In this document: piece by piece, positions 1-47,794 of the stretch | Layout: every line of letters begins with the position of its first letter | Numbering within the stretch: the first letter of the stretch is position 1 | Source: a virus | DNA: 47,794 bases | Direction: 5' to 3' (one strand) | IMG/VR virus record: IMGVR_UViG_3300008116_000070 | Span: 1 to 47,794 of that record | The notes under the pieces: generated by a model | Database searches by the model: none | Told to the model about the DNA's origin: nothing | What the model saw: the letters and a program-made list of their open reading frames with translations, nothing else | Position numbers and translations under genes: made by a program

Positions 1-252
1 AGTAACTCCAAGGGTGTAGCTAGTCGTAGTATTACCAGGAATGTTTGTGTCGTAAACAAGATACTGGTTATTAGCTAATGGGGCAGCAGCTTTTCGTATA
101 GCAATTCTATAGGTTGCTGCGGCTGTGCCGCGATTACAGACTGTGATGCTAGATACTACGGCTGAGGATCCAGAAGGAACTGCATATAGGGTTTCTCCAG
201 CATTAGATGCAGCTGCAGCCAGCTGACCCAGGACTTTATATATTGTCGCCAA
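1..252 (-). CDS. Virion-associated beta-rich protein, C-terminus cut by window edge
   Basis: The first 84 codons are visible; the rest lies beyond the left edge. I place the start at a TTG (250-252) because an AAGGAG site sits just upstream and the frame is open from there. The protein begins MATIYKVLGQLAAAASNAGE and continues as alternating Ser/Thr/Val/Ala strands (TLYAVPSGSSAVVSSITV, then a TYRIAI strand). The same plan of a short N-terminus, a 'Y.VPS...AV.' strand and a strand with paired hydrophobics is seen in the 100-aa protein at 8952-9254, so the two are probably related small beta-sandwich virion proteins. Its start overlaps the end of the glycosyltransferase gene by 17 bases, which places it in the same late transcript. 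Exact virion role unknown. Confidence 0.7.
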   Translation of the reverse strand, partial: MATIYKVLGQLAAAASNAGETLYAVPSGSSAVVSSITVCNRGTAAATYRIAIRKAAAPLANNQYLVYDTNIPGNTTTSYTLGVT

Positions 253-1309
253 GAGGGTGCTCCTTAGTGTAGAAAGCCAAGTTTGTTATTAGGCGTTGAT
301 CATTCGGGTTTAATTCTACGGCCTTAGTGCCGTATTGAATGGCTTTATCCGATAAACCTAGGTTATGGGCCGCTATAGCCGCATAGTCCCAGGGCGCAGA
401 ACCCCAGGCAAACTCCTCACATAAATACTCTAGGGGCTTTTCAGTAATTTCAAGTGCGTTTTCTGCGGCATCTAGACAGTCAAACCAACGGTTATTTTCA
501 TAGTACAGCTTTGCTAGTTCTACATAGGGCTCTCTTCTATCGGGAGCCTCATTAACTGCCTTCTTAAGCCAAGCTTCTTTTTCTGTAAATTCTTTCATAA
601 GTTTAGATATATACCTCATAGATGCTGCTCGTTCTGGTTTCCATACCGCTTTTGGTAAAGATAGGTGACGTTTAAATTCTTCAATGGCCGCATCAAATTG
701 TCCATAGAAGAATAATTCTCTAGCGTAGTAAAAGGCATTTCTATCGTCATACGGGTCTTCTTTTACAGACTGTGCAAGAAGGGGCATATATTGAGATCTA
801 GGCTTTGAGTTGTCCGCATGGTGGTGAATCTCTAAACCTATCCAGGTTTGAATCTCATCTATACGGTCGGTAGTTAATACTTCATGAACTGGGTGTTTCC
901 ACCGATAGCCGTGACGAGCATGTATCTTATCTCCACCGTACTGAAGGCCTGGAGTTCCGTCTTCATTCCAATTCCACGTGTACTTGTATCTTGGACGGGT
1001 AGTATCTTTTGACATTCGGTCTAGGTGCCAACGCCATCCAGGCACTAGAACTTCGTCCATATCCAAGGCTATACATATATCAATGTCGTTGGGTAAAGCT
1101 GCAAGGGCAGCGTTACGAGCATCATCAAAACGCCAAGGTTTTACAGAGATGTCAATGACATTTATGCCGTAGTTCCTGGCATATTTTTTAGTTAGGTCAG
1201 TAGAGCCAGTATCTGCAATTAGTAGATAGTCAGCTTCTTTTGCTGACTGATACCATTTTTCTACAAACTGCTCTTCGTTTAATGCAATCGTGTATACAGC
1301 TATTTTCAT
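236..1309 (-). CDS. Family 2 glycosyltransferase with C-terminal TPR repeats
   Basis: A 357-aa cytoplasmic glycosyltransferase expected to move a sugar from a nucleotide donor to an unknown acceptor. The N-terminal GT-A fold is recognisable from 'YTIALNEEQFVEKWYQS' (residues 6-22), 'IADTGSTDLT' (31-40) and the metal-binding 'ALDMDEVL' (81-88). The second half is helical with TPR-like units around residues 255-345 (for example LAKLYYENNRWFDCLDAAE and a unit ending AVELNPNDQ). This GT2-plus-TPR layout is common in bacterial and phage glycosyltransferases such as SunS-like proteins. It lies downstream of a collagen-like fibre gene and near two other sugar-transfer genes and a methyltransferase, which suggests modification of virion proteins. 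The acceptor is inference. Confidence 0.88.
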   Translation of the reverse strand: MKIAVYTIALNEEQFVEKWYQSAKEADYLLIADTGSTDLTKKYARNYGINVIDISVKPWRFDDARNAALAALPNDIDICIALDMDEVLVPGWRWHLDRMSKDTTRPRYKYTWNWNEDGTPGLQYGGDKIHARHGYRWKHPVHEVLTTDRIDEIQTWIGLEIHHHADNSKPRSQYMPLLAQSVKEDPYDDRNAFYYARELFFYGQFDAAIEEFKRHLSLPKAVWKPERAASMRYISKLMKEFTEKEAWLKKAVNEAPDRREPYVELAKLYYENNRWFDCLDAAENALEITEKPLEYLCEEFAWGSAPWDYAAIAAHNLGLSDKAIQYGTKAVELNPNDQRLITNLAFYTKEHPLGDNI

Positions 1310-1326
1310 TGGCCCTCCGATGGCCG

Positions 1327-1440
1327 TTATTCTTCAGGGAATACTAGGTCGTAACCTATTACTGTTCCCTCGTCGTCTCGTACTTCGAATTTTTCTGCGC
1401 CTGTGGCAGGGTCTATTCCTAAGCTTACTTTAGTTGTCAT
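1327..1440 (-). CDS. Small acidic protein (37 aa), unknown function
   Basis: A short gene whose ATG overlaps the TGA of the upstream collagen-like fibre gene by four bases (ATGA), a typical translational coupling. The product starts [20 protein letters not shown] and ends in an acidic VFPEE tail. The '[16 protein letters not shown]' stretch reads like a beta-hairpin. I do not recognise a family. Reality is supported by the coupling and by the fact that it fills the gap between two good genes. It could be a small fibre accessory or assembly protein. Confidence 0.65.
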
Positions 1441-3170
1441 GATAGTCTTCCCCAAGGTCCAACGGTAGTTGATGCAAACGATGCTACTGATGCCGGTAGG
1501 TCTGACTGCAGAGCCACTGCTCCAGTAATTCTTGGTGATAGTGTACTGATTGCAGATGGGTTTGGACCAAAAGCTGTGTACACGTTTCCAGGCGTAGTTG
1601 CTACTATAATGATTCCAATAGCGTATCGAGTTCCTGCTTGAAGCGTATAGGTTGCTGGAAGACCGCCAACTGTACTAAACACCCTGTTATATAGCGTGTT
1701 AGTTGAACTAAAGATTGTTGTATCTGAAGCTGTTTGGGCTACAAGTGTTGCTGTGTCATTTACAACCGTATATAAACCAAAACGTACTAGCGTTGCTCCA
1801 GTTGCCTGAGTTGTTCCGGAAACCACACTTATTGAGCTTATAGTGGCTGCCCACATTGGGGTAAACATTGAGAAGTAAACAGTTCCGCTAGACATTGTTC
1901 CCGTAGTGTTTCCGTATCTTGGGGCAACATCTACTATAGATAGGCTTTGATTTAGGTTTCCTGCAAGATTTGTAAAGGCATTTGAGTTAAGCTTTGCCAA
2001 AGTAACGCTTGCATCTGCAAGCTTTGCAGTGGTGACATTTAGATCAGCAATCTTACCAGTAGTGACATTAAGATCAGCTAACTTGGCAGTTGTTACGTTT
2101 AGATCTACAATCTTACTAGTAGTAACTGAATTTGTTGCTAATTTGTCCTCAGTAACATTAGAATCAACAATCTTTGCTGTTGTTACGGTGCCGTCAGTAG
2201 GGGTGCGGGTGTCTGATAGGCGAGTATCGGTTCCGTATACAACCTCAGTATTTGAAGCATTTCCTGTAACAGGTATGTTTTTTGTGGAAGCGGTTCCAAG
2301 ACCAGTTACTTGTGTGTTAGATATAGATAGTAGCGATTGATCTAGACCGAGTACTGCAGCTGTAGGGGTTCCAGTATTTGTTACTGGACCAGTTACTGAA
2401 ATAACTCCAGATGGACCGGTAGGGCCTAAATCTCCCTGTGGACCGGTAGGACCTTGAGCACCGTCTGCGCCATCTGCGCCATCTGCGCCATCTGGTCCAG
2501 TTGGGCCGGTTGCGCCAACAATCTGTCCTGCGCTATACCACTGTGTTCCATCCCAAACGTATACGTCTCCATCGGCATCCACAATGTATGCGTCATTAAT
2601 ATCGTTTCCTGTGGATGGAAGACTTGCAACATCAGCTACGCTACCAACAAGTGTAATAGGAACACCTTGTGGTCCCTGTGCACCAGTCGGTCCTGTTGGA
2701 CCGGTTACAGTTGATGCGGCTCCAGTAGGGCCAGTTACTCCCTGTGCACCGGTTGGGCCTGTAGGTCCGGTAGGTCCAGTAACTTGTGATGCAGCACCGG
2801 TTGGACCAGTAATGCCTTGAGCTCCAGTTGGACCTGTAGGACCAGTGGGTCCTTGTATTCCTTGTGGGCCTGTAGCTCCCTGAGGAATACCAAAATTTAA
2901 AACTGCGGCAGTTGCTGTTCCGCTATTTGCAACCGAGGCGTTTACTCCAGGATTTAAAGTTGTAGTTGTACCAACTGTAACTGTAGGTGTAGGTCCTGTT
3001 GGTCCAGTAACACCTGAGGAATAAACTAATGAGTTCCAAGGAGTTAAACCGTTACCTACTTTGAAACGTCCAGTGTCTGTTTCAAATCCTGCTTCACCTT
3101 GAGAAAGAATTGGGTTTGCCAAGTTCCATTCAGAAGCAGTGCCTCGTCTAAACTGAATCTTTACTGCCAT
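1437..3170 (-). CDS. Collagen-like tail fibre with Mtd-type N-terminal domain
   Basis: A 577-aa fibre. Residues 3-50 ([12 protein letters not shown], then [17 protein letters not shown]) match the N-terminal beta domain of major tropism determinant-like phage fibres, which anchors them to the virion. Collagen-type Gly-X-Y repeats rich in GPT triplets fill about 53-61, 97-170 and 219-254. A 50-residue non-collagen module (172-219, with [16 protein letters not shown]) separates them and recurs in the 721-aa fibre. Residues 329-394 hold a ten-residue repeat of the type [10 protein letters not shown], common in trimeric fibre shafts. The C-terminal 170 residues are beta-rich and probably form the receptor-binding tip. 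It directly follows the 121-aa collagen-like gene and is coupled to the 37-aa gene. Confidence 0.9.
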
Positions 3171-3536
3171 TTAAACTCCTTGCACATTTCCGCCGTTGAG
3201 AGTAATGCCGCCGCCGTATACCGAGTTTGGAACGCCACCATCTACGTTGTCGTTTTCTGGTCCAGTAGGTCCAGTAGGCCCTAGAGGTCCAGGAGTTGTA
3301 GACACTGGTCCAGTAGGTCCTGTTGGGCCGGTTATTCCAGGCCCTGTAGGGCCCGTAGGACCGGTTATGCCGGGACCGGTAGGACCTGTTGGTCCAATAG
3401 GTCCTGTAGGTCCTAAATCTCCTTGCACACCTTCAGATACTAAAAGGCGCCAAACTGATCCATTCCAATACCAAGTAGTCTCACCAACAGTGAACTGTTG
3501 ATTGAGCGTGGGGGTATCTGGAAAATCTATAGGCAT
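3171..3536 (-). CDS. Short collagen-like fibre protein
   Basis: A 121-aa protein. The first 38 residues form one short module ([19 protein letters not shown]) related to the W-containing beta modules of the 721-aa fibre. About 60 residues of Gly-Pro-Thr triplets follow (residues 37-95), and a short tail ([14 protein letters not shown]) ends the protein. No receptor-binding tip is present, so it may be a linker or a truncated fibre that trimerises with a partner. Its stop codon directly abuts the ATG of the 577-aa fibre, whose AAGGAG site lies inside the end of this gene. No clear ribosome-binding site is seen for its own ATG. Confidence 0.82.
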
Positions 3537-3557
3537 AGTATGACAGTATAAGGCGCT

Positions 3558-4571
3558 TTATTTACCGTGTCTTTGCCAATATTCTTCTCGCCACTTAGGA
3601 AACATCTCAGATAGGTCATATCCTAGGTATTCATAGAGCTCAGAAATAGGCCGTTCAGTACCAAAATGCTCAGGCCCAATAGTTCCAGCAGCAATGGCGT
3701 CTATACATCGATCTGTTCCAGCCATTTTTTCTTTTTTCCATTCTTCTGGAAAATCTTGACTTGGCTTATTCATAGCTAATTTAGGAACATTAGATTTTTG
3801 AATAACTTCGTATCCTGGAAATAAGTGATGTATGGGTACTTTTATAGGTATGTATACGTTCCACCCATGAGTGAATGCACGCATACTGTTATAGACTTCT
3901 TCACCCCAAAAAACAATCCATTCGGGCTGTGGAAGGTCTATAGCATATTTTGCTGGAGCAAAAAAGAAGCAACCAGACGTGTACCATCCTCTATCCGAAT
4001 CTTCTTTTACTTGTTTTTTAACATAGTAATGTACTGGCTTTAATTCATATCCGTTTAAAAATTCCCCCTTAGAGCCAAATACATTAAAGCTAGTCTGCTC
4101 AAAAAACGTATCATTATAGTGATCCTTCATTCCGTAGGATCCATCCTCTAAGTTATAAGATTGTTCAGGGCTACCTTTTGGCCACCAAGGTTTTGGATAA
4201 CCAGCAATTATTGCTTTTGGATAATCTATTTTCTTATGTTGCTCTGTTAACCAAGTATCCCAATTAGGCTCAAATCTTGTGTGAGAATCAATCTGTAGTA
4301 CATAATCGTACTCCTCAGTAAGCCACTGATTAGCTAAGTTCCTAGCCTTACATACACTAAACCATTCTCCAGCAAAGTCTATTGTAGACATTACTTTTCC
4401 ACCATGGTTATTTTTTATCCCATACTTATCCTCTTCCCCCGAAGTATTTGGAAGAACAGTTATATAGCATCCAACCCTGATCTCCTCTGGTCTTTCTGCC
4501 ATTTTAAATGCGTGGTCTATAGTGGATTGAAGCAATGGGTCTCTGTATGCTGCAAGTGATATGTAAATCAT
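3558..4571 (-). CDS. GlcNAc-transferase-like glycosyltransferase (Skp1 GnT / GT60 type)
   Basis: A soluble glycosyltransferase of about 337 aa. The start 'MIYISLAAYRDPLLQSTID' and the 'VLQIDSHTRFEPNWD' motif, whose DSH acts as the metal-binding DxD equivalent, are hallmarks of the family that includes Dictyostelium Skp1 GlcNAc-transferase and trypanosome polypeptide GlcNAc-transferases (Pfam GlcNAc, PF11397). Those eukaryotic enzymes add GlcNAc to hydroxyproline or Thr of proteins. I prefer the ATG at 4571, which overlaps the upstream methyltransferase stop as ATGA, over an upstream TTG at 4583. Placement beside Thr-rich collagen-like fibres makes fibre glycosylation a reasonable guess. Donor and acceptor are not proven by the sequence. 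Confidence 0.85.
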   Translation of the reverse strand: MIYISLAAYRDPLLQSTIDHAFKMAERPEEIRVGCYITVLPNTSGEEDKYGIKNNHGGKVMSTIDFAGEWFSVCKARNLANQWLTEEYDYVLQIDSHTRFEPNWDTWLTEQHKKIDYPKAIIAGYPKPWWPKGSPEQSYNLEDGSYGMKDHYNDTFFEQTSFNVFGSKGEFLNGYELKPVHYYVKKQVKEDSDRGWYTSGCFFFAPAKYAIDLPQPEWIVFWGEEVYNSMRAFTHGWNVYIPIKVPIHHLFPGYEVIQKSNVPKLAMNKPSQDFPEEWKKEKMAGTDRCIDAIAAGTIGPEHFGTERPISELYEYLGYDLSEMFPKWREEYWQRHGK

Positions 4572-5107
4572 TTTACCCACCAATCTTCAAAAGGAAACCT
4601 AGGGTTATTTTGAGAGCACACGTTTTCTTTATACAAGACATATCCTTTATCTAAAAGAATCTCTTTTTGTTTATTTTTTATAATAAGGTTGTCTTTGCTT
4701 ACGTACAAGTCATGCTCAAAAGTTATTGTTTTAAATTCATAGCCAGATTCTAATATTTTTTCTAAAGCTTCTAGGGTCTGTGTAGCAGGCTCTATATCTA
4801 GAGATAAATAATCTATGGTCTGGGGCAATTCGTGCCCCATTAAAAGCTTTTTATAGTCTAGTTTTGTTGCGTCGGCTACTATGCATGGGGAGGACCGTTT
4901 ACTGATGTACTGCTTTGCTCTTTCTGGAATTATCTCTATAGCTAACCCCGTCCAGCCATACTCTACCTCTAAAACATATGTATTAGATATGCTTTCCGAG
5001 TCATAGGCGCCTATCTCTAAAAAAGTTCCACCAACTTTATAGTCATTTTTAGACAGTGCAAATAGATCTTGTCCGGCTTGACTTTTAAAGTTGCTCAACT
5101 TCTTCAA
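4568..5107 (-). CDS. FkbM-family methyltransferase
   Basis: A 179-aa SAM-dependent methyltransferase. The glycine-rich SAM-binding region is 'GGTFLEIGAYDSESISNTY' (about 27-45), followed by 'GWTGLAIEIIPERAKQY' (acidic residue binding the ribose), then 'CIVADATKLD' and 'DYLSLDIEPATQTLEAL'. The SQAGQDLF start is typical of FkbM proteins, which usually O-methylate sugars or polyketides. It is shorter than many FkbM enzymes but contains the core. It starts at TTG, since no ATG fits, overlapping the upstream gene by 23 bases. It sits between two transferase genes, so methyl capping of a transferred sugar is the likely role. The substrate is inference. Confidence 0.85.
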   Translation of the reverse strand: MKKLSNFKSQAGQDLFALSKNDYKVGGTFLEIGAYDSESISNTYVLEVEYGWTGLAIEIIPERAKQYISKRSSPCIVADATKLDYKKLLMGHELPQTIDYLSLDIEPATQTLEALEKILESGYEFKTITFEHDLYVSKDNLIIKNKQKEILLDKGYVLYKENVCSQNNPRFPFEDWWVK

Positions 5108-5768
5108 ACCCCTTATTGATAAAGTCTTTTCTAATATCGTTGCCTATGTATGTTTTATATGGAACCCATACATGCTCAAATATAGCCATGTCTTTATTTA
5201 TAACTATTGGTATCTCTGCTTTTTCTGCAGCCTTACAAAAGTTAATGTCTTGACTCATAGGGCCATTTTCATCCGTGGACGAATAAAAATAAATAGGTAT
5301 TTGTTCAATTATTCCGTCTTCTTTTGGATAGTTAGCCTTGATTACAAAGTCATTTATGCGATCAAATACTTCTTTCTTAATTACTACCATATCTAGATCC
5401 ATAAGCTTTGCAGTTATAGGACTATCTGAATCCTGATTAGGGGAGTCATTTAATACTGCTTTATAAAATTGTTCTGGAGCAAAGTATTGTTTTGTTGGTA
5501 CGCCCTCAATTAAAGATTCGCCCTTAATTATCCCTACTAAATCTGTAGCTACCCATTGAATATGTGGCTTTATAAATATTAGGGCGTCATAGTTTTTTTC
5601 TATTACAATTTCTGCCGCTTCGTTTCGAAAACTAAACTCATCCGGAGACCACATAAATCTAAATTCAATACCTTCTTTTTCTCCCAGAGCGTAGGTTTCA
5701 GCAAGGCTTTTTGCAAAAAAAGCAGATATCTGGGGATTTGGCGATTGAGTAGATATTAGTACTTTCAT
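5085..5768 (-). CDS. Putative glycosyltransferase-like protein
   Basis: A 227-aa protein starting MKVLISTQSPNPQISAFFAK. It looks like a minimal GT-A type transferase as found in T4-like and cyanophage genomes: an N-terminal Rossmann-like strand, then 'FMWSPDEFSFRNEAAEI' and 'YDALIFIKPHIQWVATDL' in the place of the DxD loop, then 'GPMSQDINFCKAAEKAEIP' near the C-terminus, where such enzymes carry a D/E-D acceptor motif. No canonical DxD is visible, so activity is uncertain. It leads the glycosylation cluster (four genes with 23- and 4-base overlaps or short gaps) directly after a terminator that separates it from the fibre genes. Confidence 0.6.
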   Translation of the reverse strand: MKVLISTQSPNPQISAFFAKSLAETYALGEKEGIEFRFMWSPDEFSFRNEAAEIVIEKNYDALIFIKPHIQWVATDLVGIIKGESLIEGVPTKQYFAPEQFYKAVLNDSPNQDSDSPITAKLMDLDMVVIKKEVFDRINDFVIKANYPKEDGIIEQIPIYFYSSTDENGPMSQDINFCKAAEKAEIPIVINKDMAIFEHVWVPYKTYIGNDIRKDFINKGFEEVEQL

Positions 5769-5785
5769 ATAGTTACTCCAAATAA

Positions 5786-5814
5786 AATAGGCGGGCCATA
5801 TAGACCCGCCTATT
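5786..5814 (-). terminator. Rho-independent terminator after the 89-aa gene
   Basis: A 10-bp perfect inverted repeat (AATAGGCGGG and CCCGCCTATT) with a 9-base loop. On the minus strand it is followed by TTATTTGG. It separates the fibre gene block from the glycosylation block, which may therefore have its own promoter or depend on read-through. Confidence 0.8.
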
Positions 5815-5829
5815 CTACAAGCTATTTAA

Positions 5830-6099
5830 TTATTCTTCTTCTGCAGGTGCCTCAATAGCGGCCTTTAGAGCTGCTTCTTCTGCTTCAAAAGCGGCTTTCT
5901 TTTCCGCTTCTTCAGCAGCCTTTGCAGCTTCTTCAACCTCTGTTTGAGCAACAAATGCTTCTGCCCATGCTTGAGCGTCTGCATTTGAGTCAAACGGAGT
6001 GTTGCCCTCTTCACGAGGATCAAAAGATTGAGTAAGAAACACTCCACCATCTCGAAGAATAGTGGCTACTTTCTTATCTACTTCTACTGTAAACGCCAT
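5830..6099 (-). CDS. Small Ala/Glu-rich protein with coiled-coil tail
   Basis: 89 aa with a good AAGGAG site before the ATG. The first 55 residues form a small beta/alpha domain (MAFTVEVDKKVATILRDGGV, then a DAQAWAEAFVA helix). The last 35 residues are almost only Ala, Glu and Lys, predicting a charged helix. Similar small proteins often follow fibre genes in phages. No defined function is recognised. It lies 3 bases downstream of the 948-aa gene and ends the transcript at the following terminator. Confidence 0.75.
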   Translation of the reverse strand: MAFTVEVDKKVATILRDGGVFLTQSFDPREEGNTPFDSNADAQAWAEAFVAQTEVEEAAKAAEEAEKKAAFEAEEAALKAAIEAPAEEE

Positions 6100-6102
6100 T
6101 TG

Positions 6103-8949
6103 TTATGCCTCCTTAGATCTTACTAGGTAGTAGTTTGGATTTCTCCAAGTACGTACGCTGTCCTGTTCAGAACCACCTGCGATGATTTCTACGCCACCGA
6201 GGCAAGCCTTATTATAGGAGAAGTACCACCAGAAGCTACCAATACTTCCAGAGTTACCGCCCTGATAGTTAGGGGTAGGACGAGAGTTAATTGGGATATG
6301 AGAAACAATTACTTTAGGCTCTGCAGAAAGGTTGTCCATATCAAAGACATAGTAACCTGTGCTGTCAGGCTTTTCGCAGATCGCATATCGACCGTCGTAC
6401 CATACGTGAGGTGTACGGTTCATAGTAGTGTCTTGAGACCAATATGGGCTAGAGGTTGTATGCAAACGACGCCATCCGGTTTGTGTAGCAGCAAATGGGG
6501 CTACACCAGATTCCTGGCTATACTGAAGGAGTGAACGTCCATCCCAGAATATTGTTCCCTCTGGAATACCTGTACGGCTTAGACGACCGGCTCCAAACTT
6601 AACAACTTGCACAAAGTTATTAGAGATTGCGTCATGTGTAAATGTATAGGTCTGAGGTACGCGGCCATCTCCTTGCCACTGTGAGCTGATCCAGTTATAG
6701 CTTACGAAGCGTTGTGTAAATCCATACTCCCAGTTAAAGAGGTTCCAGATATTATAAACTTCCCACACATCAGAGTCGTATGGACGAATGAAGTGGACTC
6801 CTGGACGATATGCACGGCCGTTTGAGAAGATTGAGATTTCACCTGGGTTTTCAGTTGAGGAAATGAACGGTTGACCTTGCGCCCATGTTCTAGAGGTATC
6901 GTCAGATGTATCATCACCACCCTGGTTGTAATCTAGATAATCAAATCTTCCGGTATCTTCTTCGACCCACGCTGAAACTTGACGCCATGGAGAGCGGTTG
7001 AATGTGGAGAATGGATAGTTACCGTTGTTCCAAACAAATCCCAAACGAGATGGTCTAAAACCAGTTACATAATAACGACGCATTTGTGGGTCGTAAATAG
7101 ATTGAATGATTTGCATATCATTTAGAACTGGATAAATTTCTCCAGCTGTAGAGATGAGTTCTGCACCCATGCTCTCAAAACCATGTCGGCTTCTACCTGT
7201 AGAGTCATATGTTGATCCAGCTGAACGTCCTCCACGAACTTCAGAATCCCAGGTATTTTGACCATAGGATGCCCAGATCACAGCTCTAGCGAATGGGTTT
7301 CTGTGTAAACCAAATGCAAGAACGGTATTTAGACCTACAGACATTTCGCCACGAGGACGATATGCTCCAATAAGATCTACTTTCTTTGGCCTTGTAACGT
7401 CTACATAGTCGTGGTTATGACGAGATAGCGCTGAACTACCATAGTTGTTTCGGAAGCGGAAGAAACGACCATTCCAAGAAGAACCTGCTGGCTGCCAAAT
7501 AAAGGTTGAACCATAAGTATCATGTCCTGGACGCATTGCTACTGGGTAGAAATCTTCCATTTCAAAGGACTTATCTAACCAACGATCAAGTGACTGAGTA
7601 GCGGTGTCATAGATCCATAGACGGCGTCCCCAATAGCGGTCTCCGTTTCCTGGAGCTGTGTTGTCTGTGGTATATGTACGACGACCGATAACACCAAACG
7701 AAGTTGCGTTGTAACGGAAAATCTGACCGCCACGGAACCAAGTTGATGCCTCATTTAGACGTGATGGGGGGGTTACCTTTGCCCATACGTTGTTAGTTGG
7801 GTCGTAAATCTGATAGTCAGTTGAACCACCATCAGTGTTACCAATACCTTGAGTTGGGCTAGCAAGGAAGTAGTTATTTACATAAGATCCTTCATGCCAA
7901 GTATCAGCTGCTGAAGTGATTGCTTCACGAACACCTGTTGCTAGGTTATAACGAATAAATCCGTTACTTGAACGCTCTTGCTGCCAGTTGTACCAGAAGC
8001 GAACGCCATTTATAACGTGAGTAAACGACATTTGAGGACCATCAACATATGAGTTATAGCCTGTTGCGCCAAGGTTCCACGCACCAACAAATGTCCAAGT
8101 ATCAGTAGCTTTTGTATAGATGTATAGGTATGTATCTACTGAAGTATATTGAACAGAGTTAATTGTCTGGGTTCTGTTATCAACGCAGCGGAACCAAACA
8201 ATAAGGTCATCTCCGGTATCCCACATTACTGCACGGCGTAGACGCTGCTCAGCAAATGTAGTTCCGTTTTCAATAGCTTGTGGAGGTAGAGGAATGTCTG
8301 CAAGACGAGTCCAAGTATTTGTCGTATTGGACATGGACTTGAAGAAGAAGTTTCCAGCAATACCTGAGAAGGTAGTTGAGGAGGTACCAATTCCTTGTCC
8401 TGTACTTGGGGTGTTACGGAAACGGTATACGCCATCTCCGGCTGAGTTATATGTCCAGCACACCCAAGCTGCAGTGCTTCCAGTTCCATCAAGACGAGCT
8501 GTCATTGGGTTACGGCTGGTATTCATTCCGTAACCTTCGTAAGCAAACCAGTCAGTTGACTTCTCAGTGTGTGCGTAAACATCGCCAAGACCATCGATTG
8601 CAGATCCTGTACGAGATGGTGTTGAAGAGCTGTACTTAATAATAAGAAGTGTTGAACCAGTACCAGCAGTGTTTCCACCAGTAGATGAGCTCAAAATACG
8701 GATACGAGCAATGGTTCCATTATGAGTAAATGCTTTATTCTTAGCAAGAGCTACTGTCTCAATAGGAGAAGTAAGATTACCAACAGCGTAGATAGCTACG
8801 GTTAGTGGCTCTTCTTGAGCACGAAACTCATAGATTCCGTTAGCATTTAATTCAGTGGTGTTGTATTCAGCACCAGGAGCGGCAGCAAAGCTATAGGTTA
8901 ATGCACCTACGCCTTGGCCAGATGTTGAAGGATAGACTAGAGCTCCCAT
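6103..8949 (-). CDS. Large putative tail protein with kelch-like beta-propeller repeats
   Basis: 948 aa, rich in Trp, Tyr, Arg and Asn, and probably a virion protein for host contact. The N-terminal 110 residues form a beta domain (IYEFRAQEEPLTVAIYAVG). After that, units ending in a strand with Y or W recur at irregular spacing, e.g. YLYIYTKATDTWTFVGAW, YQIYDPTNNVWAKVTPPSR, LWIYDTATQSLDRWLDKSF and YYVFDMDNLSAEPKVI. Each has the 'hydrophobic-Y-D-x-x-x-x-x-W' signature of kelch-type propeller blades. It lies between two beta-rich virion genes and before the fibre genes. No enzyme motif is seen. Propeller assignment comes from motif reading only. Confidence 0.7.
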   Translation of the reverse strand: MGALVYPSTSGQGVGALTYSFAAAPGAEYNTTELNANGIYEFRAQEEPLTVAIYAVGNLTSPIETVALAKNKAFTHNGTIARIRILSSSTGGNTAGTGSTLLIIKYSSSTPSRTGSAIDGLGDVYAHTEKSTDWFAYEGYGMNTSRNPMTARLDGTGSTAAWVCWTYNSAGDGVYRFRNTPSTGQGIGTSSTTFSGIAGNFFFKSMSNTTNTWTRLADIPLPPQAIENGTTFAEQRLRRAVMWDTGDDLIVWFRCVDNRTQTINSVQYTSVDTYLYIYTKATDTWTFVGAWNLGATGYNSYVDGPQMSFTHVINGVRFWYNWQQERSSNGFIRYNLATGVREAITSAADTWHEGSYVNNYFLASPTQGIGNTDGGSTDYQIYDPTNNVWAKVTPPSRLNEASTWFRGGQIFRYNATSFGVIGRRTYTTDNTAPGNGDRYWGRRLWIYDTATQSLDRWLDKSFEMEDFYPVAMRPGHDTYGSTFIWQPAGSSWNGRFFRFRNNYGSSALSRHNHDYVDVTRPKKVDLIGAYRPRGEMSVGLNTVLAFGLHRNPFARAVIWASYGQNTWDSEVRGGRSAGSTYDSTGRSRHGFESMGAELISTAGEIYPVLNDMQIIQSIYDPQMRRYYVTGFRPSRLGFVWNNGNYPFSTFNRSPWRQVSAWVEEDTGRFDYLDYNQGGDDTSDDTSRTWAQGQPFISSTENPGEISIFSNGRAYRPGVHFIRPYDSDVWEVYNIWNLFNWEYGFTQRFVSYNWISSQWQGDGRVPQTYTFTHDAISNNFVQVVKFGAGRLSRTGIPEGTIFWDGRSLLQYSQESGVAPFAATQTGWRRLHTTSSPYWSQDTTMNRTPHVWYDGRYAICEKPDSTGYYVFDMDNLSAEPKVIVSHIPINSRPTPNYQGGNSGSIGSFWWYFSYNKACLGGVEIIAGGSEQDSVRTWRNPNYYLVRSKEA

Positions 8950-8951
8950 TG

Positions 8952-9254
8952 TTAGTTAATCTCCATCCCTGAGACGTGAAGCTTTAGACCTGCAGCAGAA
9001 CCAACTGCGTTTACGGTTTCAGATGCATCCATAACCTGCTTAATGTCTAGAGCAAAAATGCCGTTTGCAGGAACTGTTACTGCAGAGAGCACTTCATGTG
9101 TAGATAGCTTTACTGTTCCAGTCAATACGTTGCTAGTGGTGTTTGTTAGCACGATATTGGTGATTACTGCAGTAGTAGCTGATGGCACTGTGTACACATC
9201 TGCTGCAGATGTTGCCACGTTGCCGCGGAACAGCTTCTTTACTGTATTTGCCAT
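8952..9254 (-). CDS. Small beta-sandwich virion protein
   Basis: 100 aa starting MANTVKKLFRGNVATSAADV. It is a chain of beta strands (VYTVPSATTAVITNIVLTNT, GTVKLSTHEVLSAVTVPANG) of the type seen in small decoration, neck or tail proteins. The strand plan resembles the partial protein at the left window edge. It ends two bases before the 948-aa gene and probably forms part of the same virion structure. Function is inferred from context. Confidence 0.72.
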   Translation of the reverse strand: MANTVKKLFRGNVATSAADVYTVPSATTAVITNIVLTNTTSNVLTGTVKLSTHEVLSAVTVPANGIFALDIKQVMDASETVNAVGSAAGLKLHVSGMEIN

Positions 9255-9297
9255 TTATTTGTTACCTCCTAAGTAACTATTAGTTCTTACCCGTCGG

Positions 9298-10674
9298 TTA
9301 GAATATTCCCATAACTGCTGCAAGCTGCTCTTGAGCACGAGCAGTGTCTACATACCCCTTATTTGCAGCTTGTGTAGCTGTTGCTGGGGCAGAAACAAGC
9401 TCAACTTGATCCACTTTAATCTTGTCATAAGCAAGTCCTGCTTGTGAGTAGTTAATAGTGGTTGTTGGCTTTGTTGTAATATTAGATACAAAGTTCCAAA
9501 CACCGGTATCTGCATCCTTAGAGACCGCAGTCCACTTATCAGATCCACTAATATTGTATTCTCCGACAAGGGCAAAGTCTAGCAGATTTGATGGATTGTC
9601 CTGTGCGGTGAATACCATAGGTGCAACGATAGAAATGTTTGCAGTTTCAACTGTTGTTCCACCGCCTGTAAAGGAGATAGTACCCGTGATGTTTACGTCA
9701 CCACCGATATTTACGTCACCAGTAACACCCATACCTCCGGCTACTACAAGAGCACCGGTAGTTGTGGAAGTAGATTGGGTAGCGATCTCAACGTGTACAG
9801 TTTGGTCTGGAATGATAACCATCTGAGTATTGTCAGATGCAAGACCACCAGCTGCAAAAATAATATTATTTTCAGTACCGTTATCTGATGTTGCAAATAT
9901 TAGGTTACCCTTACCAGTGGTTCCAGCAACTGCGTTTCCTGCCGGAGATACCGCTAAGAAAGTTACGTCACCATTTGTTTTAGCGTATGTAAAGCTAGTA
10001 GTTGTTGGAATAGATGCAATTGTGTAAGTTCCGTTAAAGATACCGTCAACGCCGGTAACAACTACAGGCATGCCAACACGGAATCCGTGGGCTGTAGGTG
10101 TAGTAAGTGTTGCTACGTTATTTGTTAGAGACTTACCATTTACGGATGAGGTTAAAACTCTTGGTGCTTCGAAGAAAATATAACCATCGTTAGGTCCGGT
10201 AATTGTAAAGTCTGGGTCAGCAAATGTTGCAGATGTAATACCCATATCAATATATCCAGAATCATCTGTTCCGTTATTTGAATAGGCAATAAAGTCTGTT
10301 GAAGAGTTTGCACCATTTCCCTTATTTTGGAAAGCAATCTGTGCATAGTCTGGAGTATTAATACTTGCAATAACTGCAGGGTCTTGTAGACCAGCTGACA
10401 ATTCAAAGGACTGCGCTTCAGCGCCTACGTATAGCTTACCTACGTTAGCCGGAGCAGTTCCGTCTAGAATTGCTTCGAGTTGATCATTAAGTGCATCTTG
10501 AGCATCGGCTGATGCTGCTACTAGGTCATTAATGCCAAGTAGGTTGCCAAGAGTTTCAAGTGTCTTGGCAATATAAACCAAGTCTTGAGCAGTATAAGTG
10601 CTTGCAGCAAGTGATGTGGTGATCTCTGCCTTGACCGCATCGATTTGCGTATTAAGCGCTGAGTAGGATGGCAT
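9298..10674 (-). CDS. Fibre-like virion protein with coiled-coil start and beta tail
   Basis: 458 aa. The first 80 residues are helical (AVKAEITTSLAASTYTAQD and a Leu/Ala-rich stretch). A long beta-rich part with Asn/Gly/Thr repeats follows (GVTGDVNIGGDVNITGTISF at about residue 325), like the strand-turn shafts of trimeric tail spikes. The C-terminus ends in 'TATQAANKGYVDTARAQEQL', a segment widely found at domain ends in phage fibres. A strong GAAGGAG site precedes the ATG. It starts similarly to the 237-aa gene upstream (MPxxxS-ALxxxIxAxx), suggesting that both attach to the same site. Confidence 0.78.
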   Translation of the reverse strand: MPSYSALNTQIDAVKAEITTSLAASTYTAQDLVYIAKTLETLGNLLGINDLVAASADAQDALNDQLEAILDGTAPANVGKLYVGAEAQSFELSAGLQDPAVIASINTPDYAQIAFQNKGNGANSSTDFIAYSNNGTDDSGYIDMGITSATFADPDFTITGPNDGYIFFEAPRVLTSSVNGKSLTNNVATLTTPTAHGFRVGMPVVVTGVDGIFNGTYTIASIPTTTSFTYAKTNGDVTFLAVSPAGNAVAGTTGKGNLIFATSDNGTENNIIFAAGGLASDNTQMVIIPDQTVHVEIATQSTSTTTGALVVAGGMGVTGDVNIGGDVNITGTISFTGGGTTVETANISIVAPMVFTAQDNPSNLLDFALVGEYNISGSDKWTAVSKDADTGVWNFVSNITTKPTTTINYSQAGLAYDKIKVDQVELVSAPATATQAANKGYVDTARAQEQLAAVMGIF

Positions 10675-10739
10675 TAGTTTTCTCCTTCGAGGGATTTACC
10701 CAGTAAGCTAGTATAAGTAAAAATTGTCAATTTGAACCC

Positions 10740-11453
10740 TTAATTGCCTGTTGATGGCCCAAATATGTTAAGACCAAGCCAACGGTCATTTCTTAGGAAG
10801 TTTATCTGATTGGTTACGTCTCCGGAGGCACTAACCGCAGCAACTGCCGCATCTCTAGCGGTATTTATAGCCGTAATAGATGAGGTCTGTTGGGTGGTTA
10901 AAGCTCCTAGGGCAAGGTCTCGGGTATCGGTAATGTTTCCTATGGCTGAGGTTCCGGTCGAGGCAATGATGGTTAGGGCATCGCTTTGAGCTGAAGCTAT
11001 CTGACCTGTAGCTGTATTTGCAGCGGTAGTTATCTGTCCCAAAGACGCAGTAACCAGATCGATAATGTCCTGAGTATTTGTCTCACCAAGGTCTGCAAGG
11101 AGATCGTTGATGGTTGCAATTACTGGGGTAGCTACATCATTAAAGTCATCAATGGCATTTGATGCCGCGGTATTTAGGTTTGAGGTTGCTGTAGTAACAA
11201 TATTATTTAAATTTGTTTGAGCAGTAGTTACTCCAGTATTCAGTGTTGAGATTGCAGTATTTGCAGTGCTGGTTACCTGACCTTGTTGGAAGGTACCCTC
11301 AGCAATAACTTTAGTTAAAGCTAGGTTTGCTACTGCAGCTTCAAGAGCCTTCATCTGAATTAGAAGGTCTTTGTTGTCAATGTTGGTAGCTACTGACTCT
11401 ACCTTGGCAGTAATGACTGCTTCTAGAGCAGAAAAACTGGGATTAATTGGCAC
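10740..11453 (-). CDS. Long coiled-coil virion protein
   Basis: 237 aa made nearly entirely of Ala/Thr/Asn/Val helix with repeating patterns such as TANTAISTLNTGVTTAQTNL and TAASNAIDDFNDVATPVIAT, so a long parallel coiled coil is likely. Only the last 20 residues (FLRNDRWLGLNIFGPSTGN) break the pattern. Its start (MPINPSFSALEAVITAKV) resembles that of the next gene (MPSYSALNTQIDAVKAEI). It lies between the big collagen-like fibre and the 458-aa fibre-like protein. A fibre shaft or attachment role is inferred. Confidence 0.75.
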   Translation of the reverse strand: MPINPSFSALEAVITAKVESVATNIDNKDLLIQMKALEAAVANLALTKVIAEGTFQQGQVTSTANTAISTLNTGVTTAQTNLNNIVTTATSNLNTAASNAIDDFNDVATPVIATINDLLADLGETNTQDIIDLVTASLGQITTAANTATGQIASAQSDALTIIASTGTSAIGNITDTRDLALGALTTQQTSSITAINTARDAAVAAVSASGDVTNQINFLRNDRWLGLNIFGPSTGN

Positions 11454-11462
11454 TATGTCTCC

Positions 11463-13624
<2,162 letters not shown>

Positions 13625-13628
<4 letters not shown>

Positions 13629-14698
13629 TTCGATACCTGAGGTTTAGTAAATACTTTGCCCTCTAGATACGTTCTAACAAGACCTGTGCTTGATGTAAGT
13701 TGTATGTCGTAATATGCCGTTCTTGGAAGCTTTGCAGTAACATCACTATCCAAGTGAAGATTTAATGTATCGAGTATTCCTCCAGGTACAGATGCTGTTA
13801 TCGTAGTTTCAAAGGTAGTAAGGATAACTGGGCCCACCTGATTTGATGGGAATGTTGGGAAAAGTCTAATTTGTGCAAGAGGCGTGTAAGTTGATAGGTC
13901 CATAGAGAATTTGAGCTGGATGTCAAAGTCGTCTCCTGAGTACAAAGAAAGATCTTTATTAGTAACTGGACTTGGCAAGGTAATGTCGCCATAGTCTGGC
14001 ATTTGTAGGTAGACTCTTTGTGGCATAGACCCATCGTCGATTTCCTGTGGACGATAAATCGGTACGTACTTGTTTGTACGTCGACTAATCTTGCGTAGAG
14101 TGAATACTTCGATCTTGTACATACCGGTGCCAAGCATGTTGCAAAGCTCTCGGTATTGTTCTTTTCTATTTGTAACTGTTTCCATGAGCTGGCGATAACG
14201 CTCGGAACGAGGAATAGAAACTCCGTCTGGAGAGATAATGTCAATATCAAAAGCTGCATCTGTAGCCAGGGTATACAGGGCCATAGTAGATGCCAAAAGA
14301 ACTACTGGATACTCGTCAATAGCTGGAAGGGTTGCCATAGTAACTCGGCTACCGTTACTGTCTGTAATGCTTCTTGCGTGCTCTATAAACGCAGTGTTTA
14401 CATAGTATTGAATTTCTGTATCTGTAAAGTATTTAAATGAGGTTCCAGAAATATATACGGTTGCCCCATCAATAGGGGCAGAAGATAGCTGAATCATTCC
14501 AGTAACTTCTTCTATAGTTGCGGTGGAGGATACTTCTACGCCGTTCACCTTTATCGAAAGTGAAGCTGCATTTATTGGGGCCTCAGTTAATTGGAATCTT
14601 TTTGATTCTCCGTCACCGCGTAACTCCTCAGTGAATGAGCGGGCTATATCGCCAATTTCTGCCCTCAAGCGGTCAGCGAGGGATGCTAAAGTTGCCAC
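13625..14698 (-). CDS. Putative head-tail connector / neck protein
   Basis: 357 aa, first gene after the capsid region terminator. The N-terminal 110 residues ([14 protein letters not shown], a beta hairpin, then [20 protein letters not shown]) resemble the helix-plus-hairpin layout of adaptor proteins. The centre is helical ([20 protein letters not shown]). The last 150 residues are beta-rich ([39 protein letters not shown]), like a stacked immunoglobulin-type domain. Its position between capsid and fibres supports a connector role. I do not recognise a named family. Confidence 0.55.
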
Positions 14699-14762
14699 TT
14701 ATCCTCATATCCTCAAGATCTACTTATCTAATAATCTCAAATAAGCTTAAGTTGTACAGGTT

Positions 14763-14806
14763 AAAAAAAGACCCGCTTCGACAGGAGGGCGTTTAGTCGA
14801 AGCGGG
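14763..14806 (-). terminator. Rho-independent terminator after the capsid gene block
   Basis: An 11-bp perfect stem (CCCGCTTCGAC with GTCGAAGCGGG) and a 13-base loop. On the minus strand it is followed by TCTTTTTTTAA. It lies downstream of the 121-aa gene, so it ends the capsid-containing transcript and can set the ratio of capsid to fibre expression. Confidence 0.9.
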
Positions 14807-14823
14807 CGTCCTAGATATGTGCC

Positions 14824-15189
14824 TTAGAGGCGCTCGTATAGGTATCCTTTTTCTTGAAGGTGTGCTGCCACATTCTTCGGAACCTTATACTTTTGTCCGG
14901 CCTTAAAGGAATAGTTATTTCCTACGCCGATTGTTACAAATTCTAGATCTTCAGCTAGACGAATAACTTGACTGTCGTCTGCACTTGTTACGCCCAGAGA
15001 CTCGACTTCATCGATAACTGTTGGCTCTGATCCTGTTGTAAGATCATAGACTTCAGTCTCTAGTCTCTCCGCCTCAACTTGTGAGGCTAGTGTCATTTCT
15101 TCAGCCCTCTTTGCGAGAGCTTCTGCGTTGGCCTTCATCATTTCTTCACGTTGACGGCCAGTAAAATCAGTAACTTTTGCTTTTGCCAC
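14824..15189 (-). CDS. Small protein after the major capsid gene, possibly head accessory
   Basis: 121 aa. The first 55 residues are a charged helix (RQREEMMKANAEALAKRAEE), then an acidic linker, then a compact C-terminal domain 'SFKAGQKYKVPKNVAAHLQEKGYL' of a kind often seen in small phage proteins encoded just after the capsid protein. It is preceded by a good GGAGAATAAT-type leader and followed by a terminator. A head decoration or head-completion role is likely from position but not shown. Confidence 0.65.
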   Translation of the reverse strand: MAKAKVTDFTGRQREEMMKANAEALAKRAEEMTLASQVEAERLETEVYDLTTGSEPTVIDEVESLGVTSADDSQVIRLAEDLEFVTIGVGNNYSFKAGQKYKVPKNVAAHLQEKGYLYERL

Positions 15190-15256
15190 GATTATTATTC
15201 TCCTAAGTTCTTGTTTTTAGTGGGCAGTTTTAAGACATACCCAGGTCATAAAGTTC

Positions 15257-16333
15257 TTAGTTGGTTTCTGCCAAGACTACAGACTGGTCAGTAATAAGAC
15301 CAAGACCATAGATAGCGTACCAAGCAAGCGCATGCTCACGACCGAAGTCAAGAATACCGCCATCGCGGAGTTCGACTGGAAGGGAGATTGCGTGACCGAA
15401 TGCATTGTCACCAATAAAGATTGCTGTGTAGCGATCCTTGTTACCGTTACCGGTCTTTGTTACTGGGGTGGTGTAACCTCCACCAGTTGGGTAGACAATT
15501 GAGCCAGGAGCAACAGCGGTGTCAGTTGTGTAACCTGAACCTGCACCGTTTGTTACCTTCTGGATCTGTGTGGTCTCAATGAATACTGTGTCGTATAGAC
15601 GACCAATTTCACCGAGCATGAAGTTACCTGGAGCAGCGTACTTAGTGACTTCAATAAATTCTGGAAGATCACGAAGACGACGGCTCTGGTGTGGGTGAAC
15701 GAATGCCACGTAGGTTTCGCCCAACCGTGGAATGTTCTTGGTTGCTAGAGTCTCGACTGCATCCTTAACAGTAGAGGTGGTTAGGTGGAAGTTACCGGTC
15801 AAAGAAGCACGGGAAGATCCAACAGTACCTGATGTGTACCAGTCATTGACTGCTACGTTAGCAGAACGATCATAACCGTAAATAACGGAAGATGCTGCCA
15901 TGAGTGTGTCGCGTGCCTGGCCATCAAGATAGAGGGCCATGTTGCGACCAAGAAGACGTGAAGCAGATGCCATCACATCGTCGAAGGATGCATTGAGAAG
16001 AAGTTCAGATACTGCAATTGCGTATCCGTGCTCTGCAACAGTAATTGAAAATTGCTGTGCTGTCAATGCGTTTGTCTGCATACGAACACCTTCAACAAGC
16101 GCTGAAGCGAAGCCGAGGTTGTTGTAACGCATAAAGTTAATCTGGAGACCAGGTGCAACGCCTAGTTCAGTCTTCTTAACAGCGAACTGTTCGAAGCGAA
16201 GAATCGGCATTGACTGGAAAAGGATTTCCTTTGACCAGATTGTTTGAATTGCTTGGGTAAGCTGGCTATTAGCGCCAGAATACGCTGTAGGTGACGCGGC
16301 GAGATTACCGGTACCTGTTACGGCTGATGCCAT
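15257..16333 (-). CDS. Major capsid protein, N4-gp56 family
   Basis: 358 aa HK97-fold capsid protein. The N-terminal segment 'IWSKEILFQSMPILRFEQF' (residues 33-51), 'LGVAPGLQINFMRYNNLG', the spine-helix region 'SELLLNASFDDVMASASRLL' and the C-terminal 'GDNAFGHAISLPVELRDGGI' fit the N4-gp56 major capsid group. An AAGGAG site lies before the ATG, and the length is typical. It is preceded by scaffold and portal genes, as in many phages. It should form the icosahedral shell and be the most abundant virion protein. Confidence 0.92.
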   Translation of the reverse strand: MASAVTGTGNLAASPTAYSGANSQLTQAIQTIWSKEILFQSMPILRFEQFAVKKTELGVAPGLQINFMRYNNLGFASALVEGVRMQTNALTAQQFSITVAEHGYAIAVSELLLNASFDDVMASASRLLGRNMALYLDGQARDTLMAASSVIYGYDRSANVAVNDWYTSGTVGSSRASLTGNFHLTTSTVKDAVETLATKNIPRLGETYVAFVHPHQSRRLRDLPEFIEVTKYAAPGNFMLGEIGRLYDTVFIETTQIQKVTNGAGSGYTTDTAVAPGSIVYPTGGGYTTPVTKTGNGNKDRYTAIFIGDNAFGHAISLPVELRDGGILDFGREHALAWYAIYGLGLITDQSVVLAETN

Positions 16334-16379
16334 GTCGGTATTACTCCTTAGTGTTAATTAACATAGTTGAAATTACTTT

Positions 16380-17156
16380 TTATCCGAATATTCCCTTACC
16401 GCGATCGGTTGCTGATCCCAGCAAACGTTGACGGTGTTTTGCGTACTCGGTAACCGACATAGCGGCTATTTGCTCCGCCGTGAACTGTTGTTGATCCGAA
16501 TTGGTGTCGAGGGGTCCGGAAGGCGGCGCGGTTACCCGGCTGCCTGTCATTTCTCTACGAGCAGACTGCATAGCCTGCTGTGCAGAGTCAAGGATACGTG
16601 ATGAACGTTCCTTTAGACCTGAGATACTGGATTCAATTTCCTCTTTAGTATTACCTGTAATTAAGTCCAATAGCTCTGGTAAAACATTGTCCCTTTCATC
16701 CTGTAGGCGCTGATTGCGGTACTCATTGAGTTCTGCAAACTGACGCTCTCTTTCGAGAAGAAGAAAGGCTTTTTCGCGCTCTACGCGCTCTTGCTCAATT
16801 CTTTCCGCCCACTCTTTTTCTTTAGACTCTAGGAGCTGGCGAACATCCATTTCAGCCTCTGCCTTCTTACGGGCTTCAGCCTCTTGTTCCTGACGAAGAC
16901 GGTCAGCCTCTGCTTGACGATCTTCGCGTTCCTTCTTTAGAAGGGATACTTCTTCTTTAAGGGAATCAATCTGTGGGTAGAGTTTGGACTTCTCCTGCTC
17001 TCGTACCTTACGTAGATCCTCTTCGGTGTATGACTTACCAGTTGCGGCATCTTTAGGCTGAACCGGTGTTACTAGAGTTTCTGTTTGTGTTGGCATATCC
17101 GTTTGAAATGCTTCACGCACTTCTGGAGTGTCAACAACATTTGTTGCTTCTGACAT
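16380..17156 (-). CDS. Capsid scaffolding protein
   Basis: 258 aa, directly upstream of the major capsid gene. It has the expected form of a scaffold: disordered start, a long charged coiled coil rich in Glu, Lys, Arg and Gln (about residues 45-150, e.g. LKEEVSLLKKEREDRQAEAD), a flexible Pro/Ser linker (SRVTAPPSGPLDTNSDQQQ) and a short C-terminal segment with basic residues (YAKHRQRLLGSATDRGKGI) that would contact the capsid protein. No protease domain is visible, so scaffold release may not involve cleavage by this protein. Confidence 0.88.
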   Translation of the reverse strand: MSEATNVVDTPEVREAFQTDMPTQTETLVTPVQPKDAATGKSYTEEDLRKVREQEKSKLYPQIDSLKEEVSLLKKEREDRQAEADRLRQEQEAEARKKAEAEMDVRQLLESKEKEWAERIEQERVEREKAFLLLERERQFAELNEYRNQRLQDERDNVLPELLDLITGNTKEEIESSISGLKERSSRILDSAQQAMQSARREMTGSRVTAPPSGPLDTNSDQQQFTAEQIAAMSVTEYAKHRQRLLGSATDRGKGIFG

Positions 17157-17220
17157 GTTTATTCCTTAGGTTTAAGAGGTCGTTGTCCGAATTAATGCCA
17201 CGATGACCTGCGGATTTATT

Positions 17221-18933
17221 TTATTGATCACCAAACTTAGAATCTGTTCCAGGCATCTTACGTCCTGGAAGTCTGGTTCCATATGCTTTGGTGACCAAAT
17301 CTATTTGGAGTTGTTCGATTGTTTGAGCCTCTTCAGGAGACATAACTCCTGGCTGACCCATTGGTCCTGGACCAACTCCGCTACCAACTTCTGAACCAGG
17401 TGCAGGCGTTGAGCCCCCTGATCCATCTGGTAGCAATCCAGTTAACGATGCAATTGCTGCATCGATTTGCTTCTTTACAAGATTCAATGCGCCATCTGCT
17501 TTTGCGTCTGCAATAAGCTCTTGACGAATTTCTTGAAGCTTTTCATCTGGGAATTCTTCTCCCAAAGTTCTTAAAGCCCCTTCCCTACTCTCTAGATTTA
17601 AAGCCATCTTCTGTTGAATTTCGCTCAAGAGAATGAGCTTGTCTAGAGGAAGTGGTTGAGGGAAGTGAACCACTGTCTCATATGTTACAGGGTCGTTTGG
17701 ATCTAATTGGGCTATTTGATCTAATTTTATTGGGCCATTAAAATCTGGGTTGTAGGTAAAAAGCTCTGGTTCTTTGATCGCAATGGTCAAAAGAGCAAGC
17801 TCGTTGATCTTCTTAATTCCCTCGCTATATTGAGTCATTTTCTGGTTATAGCGGTTCATAAGAGGCTGATATTGAATAGATAGAGCTGTTCCAGAGGTGT
17901 TTGAGATTGGCTGAACTTGGCCTAGGGCAGTTTCGGGAACCCCCATCATTTCGTGCATTGAGGTCTTTAGAGTTGCAAGATACTGCATTGCTCCGGCAAG
18001 ACCTTGTCCGCCACCTTCTAGATTAAATACCTGAGCATCCTTGGGTAGACCGCCCCAGACCTTCTTCGGTCCCTTTTCAAGGGAGGATGCCTTGGCGCCC
18101 GTGATCACTGTGACCGGGGCTGCGTGATAGTTCACGATGTCGGCAATATCTGTAGCTACTTCGTTATAGTTTCTATTTAAAACAATAATGTCATGGCAAT
18201 CAGAAAGTCCCCAAGGGGATCCAGAAACACGGACGTTAGGAATATGAACTACTGGAATTGTTCCAATAGGGTTTGCTCTTGAATCAATCAACTCATCATT
18301 AATGTATTCTTCGATGCGATCGTCAGTAAGAATTTCAGTATATGTGTATACCTGACGAGTTCCTTCTAGGGATGTTCCCCAGAAACGGTACTTAAGCTTA
18401 AATCTAATTAAACGGGAGCGATCATGTGGATGAAACTCTGGAAAACAAAATGATGCGTTCAACGGAAGAATACGTACACGTCCAGGATGGACTCGCCCAG
18501 TAGAGTCTGTAAATGCCTCTTCGTAAGCTACCTTTACAAAGCAGTCCCCAGATACTCCGCCCTGTTGTCCCATTTCCCAAAGAACGCTATGCTTTTCATT
18601 GTCGGTTTCCCAAACTCTTTTTAGAATATCTGGAAGTATCGCATTTGTAGCGTAGCTGCTCTGGAAGGTAACTCCTCGACCAAAGGTGAAGTTACATATA
18701 TAATCTGTAAAGGCTCTATAGTAATTAAATACCATTTGAGCTTCGCCAATTTCTCTGCGATAAGCCCAGTGATGGCCAAGATACATTGCCCAGTTTAATG
18801 AATAACGGTTTAGACGAGGACCGTGAACCTCAAACTCTTCATCTGCTAATTCCACTAATCCTAGTGGAGAAATTGAAATAGTTAAATCAGAGGATGCCGC
18901 CCTATACGACGGAGGACTAAAATCTATACTCAC
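17221..18933 (-). CDS. Portal protein
   Basis: 570 aa, the right size for a portal, forming the ring through which DNA enters the head. Segments typical of SPP1 gp6-like portals are 'NRYSLNWAMYLGHHWAY' near the start, 'WEMGQQGGVSGDCFVKVAYE', 'VVHIPNVRVSGSPWGLSDCHD' (shortened here), 'LNRNYNEVATDIADIVNYH', and 'MMGVPETALGQVQPISNTSG' followed by a long helix. The C-terminal 60 residues are Gly/Pro-rich. It lies between the terminase and scaffold genes as in the common head-gene order. Confidence 0.92.
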   Translation of the reverse strand: MSIDFSPPSYRAASSDLTISISPLGLVELADEEFEVHGPRLNRYSLNWAMYLGHHWAYRREIGEAQMVFNYYRAFTDYICNFTFGRGVTFQSSYATNAILPDILKRVWETDNEKHSVLWEMGQQGGVSGDCFVKVAYEEAFTDSTGRVHPGRVRILPLNASFCFPEFHPHDRSRLIRFKLKYRFWGTSLEGTRQVYTYTEILTDDRIEEYINDELIDSRANPIGTIPVVHIPNVRVSGSPWGLSDCHDIIVLNRNYNEVATDIADIVNYHAAPVTVITGAKASSLEKGPKKVWGGLPKDAQVFNLEGGGQGLAGAMQYLATLKTSMHEMMGVPETALGQVQPISNTSGTALSIQYQPLMNRYNQKMTQYSEGIKKINELALLTIAIKEPELFTYNPDFNGPIKLDQIAQLDPNDPVTYETVVHFPQPLPLDKLILLSEIQQKMALNLESREGALRTLGEEFPDEKLQEIRQELIADAKADGALNLVKKQIDAAIASLTGLLPDGSGGSTPAPGSEVGSGVGPGPMGQPGVMSPEEAQTIEQLQIDLVTKAYGTRLPGRKMPGTDSKFGDQ

Positions 18934-18948
18934 TCTATTTCACTCTCG

Positions 18949-19218
18949 TTAGCTAAGCTGATGATTTAACTTTTTTCTTCTTTTAATGTCCGCTTCTTTT
19001 CTTTTCTTTTTATCTATCAGTTCTTTTTTAGTATCACGAATTTCTACTTCTGCTTTTGAAGAAACGTATTGACCACCTTTTGAAGCGTACTGTTGTTTTA
19101 CCCAAGAAGCGGCAGCAAATGAAAGTCCTTTGCTTCTTCTTGATGGGTATTTAGCTTTTGCTTGTGACACTAAGCTATTCCACAATACCTGATTTGAAGG
19201 TACTCCTGATTCAGCCAT
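18949..19218 (-). CDS. Small basic protein, possibly DUF5872-like
   Basis: 89 aa with a strong AGGAGAG site. The first 50 residues contain 'LWNSLVSQAKAKYPSRRSKG' and 'AAASWVKQQYASKGGQYV', which resembles the small conserved domain DUF5872 found in phages and giant viruses; this is from memory and weak. The rest is a Lys/Arg helix (KKELIDKKKRKEADIKRRKK) that could bind nucleic acid. It sits between the 132-aa gene and the portal gene, so a DNA-packaging or head role is possible. Confidence 0.6.
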   Translation of the reverse strand: MAESGVPSNQVLWNSLVSQAKAKYPSRRSKGLSFAAASWVKQQYASKGGQYVSSKAEVEIRDTKKELIDKKKRKEADIKRRKKLNHQLS

Positions 19219-19237
19219 CGCTCTCCTAAAGTAAGTG

Positions 19238-19275
19238 GTGCCCGGCTTCGGAGAAGGGGTAACGAAGCCGGGTAC
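19238..19275. repeat. Strong hairpin without T-tract in the leader of the 89-aa gene
   Basis: A 10-bp perfect inverted repeat (CCCGGCTTCG and CGAAGCCGGG), extended by three weaker pairs to GTG/TAC, with a 12-base loop. Neither strand has a T-run after it, so it is not a classical terminator. It lies between the 132-aa gene and the start of the 89-aa gene and may mark RNA processing or protect a downstream transcript end. Confidence 0.6.
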
Positions 19276-19297
19276 CTAGTACGAAAGTTTACCCTGA

Positions 19298-19696
19298 TTA
19301 GTCAGTTACAGCTGCAGGGTTCATTCTTTGATAACGACCGCCTGAACGAGCAACCTCTTCAATCCGTGGTTCTGCGTAGTCTTGGAAGTTACCCTGAGAA
19401 AACTCATTTACATAAGTAGGAGCTTCAACCCATGCGGCTGAACCGACGTGGGCACGCTCTCTCATAGTCTCTTCTGCAGACTTCTCAAAAACATTTAGAT
19501 TGTGGTTAGGACGCCCAGCTGGTGTGTCGTAGCCCTGATCAAGTCCAAGTTGAAAATCATTTGGAACATCGGTATCAGTTGCTACTCCCTCTTCAAAGCG
19601 AAGAGGTCCGCGCTGTCCTGGAACAGCTCCAGCCATTTTACGTTCGTAAACTGAGCCGGTCTTCTCAGGAAAGCCAGGGTTTGGTGCAATTGCCAT
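19298..19696 (-). CDS. Conserved-looking hypothetical protein near terminase
   Basis: 132 aa, no recognised family, and probably mostly disordered: Pro, Gly, Glu and Asn-rich (MAIAPNPGFPEKTGSVYERK, LGLDQGYDTPAGRPNHNL). No membrane segment or enzyme motif. It has an AAGGAG site before its ATG and follows the large terminase gene by 85 bases that hold an inverted repeat. A virion or packaging-related role is plausible from position only. Confidence 0.68.
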   Translation of the reverse strand: MAIAPNPGFPEKTGSVYERKMAGAVPGQRGPLRFEEGVATDTDVPNDFQLGLDQGYDTPAGRPNHNLNVFEKSAEETMRERAHVGSAAWVEAPTYVNEFSQGNFQDYAEPRIEEVARSGGRYQRMNPAAVTD

Positions 19697-19723
19697 TATT
19701 TACTCCTTATAAGGTTTTTAAGG

Positions 19724-19756
19724 ATCCTTGTATATAAGTTTGGTACCTACAAGGAT
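19724..19756. repeat. Inverted repeat between terminase and the 132-aa gene
   Basis: A 9-bp perfect stem (ATCCTTGTA and TACAAGGAT) with a 15-base loop. On the plus strand it is followed by TTTTTGG, on the minus strand by CTTAAAAACC. All genes here run on the minus strand, where the T-run is lacking, so it is either a weak terminator or an RNA element before the next gene. Confidence 0.5.
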
Positions 19757-19781
19757 ATTTTTGGTCCTAAACGAATTTCTA

Positions 19782-21410
19782 TTAAAAGAATGGAGATGCG
19801 CTAACCTCTACGGTTGGCATGACCATTTCTTGTGTTAGAGAACACGCTAGTGCCAAAGAGTCCACAAAATCGTCGTGTGCGTGTGCCTCTTTAGGGGCTT
19901 CAACTAAGAAGTTGGGACCCTTATATTGTACTTCGGCATCCGTCATTTGTTGGTAGAAACGCTTCCAAATACGAAGATTTCGTGTTTTAGCGTGGGAAGG
20001 CCAAGAAATCATCTGGCGCTGTATTAGGGCCTGTAAATGCTTCCAACGCTTAGATTGATCGCTCTGGCTAGAGGTGGTTGCAACAACCTGGGCTCTAGGA
20101 ATAAGAACCTTTAGTCGTTGAGCTACCGCATCTCCAACCCCGTTTGCGTCTACCGCAATGGCCAAAACGTCGTAGTTTCCTAGGAAGTTAACTATTTGGA
20201 AGTACTGTTCTTCCCAATCGTCTCCCTGGATTTCCATCCAATTTAGAATTCTATGGTCGTAATAGCCAAACTCATCTGGACGATCCCAGTCAACCCATAC
20301 AACGGTAACTACGGTTGAGTCCATCTTACGTGCAGGATCTATCCCCACTACTACTGGGGATGCGTGCCAACTCTTGACTAGCTGTTGAGAAGTGTCTCCC
20401 AAATCATCCATTACAGATGAAGTTACGAACATACCCCGCTCTAGTAACCATTTGCAATTGTAGGAGAGCTGAAACTCGTCAGAATCTTCACCAATTCGTA
20501 ACATCTCTTTACGAATAAACTTTTCATAGTTTTCATTGAACTTGGCAACATCTCTCCAGTCCCACTGAAAATGATTTTGCCTGCTTGTACGTCCCACTTG
20601 ACGTCTCTTATTTAGCTGTATAGATCTGTAGAAGTTGTTTTTCATGGTAGATGGGGTCCCGGTCTTAACCATCGTTGCGTTGTAGTACGCACCCATAGGG
20701 GCAATAGACTTAGAGACTATAAAGTCGTCTGCCTCTTGACACTCATCAATGACCATTAGGTGGAAAGACTTAGATTCAATCTTTGCACGAGGGTTAGCTG
20801 TCATCATCATTAGTGTTGAGCCCGAGTTTTTAAGCTTTATATTTCTTGTAACTCCAGGGTTCTTTCCAGGCATATCATCAATTTCCGGATCGCCAAGAAC
20901 CTCTAGTGCCTGTGGGCTTGTTAATCGACTTACTGTTCTTGAGTAAAGAGTTTCTGCCTGTGCTTGAATAGGAGCAAACATTCCAACCCATAAACCAGAC
21001 GTAAACTTACCCAATAGATCTGGATACATCTTAGCCAACCTAGGCAGAATAACCATAAGAGTAGCTACAACGTTTGCTATTGTTTCTGACTTTCCAGACT
21101 GACGAGCTGCAAGAGCAGTTATTTCTTCTCCGTCATTGACTATGACGCTTTCTATAATTCTTTTAGCTAACGGTTTCTGGTAGGGGTGTAGGTCGTGCCC
21201 AACAAGCAAAACCATAAAGGAAAGGATCTTATCTACTAGGACAGCTACGAACTCTTTAGATAGTTCATCCATCTCGTCCTCATCGGACTCTAGGGTTTCG
21301 TAATCTTCTTCGTCCTCAGGACCATCTACCTCTTCAAACTGTGAATCATCTTCATAGTCAAGATCGTCATCCTCATCCTCAAAGTCGTTGAACTCAAAGT
21401 CTTCACGCAT
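19782..21410 (-). CDS. terL: Terminase large subunit
   Basis: 542 aa packaging motor. ATPase part: Walker A 'ALAARQSGKSET' (about 99-110) and Walker B 'FHLMVIDECQEADD' (about 216-229), with a coupling-type 'VKTGTPSTMKNNF' near 248-260. Nuclease part (RNase H fold): acidic residues in 'VVGIDPARKMDST' (D358), 'AIAVDANGVGD' (D421) and 'HDDFVDSLALA' near the end. The first 49 residues are extremely acidic, with 30 Asp or Glu, before a normal terminase start. The upstream 76-aa gene overlaps its start by eight bases. No small terminase is recognised with certainty. Confidence 0.95.
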   Translation of the reverse strand: MREDFEFNDFEDEDDDLDYEDDSQFEEVDGPEDEEDYETLESDEDEMDELSKEFVAVLVDKILSFMVLLVGHDLHPYQKPLAKRIIESVIVNDGEEITALAARQSGKSETIANVVATLMVILPRLAKMYPDLLGKFTSGLWVGMFAPIQAQAETLYSRTVSRLTSPQALEVLGDPEIDDMPGKNPGVTRNIKLKNSGSTLMMMTANPRAKIESKSFHLMVIDECQEADDFIVSKSIAPMGAYYNATMVKTGTPSTMKNNFYRSIQLNKRRQVGRTSRQNHFQWDWRDVAKFNENYEKFIRKEMLRIGEDSDEFQLSYNCKWLLERGMFVTSSVMDDLGDTSQQLVKSWHASPVVVGIDPARKMDSTVVTVVWVDWDRPDEFGYYDHRILNWMEIQGDDWEEQYFQIVNFLGNYDVLAIAVDANGVGDAVAQRLKVLIPRAQVVATTSSQSDQSKRWKHLQALIQRQMISWPSHAKTRNLRIWKRFYQQMTDAEVQYKGPNFLVEAPKEAHAHDDFVDSLALACSLTQEMVMPTVEVSASPFF

Positions 21411-21633
21411 TTACTCTCCTACTTAACGACTCTAGGGCCTCATGTAGCACCTCTGATGCTAATCGAGCTTCTTCTAAAAATGTAGCGTCTTCTGTACGGC
21501 TCCACATGGATAGGTTACGATCAATGTTATAAATAGAGTTATTTACCCACCCCACTATTTCTCCTGAAGGAAGGGTTTGTATTCGTTTTTGAACCCGTGT
21601 TATTTCACGCTGTTGTTTACGCTTCTTAAACAT
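21403..21633 (-). CDS. Small helical protein upstream of terminase
   Basis: 76 aa. It starts with a very basic stretch (MFKKRKQQREITRVQKRIQ) and then two helices (FLEEARLASEVLHEALESLS). It overlaps the large terminase gene by 8 bases and the upstream gene by one base, so the three are translated together. The basic start and position would fit a DNA-binding packaging partner, but it is short for a small terminase and no family is recognised. Confidence 0.65.
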   Translation of the reverse strand: MFKKRKQQREITRVQKRIQTLPSGEIVGWVNNSIYNIDRNLSMWSRTEDATFLEEARLASEVLHEALESLSRRVNA

Positions 21634-21926
21634 CAGTTACTCTCTTTTACTCCTTGACGTATAGCATCCCAGTTTACCTCGTCCTTTTTTAATCCTCTAC
21701 CCCGTATGGCGTAGGTTAGAGCCTCGCTCTCTGTATATCCAGTTTTTGCCCACTTACCCATAACTATTGCCCTTTTTGTAAAGGGTATGCGTATAGATAC
21801 CCCGGACCCATGCCTAAAAGGTTCGTCAATTTCCTGAGTCTCAGCTTTTTCATACAGACCTTTTGGCTTGTACGGATAGGTTAGGCCATGCCAGTAATAG
21901 TTTCCTATATCTTTTGTTGTAGCCAT
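21633..21926 (-). CDS. Hypothetical protein in the terminase operon
   Basis: 97 aa with 'YYWHGLTYPYKPKGLYEKAE' near the start and 'WAKTGYTESEALTYAIRGRG' later. The compact mixed alpha/beta composition suggests a folded domain. It shares single-base stop/start overlaps (TAATG) with both neighbours. No family is recognised. Confidence 0.65.
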   Translation of the reverse strand: MATTKDIGNYYWHGLTYPYKPKGLYEKAETQEIDEPFRHGSGVSIRIPFTKRAIVMGKWAKTGYTESEALTYAIRGRGLKKDEVNWDAIRQGVKESN

Positions 21927-22570
21927 TACTTACTCCGTTTCTTCTTTTCAGCAGCAAGCTGAGCCGCTCTGGTTGCCCTATAAGCAAACATTCTTACATC
22001 AGTAGGGACAGAGCTTATATCTGCAGGGCCTCTAGGTTTGTAGTCTAAAACATCCCTAATGTATTCATACTTGCTTGGTTTTTCTCTAAAATCTTCCCAC
22101 TCATCCATACTAACGTCGTAATAGTTATATACGGTGGAGTCTCTAAAGACGATTGTTAATGTGCTTCTATTTGGGTCGTATGCTGCTGCAACAGTTCTTG
22201 GGCGTTCTGGTTTGCTAGTAGCTGTTGGCGCCTCTGTAAGGTTACCCCTAAAAGATACTGGAGCATACGCCTCTTCACCCGGTTCAGGGTATATTGCTAG
22301 GGCCGGATCGAGATACATCATCTCGTTTTCGTAGTATGCGCCTCTAGGATCTATATTTACATCGATCTCATTTGTTGTATATCCCGGACGAGTTACGCCT
22401 CTAGAAAGCTGCTCTCCTAGACTTCTTCTTTCTTTTTTTATTGCTCGTATTATCTCTTGAGGGAGATAGTTTTCTAAATCACTCGCATCCATTCTGTTCA
22501 TGGCATTGCGGGCTCTACGTGCAGCTTCTTCTGCAGCGCTTATTCTATTCCAGCCTCTTCTATTTACCAT
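21926..22570 (-). CDS. KTSC-domain protein
   Basis: 214 aa. Residues about 125-180 contain 'VAAAYDPNRSTLTIVFRDS', 'YNYYDVSMDEWEDFREKPS' and 'YEYIRDVLDYKP', the pattern of the small KTSC domain (a strand, an F-G/D-S turn, then Y-x-Y-x-x-V). In known proteins it is often fused to lysyl-tRNA synthetase or found alone in phages, and its role is unknown. The N-terminal 60 residues are helical and rich in Ala and Arg. It is in the cluster of small genes just upstream of the terminase. Confidence 0.72.
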   Translation of the reverse strand: MVNRRGWNRISAAEEAARRARNAMNRMDASDLENYLPQEIIRAIKKERRSLGEQLSRGVTRPGYTTNEIDVNIDPRGAYYENEMMYLDPALAIYPEPGEEAYAPVSFRGNLTEAPTATSKPERPRTVAAAYDPNRSTLTIVFRDSTVYNYYDVSMDEWEDFREKPSKYEYIRDVLDYKPRGPADISSVPTDVRMFAYRATRAAQLAAEKKKRSK

Positions 22571-22575
22571 GAGCC

Positions 22576-22836
22576 TTACTCACAAAGATGTGTCTCTAGA
22601 TGATTTTCAGATATAACTGTTAAACAGATATTGCACTTAAACCAACGAAGTTCTTTATAGTCATTTTGTGCAGTGCCCTCAACTGGCAGCTCATAACCGC
22701 CATTCTCAGCCTGCTTATCGTATTCATATACGATTTTTGGTTCCTCAAGAAGCTCAGGAGGAAATGGTCCTCTAGGCTGCATAACAGTGTTAGGAACAGG
22801 ATGTCCCTGCTTAGTTATTATCGTCTCTATCTTCAT
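22576..22836 (-). CDS. Small zinc-finger-like protein
   Basis: 86 aa. The C-terminal 21 residues contain CxxC, two His four residues apart and a final Cys (FKCNICLTV then ENHLETHLCE), an arrangement able to bind one zinc ion. The N-terminal part has Pro-rich linkers. It overlaps the upstream gene by 26 bases. DNA, RNA or protein binding is possible; no family is assigned. Confidence 0.7.
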   Translation of the reverse strand: MKIETIITKQGHPVPNTVMQPRGPFPPELLEEPKIVYEYDKQAENGGYELPVEGTAQNDYKELRWFKCNICLTVISENHLETHLCE

Positions 22837-23104
22837 TGATCTCTTCTTCCGCTACAGTTTCTTCGACTACTGGTTCCGGTTCAGAAACCACAACTGGTTC
22901 TTCCTTCTTTGAAGGCTTCTTTGATTTTTCTTCAATCTTAGGCTCTTCTTCAACTACAAGATCAGAGATCTTCTTTAATCCTTCAGCTGGTAGCGCAGAT
23001 TTTAAAAACCAAGGGAGATCTTTCTCACAAAATAATTGTGGGCTTTGTCCCCTTTTTTCCAAAATATACACCGCATTATCATCACAATTCAGACATTTAG
23101 ACAT
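22811..23104 (-). CDS. Zinc-binding start with acidic Lys/Glu-rich tail
   Basis: 97 aa from the preferred ATG at 23104 (MSKCLNCDDNAVYILEKRGQ), which has an AAAGG site; a GTG at 23119 in the same frame is less likely. Cys residues at CLNC and FCEKDL could hold zinc, and the layout 'CxxC..A.Y......FC..DLP.FL' is often seen in small phage and actinobacterial proteins. Residues from about 50 on are a disordered run of Glu, Pro, Val and Lys. It is the first gene of the terminase-side operon, facing the transglycosylase gene. Confidence 0.68.
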   Translation of the reverse strand: MSKCLNCDDNAVYILEKRGQSPQLFCEKDLPWFLKSALPAEGLKKISDLVVEEEPKIEEKSKKPSKKEEPVVVSEPEPVVEETVAEEEINEDRDDNN

Positions 23105-23157
23105 TTTTTTCCTTTTCACTTCAGGGTTGCGGACCCCCTGTATTTACTGCTACGGTT

Positions 23158-23300
23158 CTACTAATGCCTGGGAAACCGGGCATTTGTAGTCTCGCAAGTA
23201 AAGGGGTTGCAGATAGATGCGGCAGAAAGAGGCCGTATCGCTCATGGCAAGTGACAGTTGTTATGGGTAACAATCTGGCCCTCTAGACCCAGGGGATGAA
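23158..23300 (+). ncRNA. Structured 5' leader of the transglycosylase gene, possible riboswitch
   Basis: About 140 bases with several good helices read on the plus strand: a 4+9 bp hairpin closed by a GAAA tetraloop (CTAC/GTAG outer pairs, ATGCCTGG with CCGGGCAT, 23158-23189), a 7-bp stem around 23215-23237 (ATGCGGC with GCCGTAT), and TTGTTA/TAACAA with a TGGG loop at 23258-23273. CCCT (23279-23282) can pair with AGGG (23291-23294), which is the ribosome-binding site of the GTG start at 23301. Cell-wall hydrolase genes of actinobacteria are often controlled by c-di-AMP riboswitches; I cannot confirm that class from the sequence. Confidence 0.45.
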
Positions 23301-23864
23301 GTGAAGTATAGTGCAAAAGTTAAGATATTAACCTCATTGCTAGCACTTTTATTTGTAATGAGTGTAGACGTAGCATGGGCCTGGTCAAATCAGATCTTAC
23401 CGTCTGATGGAACTACCGTAACAGTTGCGGTAGAAGAAGTTGACCCTATTGAAAAATACAGAAACGCTAAAAAGCTATCAAATGATGAATTAATCGACCT
23501 TTTAAAGCTTACTGGCTTTAAGGGGGAAAAGTTAAAAATAGCTTGGGCCGTAGCTATGAGGGAGTCCACAGGACGTCCTACTTCCCATAATGATACTCCG
23601 TCTACAGGAGATGACTCTTATGGGCTATTTCAAATAAACATGATTGGAACTTTAGGTTCGGACAGGATAGATAAATTTCAACAAAACGGAATACAAATCG
23701 ATACAAAGAAACAATTATTTGACCCAGTAGTAAATGCTCAAATAGCCTTCTATATGACGGCTAAGGGCACTAACTGGGGTTCTTGGGGCTATGGCCCTCA
23801 CGCTTATGATGGAGACCCATCAGAGCCTGGGATAGAACTCTGGATTAGTAGATTCTCGGAGTAA
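23301..23864 (+). CDS. Secreted lysozyme-like transglycosylase
   Basis: 187 aa; starts at GTG because the nearby ATG (23296) runs into a stop at once. Residues 1-27 are a signal peptide (KVKIL, a Leu/Ala core, then AWA before the likely cut). The catalytic domain (about 66-187) has 'AWAVAMRESTGRP' with the probable catalytic Glu88, then 'DDSYGLFQINMIG' (104-116), a layout typical of SLT/lysozyme-fold peptidoglycan hydrolases. It is the only plus-strand gene inside the late arm and stands tail-to-tail with the endolysin gene across a bidirectional terminator. A separate promoter and a structured leader suggest expression at another time. It may help DNA entry, lysis, or cell-wall changes during infection. 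Confidence 0.85.
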   Translation: MKYSAKVKILTSLLALLFVMSVDVAWAWSNQILPSDGTTVTVAVEEVDPIEKYRNAKKLSNDELIDLLKLTGFKGEKLKIAWAVAMRESTGRPTSHNDTPSTGDDSYGLFQINMIGTLGSDRIDKFQQNGIQIDTKKQLFDPVVNAQIAFYMTAKGTNWGSWGYGPHAYDGDPSEPGIELWISRFSE

Positions 23865-23872
23865 TAAAGAAA

Positions 23873-23894
23873 GGGGCCGGAGAAATCCGGCCCC
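23873..23894. terminator. Bidirectional terminator between transglycosylase and endolysin genes
   Basis: An 8-bp perfect stem (GGGGCCGG with CCGGCCCC), loop AGAAAT. On the plus strand TTATCTCT follows; on the minus strand TTTCTTTATT follows. The two genes converge here, so it can serve both. Confidence 0.85.
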
Positions 23895-23921
23895 TTATCT
23901 CTAGATAAGGATCACATCCTT

Positions 23922-24488
23922 TTACAAAAGTTTTCCACAACGGTCGCATGTCTCAGCAGGTGATGCTGGGACGGATGATTTAGCCGCACCCTTAAACTTT
24001 GGTCGACCAAATCCAACGATAGAGACTTGCACATTCTTTTTATTCTTTTTATATGCACGTAGTTTTTTGCAGACCTCTCCTCCATTACGTTGGCTACCTT
24101 TGGAGTCTCCAGAGGTATTTCCCTCTATGCACCATACAGTGCCGTCTTCATTGTCCTTAATGACAATTCCAACATGGGAAATTCGATCTACACCATCTGA
24201 TGGAAAATCAAAATAAGCAATATCACCTGGCTCTGGATCTGCAAGATCACCGTCAATCCAAGCATTCTTCTTCTTAAACGCTGCTGCGCCAGCTGGAGTT
24301 GATACAGTATTTGGTACCTTTACGCCAGCCTGATCGGCACACCACATAACAAAACTTCCGCACCAAGGCAAGAAGTTAGCCTTAGTAAACGCACCGTACT
24401 TAGTCTCGTTGTCCTTTGGACCTTCGACTGTACCTACTTCTGCTGTAGCAACTTCAATAAGCTTAGCTGCTGTTCCTTGTTCCGCCAT
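23922..24488 (-). CDS. CHAP-domain endolysin
   Basis: 188 aa. The CHAP (Cys/His amidohydrolase-peptidase) domain has the nucleophile in 'NFLPWCGSFVMWCADQAG' (Cys43), His105 in 'DRISHVGIVI' and the acidic/amide residues in 'CIEGNTSG' (Glu122, Asn124). 'PEPGDIAYFDF' is the usual strand before the His. It would cut peptide bonds in peptidoglycan and release progeny. The end carries 'CDRCGKLL', half of a zinc-ribbon, after a flexible linker. It overlaps the upstream membrane protein gene by one base, in a clear lysis cassette. Confidence 0.9.
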   Translation of the reverse strand: MAEQGTAAKLIEVATAEVGTVEGPKDNETKYGAFTKANFLPWCGSFVMWCADQAGVKVPNTVSTPAGAAAFKKKNAWIDGDLADPEPGDIAYFDFPSDGVDRISHVGIVIKDNEDGTVWCIEGNTSGDSKGSQRNGGEVCKKLRAYKKNKKNVQVSIVGFGRPKFKGAAKSSVPASPAETCDRCGKLL

Positions 24489-24898
24489 TAGTCTTTATCC
24501 CAATCTTCGTCAACTGGATGTGCTGGGGGAACTGCTCCGTCTGGCTTTGCAAGTCTGCGAGCCTTAGCGTCGTCAATTTCTGCCTCAAGCTTTTTATCAG
24601 CAAGAGTATTCTTTGAGTCCATCTCTTTATTGGCTAGTTGTGCAGCCATAATGTCTTTTGCACCAGACTGACCAATAAGAAGTCCAGCCAAAGTTCCAGT
24701 AATAAATGTAGCTACGCTACCCAAAACATTGAAGAACATCTTGTCATTTTCTGACTGTGCCCCAATAGGTTGAGTAACGAACAAAAGGCCATAGAGAATT
24801 CCTATAGCTGTAAAAAATAAAATAGAACCTAAGGTGATTCCTAGAATAAACTTTAATCTAGCATCTAGTTCTTGTGGTGTTAGTCTTTCTTTAGCCAT
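24488..24898 (-). CDS. Two-span membrane protein, candidate holin
   Basis: 136 aa. Two hydrophobic segments are seen: about 17-41 (FILGITLGSILFFTAIGILY) and about 57-78 (VLGSVATFITGTLAGLLIG), followed by a long charged helical tail (KEMDSKNTLADKKLEAEIDD). The short cytoplasmic start and charged C-terminus fit a class II-like holin. The gene is translationally coupled to the endolysin, which is the strongest support. An alternative is an antiholin partner of the 57-aa membrane protein upstream. Confidence 0.72.
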   Translation of the reverse strand: MAKERLTPQELDARLKFILGITLGSILFFTAIGILYGLLFVTQPIGAQSENDKMFFNVLGSVATFITGTLAGLLIGQSGAKDIMAAQLANKEMDSKNTLADKKLEAEIDDAKARRLAKPDGAVPPAHPVDEDWDKD

Positions 24899-25091
24899 TT
24901 GATGTTCCTTCTTGTTTGACGCCTAGGTCCGCAGGGCACGTTCCACTAGCAGTACATACTGGTGGTTTACACTCTGCTTTTTCCCAATTAGCTGGGTCTT
25001 GACATGGATAACGGAAATGTCCGTCATACCCACAGCCAGACAAAAGCAGTAATGATAGTCCTAGTAGGACTAGTCTACTCTTATTCTTCAT
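24891..25091 (-). CDS. Small cysteine-rich lipoprotein
   Basis: 66 aa. The signal with lipobox 'LLLLSGC' (residues 14-20) predicts a lipid-anchored protein. The mature part carries five more Cys in 'YDGHFRYPCQDPANWEKAEC' and 'CKPPVCTASGTCP', so disulphides are probable. I recall similar small lipoproteins in lysis or morphogenesis regions of other phages, but the function is not settled. In a lysis cassette it could play a spanin-like or envelope-contact role, though actinobacteria lack a classical outer membrane. Confidence 0.75.
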   Translation of the reverse strand: MKNKSRLVLLGLSLLLLSGCGYDGHFRYPCQDPANWEKAECKPPVCTASGTCPADLGVKQEGTSNG

Positions 25092-25254
25092 CCTTTGGGT
25101 TCCTCAGGGGGTAAGTTACTGCCCAGGCAATAAATGTTCCAATAATTGCGTATCCTACAACAGTCTTAGCTGACCCGTCTAGGACAACCCAAGCAATAAA
25201 CATGCCTAGTAGAGTCCATAGCTGATCTGCCATGTCTTTTAGTAGCTTTACCAT
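25081..25254 (-). CDS. Small membrane protein (57 aa), candidate holin
   Basis: A short gene with ATG at 25254. The product MVKLLKDMADQLWTLLGMFI continues into a second hydrophobic run (VVGYAIIGTFIAWAVTYPL) and ends in a charged RNPKDEE tail. It is thus a two-span membrane hairpin of minimal holin size. Its start overlaps the end of the 857-aa gene by 7 bases and its end overlaps the lipoprotein gene by 11 bases, so it is firmly part of the lysis operon. Confidence 0.8.
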   Translation of the reverse strand: MVKLLKDMADQLWTLLGMFIAWVVLDGSAKTVVGYAIIGTFIAWAVTYPLRNPKDEE

Positions 25255-27821
25255 TTTCCTCGTCTCCTTAGTATTTTATCTCCGCCCTTTGAACTTCCAC
25301 CTGAAGGTCCTCCCCCACCACTAGACCCTCCAGTAGTTGATGAGGTTGTGGCTGCAGCGGCCATAGTTGCGGCGTTTACTGCCGCTTGTCCGGCAATCAC
25401 CGCTGCTACAACTATTTTTTCAGCTTCTTGTCGTTCTTCTTCAGACATATCTGCGCCTATGTTTCCTAGCGCTGTTAATGCTTGAGCTGGGTTCTCGAAT
25501 ATTGCTCCAAGGAGTTCTGCAGGATTTTCTAAAAGAACTAAAGCTGCAGCAACTTCTGCAGTAATTATGACAGCATTTCCATCTTCATCAGTTCTAACCT
25601 CAACTGGAGTTGCTGGTGGAAGGTCTGAATAGGTTAGTCCAGCTTCTTTTATAGCTTCTGTACTAACTGGGGCAGATCCAGCCTGCTCTAAGAGGGCGGT
25701 AACCTTTTCCTCGGTTGGTGTATCATTCTGGGATGATTCTGTGGACTGATTTTCTTGCTCTGTCTCTTGTGACTGCTGTGGTGATTCTGGTTCCTCAACT
25801 ACGTCAGTTGGGTCCGAAGGCTCCGAAGTTTCTTCGTCTGTTTGCTCGGTATCTTCCGGCTCTGTTGGCTCTTCTGTGGGGTTCGATGACTCTTCTGTGG
25901 GTGACTCAGTAGATGTTTCATCGCTTTCGTCGGAGGATTCGTTTTCAGAAGGCTCTTCGGGAGTTGGTTGAGGATCCTCAGACTCAGGAGTTGATGTATC
26001 GTCTCCGTCTTCTGGAGTTGGAGGAACGTCAGGAGTCTCTTCCTCCGGGGACGTGTTATTGTCAGAGTTGTTATTGTCAGCAGGATCAGAAGGAGTAGTA
26101 GATGGATCCGAAGGAGTTTGAGGCTCTGTGGGCTGCTGAGGTTGCGAAGGCTCGACAGGTTGTTGAGGAGTGGACGGCTCAGGGTTCTGAGGAGCTGTTG
26201 ATTGAGAAGATTCTTGAGCAGGAGGATTTGGAGAAGGAGCAGGTTCAGGAGTCGGTTCGACTGGCGGTGTCGACGGCTGTTGAGGCTCTGGCGAAACTAC
26301 AGGTGCTGAAAGCGCAGCTACTGCAACCTCAACCTTCTCAACAGCAACATTTGCCAACTGATTTGCAGTAGCAACCGTTGCTGTAGCTGTTTCAGTAAGA
26401 GTGGTTAATGTAGCAACAGCCTCTGTTTTTACTTCAGCCTTGTCTGCAACTACCGTTTCTGCTGCTGCAATTGTCGCACTAGTAACTTCAGTCATTTGTT
26501 GAACAGGTTGACCCGCAGTTTCTCTAACTCCAGTGCGTTGCGGATACCAAAGATTAGTGGTGTTTCCAGCAACAGTTCCAATACCCGTCCATTCACCAGT
26601 TGTTGGGTTTACTGTCATTTTCCAATTAATATTAGTTATAGGGGCGTTGTTATCACCAAATTTTTTAAGATTCCAATCAACCTCTAAAGTTGTTTCTGTA
26701 GTAGTCACTACAGTAGAAGTTCCTGGTCCAGCATTCATATAGTCGCTGGCAAATACCGAAATACTTGGTCCACCAGGGAAATCCCACCAAGTGTGGTCTC
26801 CAGTGCCAAAAGTAATAGTTGCCTTGGATGTTACGTAAATCTGGCTGTTTGGGCCCTGACCGTTATACAGGATATCGCCCATCTTAATATCAAACGGGGT
26901 TTGAATTTTAGTTGATGCATCGTACATAGTCGGAAGAGTGGTTGTAGTAACTGTCGCTGTTTCTGGCGCTACTGGTGCTACATACCCGTCTGTTGTATAA
27001 ACTTTTGTATTTTCAGGAGCATCTTTAAGGGCATCTAAAGCCGTTTGAGCAGCAGTCAAATTGTTTGTTGCGGTAGCTACTACAACCGTCTGAGAATCTA
27101 CAGCGGCTTGAGCTATAACGGCTACGGCTGTGGCAGACTCTGCCTGTACAATCGCCACCTGAGCTTCAACAACTGGAGTTGCGGCCGCTGATTTTTGCTC
27201 TGTAGTTGCTGCTTCAATGGCTGTGTTTAATGTTACAGTTGCTGTCTCTATTTTTGATTGAACGGAGGTAACCGTAGGTGTTTCAACACTGGTGGCAATG
27301 GGCGTTTGTACTGTACTGCTTGATGACGGGGATTGTTCTGGGCTGGATATGGGGGACGGCTCCGCTGAAGCAGAAGGTGCGGGTTCTGGAGACGATGAAA
27401 TCGTTGTACTCGGAGAAGTCGATGGAGAGGGTCCTGCGGACGGAGAACTACTTTCGCTTGGAGCAGGAGAAGGTTCAGAAGTTGCAAGAGGAGTTGAAGT
27501 GGGCGAAGGCGAAGGTGAAGGCGCAGGAGCTGGACTTGGATCGGATGAACCAGAAGTTGATGAAGAACTTGGCGTCGGGGATGGACTTGCCTCAGCAGAA
27601 TATGTCGTACTGGAGGATTGAGGGTCCGAAGTTGAAGCAGAAGGTTCTGGACTTGGAGATGGAGCTGGAGAACTTGAGGTCGAAGACTCTGTGGAAGGAG
27701 TAGTTTCTTCCGCATAGGTAGGCGTTATCACAAGAAGCAGATATATAAAGCCCGCTCCTAGGGCAAAAGTAATTCTATTAGATATTCCAATTAGTGCTGC
27801 GAATGGGCGCAGTGGTTTCAT
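25248..27821 (-). CDS. Very long Ser/Pro/Thr/Glu-rich secreted protein in the lysis operon
   Basis: 857 aa. A signal or anchor segment (residues about 18-37, ending TYAEE) is followed by about 150 residues of Ser/Pro/Thr repeats (PAPSPSPEPSAS type), an Ala/Val/Thr-rich helical part (about 190-290), and a folded domain of some 130 residues (FDIKMGDILYNGQGPNSQIY, then DHTWWDFPGGPSISVFASDY). A second helix and another long Pro/Glu/Ser tract come next, then a conserved-looking helical block (AEVAAALVLLENPAELLGAI, ALGNIGADMSEEERQEAEKI) and a Gly/Ser tail ending in RRRGKW. It is exported and probably spans or decorates the cell wall. The function is unknown. Confidence 0.8.
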   Translation of the reverse strand: MKPLRPFAALIGISNRITFALGAGFIYLLLVITPTYAEETTPSTESSTSSSPAPSPSPEPSASTSDPQSSSTTYSAEASPSPTPSSSSTSGSSDPSPAPAPSPSPSPTSTPLATSEPSPAPSESSSPSAGPSPSTSPSTTISSSPEPAPSASAEPSPISSPEQSPSSSSTVQTPIATSVETPTVTSVQSKIETATVTLNTAIEAATTEQKSAAATPVVEAQVAIVQAESATAVAVIAQAAVDSQTVVVATATNNLTAAQTALDALKDAPENTKVYTTDGYVAPVAPETATVTTTTLPTMYDASTKIQTPFDIKMGDILYNGQGPNSQIYVTSKATITFGTGDHTWWDFPGGPSISVFASDYMNAGPGTSTVVTTTETTLEVDWNLKKFGDNNAPITNINWKMTVNPTTGEWTGIGTVAGNTTNLWYPQRTGVRETAGQPVQQMTEVTSATIAAAETVVADKAEVKTEAVATLTTLTETATATVATANQLANVAVEKVEVAVAALSAPVVSPEPQQPSTPPVEPTPEPAPSPNPPAQESSQSTAPQNPEPSTPQQPVEPSQPQQPTEPQTPSDPSTTPSDPADNNNSDNNTSPEEETPDVPPTPEDGDDTSTPESEDPQPTPEEPSENESSDESDETSTESPTEESSNPTEEPTEPEDTEQTDEETSEPSDPTDVVEEPESPQQSQETEQENQSTESSQNDTPTEEKVTALLEQAGSAPVSTEAIKEAGLTYSDLPPATPVEVRTDEDGNAVIITAEVAAALVLLENPAELLGAIFENPAQALTALGNIGADMSEEERQEAEKIVVAAVIAGQAAVNAATMAAAATTSSTTGGSSGGGGPSGGSSKGGDKILRRRGKW

Positions 27822-27848
27822 CTAGTGCAAACATTAACATAATAAAAC

Positions 27849-27880
27849 AAAAAAAGCCGATCATATGATCGGCTCTTTTT
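27849..27880 (-). terminator. Rho-independent terminator after the PASTA protein gene
   Basis: A perfect 20-bp palindrome (AGCCGATCAT / ATGATCGGCT, 27855-27874) flanked by an A-run on one side and T5 on the other. On the minus strand it is followed by TTTTTTGTTTTATT, a strong signal. It also has CTTTTTGT on the plus strand, so it may work both ways. Confidence 0.92.
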
Positions 27881-27893
27881 GTATTTACAACTA

Positions 27894-28433
27894 TTACGGA
27901 GCTACGTAAGCGTACTTGACAAGTGCTACTGCATCACCAAGATTCTTAACTGATGCTGCTGCAGGAGTCTGTGTCTTTACAAGACCGTCGTTTAGTGCTG
28001 TTGCACCATCTGCAGTTGTTGTAACTGCGCCCTTAACAAAGCCAGCTGCAACAAGTGCAGTATTAGCTGCAGACTCGCTTAATCCAACAACATTTGGAAC
28101 CGCTGCTTGATCAATTGTGTCTGTATAAGGTGCTTCTGGTGTGTAGTCTGGATAACCATTCCAGTTGTTTAGAGCAACGCTGTGGTTGTTTCCTACAACA
28201 GAGGTTAATCCTGGACTAAGGTTTACAGTGATATCTGTTTTTGTTAGAGCTGGGCTCTGAAATACAGAGTATCCGCTCCAGTCGTTGTTTTGAGCAGCAT
28301 TTGCTGCTACTACAACAGTAGCGCTTCCGTTTCCGGTACGATCATCGTCTGGCTGCATAGGGAAGTTTCCCCATACGAAGTCAACGGCGATATTTCCGGC
28401 GGTAACTTGTGGATAACCGCTATCTCGTGCCAT
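27894..28433 (-). CDS. PASTA-domain protein, probably virion or cell-wall binding
   Basis: 179 aa with no signal peptide. Residues 111-177 form one PASTA domain: 'AVPNVVGLSESAANTALVAAG' (first 20 residues are the diagnostic part), then 'LVKTQTPAAASVKNLGDAVA' and a final strand. In actinobacterial kinases and penicillin-binding proteins PASTA domains bind peptidoglycan fragments. The N-terminal 100 residues are beta-rich and unknown (VDFVWGNFPMQPDDDRTGNG). The gene has its own strong terminator and lies next to the lysis cassette. It could guide a virion to the cell wall or target a lysis protein. Confidence 0.85.
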   Translation of the reverse strand: MARDSGYPQVTAGNIAVDFVWGNFPMQPDDDRTGNGSATVVVAANAAQNNDWSGYSVFQSPALTKTDITVNLSPGLTSVVGNNHSVALNNWNGYPDYTPEAPYTDTIDQAAVPNVVGLSESAANTALVAAGFVKGAVTTTADGATALNDGLVKTQTPAAASVKNLGDAVALVKYAYVAP

Positions 28434-28460
28434 TAAAATTTCCTATTCTCTAGAGAGGTT

Positions 28461-28763
28461 TTAACAATCCCATGCGCGAAGGGATTTGTTAATTCTACTA
28501 TTTGGATCTCTAGCAGTCTTGCTAGACGTATTGCGTTTTTTCATACCCTCCATACGGGCACAGAAGGACTTGCGACGAGCAGCTGACTTCTTAGATTTAG
28601 CTGCTTCAGCCTTCTTTACAGGGGCCTTTAGATTGCCACCAGTCTCTCGATTGTAGGAGGCACGTCCTTTGGCGTTTAGTCCGCCCTCGGGGTTCTTGCC
28701 CTCAGAGCGTGTCCAGGCCGGACTCTTATGGTGCTTCTTCTTTTTCTTAGTAGTCGCGGGCAT
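28461..28763 (-). CDS. Lys-rich conserved phage protein, DUF6321-like
   Basis: 100 aa, highly basic. It contains 'SEGKNPEGGLNAKGRASYNR', 'ETGGNLKAPVKK' and 'RRKSFCARMEGMKK', ending in 'SLRAWDC'. I recognise this as a widespread small phage family (DUF6321 type) often found near structural genes, of unknown role. The high positive charge suggests nucleic acid contact. It overlaps the upstream 54-aa gene by 17 bases. Confidence 0.8.
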   Translation of the reverse strand: MPATTKKKKKHHKSPAWTRSEGKNPEGGLNAKGRASYNRETGGNLKAPVKKAEAAKSKKSAARRKSFCARMEGMKKRNTSSKTARDPNSRINKSLRAWDC

Positions 28764-28911
28764 CTTCTTCTGCCTCCAGATTTTTTTCCTGATACTTTTT
28801 AGCTATGGACTTGCGGCTTGCAGCCATAGATCTACCGGCCTCTTTTATTTCAGAGGTCCAGTCTCTACCGGGTTTCCAGTCATCTGGAATCTGAGGTGGT
28901 TGTGGAATCAT
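28747..28911 (-). CDS. Small protein (54 aa), unknown
   Basis: Starts MIPQPPQIPDDWKPGRDWTS and continues as a charged helix (SRKSIAKKYQEKNLEAEEDA), ending ARDY. The ATG overlaps the stop of the HNH-type gene (ATGA) and the end overlaps the DUF6321-like gene, whose ribosome site (GGAGGCAGAAGAAG) lies inside it. The tight packing supports it being real. No function is recognised. Confidence 0.72.
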   Translation of the reverse strand: MIPQPPQIPDDWKPGRDWTSEIKEAGRSMAASRKSIAKKYQEKNLEAEEDARDY

Positions 28912-29207
28912 TTCTTTTTCTTCTTTCCAGCACGACGTTTGTTTTCTTTTCCAACATTTTTACTGTGAGATAGCGCTCGCAGGTTACCTGAGGAATCGTT
29001 ATCTTTATTGTTGTCTACGTGGTCGACGTCAGTGCCCTTAGGCAACTTTCCGTTACGCTTTTCGTACTCATGGCGTGCGGCATTCTTAGAGGTAGTTCTC
29101 CACTTACCAGAAGAGTCTTTGTAGTGAACAACAACGATCTTACGTCCGCCATTTTGTTTAGAGCCCTTATAGGCTTTACCTTTAGCAACAACTTTTTTCT
29201 CAGCCAT
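28908..29207 (-). CDS. HNH-type nuclease-like protein
   Basis: 99 aa. Residues about 57-90 carry the HNH core: 'LPKGTDVDHVDNNKDNDSSG' then 'NLRALSHSKNVGKEN', with D-H, N-N and N-x-R-x-L spacing as in phage HNH_3-type proteins. The N- and C-termini are very basic (RRAGKKKKK). It may cut DNA during packaging, as HNH proteins near terminases do, or be a free homing-type nuclease. It lies about 7.5 kb from the terminase. It shares a one-base overlap with the 79-aa gene. Confidence 0.82.
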   Translation of the reverse strand: MAEKKVVAKGKAYKGSKQNGGRKIVVVHYKDSSGKWRTTSKNAARHEYEKRNGKLPKGTDVDHVDNNKDNDSSGNLRALSHSKNVGKENKRRAGKKKKK

Positions 29208-29446
29208 TACTTGTGCTTTCTTTCATATTCTGCTTGTTCTTTACGCCTATCTGCATAGCGTTGTGGGTGAACAGTTCCATCTGGGGCAACATGACTGTAC
29301 TTTTTGTCTTTCCAGTAATCAGAGCGATGACTAAAGTCTTGTTTTTTATTTTCAGACTCGATATGAATAACATTACGCTTATTTAAAGGCACATAGTTTA
29401 AAAATTGAGGGGAAATGCCGTGGTTGGGAAGTCCAGGTTTTTTCAT
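29207..29446 (-). CDS. Hypothetical small basic protein
   Basis: 79 aa (MKKPGLPNHGISPQFLNYVP start). It is rich in His, Lys, Arg and Tyr, with 'YWKDKKYSHVAPDGTVHPQR' and a charged C-terminal helix. No Cys pairs and no membrane segment. Its ATG overlaps the stop of the 44-aa gene (TAATG), and it is coupled in turn to the HNH gene. No family is recognised. Confidence 0.68.
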   Translation of the reverse strand: MKKPGLPNHGISPQFLNYVPLNKRNVIHIESENKKQDFSHRSDYWKDKKYSHVAPDGTVHPQRYADRRKEQAEYERKHK

Positions 29447-29580
29447 TATTTATCCTTTTTACGAGGATATGGCTCTAATTTTGATTGAATACGGCCATCT
29501 TTACGTAAACGCACAATCCATCCATCTTTTATCTGAGTTTTATTGAACCCATGATGGGACTTAAACTTACCGGAACTCAT
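29446..29580 (-). CDS. Very small basic protein (44 aa)
   Basis: MSSGKFKSHHGFNKTQIKDG start, then 'WIVRLRKDGRIQSKLEPYPR' and KKDK. It reads like a single beta-hairpin with basic surface. The start lies inside the end of the 33-aa zinc-ribbon gene and the end touches the 79-aa gene, so it fits in a chain of overlapping tiny genes. Confidence 0.65.
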   Translation of the reverse strand: MSSGKFKSHHGFNKTQIKDGWIVRLRKDGRIQSKLEPYPRKKDK

Positions 29581-29668
29581 GTACGCACTCCTTGCACTTT
29601 AATGGTTCTCCGTAGGGTATTCGATTTACTTTTCCGCACTTTGGACAAACAAATTGTACTGAACTCAT
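29567..29668 (-). CDS. Mini zinc-ribbon protein (33 aa)
   Basis: MSSVQFVCPKCGKVNRIPYG then 'EPLKCKECVHEFR'. Two CxxC pairs (CPKC and CKEC) 17 residues apart make a single zinc ribbon and nothing else. The ATG overlaps the stop of the 54-aa gene (ATGA). It is too short for most gene finders but has clear coupling on both sides. Confidence 0.7.
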   Translation of the reverse strand: MSSVQFVCPKCGKVNRIPYGEPLKCKECVHEFR

Positions 29669-29829
29669 ATGCTCCACCAGCCCTGTAAGCTAGCTTTTCC
29701 GCTTGATATCCACTCTCGGTGCAGTTGATGTTGAAATTCCCAGTTAGTAGAGTGAGTTTCTTTGCCACAAAACTCACAAGGATTCTCTTTAACCTCTTGA
29801 TATACGTGTTTGCAGTATGTTTTAGTCAT
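29665..29829 (-). CDS. Small zinc-binding protein (54 aa)
   Basis: MTKTYCKHVYQEVKENPCEF continues CGKETHSTNWEFQHQLHREW. Cys/His residues (C6, C18, C21, H26, and further His) could bind zinc. This frame is preferred over a longer 66-aa frame in the same DNA because it has both stop/start overlaps (TAATG upstream, ATGA downstream) and Cys pairs. Confidence 0.72.
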   Translation of the reverse strand: MTKTYCKHVYQEVKENPCEFCGKETHSTNWEFQHQLHREWISSGKASLQGWWSI

Positions 29830-30080
29830 TAGCAACCACATTTTTTCTTAAATTGACCGCAAGGACGGCATGTAAGACGATCTTCTGAGGACAAAATGCC
29901 CTTATCTTCGATTGTATTCTCAAATTCATGCACCTTTTTATAGCTTCCAAAGCCTTTTCTACCCATTCCGTGATAGGAATTAGCATCTACAACGTCCGGA
30001 TCATTCCAAGGACGTGCAGATTTTGCTGTCCTATCGTGTATGGCGGCAGAAGTGGTGCTTTTATCTCGTCTTTTTCCCAC
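29829..30080 (-). CDS. Small basic protein with C-terminal Cys cluster
   Basis: 83 aa. Starts MGKRRDKSTTSAAIHDRTAK, contains 'SYHGMGRKGFGSYKKVHEFE', and ends in 'DRLTCRPCGQFKKKCGC', with two CxxC/CxC pairs that could bind zinc or a metal cluster. It has a one-base overlap with the next gene. No family is recognised; together with its neighbours it forms a cluster of small zinc-type proteins. Confidence 0.7.
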   Translation of the reverse strand: MGKRRDKSTTSAAIHDRTAKSARPWNDPDVVDANSYHGMGRKGFGSYKKVHEFENTIEDKGILSSEDRLTCRPCGQFKKKCGC

Positions 30081-30089
30081 ACTAGTGCC

Positions 30090-31925
30090 TTAAGTATTCT
30101 GCTCTTTTTCCGCTGCCTTGATCTGAGCGACCTTTCCAGCACGCTCTTCGGCCTTAAGAGACGCTCTACCCTTAGCTTCTTTAGCGTGTGACTTAATAGA
30201 TGACTTAAGAGTGTTAATTCTTGTAGCGTGAGTATCTATTTCTGCGTGCTCATTTACGTTTGCATCAGTCTTAGGCTTAATTCCCTTGTTTAAAACGCCA
30301 AGCATTCCAGAAACAAGTGCTTGTTCTCCCCCAACATGTCTATTGTTTCTAGATAGGTTCTGTGCAAATGTACGAACATGCTTCATGTTCTTCATTGCAT
30401 TCCTCTCACCAAAGACGTGTTTTGCCACAGCATGTAGGGCTTCTTCATGGCTTCCACGAAGAAGTAGGCCCGTAGTCTTATCTGGAGCATTTAGTGGAAC
30501 AATCTCTAGCTTAGGTGCCTTATTTGATGCGTATTGAACCTTAGGATCCGCTTGTTTTGCCATGCGCTTTTCATCGGTTACCGGAGCATTAGCACCAGAT
30601 TTAATACTTACTGGTCCCATACCCTTAATTCTCTCCATCATGCGAGGAGCTCCAAGAGGAACAACACGAGTATATTTCTTATCTAGTGCATTAGGGTCTA
30701 CTATTGTTCTTGTAGTCTCTGGACCAAGTTGAACACCACTAGCAATGATTCTTCCGCCCTTGCCCTTTATGTCTACTTTTTCAGGACGGATTAATGTCTC
30801 TGCCTTTGTAGTTAGGCGTTGCTTCTCTTTCTTTTCTGTTGGAGAATCTCCCAATCCTTCGGCAGCAGTTAATAGAGCCTGCTTTTCTTCATCACGTCTC
30901 ATGTCTACGTTACGTGCAACGGCAAGAGAACGCTTTGCAGTATTCTTAAATTTCTTTTCTTTAGCCTTATTTGTATCTTTAGCTTGCTTTTCGCTTCCAG
31001 CGGCTGCTTTTGTATAGCCCGGAGTTGCCTTATCTGTTTGAGACTTAACAATGTTATAGCGAAGTTTTCTTCCCAACTTACGTTCAGTTGTTGGAGTAAT
31101 GCGAATTCCAGCCTCATTTGGCGCAATGCTTACTTCTCTTTCAACTGGGCGAGTACCTGAAGATACACCAAACTCAGTAAGTCCAAGACTTCTTGGGGTA
31201 ACTCCCGGCCTCTTTCGAGTGCCAGCAGATTTAGGAAGAGCCTTTAATTCACCCTCTATCTGCTTCTGGTTTGCTGCATACCCAACATCTACGGTACGAG
31301 CATCATCAATTTTTCTTTTACGAGCAGACTTCTCTGCTCTACCCTTCATAACATCAAGAGTGCTCTTCTGTCCAGGCTTTAGATCTTGATCCCTCTTTAT
31401 GCCCTTTACGATTGCTTCTTCTTCTTCACGTTGACGTGAACGTCGGCCTTTAGCTGCAGACCTCTTTTGTACGTCGCCAAGCTCTGATTCAACAACTTTA
31501 CGAGAACCAGCAGACATTCCAGGAACAATTCCTAGGCCTTCAGCTCTTTTTGTTAATCTTGCTGCAGCCTTTTCTTTTGCGTCTGTAGGGGTAGGGATAT
31601 TAACTTTAAGTGGGCGTTCAACAGCAACATCAGCAGAACGCTTTTCGGCATCACTAACGCCTCGAATAGCCCCACCAGAGCTTTTCTTTGCGCGAGTTTC
31701 GTTGTACTCATCGATTTGACTGGTGTACTCAGTTGCTTCCTCACCAGTAATCTTCTTACCTTTACGTGCAAGATTAACATCTGCCTTAGTAGGGAGTTTT
31801 TCGACGCCAGCAGTACCTTCTGGGTTACCTTTTGTAACGTACTTTAGTGAGCGACCGTATTCACGGTCCATCTTACGAGCTTTGTCCGTCTTTACTTTTA
31901 GGACACGATTACCTTTGCTTGCCAT
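30090..31925 (-). CDS. Long Lys/Arg-rich protein, possible virion internal or DNA-binding protein
   Basis: 611 aa, very basic and helical throughout, with many Ala/Lys/Arg/Glu segments (KTDKARKMDREYGRSLKYVT near the start, TKAAAGSEKQAKDTNKAKEK in the middle). Long stretches look disordered. The part near residues 490-550 (KTTGLLLRGSHEEALHAVAK, then HVGGEQALVSGMLGVLNKG) is less basic and probably folded. No enzyme motif. Such proteins may sit inside the capsid or condense DNA. Position in the late arm supports a virion role; this is inference. Confidence 0.7.
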   Translation of the reverse strand: MASKGNRVLKVKTDKARKMDREYGRSLKYVTKGNPEGTAGVEKLPTKADVNLARKGKKITGEEATEYTSQIDEYNETRAKKSSGGAIRGVSDAEKRSADVAVERPLKVNIPTPTDAKEKAAARLTKRAEGLGIVPGMSAGSRKVVESELGDVQKRSAAKGRRSRQREEEEAIVKGIKRDQDLKPGQKSTLDVMKGRAEKSARKRKIDDARTVDVGYAANQKQIEGELKALPKSAGTRKRPGVTPRSLGLTEFGVSSGTRPVEREVSIAPNEAGIRITPTTERKLGRKLRYNIVKSQTDKATPGYTKAAAGSEKQAKDTNKAKEKKFKNTAKRSLAVARNVDMRRDEEKQALLTAAEGLGDSPTEKKEKQRLTTKAETLIRPEKVDIKGKGGRIIASGVQLGPETTRTIVDPNALDKKYTRVVPLGAPRMMERIKGMGPVSIKSGANAPVTDEKRMAKQADPKVQYASNKAPKLEIVPLNAPDKTTGLLLRGSHEEALHAVAKHVFGERNAMKNMKHVRTFAQNLSRNNRHVGGEQALVSGMLGVLNKGIKPKTDANVNEHAEIDTHATRINTLKSSIKSHAKEAKGRASLKAEERAGKVAQIKAAEKEQNT

Positions 31926-31928
31926 TGG

Positions 31929-32684
31929 TTACATTCCTACCTTCGGTGGTTTAGGTGGTTTAGGGGTCTTTACTGACCCAGGAGTTTCTGGTTTAGCAAC
32001 TTTGTTGGGTGTTTTTTTAGTCTGCTTTGGTTGCTTAGGTTTTGCAGGAGTACCCTTAACTTCTTGTACTGCAGCCTTCTTACCTAAATTTCTTGCAAAG
32101 GTAGGGCTAATCTCTGCAGCCTGTTCAGCATCAATGTGGCCAGCTTTGTACGCAGCTGTAGTATCTTTTAAAGTACCTGGACGTTCTTTAGGTTCAGAAA
32201 CTTTATTCTTTGTTTTTCCGCCACCTTTTCCACCAGGGGTGTTTGTATTTTTTGTTTGCTTATTCTTCTCTTTTTGTTCTTGCTGTTGTCTAAGAGTGTC
32301 TTGCTTCATCTTTATAAGATCTTGCATGTCTTTAGCATAAGAAGAACCGGTGTCGTGGCTTACTTGACCGACACGGAAAGATTGTGGCATAGGACCTTTT
32401 GGACCATCTGGGTCGTTAGGATTAGTGCGTACATGGTCAATGCCTTCTTTCCAGTGTTCCATGTCTGCACGTTTTCTGAAAATATCTCCAGTAACTTTTG
32501 TAGCTTCTCTGTGAGTATCACGATCAAGATTTAGACTATGTTGATAGTCCATGAATTCTTTTCTTGAGGCTTGGCCCATAAGATTATTTAAAACTGTAAG
32601 AGCTCTGCTGCCAAAACGTGGGCGAGTATTCTCTGCCTGCACAACATTGCCGCCCATACCAGGCTGACCTTTATTCAGATCCAC
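31929..32684 (-). CDS. Lys/Pro-rich protein of unknown function
   Basis: 251 aa. The first 130 residues are helical (SRALTVLNNLMGQASRKEFM; YQHSLNLDRDTHREATKVTG). The second half is a run of Lys, Pro, Thr and Gly (KNKQTKNTNTPGGKGGGKTK, then a PKPPKPPKVGM end) reminiscent of disordered DNA-binding tails of histone H1 type. It is next to the 611-aa basic protein, with 3 bases between, and shares a one-base overlap with the zinc protein upstream. The two may act together. Confidence 0.7.
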   Translation of the reverse strand: MDLNKGQPGMGGNVVQAENTRPRFGSRALTVLNNLMGQASRKEFMDYQHSLNLDRDTHREATKVTGDIFRKRADMEHWKEGIDHVRTNPNDPDGPKGPMPQSFRVGQVSHDTGSSYAKDMQDLIKMKQDTLRQQQEQKEKNKQTKNTNTPGGKGGGKTKNKVSEPKERPGTLKDTTAAYKAGHIDAEQAAEISPTFARNLGKKAAVQEVKGTPAKPKQPKQTKKTPNKVAKPETPGSVKTPKPPKPPKVGM

Positions 32685-32905
32685 TACTCTGATCTCCCAA
32701 CTTGCGTAGACCCCAGTAGGGTCGAAACAGCGCCTTTACCTTTTAGGGCTGTAGCATGCTTATTGTAATGATGTAAACAGAAATATAACTCCCCAAATGG
32801 AAGTAAACAGTGAACCATAGCCCTTGCGGAGCAGGAATCACACTGTTGCGGCAGCCGAGGCGTCTCCACCAGCTGCGGCGCTTCCGGAACCCGGACGTGC
32901 ACCAT
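32684..32905 (-). CDS. DUF7455-like zinc protein
   Basis: 73 aa from the preferred ATG at 32905, which has a GGAAAGG site six bases upstream; a further ATG at 32926 lacks one. The core is 'CDSCSARAMVHCLLPFGELY' followed by 'FCLHHYNKHATALKG'. The CxxC, GELxFC and HH pattern is that of DUF7455, a small zinc-binding family of actinobacteria and their phages, role unknown. The start overlaps the 81-aa gene in another frame by 68 bases. It supports an actinobacterial host. Confidence 0.78.
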   Translation of the reverse strand: MVHVRVPEAPQLVETPRLPQQCDSCSARAMVHCLLPFGELYFCLHHYNKHATALKGKGAVSTLLGSTQVGRSE

Positions 32906-33083
32906 CAGTGTCCTTTCCAAAATCATTTTGGGCGGTTTGATTGGATCCCCCTGGTCCGCCGTATGGGGCGATTAAACCGGTGCCGTACCATAGATAGTAG
33001 TAGGGGAGCACGGGAACAGAAACGCCAGAAACAGTATATGGTTCTCTGCGCTTAACCTTGAATTGGTTATTGTCGTGTTTCAT
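32838..33083 (-). CDS. Hypothetical Gly-rich protein (81 aa)
   Basis: Starts MKHDNNQFKVKRREPYTVSG, has a hydrophobic YYYLWYGTGLIAPYGG segment and ends in a disordered Gly/Ala/Asp tail. The tail is the part overlapped by the zinc protein gene, as expected for a low-constraint region. No Cys or enzyme motif. It lies just downstream of the proteasome-like gene. Function unknown. Confidence 0.6.
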   Translation of the reverse strand: MKHDNNQFKVKRREPYTVSGVSVPVLPYYYLWYGTGLIAPYGGPGGSNQTAQNDFGKDTDGARPGSGSAAAGGDASAAATV

Positions 33084-33130
33084 TGGAGTAATCTTCTCAT
33101 CAAACGCGAGCCTTTTTTGTATATACGCAA

Positions 33131-33697
33131 TTAAGACTTTTGAATGTGTGTGCGGATCTCTCCCCCAGAATACACGTCGTGTCGTATAGCAATTTCAATC
33201 GCCTTTCGGAGGACTTTTTCGGCGGCCTCCGGTGTCTTGACACGTTTATAGTTCATCGCCTCTAACGCTCCCAATGCAATGTCTGCACCGCTACCTGCGT
33301 AGTAGATACCTCGTTCTTCTCTATCCCATGAGTAGTCGCCGTATATTGGATAGATAACGCCCCTTACTGAAATAATAAAATGAGAATCGTGAGCTGCGGC
33401 ATCGCCATCTTCTTTCATATCATAACCAGACTCAATGAATGCTTTACGCATCGCTGGGATAAAAGTTTTAGTCATAAAGATATCTAGATCTTGACTACTA
33501 CGTGGCTTAGGTGGAGTCCAACCAAATTGCAGGATATTAGATCCGCGGGATGCACCAGCGCCTGCAATAAGTACACCTTTGTTCTCTACGATCTTATGTG
33601 TTGCCATTTCAGTTAATCTGCCGTTTTCATCTGATGCTCTTGAATCACATCCAATGACAGACCAACCCTTGCCTTGTATGGCGATAAGTGTTGTCAT
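33131..33697 (-). CDS. Proteasome beta / HslV-like Ntn hydrolase
   Basis: 188 aa. The start 'MTTLIAIQGKGWSVIGCDSR' has Thr2 as the probable nucleophile after loss of Met, Asp18 (Asp17 of the mature chain) and Lys35 in 'MATHKIVENKG', close to the catalytic Lys of the family. 'YYAGSGADIALGALEAM' (133-148) is the usual Gly-Ser-Gly-x-Asp loop. No propeptide is present, like HslV. Such proteins form ring-shaped peptidases. Its partner ATPase is not visible nearby, although a MoxR-type AAA+ protein is encoded in the other arm. It stands beside Hsp20 and could take part in protein turnover or virion maturation. Confidence 0.88.
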   Translation of the reverse strand: MTTLIAIQGKGWSVIGCDSRASDENGRLTEMATHKIVENKGVLIAGAGASRGSNILQFGWTPPKPRSSQDLDIFMTKTFIPAMRKAFIESGYDMKEDGDAAAHDSHFIISVRGVIYPIYGDYSWDREERGIYYAGSGADIALGALEAMNYKRVKTPEAAEKVLRKAIEIAIRHDVYSGGEIRTHIQKS

Positions 33698-33722
33698 AAC
33701 AGCTCCTCTCTAAGCTGTGAGG

Positions 33723-33797
33723 GGATCCTCCCCTGTAGCAAGAGAGGTAGGCAGCTAGACAGAGGAGGATCCTTAAAGGCAGTGAAAGGCGACTGCC
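33723..33797. repeat. Two hairpins between Hsp20 and the proteasome-like gene
   Basis: First an inverted repeat GGATCCTCC (33723-33731) with GGAGGATCC (33764-33772), spanning 32 bases. Second, a 6-bp hairpin GGCAGT/ACTGCC (33778-33783 and 33792-33797) which on the minus strand is followed by TTTAAGG. The latter could be a weak terminator after Hsp20. The former lies in the leader of the proteasome-like gene and includes a GGAGG sequence that may be masked. Confidence 0.5.
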
Positions 33798-33810
33798 ACC
33801 GGTAACTATA

Positions 33811-34248
33811 TCAGATGATCTCTATAGTCTTAGGCTTTTTAGCCTCCGGTAGTTCACGAATTAGAGAGATTGTCAATACACCATCAGTTAGGGCCGCTTT
33901 TGCGATCTCGACGTACTCAGCTAGGACAAAGGTCTGTCTGAAGCTACGAGTACCGATCCCTTTGTGTAGGTAATCTCGATCTGTCGCTTCCGCCTTCTCA
34001 CCCTCGACTGTGAGTACAGAGTCTTGGACCTCAATAGAGATTTCATCCTTTGTGAATCCCGCAACCGCCATTTCGACGACATAGCTATCTTCGTCGTTCT
34101 TGATGATGTTGTATGGAGGATAGCCACTGCCTCGACCTACAGAAGAGTGGATTTTTTCGATAGTGTCTAATTGACGATCAAAGCCGACCATCCATGGCCA
34201 GGCTGTAAAGGGAATTGAATTTTGGGTTTGACCCATAAATGCCATCAT
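33811..34248 (-). CDS. Hsp20 / alpha-crystallin small heat-shock protein
   Basis: 145 aa. The alpha-crystallin domain is clear: 'YPPYNIIKNDEDSYVVEMAV' start, 'AGFTKDEISIEVQDSVLTVE' and 'GEKAE', then 'GTRSFRQTFVLAEYVEIAKA' and 'ALTDGVLTISL', ending in an I-x-I-type tail (TIEII). An AAGGAG site six bases before the ATG supports this start. Small Hsp20 proteins hold unfolded proteins and occur in many cyanophages and other phages. It is the first minus-strand gene next to the bidirectional control region and 113 bases from the proteasome-like gene. Confidence 0.92.
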   Translation of the reverse strand: MMAFMGQTQNSIPFTAWPWMVGFDRQLDTIEKIHSSVGRGSGYPPYNIIKNDEDSYVVEMAVAGFTKDEISIEVQDSVLTVEGEKAEATDRDYLHKGIGTRSFRQTFVLAEYVEIAKAALTDGVLTISLIRELPEAKKPKTIEII

Positions 34249-34395
34249 GATTAACTCCTTTAGTTAAGCAAGTTATTTGTAGCTCCCGCGAATTCGGCAA
34301 GCTAACAAATTGTAACAAAGATCTTAGATAAATCATTCCCCAGGCCACTGCCTAGGCAACTAAGGTCTTAGTCGTCTGTCAAACCTGGCGATTCT

Positions 34396-34467
34396 AGACA
34401 AAAGGGACAAATAACCCATAGGGGGCATAACGGACAATAGGGACGATACGGACATAACGGACAGTAT
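34396..34467. repeat. Tandem 9-bp repeat array (iteron-like) between the two arms
   Basis: Eight units in exact 9-bp phase. The clear ones begin at 34396, 34405, 34432, 34441, 34450 and 34459 (for example GGACAATAG, GGACGATAC, GGACATAAC, GGACAGTAT); the units at 34414 and 34423 are more degenerate. Consensus is about GGACAnnAn. No gene covers it. It lies in the 556-base gap (34249-34804) between the divergent arms, where an origin or a cluster of sites for a phage regulator would be expected. The stretch 34249-34395 shows nothing else clear beyond an A/T-rich leader for Hsp20. Confidence 0.7.
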
Positions 34468-34518
34468 GACGGCGGGGAGATAATCTAAGTGGCAAGCGGT
34501 TGATGAAATAGCCCGCAA

Positions 34519-34774
34519 GCGACCAGCGTGGCGGAGCCATGCCCTAATCCTTCAACACTTCGGATTTGGTCGGTCGCTACCCTAGGAGCACTCGGTCGGT
34601 TAGACCACCGCTCTCTAATGGGTTGCCAACCCTGCCTTTCATAGCGTAGGTCTGGTGACGATACCCTCGCCGCAACAAACATTGCTGCTGGGTGTCCGTG
34701 TGTCCAAGACTACCTTGGCTGCCATTCTTCTATGGTGTTCGATTCCACGCTACGCACGGGGGAACGCCGTTCCC
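34519..34774 (+). ncRNA. Hairpin-dense, GC-rich intergenic segment, candidate structured RNA
   Basis: No good gene is seen here. Helices read on the plus strand: GCGACC (34519-34524) with GGTCGC (34572-34577), enclosing TGGC/GCCA (34529-34539) and a CCTAATCC/GGATTTGG stem with one mismatch (34543-34569). GAGC (34586-34589) pairs with GCTC (34610-34613) around GGTC/GACC. GGGTT/AACCC follows (34620-34632), and GGGAAC/GTTCCC (34760-34774) lies just before the AGGAGG site of the next gene. It could be an untranslated leader of the plus-strand arm or a separate RNA. Confidence 0.4.
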
Positions 34775-34804
34775 TTCATGGTCAATGGAAAGGAGGTGAT
34801 ATAT

Positions 34805-35383
34805 ATGACCAATGCAACACTCGCCAATACTGACGTATTGACTATTGCTGCTGACGCCGGTTTCTTCAACGGTAATCAGGCATACAGCAAGCCATCTGTT
34901 CGTCAGGCATGGTGCGATGCGTTCAACGCTGGTGTCTCACTCGATGAGGCACTAGAGTCTTTCCGCACTCGTGTCCATCGCGGTATTGCTGAAACCAAGC
35001 CAGAAGATCTTGATAAGATCGAGGCAAAGTTCCTCAGCAATGGCTACCAAAGAAGCCTCTACCTCGGCCTTGCCATGTCCCGTGGCATTGACGCAGGTAC
35101 CGCTTCTCTTGCTGCCAAGTTCGTCTCATGGGAAGACATCAAGTCTGCCCTAGAGACAACTGCCGACGAAGCCCTCAATGATGCGTTCGACGCACTCATT
35201 CTTGAGGGTGAGGCTAAGGCTGACGCACGAAGCGCTGCTCGTGATGCTGCTGCTATTGACATTGTCAAGCAAGCACCAGCATTCGCAGACGTTCTCGTTG
35301 CCAATGTCGACACATCGCTCAATTCAGCTGAGCGTGCTGAGTTAGTCAAGGTTCAAGCCTTGCTAACTACACTTCTAGCGTAA
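34805..35383 (+). CDS. First gene of the plus-strand arm, Ala-rich helical protein
   Basis: 192 aa from the ATG at 34805, chosen because AAAGGAGGTGAT stands eight bases before it; the open frame extends 150 bases upstream without such support. The start MTNATLANTDVLTIAADAGF is followed by helices (SVRQAWCDAFNAGVSLDEAL; SLYLGLAMSRGIDAGTASLA) and ends VKVQALLTTLLA. No Cys pairs, membrane segments or known family. Strong ribosome site and a terminator directly after it suggest high, separate expression. It could be an early host-takeover protein; that is a guess from position. Confidence 0.8.
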   Translation: MTNATLANTDVLTIAADAGFFNGNQAYSKPSVRQAWCDAFNAGVSLDEALESFRTRVHRGIAETKPEDLDKIEAKFLSNGYQRSLYLGLAMSRGIDAGTASLAAKFVSWEDIKSALETTADEALNDAFDALILEGEAKADARSAARDAAAIDIVKQAPAFADVLVANVDTSLNSAERAELVKVQALLTTLLA

Positions 35384-35399
35384 GACGCTAGAGGCAGGG

Positions 35400-35437
35400 G
35401 AGAGACTATGTCAGAAGGGGCATAGTCTCTCTCTCTT
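35400..35437 (+). terminator. Terminator after the 192-aa gene
   Basis: An 11-bp stem (GAGAGACTATG with CATAGTCTCTC), 10-base loop, then TCTCTTTAG. A smaller hairpin (CTAGCG/CGCTAG, 35375-35391) holds the stop codon of the gene in its loop. The first early gene is thus probably transcribed as its own unit. Confidence 0.75.
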
Positions 35438-35443
35438 TAGTGG

Positions 35444-35529
35444 CACACAGGGGGTCTTATACTTTCCCGCCCTCTGTGTGTCGCTATGGAGAAACTATAA
35501 TCTTAGTTCTCTAACATCTCTGTTAGAAG
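35444..35529 (+). promoter_or_regulatory. Hairpins and a TATAAT box before the small-gene cluster
   Basis: CACACAG (35444-35450) pairs with CTGTGTG (35474-35480), with some extra pairs inside. TATAAT at 35496-35501 could be a -10 element, but no good -35 hexamer stands at the right distance. A CTAACA/TGTTAG hairpin follows (35511-35526). A promoter here would feed the genes from 35629 on. Confidence is low. Confidence 0.35.
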
Positions 35530-35628
35530 AATAGGCCACTGTGACGCACGCCACTCAACTGTGTGGCAGAGCAACCAGGTTTTCGGCATGAGGGTCATGC
35601 TGTTATCACATACGACAGGAGGGTCTGT

Positions 35629-35775
35629 ATGGACATCGGTCAAACGACTATCACGATAGGCACATGGGAGTTCTATGAGGTTGTAAATGCCCTACGAGAC
35701 TCGTGTGGGTGCGATACCTGTCTCAAGAACGCTAATCTGCTACTTGAGTCTAAACATAAGGAGGTGAGTAAATGA
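35629..35775 (+). CDS. Small Cys-containing protein (48 aa)
   Basis: The ATG at 35629 follows an AGGAGGG site; an in-frame GTG at 35563 has none. The product MDIGQTTITIGTWEFYEVVN then carries 'CGCDTCLKNANLLLE', a CxCxxC cluster that may bind metal. Its stop overlaps the next ATG (ATGA). Function unknown. Confidence 0.68.
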   Translation: MDIGQTTITIGTWEFYEVVNALRDSCGCDTCLKNANLLLESKHKEVSK

Positions 35776-35933
35776 GTTGTGCTACACCCGGCTGTAGTAA
35801 TACAAATCTCGTTCATTCTGGCGTTGATGCCACAATGATCTTTGAGATACAGATGACAGGCAAATACTGTTATCCATGCGCTGCTGCGTACATCACTATC
35901 AAACGTGATATGTCTTCCCTCATATCTAACTAA
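35772..35933 (+). CDS. Small zinc-binding protein (53 aa)
   Basis: MSCATPGCSNTNLVHSGVDA then 'TGKYCYPCAAAYITIK'. The pairs CATPGC and CYPC make a zinc-ribbon-like site. AAGGAGGTGAG stands before the start, and the start is coupled to the previous stop. The next gene's AAGGAGG site overlaps its stop codon. Confidence 0.7.
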   Translation: MSCATPGCSNTNLVHSGVDATMIFEIQMTGKYCYPCAAAYITIKRDMSSLISN

Positions 35934-35942
35934 GGAGGAAAT

Positions 35943-36173
35943 ATGGGAGCCCCAATATGGCTCGATTACACCTGCCTTGTGTGTAAGACACCTAATGTCA
36001 TTACATACGCGGCACACCCTCGTATCAACGAGGAGTATCTCACTAAAAACGACGATGGCTCAGTCACCGCACAATGTACTGATTGCCAACACAAACATCT
36101 CTTCCTTGACTCAATAGTAACTTGGATTCCCGCCGATTCTTCTACTACGCAACTGAATATTCCCACAACATAA
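35943..36173 (+). CDS. Small zinc-ribbon protein (76 aa)
   Basis: MGAPIWLDYTCLVCKTPNVI start, with a second pair in 'VTAQCTDCQHKHLFLD'. CxxC pairs about 30 residues apart predict a zinc ribbon. An AAGGAGGAAAT leader fits well. The C-terminal part (SIVTWIPADSSTTQLNIPTT) looks extended. It contains one copy of the dispersed 13-bp repeat. No family is recognised. Confidence 0.72.
   Translation: MGAPIWLDYTCLVCKTPNVITYAAHPRINEEYLTKNDDGSVTAQCTDCQHKHLFLDSIVTWIPADSSTTQLNIPTT
36086..36098 (+). repeat. Dispersed 13-bp repeat, copy 1
   Basis: CCAACACAAACAT, here inside the 76-aa zinc-ribbon gene (read as codons for QHKH). Identical copies stand at 37399, 39934 and 42441. Confidence 0.6.
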
Positions 36174-36186
36174 GGAGGTGATGCCC

Positions 36187-36465
36187 GTGGGTGGTGAAAT
36201 CATGTTTTACAATGGTTTCAATCTGTTTATAGACCTCATTATCGCAGGTGTAGTTGGTGTGACTACATTTCACATGTCCAAACGACATCTGATCAGTGAG
36301 GGTATGGCTAAAGCTCTTGATTGGATAGATGATGGTGTTCTATTCAAGACAGAGTGTGGGGGCGAGTTCAAATGGACTTTCGACCCTACTAAATGTCAGG
36401 GTGATTGCTGTGTTCCAGTACCTGACAATGTAACTCCCCTGTTTTCCTCTAGAGAAGCAGACTAG
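36187..36465 (+). CDS. Single-span membrane protein
   Basis: 92 aa from GTG at 36187, eight bases after AGGAGG; an ATG at 36181 is only two bases from it. Residues about 7-26 are hydrophobic (FNLFIDLIIAGVVGVTTFHM) and predict one membrane span. The rest is soluble with Cys residues (FKTECGGEFKW, CQGDCCVPVPDN). No family is recognised. Membrane localisation in an early gene suggests action at the host envelope. Confidence 0.68.
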   Translation: MGGEIMFYNGFNLFIDLIIAGVVGVTTFHMSKRHLISEGMAKALDWIDDGVLFKTECGGEFKWTFDPTKCQGDCCVPVPDNVTPLFSSREAD

Positions 36466-36542
36466 GCTGCTTTAGGCCCCCGCGAAATTTTCCGTCGGTT
36501 TCGCTGGGGTCTACGGCTGTCTAGGCCGAGAAGGGAGAGTCT

Positions 36543-36803
36543 ATGAGCGATCAAATAGTATCTGTTGTCAAGACAGGTATTGTTCTGCAGGGTAAGGGGG
36601 CTTCTGCTGGGGCGACAGTATTGTTGTCTAAACCAGTCAATAATGAGCCACATTGCACAATAGTGCTTTGTCATGCCCCCGCATCCCCACATCATCCGTA
36701 TGTCGTATGGACATACAACGAAATAAGCGGTGCCTGCCATTCAGGTGATTACTTTGATAATCAGACTGAGGCTGCTGCTAGGTTTGCTGAGCGGACATGG
36801 TAA
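36543..36803 (+). CDS. Hypothetical protein (86 aa)
   Basis: MSDQIVSVVKTGIVLQGKGA start, a beta-rich core, then 'PYVVWTYNEISGACHSGDYF' and 'TEAAARFAERTW'. The layout (strand, W-x-Y, G-x-Y-F, then an A-x-x-F-x-x-R helix) is that of a small conserved phage protein of unknown role. An AAGGGAG site precedes it. A hairpin with CCCCCGCGAAA/TTTCGCTGGGG lies in the gap before it (about 36474-36507). Confidence 0.7.
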   Translation: MSDQIVSVVKTGIVLQGKGASAGATVLLSKPVNNEPHCTIVLCHAPASPHHPYVVWTYNEISGACHSGDYFDNQTEAAARFAERTW

Positions 36804-36925
36804 GTATCCCCGCCCGCATCATCAAATGTAAGTGTGGCAAGTTGATAACACTTGACGCACTTACTCTCAATGGCGTTACATGCCCCTCATGTGGCGTCAA
36901 GCACAAGCCCACAGGAGGTGGCTAA
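36797..36925 (+). CDS. Mini zinc-ribbon protein (42 aa)
   Basis: MVSIPARIIKCKCGKLITLD, then 'VTCPSCGVKHKPTGGG'. CxC and CxxC pairs 18 residues apart give one zinc ribbon. The ATG lies inside the end of the upstream gene (7-base overlap), so it depends on coupling. Its stop overlaps the next ATG (TAATG). Confidence 0.7.
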   Translation: MVSIPARIIKCKCGKLITLDALTLNGVTCPSCGVKHKPTGGG

Positions 36926-37053
36926 TGAGTATTGTATTTGTCTGCCTCAAGTGTGCTGAAGAAAGTATGTTCGAGGGCTTCGGCGCCTCACAAGTAAGGT
37001 GGGTTTCTTCTTGCCCAGATTGCGATCCAACATTCAACAGGGAGGTGAAATGA
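36925..37053 (+). CDS. Mini zinc-ribbon protein (42 aa), second copy type
   Basis: MSIVFVCLKCAEESMFEGFG then 'VRWVSSCPDCDPTFNREVK'. CLKC and CPDC form a zinc ribbon. An ACAGGAGGTGGCT sequence stands before the start, with a one-base overlap to the previous stop and ATGA coupling to the next gene. It is similar in size, not in sequence, to its neighbour. Confidence 0.7.
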   Translation: MSIVFVCLKCAEESMFEGFGASQVRWVSSCPDCDPTFNREVK

Positions 37054-37373
37054 GAATAAAACGATTCAGAGATGATGAGCAAGGCAATCTAATCCCGCTC
37101 AAACGCAAGGTTATATTGGCCACCATCTATTACTACGATGATGAGCCTATTACTTGGAACTACAAAGATGAAGAGGGCGATGGTTGCTTCCTCAATGATG
37201 CGATGGAAGATGCCCTGCAGGAATACAACCCCAATACAGAGATCTTTGACGTATGCATAGACTTTGTAAAGCAACGCTTCTTCAATGGCTGGTACAGCAA
37301 GTATGTGTATCGCTTCCTGCGTGGCAAAGATAGATTAGAGTACAGACTCTTGAACGAGTATTACTCAGACTGA
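37050..37373 (+). CDS. Hypothetical acidic protein (107 aa)
   Basis: Starts MRIKRFRDDEQGNLIPLKRK after GGGAGGTG. Tyr- and Asp/Glu-rich, with 'TIYYYDDEPITWNYKDEEGD' and 'FVKQRFFNGWYSKYVYRFLR'. It is predicted to be a compact alpha/beta protein. No family is recognised. The start chosen overlaps the zinc-ribbon gene by four bases; an earlier in-frame start at 36999 is not needed. Confidence 0.7.
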   Translation: MRIKRFRDDEQGNLIPLKRKVILATIYYYDDEPITWNYKDEEGDGCFLNDAMEDALQEYNPNTEIFDVCIDFVKQRFFNGWYSKYVYRFLRGKDRLEYRLLNEYYSD

Positions 37374-37398
37374 ATAGTCAGACAGTGAGGCATGGTCG

Positions 37399-37411
37399 CC
37401 AACACAAACAT
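37399..37411 (+). repeat. Dispersed 13-bp repeat, copy 2
   Basis: CCAACACAAACAT in the 90-base gap before the 281-aa gene, followed by TCGC. Extended similarity to the copy at 39934 (both continue with TTC or TTCC). Confidence 0.6.
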
Positions 37412-37463
37412 TCGCGCCCATGCCCTGCTGCCTGCCTGTCCAACAGGTAGGAGAGAGGTGAGT

Positions 37464-38309
37464 ATGAACGGAAATTCCGCCATTCTCGACCTTTTACCAG
37501 AAACGCAAAAACGATCACTTAGTATGTATCTCTACTACTATAAAAATGGTGAGCGCGGCAGTTATCTAAACAGAGGTAACCACAAAGTGTCTGCCTCTGA
37601 GGACTGGCACAAGTACGCTAAAGTCATGACAGACTATCCAAGAACGCTAGTCTATGATGACGAACGCTTTCACATTGTAGATATGTCATGCGGTGTACGT
37701 CGTGATTCAGACAAATTCCTATGTATACGAGAAGTATCTCCGGAATATGTATACGGCGTATTGACTGATCCAAGCCATATGCACTCATACAGGTATGCAT
37801 GGAGGGATGACAGCATCTTCTATGACGATGAAGTCGACAAGTTCTTCCATTTCAAAGCCTTTGATGCTCCGGTAACTTCAGATAAGGCGTTCATGTCTTT
37901 CTGGTTCGAGTCCGTCGAGGAACTCATAACAAAGCACAGTTGGAATGAAGGTCATTTCGATAACTCTATTCGCAAGCTGGTCAAAGACTTTGACCATTAT
38001 AAACGAAGAGAAGAGTTCGAAAAAGAGAACAACTTAGGGGGTGATTACAATATGTGCGGACGTTGCTACAAGCGTCGTTGCTGCTGCGATAACGGCAGCC
38101 GCGAACTTACTTACACCGTCAACCCACACTCTATGTCTGTAGAGGTGTCCAAGGGATTCAGAACCCTAGACTTTTCTATGGATGAGGTTGCTGAGTTGGC
38201 ATCATTCTTTGCATCAGCAAAGACCAAGATCAAAGAAGCAAAGGTTGCAGAACTCGAGGCTCAAGCCGCAGAGTTAGCAAAGCAGTTAGAAGAAGCCAAG
38301 TCTCTATAA
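37464..38309 (+). CDS. Two-part hypothetical protein with Cys-rich linker
   Basis: 281 aa from the ATG at 37464, which follows AGGAGAGAGGTG; an open frame from 37392 lacks support. Part one (1-195) is rich in Tyr, Asp and Phe (SMYLYYYKNGERGSYLNRGN; HIVDMSCGVRRDSDKFLCIR). A linker holds 'MCGRCYKRRCCCDNGSRELT', with five Cys that may bind zinc. Part two ends in a coiled coil (AKVAELEAQAAELAKQLEEA). A second ATG at 38052, before MCGRCYKR, has GGGGGTGAT just upstream, so an 85-aa short form may also be made. Confidence 0.72.
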   Translation: MNGNSAILDLLPETQKRSLSMYLYYYKNGERGSYLNRGNHKVSASEDWHKYAKVMTDYPRTLVYDDERFHIVDMSCGVRRDSDKFLCIREVSPEYVYGVLTDPSHMHSYRYAWRDDSIFYDDEVDKFFHFKAFDAPVTSDKAFMSFWFESVEELITKHSWNEGHFDNSIRKLVKDFDHYKRREEFEKENNLGGDYNMCGRCYKRRCCCDNGSRELTYTVNPHSMSVEVSKGFRTLDFSMDEVAELASFFASAKTKIKEAKVAELEAQAAELAKQLEEAKSL

Positions 38310-38342
38310 GAGACCAGTCACCAATGAAAGGAGGTGATGATG

Positions 38343-38570
38343 ATGGATACATACACAGTTATATTCTTTGTAGCACTCATAGCCATTGCTTTAGCAACAG
38401 GCTGGATGTTCGGAGTGCGCCAAGGTAGTGGAGAGTCTTACTACCAAGGATACACAGATGGTTATAACTCTGCTCTTGATGACCTCGAGAAGCAGTTAGA
38501 AGAAAAAGCAGCAAAGAAGAAAACAGTAAAGAAAGCAGTAAAGAAAACAACTACTAAGAAGGGCAAGTAA
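38343..38570 (+). CDS. Single-span membrane protein with Lys-rich tail
   Basis: 75 aa. Four start codons stand in a row (GTG ATG ATG ATG, 38334-38345); the last ATG has the best distance (eight bases) from AGGAGG. Residues about 4-25 form a membrane span (YTVIFFVALIAIALATGWMF). Then come 'GVRQGSGESYYQGYTDGYNS' and a tail of Lys, Thr and Ala (KKKTVKKAVKKTTTKKGK) similar to DNA-binding tails. It may link DNA or other acidic partners to the membrane; this is inferred from composition. Confidence 0.72.
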   Translation: MDTYTVIFFVALIAIALATGWMFGVRQGSGESYYQGYTDGYNSALDDLEKQLEEKAAKKKTVKKAVKKTTTKKGK

Positions 38571-38939
38571 ATGATAAAGACTGTCTTACTCAAGACAGAC
38601 GGCTCTAAAACAATACAGTCATACGAAAAGCTAACCCTGAAAGATATTCAGGCTGCTGTTGGTGGGCTGTATGAGTGCGTCTATCTTCCTAAACAAAACG
38701 TAGACATGCTATGCAATGAAGAGGGCAAGATGCTGCAGTTAGATCAAAACCCCATTGCAACAGCCCTCTATCACACTAATCATGGTCCACATGATGTAAT
38801 GGTTGGAGATGTTCTTCTAACCAATGGTTCTAATCTGGATGGTGAATACCTTAGCCTTACAGACCAACAGATAGAACAACTGTTCGCATTTGAATCTAAG
38901 ATAACACTGATTTCCCCAACTCAAGCAACATACGAATAA
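38571..38939 (+). CDS. DUF3846-like protein
   Basis: 122 aa, ATG directly after the previous stop. 'LKDIQAAVGGLYECVYLPKQ', 'DMLCNEEGKMLQLDQNPIAT' and 'HDVMVGDVLLTNG' match the DUF3846 pattern (VGG-x-x-E, NEEGK, N-x-x-A-T, D-x-x-V-G). This family is frequent in phages and conjugative elements, and its function is unknown. It lies in the small-gene early cluster. Confidence 0.8.
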   Translation: MIKTVLLKTDGSKTIQSYEKLTLKDIQAAVGGLYECVYLPKQNVDMLCNEEGKMLQLDQNPIATALYHTNHGPHDVMVGDVLLTNGSNLDGEYLSLTDQQIEQLFAFESKITLISPTQATYE

Positions 38940-38950
38940 GAAGGGAAACA

Positions 38951-39322
38951 ATGAACAAGGCAGTAGAAACACTACGCCTGCTTCGTAGACTAAACCAAGC
39001 ATCAAAGCCAGTGTATCTCCAGTCACCTGGAATATCTGGCGGCACTGTTGCTCACGGACTAGATATGGCAGACGGATTAGGCTCCGGATATATGGTTAGG
39101 GTTAGACTAAAACCATATGTCTACTTCAGCCCATACGGATTCAACCGTGTAGGTAATGAAGGTATGAACGTGACTGGAGTAATAGTTCCGGCACACAAAG
39201 CGCTGTCACTAAACAACGCACGCACATTAGAAGAAGCATTATCTATGGGCGTATACATAGAACCAATATCAAAAAGAAAGCGTAAGCAACTAGCAAAGAA
39301 GGGAAAGATCTATGTCCTCTAG
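38951..39322 (+). CDS. Hypothetical protein (123 aa)
   Basis: MNKAVETLRLLRRLNQASKP start, a beta-rich core (YMVRVRLKPYVYFSPYGFNR; VTGVIVPAHKALSLNNARTL) and a basic end (KRKRKQLAKKGKIYVL). AAGAAGGGAAAC precedes the ATG. Its end overlaps the WhiB gene by 11 bases. No family is recognised. Confidence 0.68.
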   Translation: MNKAVETLRLLRRLNQASKPVYLQSPGISGGTVAHGLDMADGLGSGYMVRVRLKPYVYFSPYGFNRVGNEGMNVTGVIVPAHKALSLNNARTLEEALSMGVYIEPISKRKRKQLAKKGKIYVL

Positions 39323-39641
39323 GATACGACGCACTATTGTTCAAACAAATGTAGTAATCAAACGATTACCTACACCAACGCTAAAGAATTACCAATGGCA
39401 AGAGGATGCTGCTTGTAGAACTGTAGATCCAGAACTATTCTTTCATCCCGACCAAGAACGCGGTCCGGAAAAGGATGAAAGAACACGACAGGCAAAGCTA
39501 GTCTGTGCTACCTGCACCGTAACTACAGAATGCCTTGACTTTGCAGTCAATACTCGTCAAGACTTTGGTGTGTGGGGAGGTTTAGACGAAGATGAACTGT
39601 ATGTTATACGGATACGAAGAACACGAAAGAGAGATGAGTAA
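39312..39641 (+). CDS. WhiB-family iron-sulphur transcription regulator
   Basis: 109 aa. The four cluster-binding Cys are C35 in 'EDAACRTVDPELFF', C65 and C68 in 'AKLVCATCTVTTEC', and C74. The typical 'FGVWGGLDEDEL' turn (85-96) and a basic C-terminal tail (RIRRTRKRDE) follow. WhiB proteins bind a 4Fe-4S cluster and work with the primary sigma factor. They are limited to actinobacteria and their phages, so this gene is the best marker of the host. Phage WhiB proteins such as WhiBTM4 can repress host WhiB2. The early-arm location fits control of host or phage transcription. Confidence 0.94.
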   Translation: MSSRIRRTIVQTNVVIKRLPTPTLKNYQWQEDAACRTVDPELFFHPDQERGPEKDERTRQAKLVCATCTVTTECLDFAVNTRQDFGVWGGLDEDELYVIRIRRTRKRDE

Positions 39642-39928
39642 TGCATGGAGTGATAGATGAATCAGTTAGGTATCGTTGTGATACCCCAGTTATCTATAAG
39701 ATAACTAATTACAACTGGCCTCAAAGCCATAGGACCAGTGAGTCCATCATACGAGTAGATCAGATACAAAGTTATGACACCATGTGGGGTGCAGCATTTC
39801 CTGCACAACTAATGGAGTGGAAAGTTAGACGCATGATAAGAGTATTTACTATGGCCGTACCTAATGTGGACTACAGTAAATACGCACTTGCTGATGGGCA
39901 AGAATGCACGTGTGATAGCCATAAATAG
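39641..39928 (+). CDS. Hypothetical protein next to WhiB
   Basis: 95 aa, coupled to the WhiB gene by TAATG. MHGVIDESVRYRCDTPVIYK start, 'SESIIRVDQIQSYDTMWGAA' in the middle and a Cys/His end (GQECTCDSHK). Cys near both ends could share a metal. No family is recognised. Confidence 0.65.
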   Translation: MHGVIDESVRYRCDTPVIYKITNYNWPQSHRTSESIIRVDQIQSYDTMWGAAFPAQLMEWKVRRMIRVFTMAVPNVDYSKYALADGQECTCDSHK

Positions 39929-39933
39929 GCGTA

Positions 39934-39946
39934 CCAACACAAACAT
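39934..39946 (+). repeat. Dispersed 13-bp repeat, copy 3
   Basis: CCAACACAAACAT, in the short gap just before the tRNA gene and followed by TCCC. Confidence 0.6.
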
Positions 39947-39952
39947 TCCCCC

Positions 39953-40026
39953 GCGCTGTTAGCTCAGTTGGTTAGAGCCCCGGACTCATAATCCGGTCGT
40001 CGTAGGTTCAAGTCCTACACAGCGCA
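39953..40026 (+). tRNA. tRNA with anticodon CAT (Met, or Ile if modified)
   Basis: A full cloverleaf: acceptor GCGCTGT with ACAGCGC, D-arm GCTC...GAGC with loop AGTTGGTTA, anticodon stem CCGGA/TCCGG with loop CTCATAA (anticodon at 39987-39989), variable TCGTC, T-arm GTAGG/CCTAC with loop TTCAAGT, discriminator A. No CCA is encoded. The acceptor starts with a paired G, so it is not an initiator tRNA. It could be elongator Met or an Ile tRNA that needs lysidine modification; the sequence does not decide. Confidence 0.95.
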
Positions 40027-40034
40027 CGACAACA

Positions 40035-40196
40035 GGCCATCATCAGGACGGAGACCGCCTTGCCGTCGAAACCCTGATTCATAGGTAGTTGTCACTATCT
40101 GCATCGGAAGGGGTGCAGCTTGGTCTTCATGGCCGGTTACCTAAGGTAATAACGCAGGCTCGTCACCTAGGCATGTGAAGGGATAAACTGCCTTCA
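40035..40196 (+). ncRNA. Structured segment after the tRNA, candidate RNA
   Basis: A 188-base gap with many helices. GGCCAT (40035-40040) pairs with ATGGCC (40129-40134), closing a domain with three hairpins: ATCAG/CTGAT plus GACGG/CCGTC (40042-40078), TAGT/ACTA (40086-40097), and CTGCA/TGCAG (40099-40118). Then follow TTACC/GGTAA (40137-40149) and TGAAGG/CCTTCA (40176-40196) just before the AAAGGA site of the next gene. No open frame with support is seen. It may be processed with the tRNA or act as a leader. No known RNA class is recognised. Confidence 0.45.
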
Positions 40197-40214
40197 AACA
40201 TATGAAAGGAAACC

Positions 40215-40937
40215 ATGACAAGTAATCGTTGGAATGCAATTGTCCACGATTATGATTCAGCAAAAGCATACATCGATAGAGGTAGAAAAAAGATTTTTAG
40301 AACTCTCTACAACAAAAGACTGTATGCAACGTACAGGAATGACGGTGCATCTATTGGCATACATTTCAAAAACTGGGGTCCTGATCTAATTCGCTATCTT
40401 CCAAATGGATTAGCAATTATAGCCTTGGATCGGTCCTTTAGTTATCCATCAACAAGAGATGTATTAATCAGATATGCAAACCTTGAAGGTCTTGTACAGA
40501 GGAATCATAAACTCTATTTACTTCAAGAGGGAGACACCTTTACTGACACTAGAAAGGTGCCTTGCCCCAAATGCGTAGGTAAAGGAGTACATTGGTATCA
40601 ATGCAATGGACAAAAAGATAAAGCAAGAAATAAAAACACTAACAGATTCAGATATCAAGAGGTAAAAACATTTAGTGGTCAAACCTTCACGGTATACGGC
40701 TGTAACTGTTTGCAAAGCAATCCAAATCTCAACCCAGATAATCACAGAGCTAAAATCGAATGTCGATTTTGCAACGGTGTTGGGCACAGAGATTTGGGCG
40801 GTAAACGAAAAGCTTTTCAGTGGGATGGAGATCCTTTAACTATTGATCTTGCTACTGGAAAGATACTTCAAGTACATAAACCAAAACTGCTAATAAATAT
40901 AGTCAAAGAAAAGGAAGGAGAAAAAGGTGACCAATGA
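40215..40937 (+). CDS. Zinc-binding hypothetical protein (DnaJ-like Cys motifs)
   Basis: 240 aa. The N-terminal 115 residues are a basic alpha/beta domain (YNKRLYATYRNDGASIGIHF; PNGLAIIALDRSFSYPSTRD). Residues about 117-195 hold Cys pairs: 'VPCPKCVGKGVHWYQC', 'VYGCNCLQSNPN' and 'IECRFCNGVGHRDLGGKRK'. The two CxxCxGxG-type motifs resemble half of the DnaJ zinc domain. The end is basic. It may bind RNA or DNA. The next gene starts inside its last codons. Confidence 0.72.
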   Translation: MTSNRWNAIVHDYDSAKAYIDRGRKKIFRTLYNKRLYATYRNDGASIGIHFKNWGPDLIRYLPNGLAIIALDRSFSYPSTRDVLIRYANLEGLVQRNHKLYLLQEGDTFTDTRKVPCPKCVGKGVHWYQCNGQKDKARNKNTNRFRYQEVKTFSGQTFTVYGCNCLQSNPNLNPDNHRAKIECRFCNGVGHRDLGGKRKAFQWDGDPLTIDLATGKILQVHKPKLLINIVKEKEGEKGDQ

Positions 40938-41652
40938 AACAACTATGTTAACTCCCAGAGATCAAGACACAAGTCAAGACCTTGAAGTGTTAACACTAGG
41001 AGAAGACGACCACGATGAAGCCAGTAAATTCATAAGAGATGAAGTTCCATCGTGGTTATCTACAGATGGTGAACGGCCGCTATATACCCCGTTTTATTTT
41101 ACAGAAGGTCATGAAACTGCAGAAAAGATTCCCCCAGAAGTAATAGCAAAAGCAATCTACAACGGTAAATATGGGTACCTACCCTGTTATTACACACAAC
41201 TATACGAGGACTATCCCCTACTAGTTGCAGCCGAACTAATAAAGAAAATAAAGTGGTACAACAATCAAACTCTACGGCCTAGATACCTTGTAGAGATAAT
41301 TCGAATATACAGAATTATGTCAACGTATAATTGGAGGAATGGCTGGCCTGCTCATGCCGTAAAGTTTTACGGTCCTCTTGCCATAAATATGGCAGGCATA
41401 TACAAACACACAGCCCTATCTATTGACCTAGCAAATGAGTTCCCCAAACTATTGAACGGTAAACCAATGCCAGAGTCTATATCTCTGTATATGAAGTGCG
41501 TCAATAGATGGCATATGGATGGTAAACAACAGGGCCTATCAACCAAAGAAATATCAGAGGCAATATCAAAAGAGTGGAAAGCCACACTGTTAGATAGTGC
41601 ACCTATATTGAGAGCGGCTTGGGATTCAACCATAACTCTTGAGCAAGTATAG
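40927..41652 (+). CDS. Hypothetical helical protein (241 aa)
   Basis: GTG start at 40927 after GGAAGGAG. Acidic N-terminus (about 40 residues), then helical, rich in Tyr, Trp and Ile (LVAAELIKKIKWYNNQTLRP; YLVEIIRIYRIMSTYNWRNG; ISEAISKEWKATLLDSAPIL). No Cys cluster, no enzyme motif. It is overlapped by 11 bases with the zinc protein, so the two are probably made in equal amounts. A structured region follows. Confidence 0.7.
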   Translation: MTNETTMLTPRDQDTSQDLEVLTLGEDDHDEASKFIRDEVPSWLSTDGERPLYTPFYFTEGHETAEKIPPEVIAKAIYNGKYGYLPCYYTQLYEDYPLLVAAELIKKIKWYNNQTLRPRYLVEIIRIYRIMSTYNWRNGWPAHAVKFYGPLAINMAGIYKHTALSIDLANEFPKLLNGKPMPESISLYMKCVNRWHMDGKQQGLSTKEISEAISKEWKATLLDSAPILRAAWDSTITLEQV

Positions 41653-41657
41653 ATTTC

Positions 41658-41841
41658 GTCAACACCGGTTGACGGAGGGGTAGGCAAAACAGGCTTCCTC
41701 TAAAGAAAGTAGACCAGAGCTCTCAATCCTTGTTTCTGGCCGAATATCGTAAGTGCATAGCGCTTACATCATCGGAGAACCTGGATTCATCTCCTTCCTG
41801 CGAGTAAGTAGCTTCGGTAAGTAGTTTTGCCTATACCGGTG
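41658..41841 (+). ncRNA. Long-range folded leader or RNA upstream of the MoxR operon
   Basis: Part of a 341-base gap (41653-41993) without genes. A perfect 10-bp helix joins TAGGCAAAAC (41681-41690) and GTTTTGCCTA (41824-41833). CACCGG (41663-41668) can pair with CCGGTG (41836-41841), in competition with a local GTCAAC/GTTGAC hairpin. Inside are CCAGAG/TTCTGG (41714-41739), an 8-bp hairpin GTAAGTGC/GCGCTTAC (41749-41767, one wobble), and GGAGA/TCTCC (41774-41794). The closed domain is directly followed by a terminator. It looks like a discrete RNA or a regulatory leader. No known class is recognised. Confidence 0.55.
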
Positions 41842-41844
41842 CCG

Positions 41845-41878
41845 GGGGCTAACGCGTCTGCATATCGGCGTTAGCCCC
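41845..41878 (+). terminator. Terminator-like hairpin in the MoxR leader
   Basis: An 11-bp perfect stem (GGGGCTAACGC with GCGTTAGCCCC), 12-base loop, followed by TTGCCCATTT, only moderately T-rich. It follows the long-range folded domain, so it may end that RNA, or act as an attenuator for the MoxR operon. Confidence 0.65.
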
Positions 41879-41892
41879 TTGCCCATTTAGTT

Positions 41893-41955
41893 AGTGGCTA
41901 GTAGGGTAACCAACAGGTTTGGTTATCTTGCTAGCCACTTACACCGTGTAAGTGG
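41893..41955 (+). promoter_or_regulatory. Two mutually exclusive hairpins before the MoxR gene
   Basis: Hairpin A pairs AGTGGCTAG (41893-41901) with CTAGCCACT (41931-41939), with GGTAACCA/TGGTTATC (one mismatch) inside. Hairpin B pairs CCACTTAC (41935-41942) with GTAAGTGG (41948-41955), loop ACCGT. They share CCACT, so only one can form at a time. Such overlap is typical of switches or attenuators. The start codon stands about 40 bases further on, after an AAGGGAAAGG site. Confidence 0.55.
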
Positions 41956-41993
41956 TGAGGTAGAAATACCAACTAAAGAAGGGAAAGGCAACA

Positions 41994-43385
41994 ATGAATA
42001 TAGCGATGTTCGTCGAGACGTATACACCGTCTATGGGAGCAAATAAGCGTCAAACTCTTATTGTTCCTAACAATGATCTGAACAACGAATCTGTTCCAGT
42101 TCTGGTTTATTCCAGAGTAACTGATGGAGAAAAAGGTCCACATAACAAGTGGCAACCGACTACTCTCTATTCGTTATTGGACGTTGTATCTGAACACGAG
42201 ACCGTAACTAATCGACCAATCGCTGTCTATGTAACTGACGGTGATTACACACAGATCAGTGAGCGTGGATATTCTCCAGTGCTTGGCAACAAAGCGTTGT
42301 CATCATTCAAGAATTCCAAGACAGTAGATGGTAGACCAGCTACAGAAGCCATACAAGAACTGTATGACAAAGTATCCGTCAAGGACAAATCCCTAGCAGA
42401 AAGCATTATCGATCTGCGTAGAGATGAGCCAGAGTCCGCTCCAACACAAACATCGCCAGTTACACAGGTTCAGACACACGGCAAAGTGTTATCACTAGCA
42501 CTAGCTTCAATACCGCCGCTTGAGCTTGCATCTAAGTATGTCAATCGCACTCTATTCGGCAAGTCCGACTTTGAACGCTTTGACAAGGCCAAAGAAATGG
42601 GCGAAGACGTCCTTATCTACGGCCCTACCGGTCCCGGTAAGACTACTGCAGTTCTAGCATGGGCATCTGCACGCAGACAGCGTGTTGCTCAAGTGTCTGG
42701 CAATGCAGCGCTAGAGACATCTACTCTCTTTGGTAAAGATATATATGACCATGAGACAGGTGGCTTTGCCTGGATTGACGGTCCTGTTACTGACGTTGTT
42801 CGTAACGGTGGCGTACTCATCCTTGACGAGTTTAACTTTATCTCGCCAAAGATATACACCAGTCTATATTCACTCCTTGACGGACGACGTGTCCTTCAGC
42901 TATTGGATCATCACGGCGAGACAATTGAGGCTCATCCAGACCTCATGATCTTTGCCACCATGAACCCAGAGTATGTCGGTACTACGCCGCTCAATTTTGC
43001 TATGCGTAATCGTTTCTCAGTTCAAATTCACTGGGACTACGACGACGATGTCGAGGATAAGTTGATTAAGTCTAAGACCATCAAACTTATCGTCAAGCAA
43101 ATGCGTAACGAAGCAGCAAAAGGTGAGTTTGAAACTCCAATCTCAACCAATATGGCAATGGAGCTTGAACGCTTTATACCAGCATTTGGCTATGAGTTTG
43201 CAGTAGCTAACTTTATTGCACACTTTGACAAGGACGAGCAGGACAAGGTCCAGCTTGTATTCCAAACTCACGAATACAATCTTCGTGAAGAGTTCAACCT
43301 CAATGAGGTACAGCTAGTACAAGATAAAGGATCTGAGACTCCTGTCGCAGATGAAGTAGACGCTTGGCTAAAGACAAAGAACTAG
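41994..43385 (+). CDS. MoxR / CobS-type AAA+ ATPase
   Basis: 463 aa. N-terminal 160 residues are an unknown domain (MNIAMFVETYTPSMGANKRQ). The AAA+ core has Walker A 'IYGPTGPGKTTAV' (208-220), Walker B 'GVLILDEFNFI' (273-283), sensor 1 'MIFATMNPEYVGTTPLNFA' (318-336) and arginines R338 and R340 in 'MRNRFSVQI'. This order and the 'MNP' motif are typical of MoxR and CobS-like proteins, which act as remodelling ATPases together with a VWA-domain partner. The partner is encoded 9 bases downstream. It contains one copy of the 13-bp repeat. A role in assembling or remodelling a metal or protein complex is inferred. Confidence 0.9.
   Translation: MNIAMFVETYTPSMGANKRQTLIVPNNDLNNESVPVLVYSRVTDGEKGPHNKWQPTTLYSLLDVVSEHETVTNRPIAVYVTDGDYTQISERGYSPVLGNKALSSFKNSKTVDGRPATEAIQELYDKVSVKDKSLAESIIDLRRDEPESAPTQTSPVTQVQTHGKVLSLALASIPPLELASKYVNRTLFGKSDFERFDKAKEMGEDVLIYGPTGPGKTTAVLAWASARRQRVAQVSGNAALETSTLFGKDIYDHETGGFAWIDGPVTDVVRNGGVLILDEFNFISPKIYTSLYSLLDGRRVLQLLDHHGETIEAHPDLMIFATMNPEYVGTTPLNFAMRNRFSVQIHWDYDDDVEDKLIKSKTIKLIVKQMRNEAAKGEFETPISTNMAMELERFIPAFGYEFAVANFIAHFDKDEQDKVQLVFQTHEYNLREEFNLNEVQLVQDKGSETPVADEVDAWLKTKN
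42441..42453 (+). repeat. Dispersed 13-bp repeat, copy 4
   Basis: CCAACACAAACAT in the MoxR-type gene, read as codons for PTQT. The reading frame differs from copy 1. A 12-base match is also present on the minus strand in the scaffold gene (17082-17093), again coding PTQT, so codon usage may explain part of the pattern. Confidence 0.55.
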
Positions 43386-43394
43386 GAGCAATAA

Positions 43395-45386
43395 ATGGGA
43401 TATGTAGATGAGATAGAACAAGGAGAGTTTCGATCTGAGAAAGAACAGATTCGAGCACTCCAACTCTCAACACTTGCCAGAGTGTATGAGGGTGCTGATC
43501 GAGTTCTAACTGGCGATCCTATCACTGTTCAGGTCGTTAAAGAAGGTCACGCAGCAGCGTGGTCGGATGGTGAAACGATCTGGCTAAATGCTTCAAAGAT
43601 AGACGAAATGGATATAGAAACGCTGACTAACGTGACTGGTCTTAACTATCACGAATTGGCTCATCACTTCTATTCTCCTCGCAAAGGAACAACGATAATC
43701 AAGTGGGTCATTGATACAGGTTTTTACATGGCGTTTAACCTGTTGGAGGACGCACGATGCGAGACGTTGTTCATTGCAAGGTATCCATCAGTCATGCCCT
43801 ACTTGCAAGAGATTGCACTCAAGCATGCAGCGGCAACTCCAGATACTGCAGTGACAAACTACCCAATGCTTTATGGTAGACGTTACTTGCCAGTTCATAT
43901 CAGAGAAGCGTTTAGAGATATGTTCTACAAACCAGAACTAATTCCAGACATTCAACGCATCATTGATGAGTACAGACTCTTAGCATTTCCAAGAGACTAC
44001 AAACGTGCTCAACAATTGATCGAGGAGTTTCAAAAGCTCGTCCTTGATGAGCTAGATCAAGAGATGATGAATGCTGGACATGCTGGATGTATGGACAGAC
44101 TACCGTTAATCAAGGGTAGACCAGAACCAGGCAAAGCTCAAGAACGTGACGCAAAGGTTGCTGCAAACATGGGTACAAGAGAGTCAGTCTATACACCCAA
44201 AGACCCAGCAACTCCGCAAGACGTTACTGAGGAACAAGAAGAATGGCCTGGTGGCTGTGGATTCCCAGTTGGCCCGGACGATTCGGAAGAATCATCATCC
44301 ATCGTAAAAGGTGGTAATGGAGTACCAATAAGTTCTACAACAATTCCACAGAATGCTGAAGAAGCTCTTGAACTGCGTCAGCAAAACAAAGAACGCATTG
44401 ATCAACTCGACCCAGAGTTAGAAGATCAGATCTCTTTGAATGCTGGTAGCGGACACCACAAGAGTTTCGGTGGTATACCCAATGATCTAATGGATGATAT
44501 ACAAGATGCTTTAGAAGACATATATTCACGTAAAGATGTTCTACGTGATATACGCAGAAAGCAGCGAGTAATCATAACTGGTCGTGAAGATTTCGATGAG
44601 GCCGAGGCTGGAGTCTTTGACTCTGTCCCTGTCCCACCAGTTAATCTTCTAGACTACAAGAAATTCTCACACGAACTACAAAAGCTTAGAGATGACTCAG
44701 AACCACACTGGTTCAGGGGAGTATCTTCCGGCAAGCTGAATGTGCGTAGGTTTATACGCAATAGGAATGCCGAAGAAGCCTTTGACCGTTGGACTGAAGG
44801 AGATGACAGCACAGACATAGAAGCTGTTATCTTGATCGATCGTTCTGGCTCAATGAACAGTGACAATAACGATCGTCAAGCATCTCTAATGTGCTGGACT
44901 ATTAAACGTGCTTTAGAGCACATAGACTGTCCAGTAACTGTCTATGCATTTGACGACAAGACAGAGATCGCATACACAAGAGCCCAGAAAGCTGAACGTA
45001 CCAAGTACAAGTTCATCTATGGCAATGGCGGTACCGATCCATACGAGTCGTTACTGATGGCAGAAAAAGTACTACTGTCATCTCAACGTAAGAATAAGAT
45101 GCTGTTCATGATTACGGACGGTGTCTTTAACTCTGATAAAAATGATGATGTAATTAAACGCATCAGCAAGCGGGGTATCTTGACCACGATGGTGTTAATC
45201 ATGCGTGACAGAGACTATGCCTCCATAGAAGAGAGAAACCAGCAAGCAATCAACAAATATGGTAGCCCGGAGTATGAGCTACAACATGGTGCTGAATTGT
45301 TTAAGCGAGTTAACTCAAGCAAAGACTTACTTGCTTTGGCTAAAGAAGTAGTGGTCGGAGCAATTAAGAAAAAACAGAGAATATAA
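43395..45386 (+). CDS. Metallopeptidase-like plus von Willebrand A domain protein
   Basis: 663 aa. The N-terminal domain has 'TGLNYHELAHHFYSP', an HExxH zinc motif (His86, Glu87, His90), with acidic residues in 'LEDARCETLF' (118-119) as a likely third ligand. The middle (about 240-350) is a flexible, acidic linker. The C-terminal VWA domain has the metal-ion site 'VILIDRSGSMNS' (482-486), Thr547 in 'GNGGTDPYESL' and 'MLFMITDGVFNS'. This combination of a metallopeptidase-like domain with VWA matches the DUF2201-type family and the CobT/ViaA partners of MoxR ATPases. It and the ATPase are neighbours in one operon. Whether the peptidase is active is not known. Confidence 0.88.
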   Translation: MGYVDEIEQGEFRSEKEQIRALQLSTLARVYEGADRVLTGDPITVQVVKEGHAAAWSDGETIWLNASKIDEMDIETLTNVTGLNYHELAHHFYSPRKGTTIIKWVIDTGFYMAFNLLEDARCETLFIARYPSVMPYLQEIALKHAAATPDTAVTNYPMLYGRRYLPVHIREAFRDMFYKPELIPDIQRIIDEYRLLAFPRDYKRAQQLIEEFQKLVLDELDQEMMNAGHAGCMDRLPLIKGRPEPGKAQERDAKVAANMGTRESVYTPKDPATPQDVTEEQEEWPGGCGFPVGPDDSEESSSIVKGGNGVPISSTTIPQNAEEALELRQQNKERIDQLDPELEDQISLNAGSGHHKSFGGIPNDLMDDIQDALEDIYSRKDVLRDIRRKQRVIITGREDFDEAEAGVFDSVPVPPVNLLDYKKFSHELQKLRDDSEPHWFRGVSSGKLNVRRFIRNRNAEEAFDRWTEGDDSTDIEAVILIDRSGSMNSDNNDRQASLMCWTIKRALEHIDCPVTVYAFDDKTEIAYTRAQKAERTKYKFIYGNGGTDPYESLLMAEKVLLSSQRKNKMLFMITDGVFNSDKNDDVIKRISKRGILTTMVLIMRDRDYASIEERNQQAINKYGSPEYELQHGAELFKRVNSSKDLLALAKEVVVGAIKKKQRI

Positions 45387-45396
45387 GGGAGGGTAT

Positions 45397-45885
45397 ATGT
45401 ACAGAAAGATAATCCTTGATGGACTCAAGGATAGAGCAGATAGCAAAGACATCTCTCGAATGATAGTTCTTATAAACTATAAGGAAACCTTCAGAGACTT
45501 TGCTGACTTCAACAAGTATGATCCGCTGTTCTGGGAAAACCTAGCCAAGGACATACAAAACAACTCATCCAACCCAAAGATGGCGATATCTCCCCTATCT
45601 ATTGCTGCAGGACAATACCTACTAGGTGGTCCTAAAGCAGACGTAGATAAGGCAAAAGAAATCGTGGCTATGGGTATGGCCGTTGACAGCGACCACAAGT
45701 TCATACAACTATATGCCAAGGCTATAGTCGGTATGCAAATCGGAGCGGTCAAGGGAGTTGACATGCTTAGCACTCGTGCAGAAATGGTAAACGACTGCAA
45801 GTTACCAAATCAAATAGCAGCAGAAGAGCTAGAGCTTAGTATGCTCAGTGGAGATGGGAGTGAAACAGATTGTACATCGTTCTAG
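45397..45885 (+). CDS. Hypothetical protein, possibly DUF4192-like
   Basis: 162 aa. AAGGGAGGGTAT precedes the ATG. 'WENLAKDIQNNSSNPKMAIS' and 'PLSIAAGQYLLGGPKADVDK' followed by 'AKEIVAMGMAVDSDHKFIQL' resemble the helical repeats of the C-terminal part of actinobacterial DUF4192 proteins; this is a weak impression. It follows the VWA gene by 10 bases and overlaps the next gene, so it belongs to the MoxR operon. Confidence 0.65.
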   Translation: MYRKIILDGLKDRADSKDISRMIVLINYKETFRDFADFNKYDPLFWENLAKDIQNNSSNPKMAISPLSIAAGQYLLGGPKADVDKAKEIVAMGMAVDSDHKFIQLYAKAIVGMQIGAVKGVDMLSTRAEMVNDCKLPNQIAAEELELSMLSGDGSETDCTSF

Positions 45886-46184
45886 ACACACTAACAAATG
45901 ATGCAATAGGTCCGTTTGATACAGACCACGACGCATACATATTCTGCTTAGAGGCAGCAGACCTCGTAGCAGATAGTGATATCTCCAACTTCGATATACA
46001 TGAATTGCTTGAGCCTCAGGAATGGGCGCTCAACAATCTAGAAACAGAAGATATGGACAAGATACTCACTGCAAGCAATACAAAGGAAACACCTAAAGTA
46101 GAACCAATATCATACAAGAGAGGAGAACCTGATGTCAACAACGACTCAGAGGACGAGACGGTCTACAGCACCGTTTCTGATTAG
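45870..46184 (+). CDS. Hypothetical acidic protein (104 aa)
   Basis: Starts at TTG 45870, with GGGAG before it; no ATG is available nearby. MYIVLDTLTNDAIGPFDTDH then 'DAYIFCLEAADLVADSDISN', a small acidic alpha/beta domain, and a disordered end with Asp, Glu and Ser. It overlaps the genes on both sides (16 and 53 bases). No family is recognised. Confidence 0.6.
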   Translation: MYIVLDTLTNDAIGPFDTDHDAYIFCLEAADLVADSDISNFDIHELLEPQEWALNNLETEDMDKILTASNTKETPKVEPISYKRGEPDVNNDSEDETVYSTVSD

Positions 46185-46704
46185 ACGAGTAGATGCTATT
46201 ACTCGTATGGAAAAGAACAAGGCAATTATAGAAAAGTATAAAGCCTTGAGCACGCAGGTAGAGCGATTCGACTACGACCGTTGGGCACAGAGCAATAGAG
46301 AATATCTGTTGAGTCTTATACCAACAATTAGTAGCATCGATATCAATACCAACATAGATCGCTATCACTATAGAAACAACGGTGATGGTATGGGTCCAGG
46401 AACTGTTAGCTTTACTATCCAATCTAGAGATATACCTACCTGGCCAATGAAACCAAAGGGTAGTCCGGTATCCAAAGAAGCTCTTCAAATAATCCAGGAA
46501 TGGGTGAAGGAAGAGAACGCAGGGCAGTACGGTCGTGGCAAGAGCCTAGGCTCTAAGTATGACCGCATGTCTGCAATGATCGAGTTGCTCAAGATCTCAG
46601 ACGAACAGTATGTTGACGCTAAGTTCTACGAAGACATACAGATATTCGTTACTGACCTTGAGAACAAATTAGTCACCGCAACAAACACTGCGGTCGAAGA
46701 CTAA
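46132..46704 (+). CDS. Hypothetical protein (190 aa)
   Basis: AGAGGAG stands before the ATG. Basic start (MSTTTQRTRRSTAPFLIRRV), then helices and a strand-rich centre (YRNNGDGMGPGTVSFTIQSR), and a helical end (YVDAKFYEDIQIFVTDLENK). The first 53 bases overlap the tail of the previous gene in another frame. No motif is recognised. Confidence 0.68.
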   Translation: MSTTTQRTRRSTAPFLIRRVDAITRMEKNKAIIEKYKALSTQVERFDYDRWAQSNREYLLSLIPTISSIDINTNIDRYHYRNNGDGMGPGTVSFTIQSRDIPTWPMKPKGSPVSKEALQIIQEWVKEENAGQYGRGKSLGSKYDRMSAMIELLKISDEQYVDAKFYEDIQIFVTDLENKLVTATNTAVED

Positions 46705-46727
46705 TAAAGCAACGAGAGGGGAAAGAA

Positions 46728-46964
46728 ATGGCAGAAGAAAATGAGGACAACGACAACTTCGGTTGCTTACCGGATATGTCTGACGTCCCAGATATGATCA
46801 AACCCATGATAATCGAGCAAGCAGTACACGTAGCTATGGTTGTACTTGACGAACTTGAGAAAGAGGGTACGCTGTTTGAAATAGTTGGCAATTGGTCTAG
46901 AGAACAGACCGCCAAACATACAAAAGCAATAGCCATAAAACATCTAGAAGAAGGGCACGAATAA
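46728..46964 (+). CDS. Small acidic protein (78 aa)
   Basis: MAEENEDNDNFGCLPDMSDV, then helices (MIIEQAVHVAMVVLDELEKE; REQTAKHTKAIAIKHLEEGH). GAGAGGGGAAAG precedes the ATG. Coupled to the next gene by TAATG. No family is recognised. Confidence 0.65.
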   Translation: MAEENEDNDNFGCLPDMSDVPDMIKPMIIEQAVHVAMVVLDELEKEGTLFEIVGNWSREQTAKHTKAIAIKHLEEGHE

Positions 46965-47593
46965 TGCACGAACCAGCATGTAAAAATAAGATGACGGTTC
47001 TTGGCAACAAAGAAGACATACAGTCGTTTATGGACTGGGTCTCTACTTCTGAATCGCCAATATCGTTAGAAAAAGCAATCCCAATTCCAGACGAAGTAAA
47101 GTCTTTGGATCCCAATCTAATAACCCCATCAATGCTAGAGAGGTACGGGGCAATAGATCCTATGACCTGGAAGGATGAAAACTGGGGTGTATTCAAAGAC
47201 TTCATGGAGGTAAAACTTACAGCCGACGTGGAGCTTGATGATGAAGAAACAGAGATGCTAACCGCAAATCTAAACACTGGCATGGTTGCAAATAGGATCG
47301 TTGCGTACAGCTATGTAACTCAATGTATCCCGCCGCTACATGCATATCGACGCTTTAGCGAAGAGCATCCTAACTTAATGTTTCATATGTCCTTTGACGT
47401 GGACACAACAGATAAACACAACACCTGCGGTTTCTTGCTAGTCAAGGCTGGCAAGATGCTAAAGCGCTGGTTCAATCCAATGAGCTACAGATCGTTTCAA
47501 GCACAGATGGATGGGGAAGGAGGTTTCTCCAGTCTTCTTGCTTTAGCTGCGCTTAAAGATGAAAAACTACAAGTAGAAGGAGAGGACGAGTAA
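46964..47593 (+). CDS. Api92 / DUF1281-like protein
   Basis: 209 aa. 'CKNKMTVLGNKEDIQSFMDW', 'LEKAIPIPDEV', 'YGAIDPMTWKDENWGVFKDF' and 'TQCIPPLHAYRRFSEEHPNL' followed by 'MFHMSFDVD' agree with the ferredoxin-like Api92/DUF1281 family: N-x-x-x-V-x-G start, P-I-P motif, W-x-x-x-N-W-G, then S-E-x-H-P. It is found in phages and plasmids. Role unknown. It shares one-base overlaps with both neighbours. Confidence 0.75.
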   Translation: MHEPACKNKMTVLGNKEDIQSFMDWVSTSESPISLEKAIPIPDEVKSLDPNLITPSMLERYGAIDPMTWKDENWGVFKDFMEVKLTADVELDDEETEMLTANLNTGMVANRIVAYSYVTQCIPPLHAYRRFSEEHPNLMFHMSFDVDTTDKHNTCGFLLVKAGKMLKRWFNPMSYRSFQAQMDGEGGFSSLLALAALKDEKLQVEGEDE

Positions 47594-47787
47594 TGCTTAG
47601 ACTAAAAGTAGTCTTTGAGGTGCAAATCTATGAGGGTCGTGTAAATGAGCCATACGAACAGCAAGCATGGGACTTATGGTTCTACGACCAGTTCCTTAAG
47701 AACGGCATCAACAAAGACTTCCTCAGAGGCGGCGAGCATGTCAAACTGCTTTCCGTAACAAACATGGACGAGAAGGATGGGGGGTGA
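47593..47787 (+). CDS. Hypothetical small protein (64 aa)
   Basis: MLRLKVVFEVQIYEGRVNEP start with a beta strand, then 'AWDLWFYDQFLKNGINKDFL' and an acidic end. Coupled to the previous gene by TAATG. No family is recognised. The GGGGTGAG at its end may be the ribosome site for the next gene. Confidence 0.65.
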   Translation: MLRLKVVFEVQIYEGRVNEPYEQQAWDLWFYDQFLKNGINKDFLRGGEHVKLLSVTNMDEKDGG

Positions 47788-47789
47788 GC

Positions 47790-47794
47790 ATGAA
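47790..47794 (+). CDS. Possible start of the next gene, cut by window edge
   Basis: An ATG at 47790-47792 follows the GGGGTGAG sequence at 47781-47788 at a short distance. Only five bases are in the window, so nothing more can be said. Confidence 0.25.

Follow-up and report, generated by a model that had tools for sequence, protein, structure and literature searches.

The window (the whole 47,794-nt stretch of phage DNA analysed here) derives from a freshwater phage. At positions 236-5768, two GPT-rich collagen-like genes and a set of enzyme-like genes lie together, as the preliminary description had stated, and the larger collagen-like fibre gene that it reported elsewhere in the window was confirmed at 11463-13628. 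The features are:

236-1309, minus strand: SgtA-like GT2-TPR glycosyltransferase (357 aa; Pfam and PHROG)
1327-1440, minus strand: 37-aa ORF whose own ATG overlaps the collagen stop codon
1437-3170, minus strand: collagen-like tail protein with an Mtd_N domain and GPT-rich shaft (577 aa; proposed acceptor)
3171-3536, minus strand: short GPT-rich collagen-like tail protein (121 aa; proposed acceptor)
3558-4583, minus strand: PF11397 (GlcNAc) glycosyltransferase with a ppGalNAc-transferase fold (Pfam, 104.3 bits)
4568-5107, minus strand: methyltransferase-like protein (FkbM-like from motif only)
5085-5768, minus strand: GT-like third protein without a DXD motif (PHROG 1574, likeness by eye)
11463-13628, minus strand: larger GPT-rich collagen-like tail protein (721 aa; possible further acceptor)

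The cluster consists of two parts, GT2-TPR with the collagens versus the PF11397 gene with two overlapping upstream genes. The combination of PF11397, methyltransferase-like and GT-like genes was found only in the window and its near-identical relatives. Of 77 intervals lying upstream of GT2-TPR genes, 47 contain a relative of the 37-aa ORF. A DNA search of the 236-5768 region against phage records returned no match; near-identical copies of the cluster are present in other IMG/VR contigs and, since the collagen-GT2 order also recurs in close relatives (see below), the cluster is not a product of chance.

Collagen-like shafts are common among phage tail fibres, and the Thr at their Y positions has been ascribed to hydration. 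In the window, the 1437-3170 product matched Mtd_N (58.4 bits) and Collagen (PF01391; 43.6 bits, above the cut-off of 27.2) in Pfam. The 3171-3536 product had no Pfam match at E ≤ 1 and matched tail-fibre PHROGs down to 6.3e-12, and the 11463-13628 product matched a tail PHROG at E 4.6e-114. Counting only runs of three or more, these three proteins hold, in the same order, 38, 17 and 133 GXY triplets, with Thr at Y in 20, 11 and 75 of them and GPT in 15, 9 and 41. Lys occurs in the triplets 0, 0 and 2 times, and a hydroxylysine route was rejected for that reason; together with the frequency of Thr at Y, this makes Thr the likely hydroxyl acceptor.

GT2-TPR matched Glycos_transf_2 (26.1 bits, cut-off 23.3) and TPR_14 (30.6 bits, cut-off 23.5) in Pfam, and PHROG 13126 ("beta-1,4-glycosyltransferase", E 1.7e-117). 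Its layout, an N-terminal GT2 domain followed by a C-terminal TPR array, is also the Pfam layout of Clostridioides difficile SgtA, which adds beta-O-GlcNAc to Thr in peptides carrying the collagen repeats of BclA3, the product of the adjacent gene (PMC7157674). Homology between the two proteins (357 and 358 aa) is nearly full-length: residues 3-349 of GT2-TPR align to SgtA 4-354 (phmmer, 85.4 bits, E 1.9e-22 at Z=1e6), SgtA scored 127.7 bits against the GT2-TPR family HMM, and no other protein of the same C. difficile genome matched GT2-TPR at E ≤ 1e-8. In a quick tree, SgtA's group lies on a long branch. In both systems the glycosyltransferase gene adjoins a GPT-rich collagen-like gene; they differ in that sgtA lies upstream of bclA3 whereas the phage gene is downstream of its own collagen, and in that one serves a spore exosporium and the other a phage tail.

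The DXD residues of GT2-TPR (D83 and D85) are invariant across 50 sequences. Its predicted structure (pLDDT 94.2) matched SunS best (Z 22.3, rmsd 2.4 over 260 residues), with the next matches (Z 17.7) including a glycan-acting fucosyltransferase, and GmaR was the best natural match by sequence in the PDB (E 1.8e-4). SunS and ThuS, the best fold matches, are S-glycosyltransferases, and with GmaR they modify peptides or flagellin. These best fold and sequence matches have non-collagen acceptors, and the helical part of SunS and ThuS superposes poorly on GT2-TPR (rmsd 7–8 at full length).

The link between GT2-TPR and collagen genes extends well beyond the window. Among close viral relatives (at least 69% identity to GT2-TPR and at least 1.5 kb of upstream sequence; n = 45), a same-strand collagen gene lay less than 1 kb upstream in 41, versus 16 of 276 other ORFs. 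The same was true of 1 of 21 relatives below 69% identity; where these had 9 kb of upstream sequence, a collagen gene fell inside that span in 9 of 11. When collagen loci were drawn without reference to glycosyltransferases, GT2-TPR was found at 18 of 104 Thr-rich versus 0 of 115 Thr-poor loci (Fisher 6.5e-7), two of the 18 matches being weak (E 1e-11 and 8e-24); in the GPT sample, 75 of 93 Thr-rich loci had no GT2-TPR inside the fragment covered. The pattern recurs in Clostridia, with collagen at 8 of 20 GT2-TPR loci versus 0 of 20 control regions (p 0.0033), though at two of these eight loci the collagen is poor in Thr (Y=T 0.30 and 0.24). No collagen gene was found within 6-kb flanks of the GT2-TPR homologues of jumbo phages PaBG, Lu11, HRDY3 and Y3, which sit among structural genes, and none was seen at two loci (L375 and L376) where GT2-TPR lies near PF11397. 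Families unlisted in the alignment listing (VIA-align) were not counted as absent. A shared host-range island could be an alternative cause of this linkage. Genes of another cluster, c4, were also found upstream of collagens, one member having no Pfam match; their identification as DUF6065 was weakly supported and set aside (a profile built from four DUF6065 proteins listed 8 of the 16 c4 members, at E 7e-5 for the best).

An SgtA relative encoded beside the phage's own collagen-like fibre genes suggests that the phage probably sugar-coats its own fibres, and we consider it probable that GT2-TPR is a polypeptide O-glycosyltransferase dedicated to them. The basis is the GT2-TPR architecture, near-full-length SgtA homology, the conserved DXD, the fold and the linkage to Thr-rich collagen; from these we infer that the enzyme is active, which donor and sites it uses, and when and to what benefit it acts. 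The GT2 domain would transfer sugar to Thr hydroxyls at Y positions of Gly-X-Thr triplets, with GlcNAc from host UDP-GlcNAc as the donor by analogy, while the C-terminal TPR superhelix would grip the still-extended chain ahead of triple-helix closure. Host donors are assumed because PF01370 and PF00483, which would mark the phage's own sugar-nucleotide supply, had no match in the window record or its 99-kb relative. The shaft would then likely be hydrated and resistant to proteases, and perhaps tuned to a receptor. The proposal in the preliminary description that fibre Thr is O-glycosylated is supported for GT2-TPR, through SgtA homology, collagen linkage and fold, and not for the remaining enzymes, whose genes overlap one another and lie upstream of the two collagen genes.

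The 3558-4583 product scored 104.3 bits against PF11397 (cut-off 21), the Skp1 GlcNAc-transferase family, GT60. No PDB match by sequence was found at E ≤ 1. By fold, its model resembles the GT27 polypeptide GalNAc-transferase ppGalNAc-T2 (Z 21.8, rmsd 3.0 over 264 residues). Residues D99, H101, W108, D109 and E229 are invariant in 10 sequences and occupy the same positions in 34; the DxH, WD and E are presumably active-site-like. With these residues kept and this fold, a protein acceptor stays plausible, and the modelled enzyme probably glycosylates a protein, collagen or other. A hydroxyproline acceptor is less likely, since no PF13640 oxygenase was found in the window record or the 99-kb relative (both possibly incomplete), a difference from PF11397/GT60 in other genomes: in 10 of 50 records a PF13640 gene is no more than 2 kb away from PF11397 (G346-G351, G362, G363, G371 and G386, several near-copies; distances computed by hand) and within 1 kb in G012, G034 and G035.

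The claim that this enzyme acts on collagen fared poorly in a survey of the 80 nearest PF11397 loci. Collagen was present at 12, with none in the flanks covered at 68, and it was Thr-rich at just 4 of the 12, those of near-identical relatives of the window. For this enzyme, the loci without collagen amount to an outcome that the preliminary description had named as refuting its proposal. The suggested methyl-capping fared no better: in Pfam the 4568-5107 product had a single weak match, to an unrelated family (E 0.043), and it had no PDB match by sequence at E ≤ 1. The FkbM model PF05050 matched neither this protein nor anything else in the window or the 99-kb relative, leaving the FkbM identity motif-only, and of the 57 loci mapped just 7 carry the gene, counting the window. 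The 5085-5768 product matched PHROG 1574 (function unassigned; E 2.8e-5) and, as a protein, nothing in the phage records; its "transferase-like" label derives from inspection by eye and a 15% identical protein at locus L063. Its gene lies ahead of collagen genes at 16 of the 57 loci mapped, counting the window.

It is nonetheless possible, if doubtful, that all the enzymes act serially on the same fibres, with GT2-TPR priming Thr, PF11397 extending the glycan or adding elsewhere and the methyltransferase-like protein methylating the sugar. The single strand and overlapping genes are consistent with this, as are the polypeptide-GalNAc-transferase fold, the presence of PF11397 in 13 of 50 records (9 reached only via GT2-TPR; some near-copies), its position near GT2-TPR in L375 and L376, a divergent PF11397 gene between collagen and GT2-TPR in L084, and a consecutive row of GT-like, FkbM (PF05050), epimerase, GT25 and GT2-TPR genes in L063. 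Against it stand the sparse association of PF11397 with collagen, a further PF11397 gene beside a Thr-poor GPQ collagen (L329), the failure of PF05050 and the independent occurrence of the GT-like gene, which directly precedes collagen without the other two genes in nine mapped loci and with the methyltransferase-like gene only in three. These three genes may have another role than fibre glycosylation.

Rather unlikely is that Thr at Y serves triple-helix hydration only and that GT2-TPR targets a different protein of the virion, for example the 6103-8949 product, a tail tube or a capsid subunit. Thr is the commonest Y residue in bacterial collagens (PMC8968730), and the jumbo-phage homologues sit among structural genes away from any nearby collagen. 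Mycobacteriophages offer a precedent, reportedly glycosylating their own virions with their own enzymes on capsid and tail-tube acceptors (Freeman 2023, as cited in PMC12619734 and PMC12363180); none was among the 67 phage records matching GT2-TPR, in a collection that may not include Che8 or Corndog. The close upstream collagen in 41 of 45 relatives and the absence of GT2-TPR from all 115 Thr-poor loci argue for the fibres instead.

Modification of the host envelope (superinfection exclusion or receptor change) by enzymes merely co-located with fibres in the late region seems improbable. Such a reading has been published for freshwater actinophages (PMC10202952) and pelagimyophages (PMC7029224), whose glycosyltransferases may be another family, but SgtA, the nearest relative of GT2-TPR with proven activity, is peptide-acting, as are its best matches by fold; the gene accompanies Thr-rich rather than Thr-poor viral collagens, and it adjoins collagen genes in bacterial chromosomes. 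Glycosylation of phage DNA, one published reading of phage glycosyltransferases (PMC10202952), is highly improbable given protein acceptors indicated by homology and fold and the location of the genes in the tail-fibre region.

Fibre glycosylation by GT2-TPR would have a viral parallel in Mimivirus, which hydroxylates and glucosylates its own collagen (PMC9546862 and PMC11838735), with the difference that Mimivirus uses a hydroxylysine route and the phage triplets are nearly devoid of Lys. We tentatively suggest that aquatic phages may carry a modular kit for collagen-fibre modification, in which a constant SgtA-type Thr glycosyltransferase is combined with exchangeable enzymes (PF11397, methyltransferases and flavin halogenase-like proteins) to give strain-specific fibre glycans for host range or defence escape. 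In other phages, the exchangeable parts would include 2OG oxygenases and GT25/PLOD-type glycosyltransferases.

If GT2-TPR acts as proposed, collagen-like fibres would be paired with an enzyme whose type has been proven by biochemistry, and at least some would be glycoproteins. Phage glycosyltransferases beside collagens, published as agents of DNA protection or host-envelope change (PMC10202952 and PMC7029224; the enzymes there may belong to another family), would gain another reading, and small enzymes would become available for glycosylating recombinant collagen peptides.

The window comprises an entire IMG/VR virus record of 47.8 kb. The candidate modification genes form a cluster on its minus strand, listed here in transcription order together with a larger collagen-like gene in the same arm.

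Collagen-like genes and neighbouring putative modification genes in the window
5085-5768, minus strand: GT-like protein (first)
4568-5107, minus strand: methyltransferase-like protein (second)
3558-4583, minus strand: PF11397 enzyme, Skp1-GlcNAc-transferase-like (third)
3171-3536, minus strand: collagen-like protein (fourth)
1437-3170, minus strand: collagen-like protein (fifth)
236-1309, minus strand: GT2-TPR enzyme (sixth and last of the cluster)
11463-13628: larger collagen-like gene, same arm as the cluster

The first three genes overlap (5085-5107 and 4568-4583) and the collagen genes 3171-3536 and 1437-3170 abut. Counting triplets in runs of three or more, Y is Thr in 20 of 38 (1437-3170), 11 of 17 (3171-3536) and 75 of 133 (11463-13628). 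A 37-aa ORF (1327-1440, minus strand) starts on the stop codon of the second collagen gene, leaving 17 bases between its end and the start codon of GT2-TPR; among 77 intervals preceding GT2-TPR genes, 47 contain a relative of this ORF.

GT2-TPR often lies near collagen in viral genomes. Among the best 80 of 180 matching viral stretches, 61 contained a collagen ORF of at least 10 triplets, within 3 kb in 52. Where at least 1.5 kb of upstream sequence was available, a same-strand collagen ORF lay less than 1 kb upstream of 41 of 45 relatives with at least 69% identity (35 of 39 with identical proteins removed; the exceptions are L047, L062, L063 and L065) and of 1 of 21 relatives below 69%, against a background of 16 among the 276 other ORFs (250 aa or longer) in the same loci. 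With at least 9 kb upstream, collagen occurred somewhere in that span in 19 of 20 and 9 of 11 loci, respectively. Most close relatives share a constant module (short collagen, longer collagen, GT2-TPR), while the upstream content varies. In a human-gut phage fragment (L513, MT838491.1), 68 bases separate a collagen ORF from a GT2-TPR gene whose product is 44% identical.

This linkage was also seen in viral collagen loci sampled by pattern without reference to glycosyltransferases: at least 119 loci with (GPT)3 and at least 118 further loci with (GP[K/Q/E])3, both being samples that include near-copies. Collagen ORFs with 8 or more triplets were present in 110 and 109 loci; judged by the main ORF, 93 and 11 of these were Thr-rich (Thr at 40% or more of Y positions) and 17 and 98 Thr-poor. 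A profile of the window enzyme and 62 relatives (cut-off E 1e-10) matched 18 of the 93 Thr-rich loci in the (GPT)3 sample, two of them weakly (L159, 1e-11; L177, 8e-24), none of the 11 in the other sample, and none of the 17 and 98 Thr-poor loci (18/104 vs 0/115; Fisher, 6.5e-7); two further matches, in L172 and L214, were left out because those loci had no qualifying collagen ORF. Pfam tallies downstream of the collagens agree with a link to Thr-rich collagens: of the 128 ORFs in the Thr-rich set, 11 carried Glycos_transf_2, a domain absent from the 25 families listed, out of 56, for 115 ORFs of the other set.

Other genes accompany phage collagens. Downstream of Thr-rich collagens of the GPT sample (L114-L232), 2OG-FeII_Oxy_3 occurred in 10 of 128 ORFs (vs 3 of 115 in the Thr-poor set), and the PLOD GT domain and GT25 in 2 of 128 each, possible other routes of phage collagen modification. 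A protein cluster in L036, L064, L074-L076 and L087 (18433-20004) is possibly another fibre-modifying enzyme. In L064 the protein belongs to the tryptophan-halogenase family of flavoproteins (PF04820, E 3.3e-112), and in L074-L076 and, by annotation, in phage DSL-LC01 the gene sits between the collagen genes and GT2-TPR.

The closest functional precedent is SgtA of C. difficile, described in the available text of PMC7157674 as a 358-aa protein with GT domain and TPR, encoded directly upstream of bclA3, that places beta-O-linked GlcNAc on Thr of BclA3 collagen-repeat peptides using UDP-GlcNAc and Mn2+. Residues 3-349 of the window enzyme align with SgtA 4-354 (85.4 bits; family profile, 127.7 bits), and nothing else in that whole C. 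difficile genome matches at E 1e-8 or below; the ORF adjoining the SgtA gene (L433:318-1394) is GPT-rich. Among Clostridia, 34 of 291 genomes had a match at E 1e-25 or better, with 14 matches at 1e-117 to 1e-134. Of 20 loci from 19 matching genomes, 8 had a collagen ORF, which was Thr-rich in six and Thr-poor in two (Thr share of Y positions: L474, 0.30; L479, 0.24). No collagen ORF was present in 20 control regions drawn from 11 of the same genomes (p 0.0033). Overall, 97 GT2-TPR proteins had usable flanks (19 with short flanks and no visible collagen were left out), with collagen within 3 kb in 69 and not in 28; at 50% identity, 7 of 12 clusters, and 4 of 7 phage-only clusters, had collagen-linked members. 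In a quick tree, SgtA's own group forms a long branch and the top-scoring Clostridia enzymes lie nearer the phage proteins.

Structural matches and invariant residues suggest that GT2-TPR and the PF11397 enzyme look like peptide glycosyltransferases, a shared fold being no proof of function. The first Foldseek matches of the GT2-TPR model (50 sequences, pLDDT 94.2) were SunS and ThuS. A SunS chain superposed on model residues 1-269 (VIA-align; Z 22.3, rmsd 2.4, 260 residues), full-length ThuS and SunS gave Z 21.5-21.6 with rmsd 7-8, and the next matches, at 17.7, were a BBSome TPR subunit and the glycan-acting fucosyltransferase WrtF. Foldseek additionally matched O-GlcNAc transferase TPR domains as well as GmaR. 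All 50 sequences retain D83 and D85. The PF11397 model (34 sequences, pLDDT 89.3) matched polypeptide GalNAc-transferases, among them ppGalNAc-T2 (Z 21.8, rmsd 3.0, 264 residues), before Z fell to 16.4, and all 34 sequences keep the DxH, WD and E residues.

The co-occurrence survey did not bear out the proposed tie of PF11397 to GPT collagens. A profile scan yielded at least 566 related stretches. In flanks of up to 8 kb around the 80 best, 12 loci had a collagen ORF (less than 3 kb away in 7), and Thr-rich collagens appeared only in the window's four near-identical relatives. GT2-TPR occurred in 5 of these 80, namely three of those four relatives plus L375 and L376, where it is close to PF11397 and the flanks showed no collagen. 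From the other direction, 50 records, most of them obtained through GT2-TPR, included 13 with PF11397; 9 of the 13, some near-copies, came in by that route alone, and L084 has a divergent copy between collagen and GT2-TPR. Part of this phage group therefore shows an association with collagen, but the family as sampled is independent of it. Gene order was mapped in 57 loci, counting the window itself. The series GT-like, methyltransferase-like, PF11397, collagen was found in 4 (the window and three near-identical relatives) and recurred minus PF11397 in 3; a GT-like gene immediately preceded collagen in 9 and was absent from the mapped stretch in 41. PF11397 therefore looks like a late addition. 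The nearest outside relatives are 38-43% identical; in the three inspected (L006, L355, L366), DUF6065 (PF19541) genes flank PF11397, and L366 additionally has a 2OG oxygenase, recalling the hydroxylase and GlcNAc-transferase pair known from Skp1 modification. An epimerase-family gene adjoining PF11397 in G034:C1 (64990-66490) is perhaps the enzyme's own sugar supply.

Close relatives of the GT-like protein have KPH, EPH, HPN, NPN or SPD at the DXD position, and a 15% identical protein in L063 that matches Glycos_transf_2 has VDSD; judged by these motifs, the window protein, if a GT at all, may be inactive or metal-independent. The methyltransferase-like protein had no match in a PF05050 (FkbM) search, its 55% identical relative in L022 likewise lacks a Pfam match, and we take its FkbM label to be motif-based. 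L063 (5-4456) encodes GT-like, FkbM, NAD-dependent epimerase, GT25 and GT2-TPR proteins in series, the contig ending before any visible collagen.

Linkage of GT2-TPR to collagen could be passive, within a host-range island. Against collagen as the acceptor, jumbo phages PaBG, Lu11, HRDY3 and Y3 have 29-35% identical GT2-TPR and no collagen in 6-kb flanks, L375 and L376 carry the enzyme without visible collagen, and 75 of 93 Thr-rich GPT loci lacked it in the sampled fragment. Genomics and the SgtA precedent support well the reading of GT2-TPR as a putative collagen Thr glycosyltransferase. The preliminary description, which proposed that the phage glycosylates and methyl-caps Thr in its own fibre shafts, is thus supported in part; a concerted glycan-and-methyl-cap pathway is not supported.

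The window phage likely infects a freshwater actinobacterium, judging from a portal 57-58% identical to those of Streptomyces phages (e.g. BRock, Alone3) and a GT2-TPR sharing 65% identity with its counterpart in Actinomycetia phage DSL-LC01, where the gene follows several collagen-annotated genes and one annotated tryptophan halogenase. DSL-LC01 is a lake-metagenome genome with a predicted actinobacterial host (PMC10611076, available text). Among the titles and abstract openings listed, with subscription literature thinly covered, none dealt with glycosylated phage collagen fibres. As described in the available text of PMC10202952, phages E7 and F5 of Planktophila combine two collagen-like genes and a segment of a tail fibre gene in a variable island; their GTs, of this family or another, were interpreted by the authors as serving DNA protection or cell-wall change. 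Our data suggest that an SgtA-type enzyme glycosylates phage virions, with collagen fibres as the probable acceptor.
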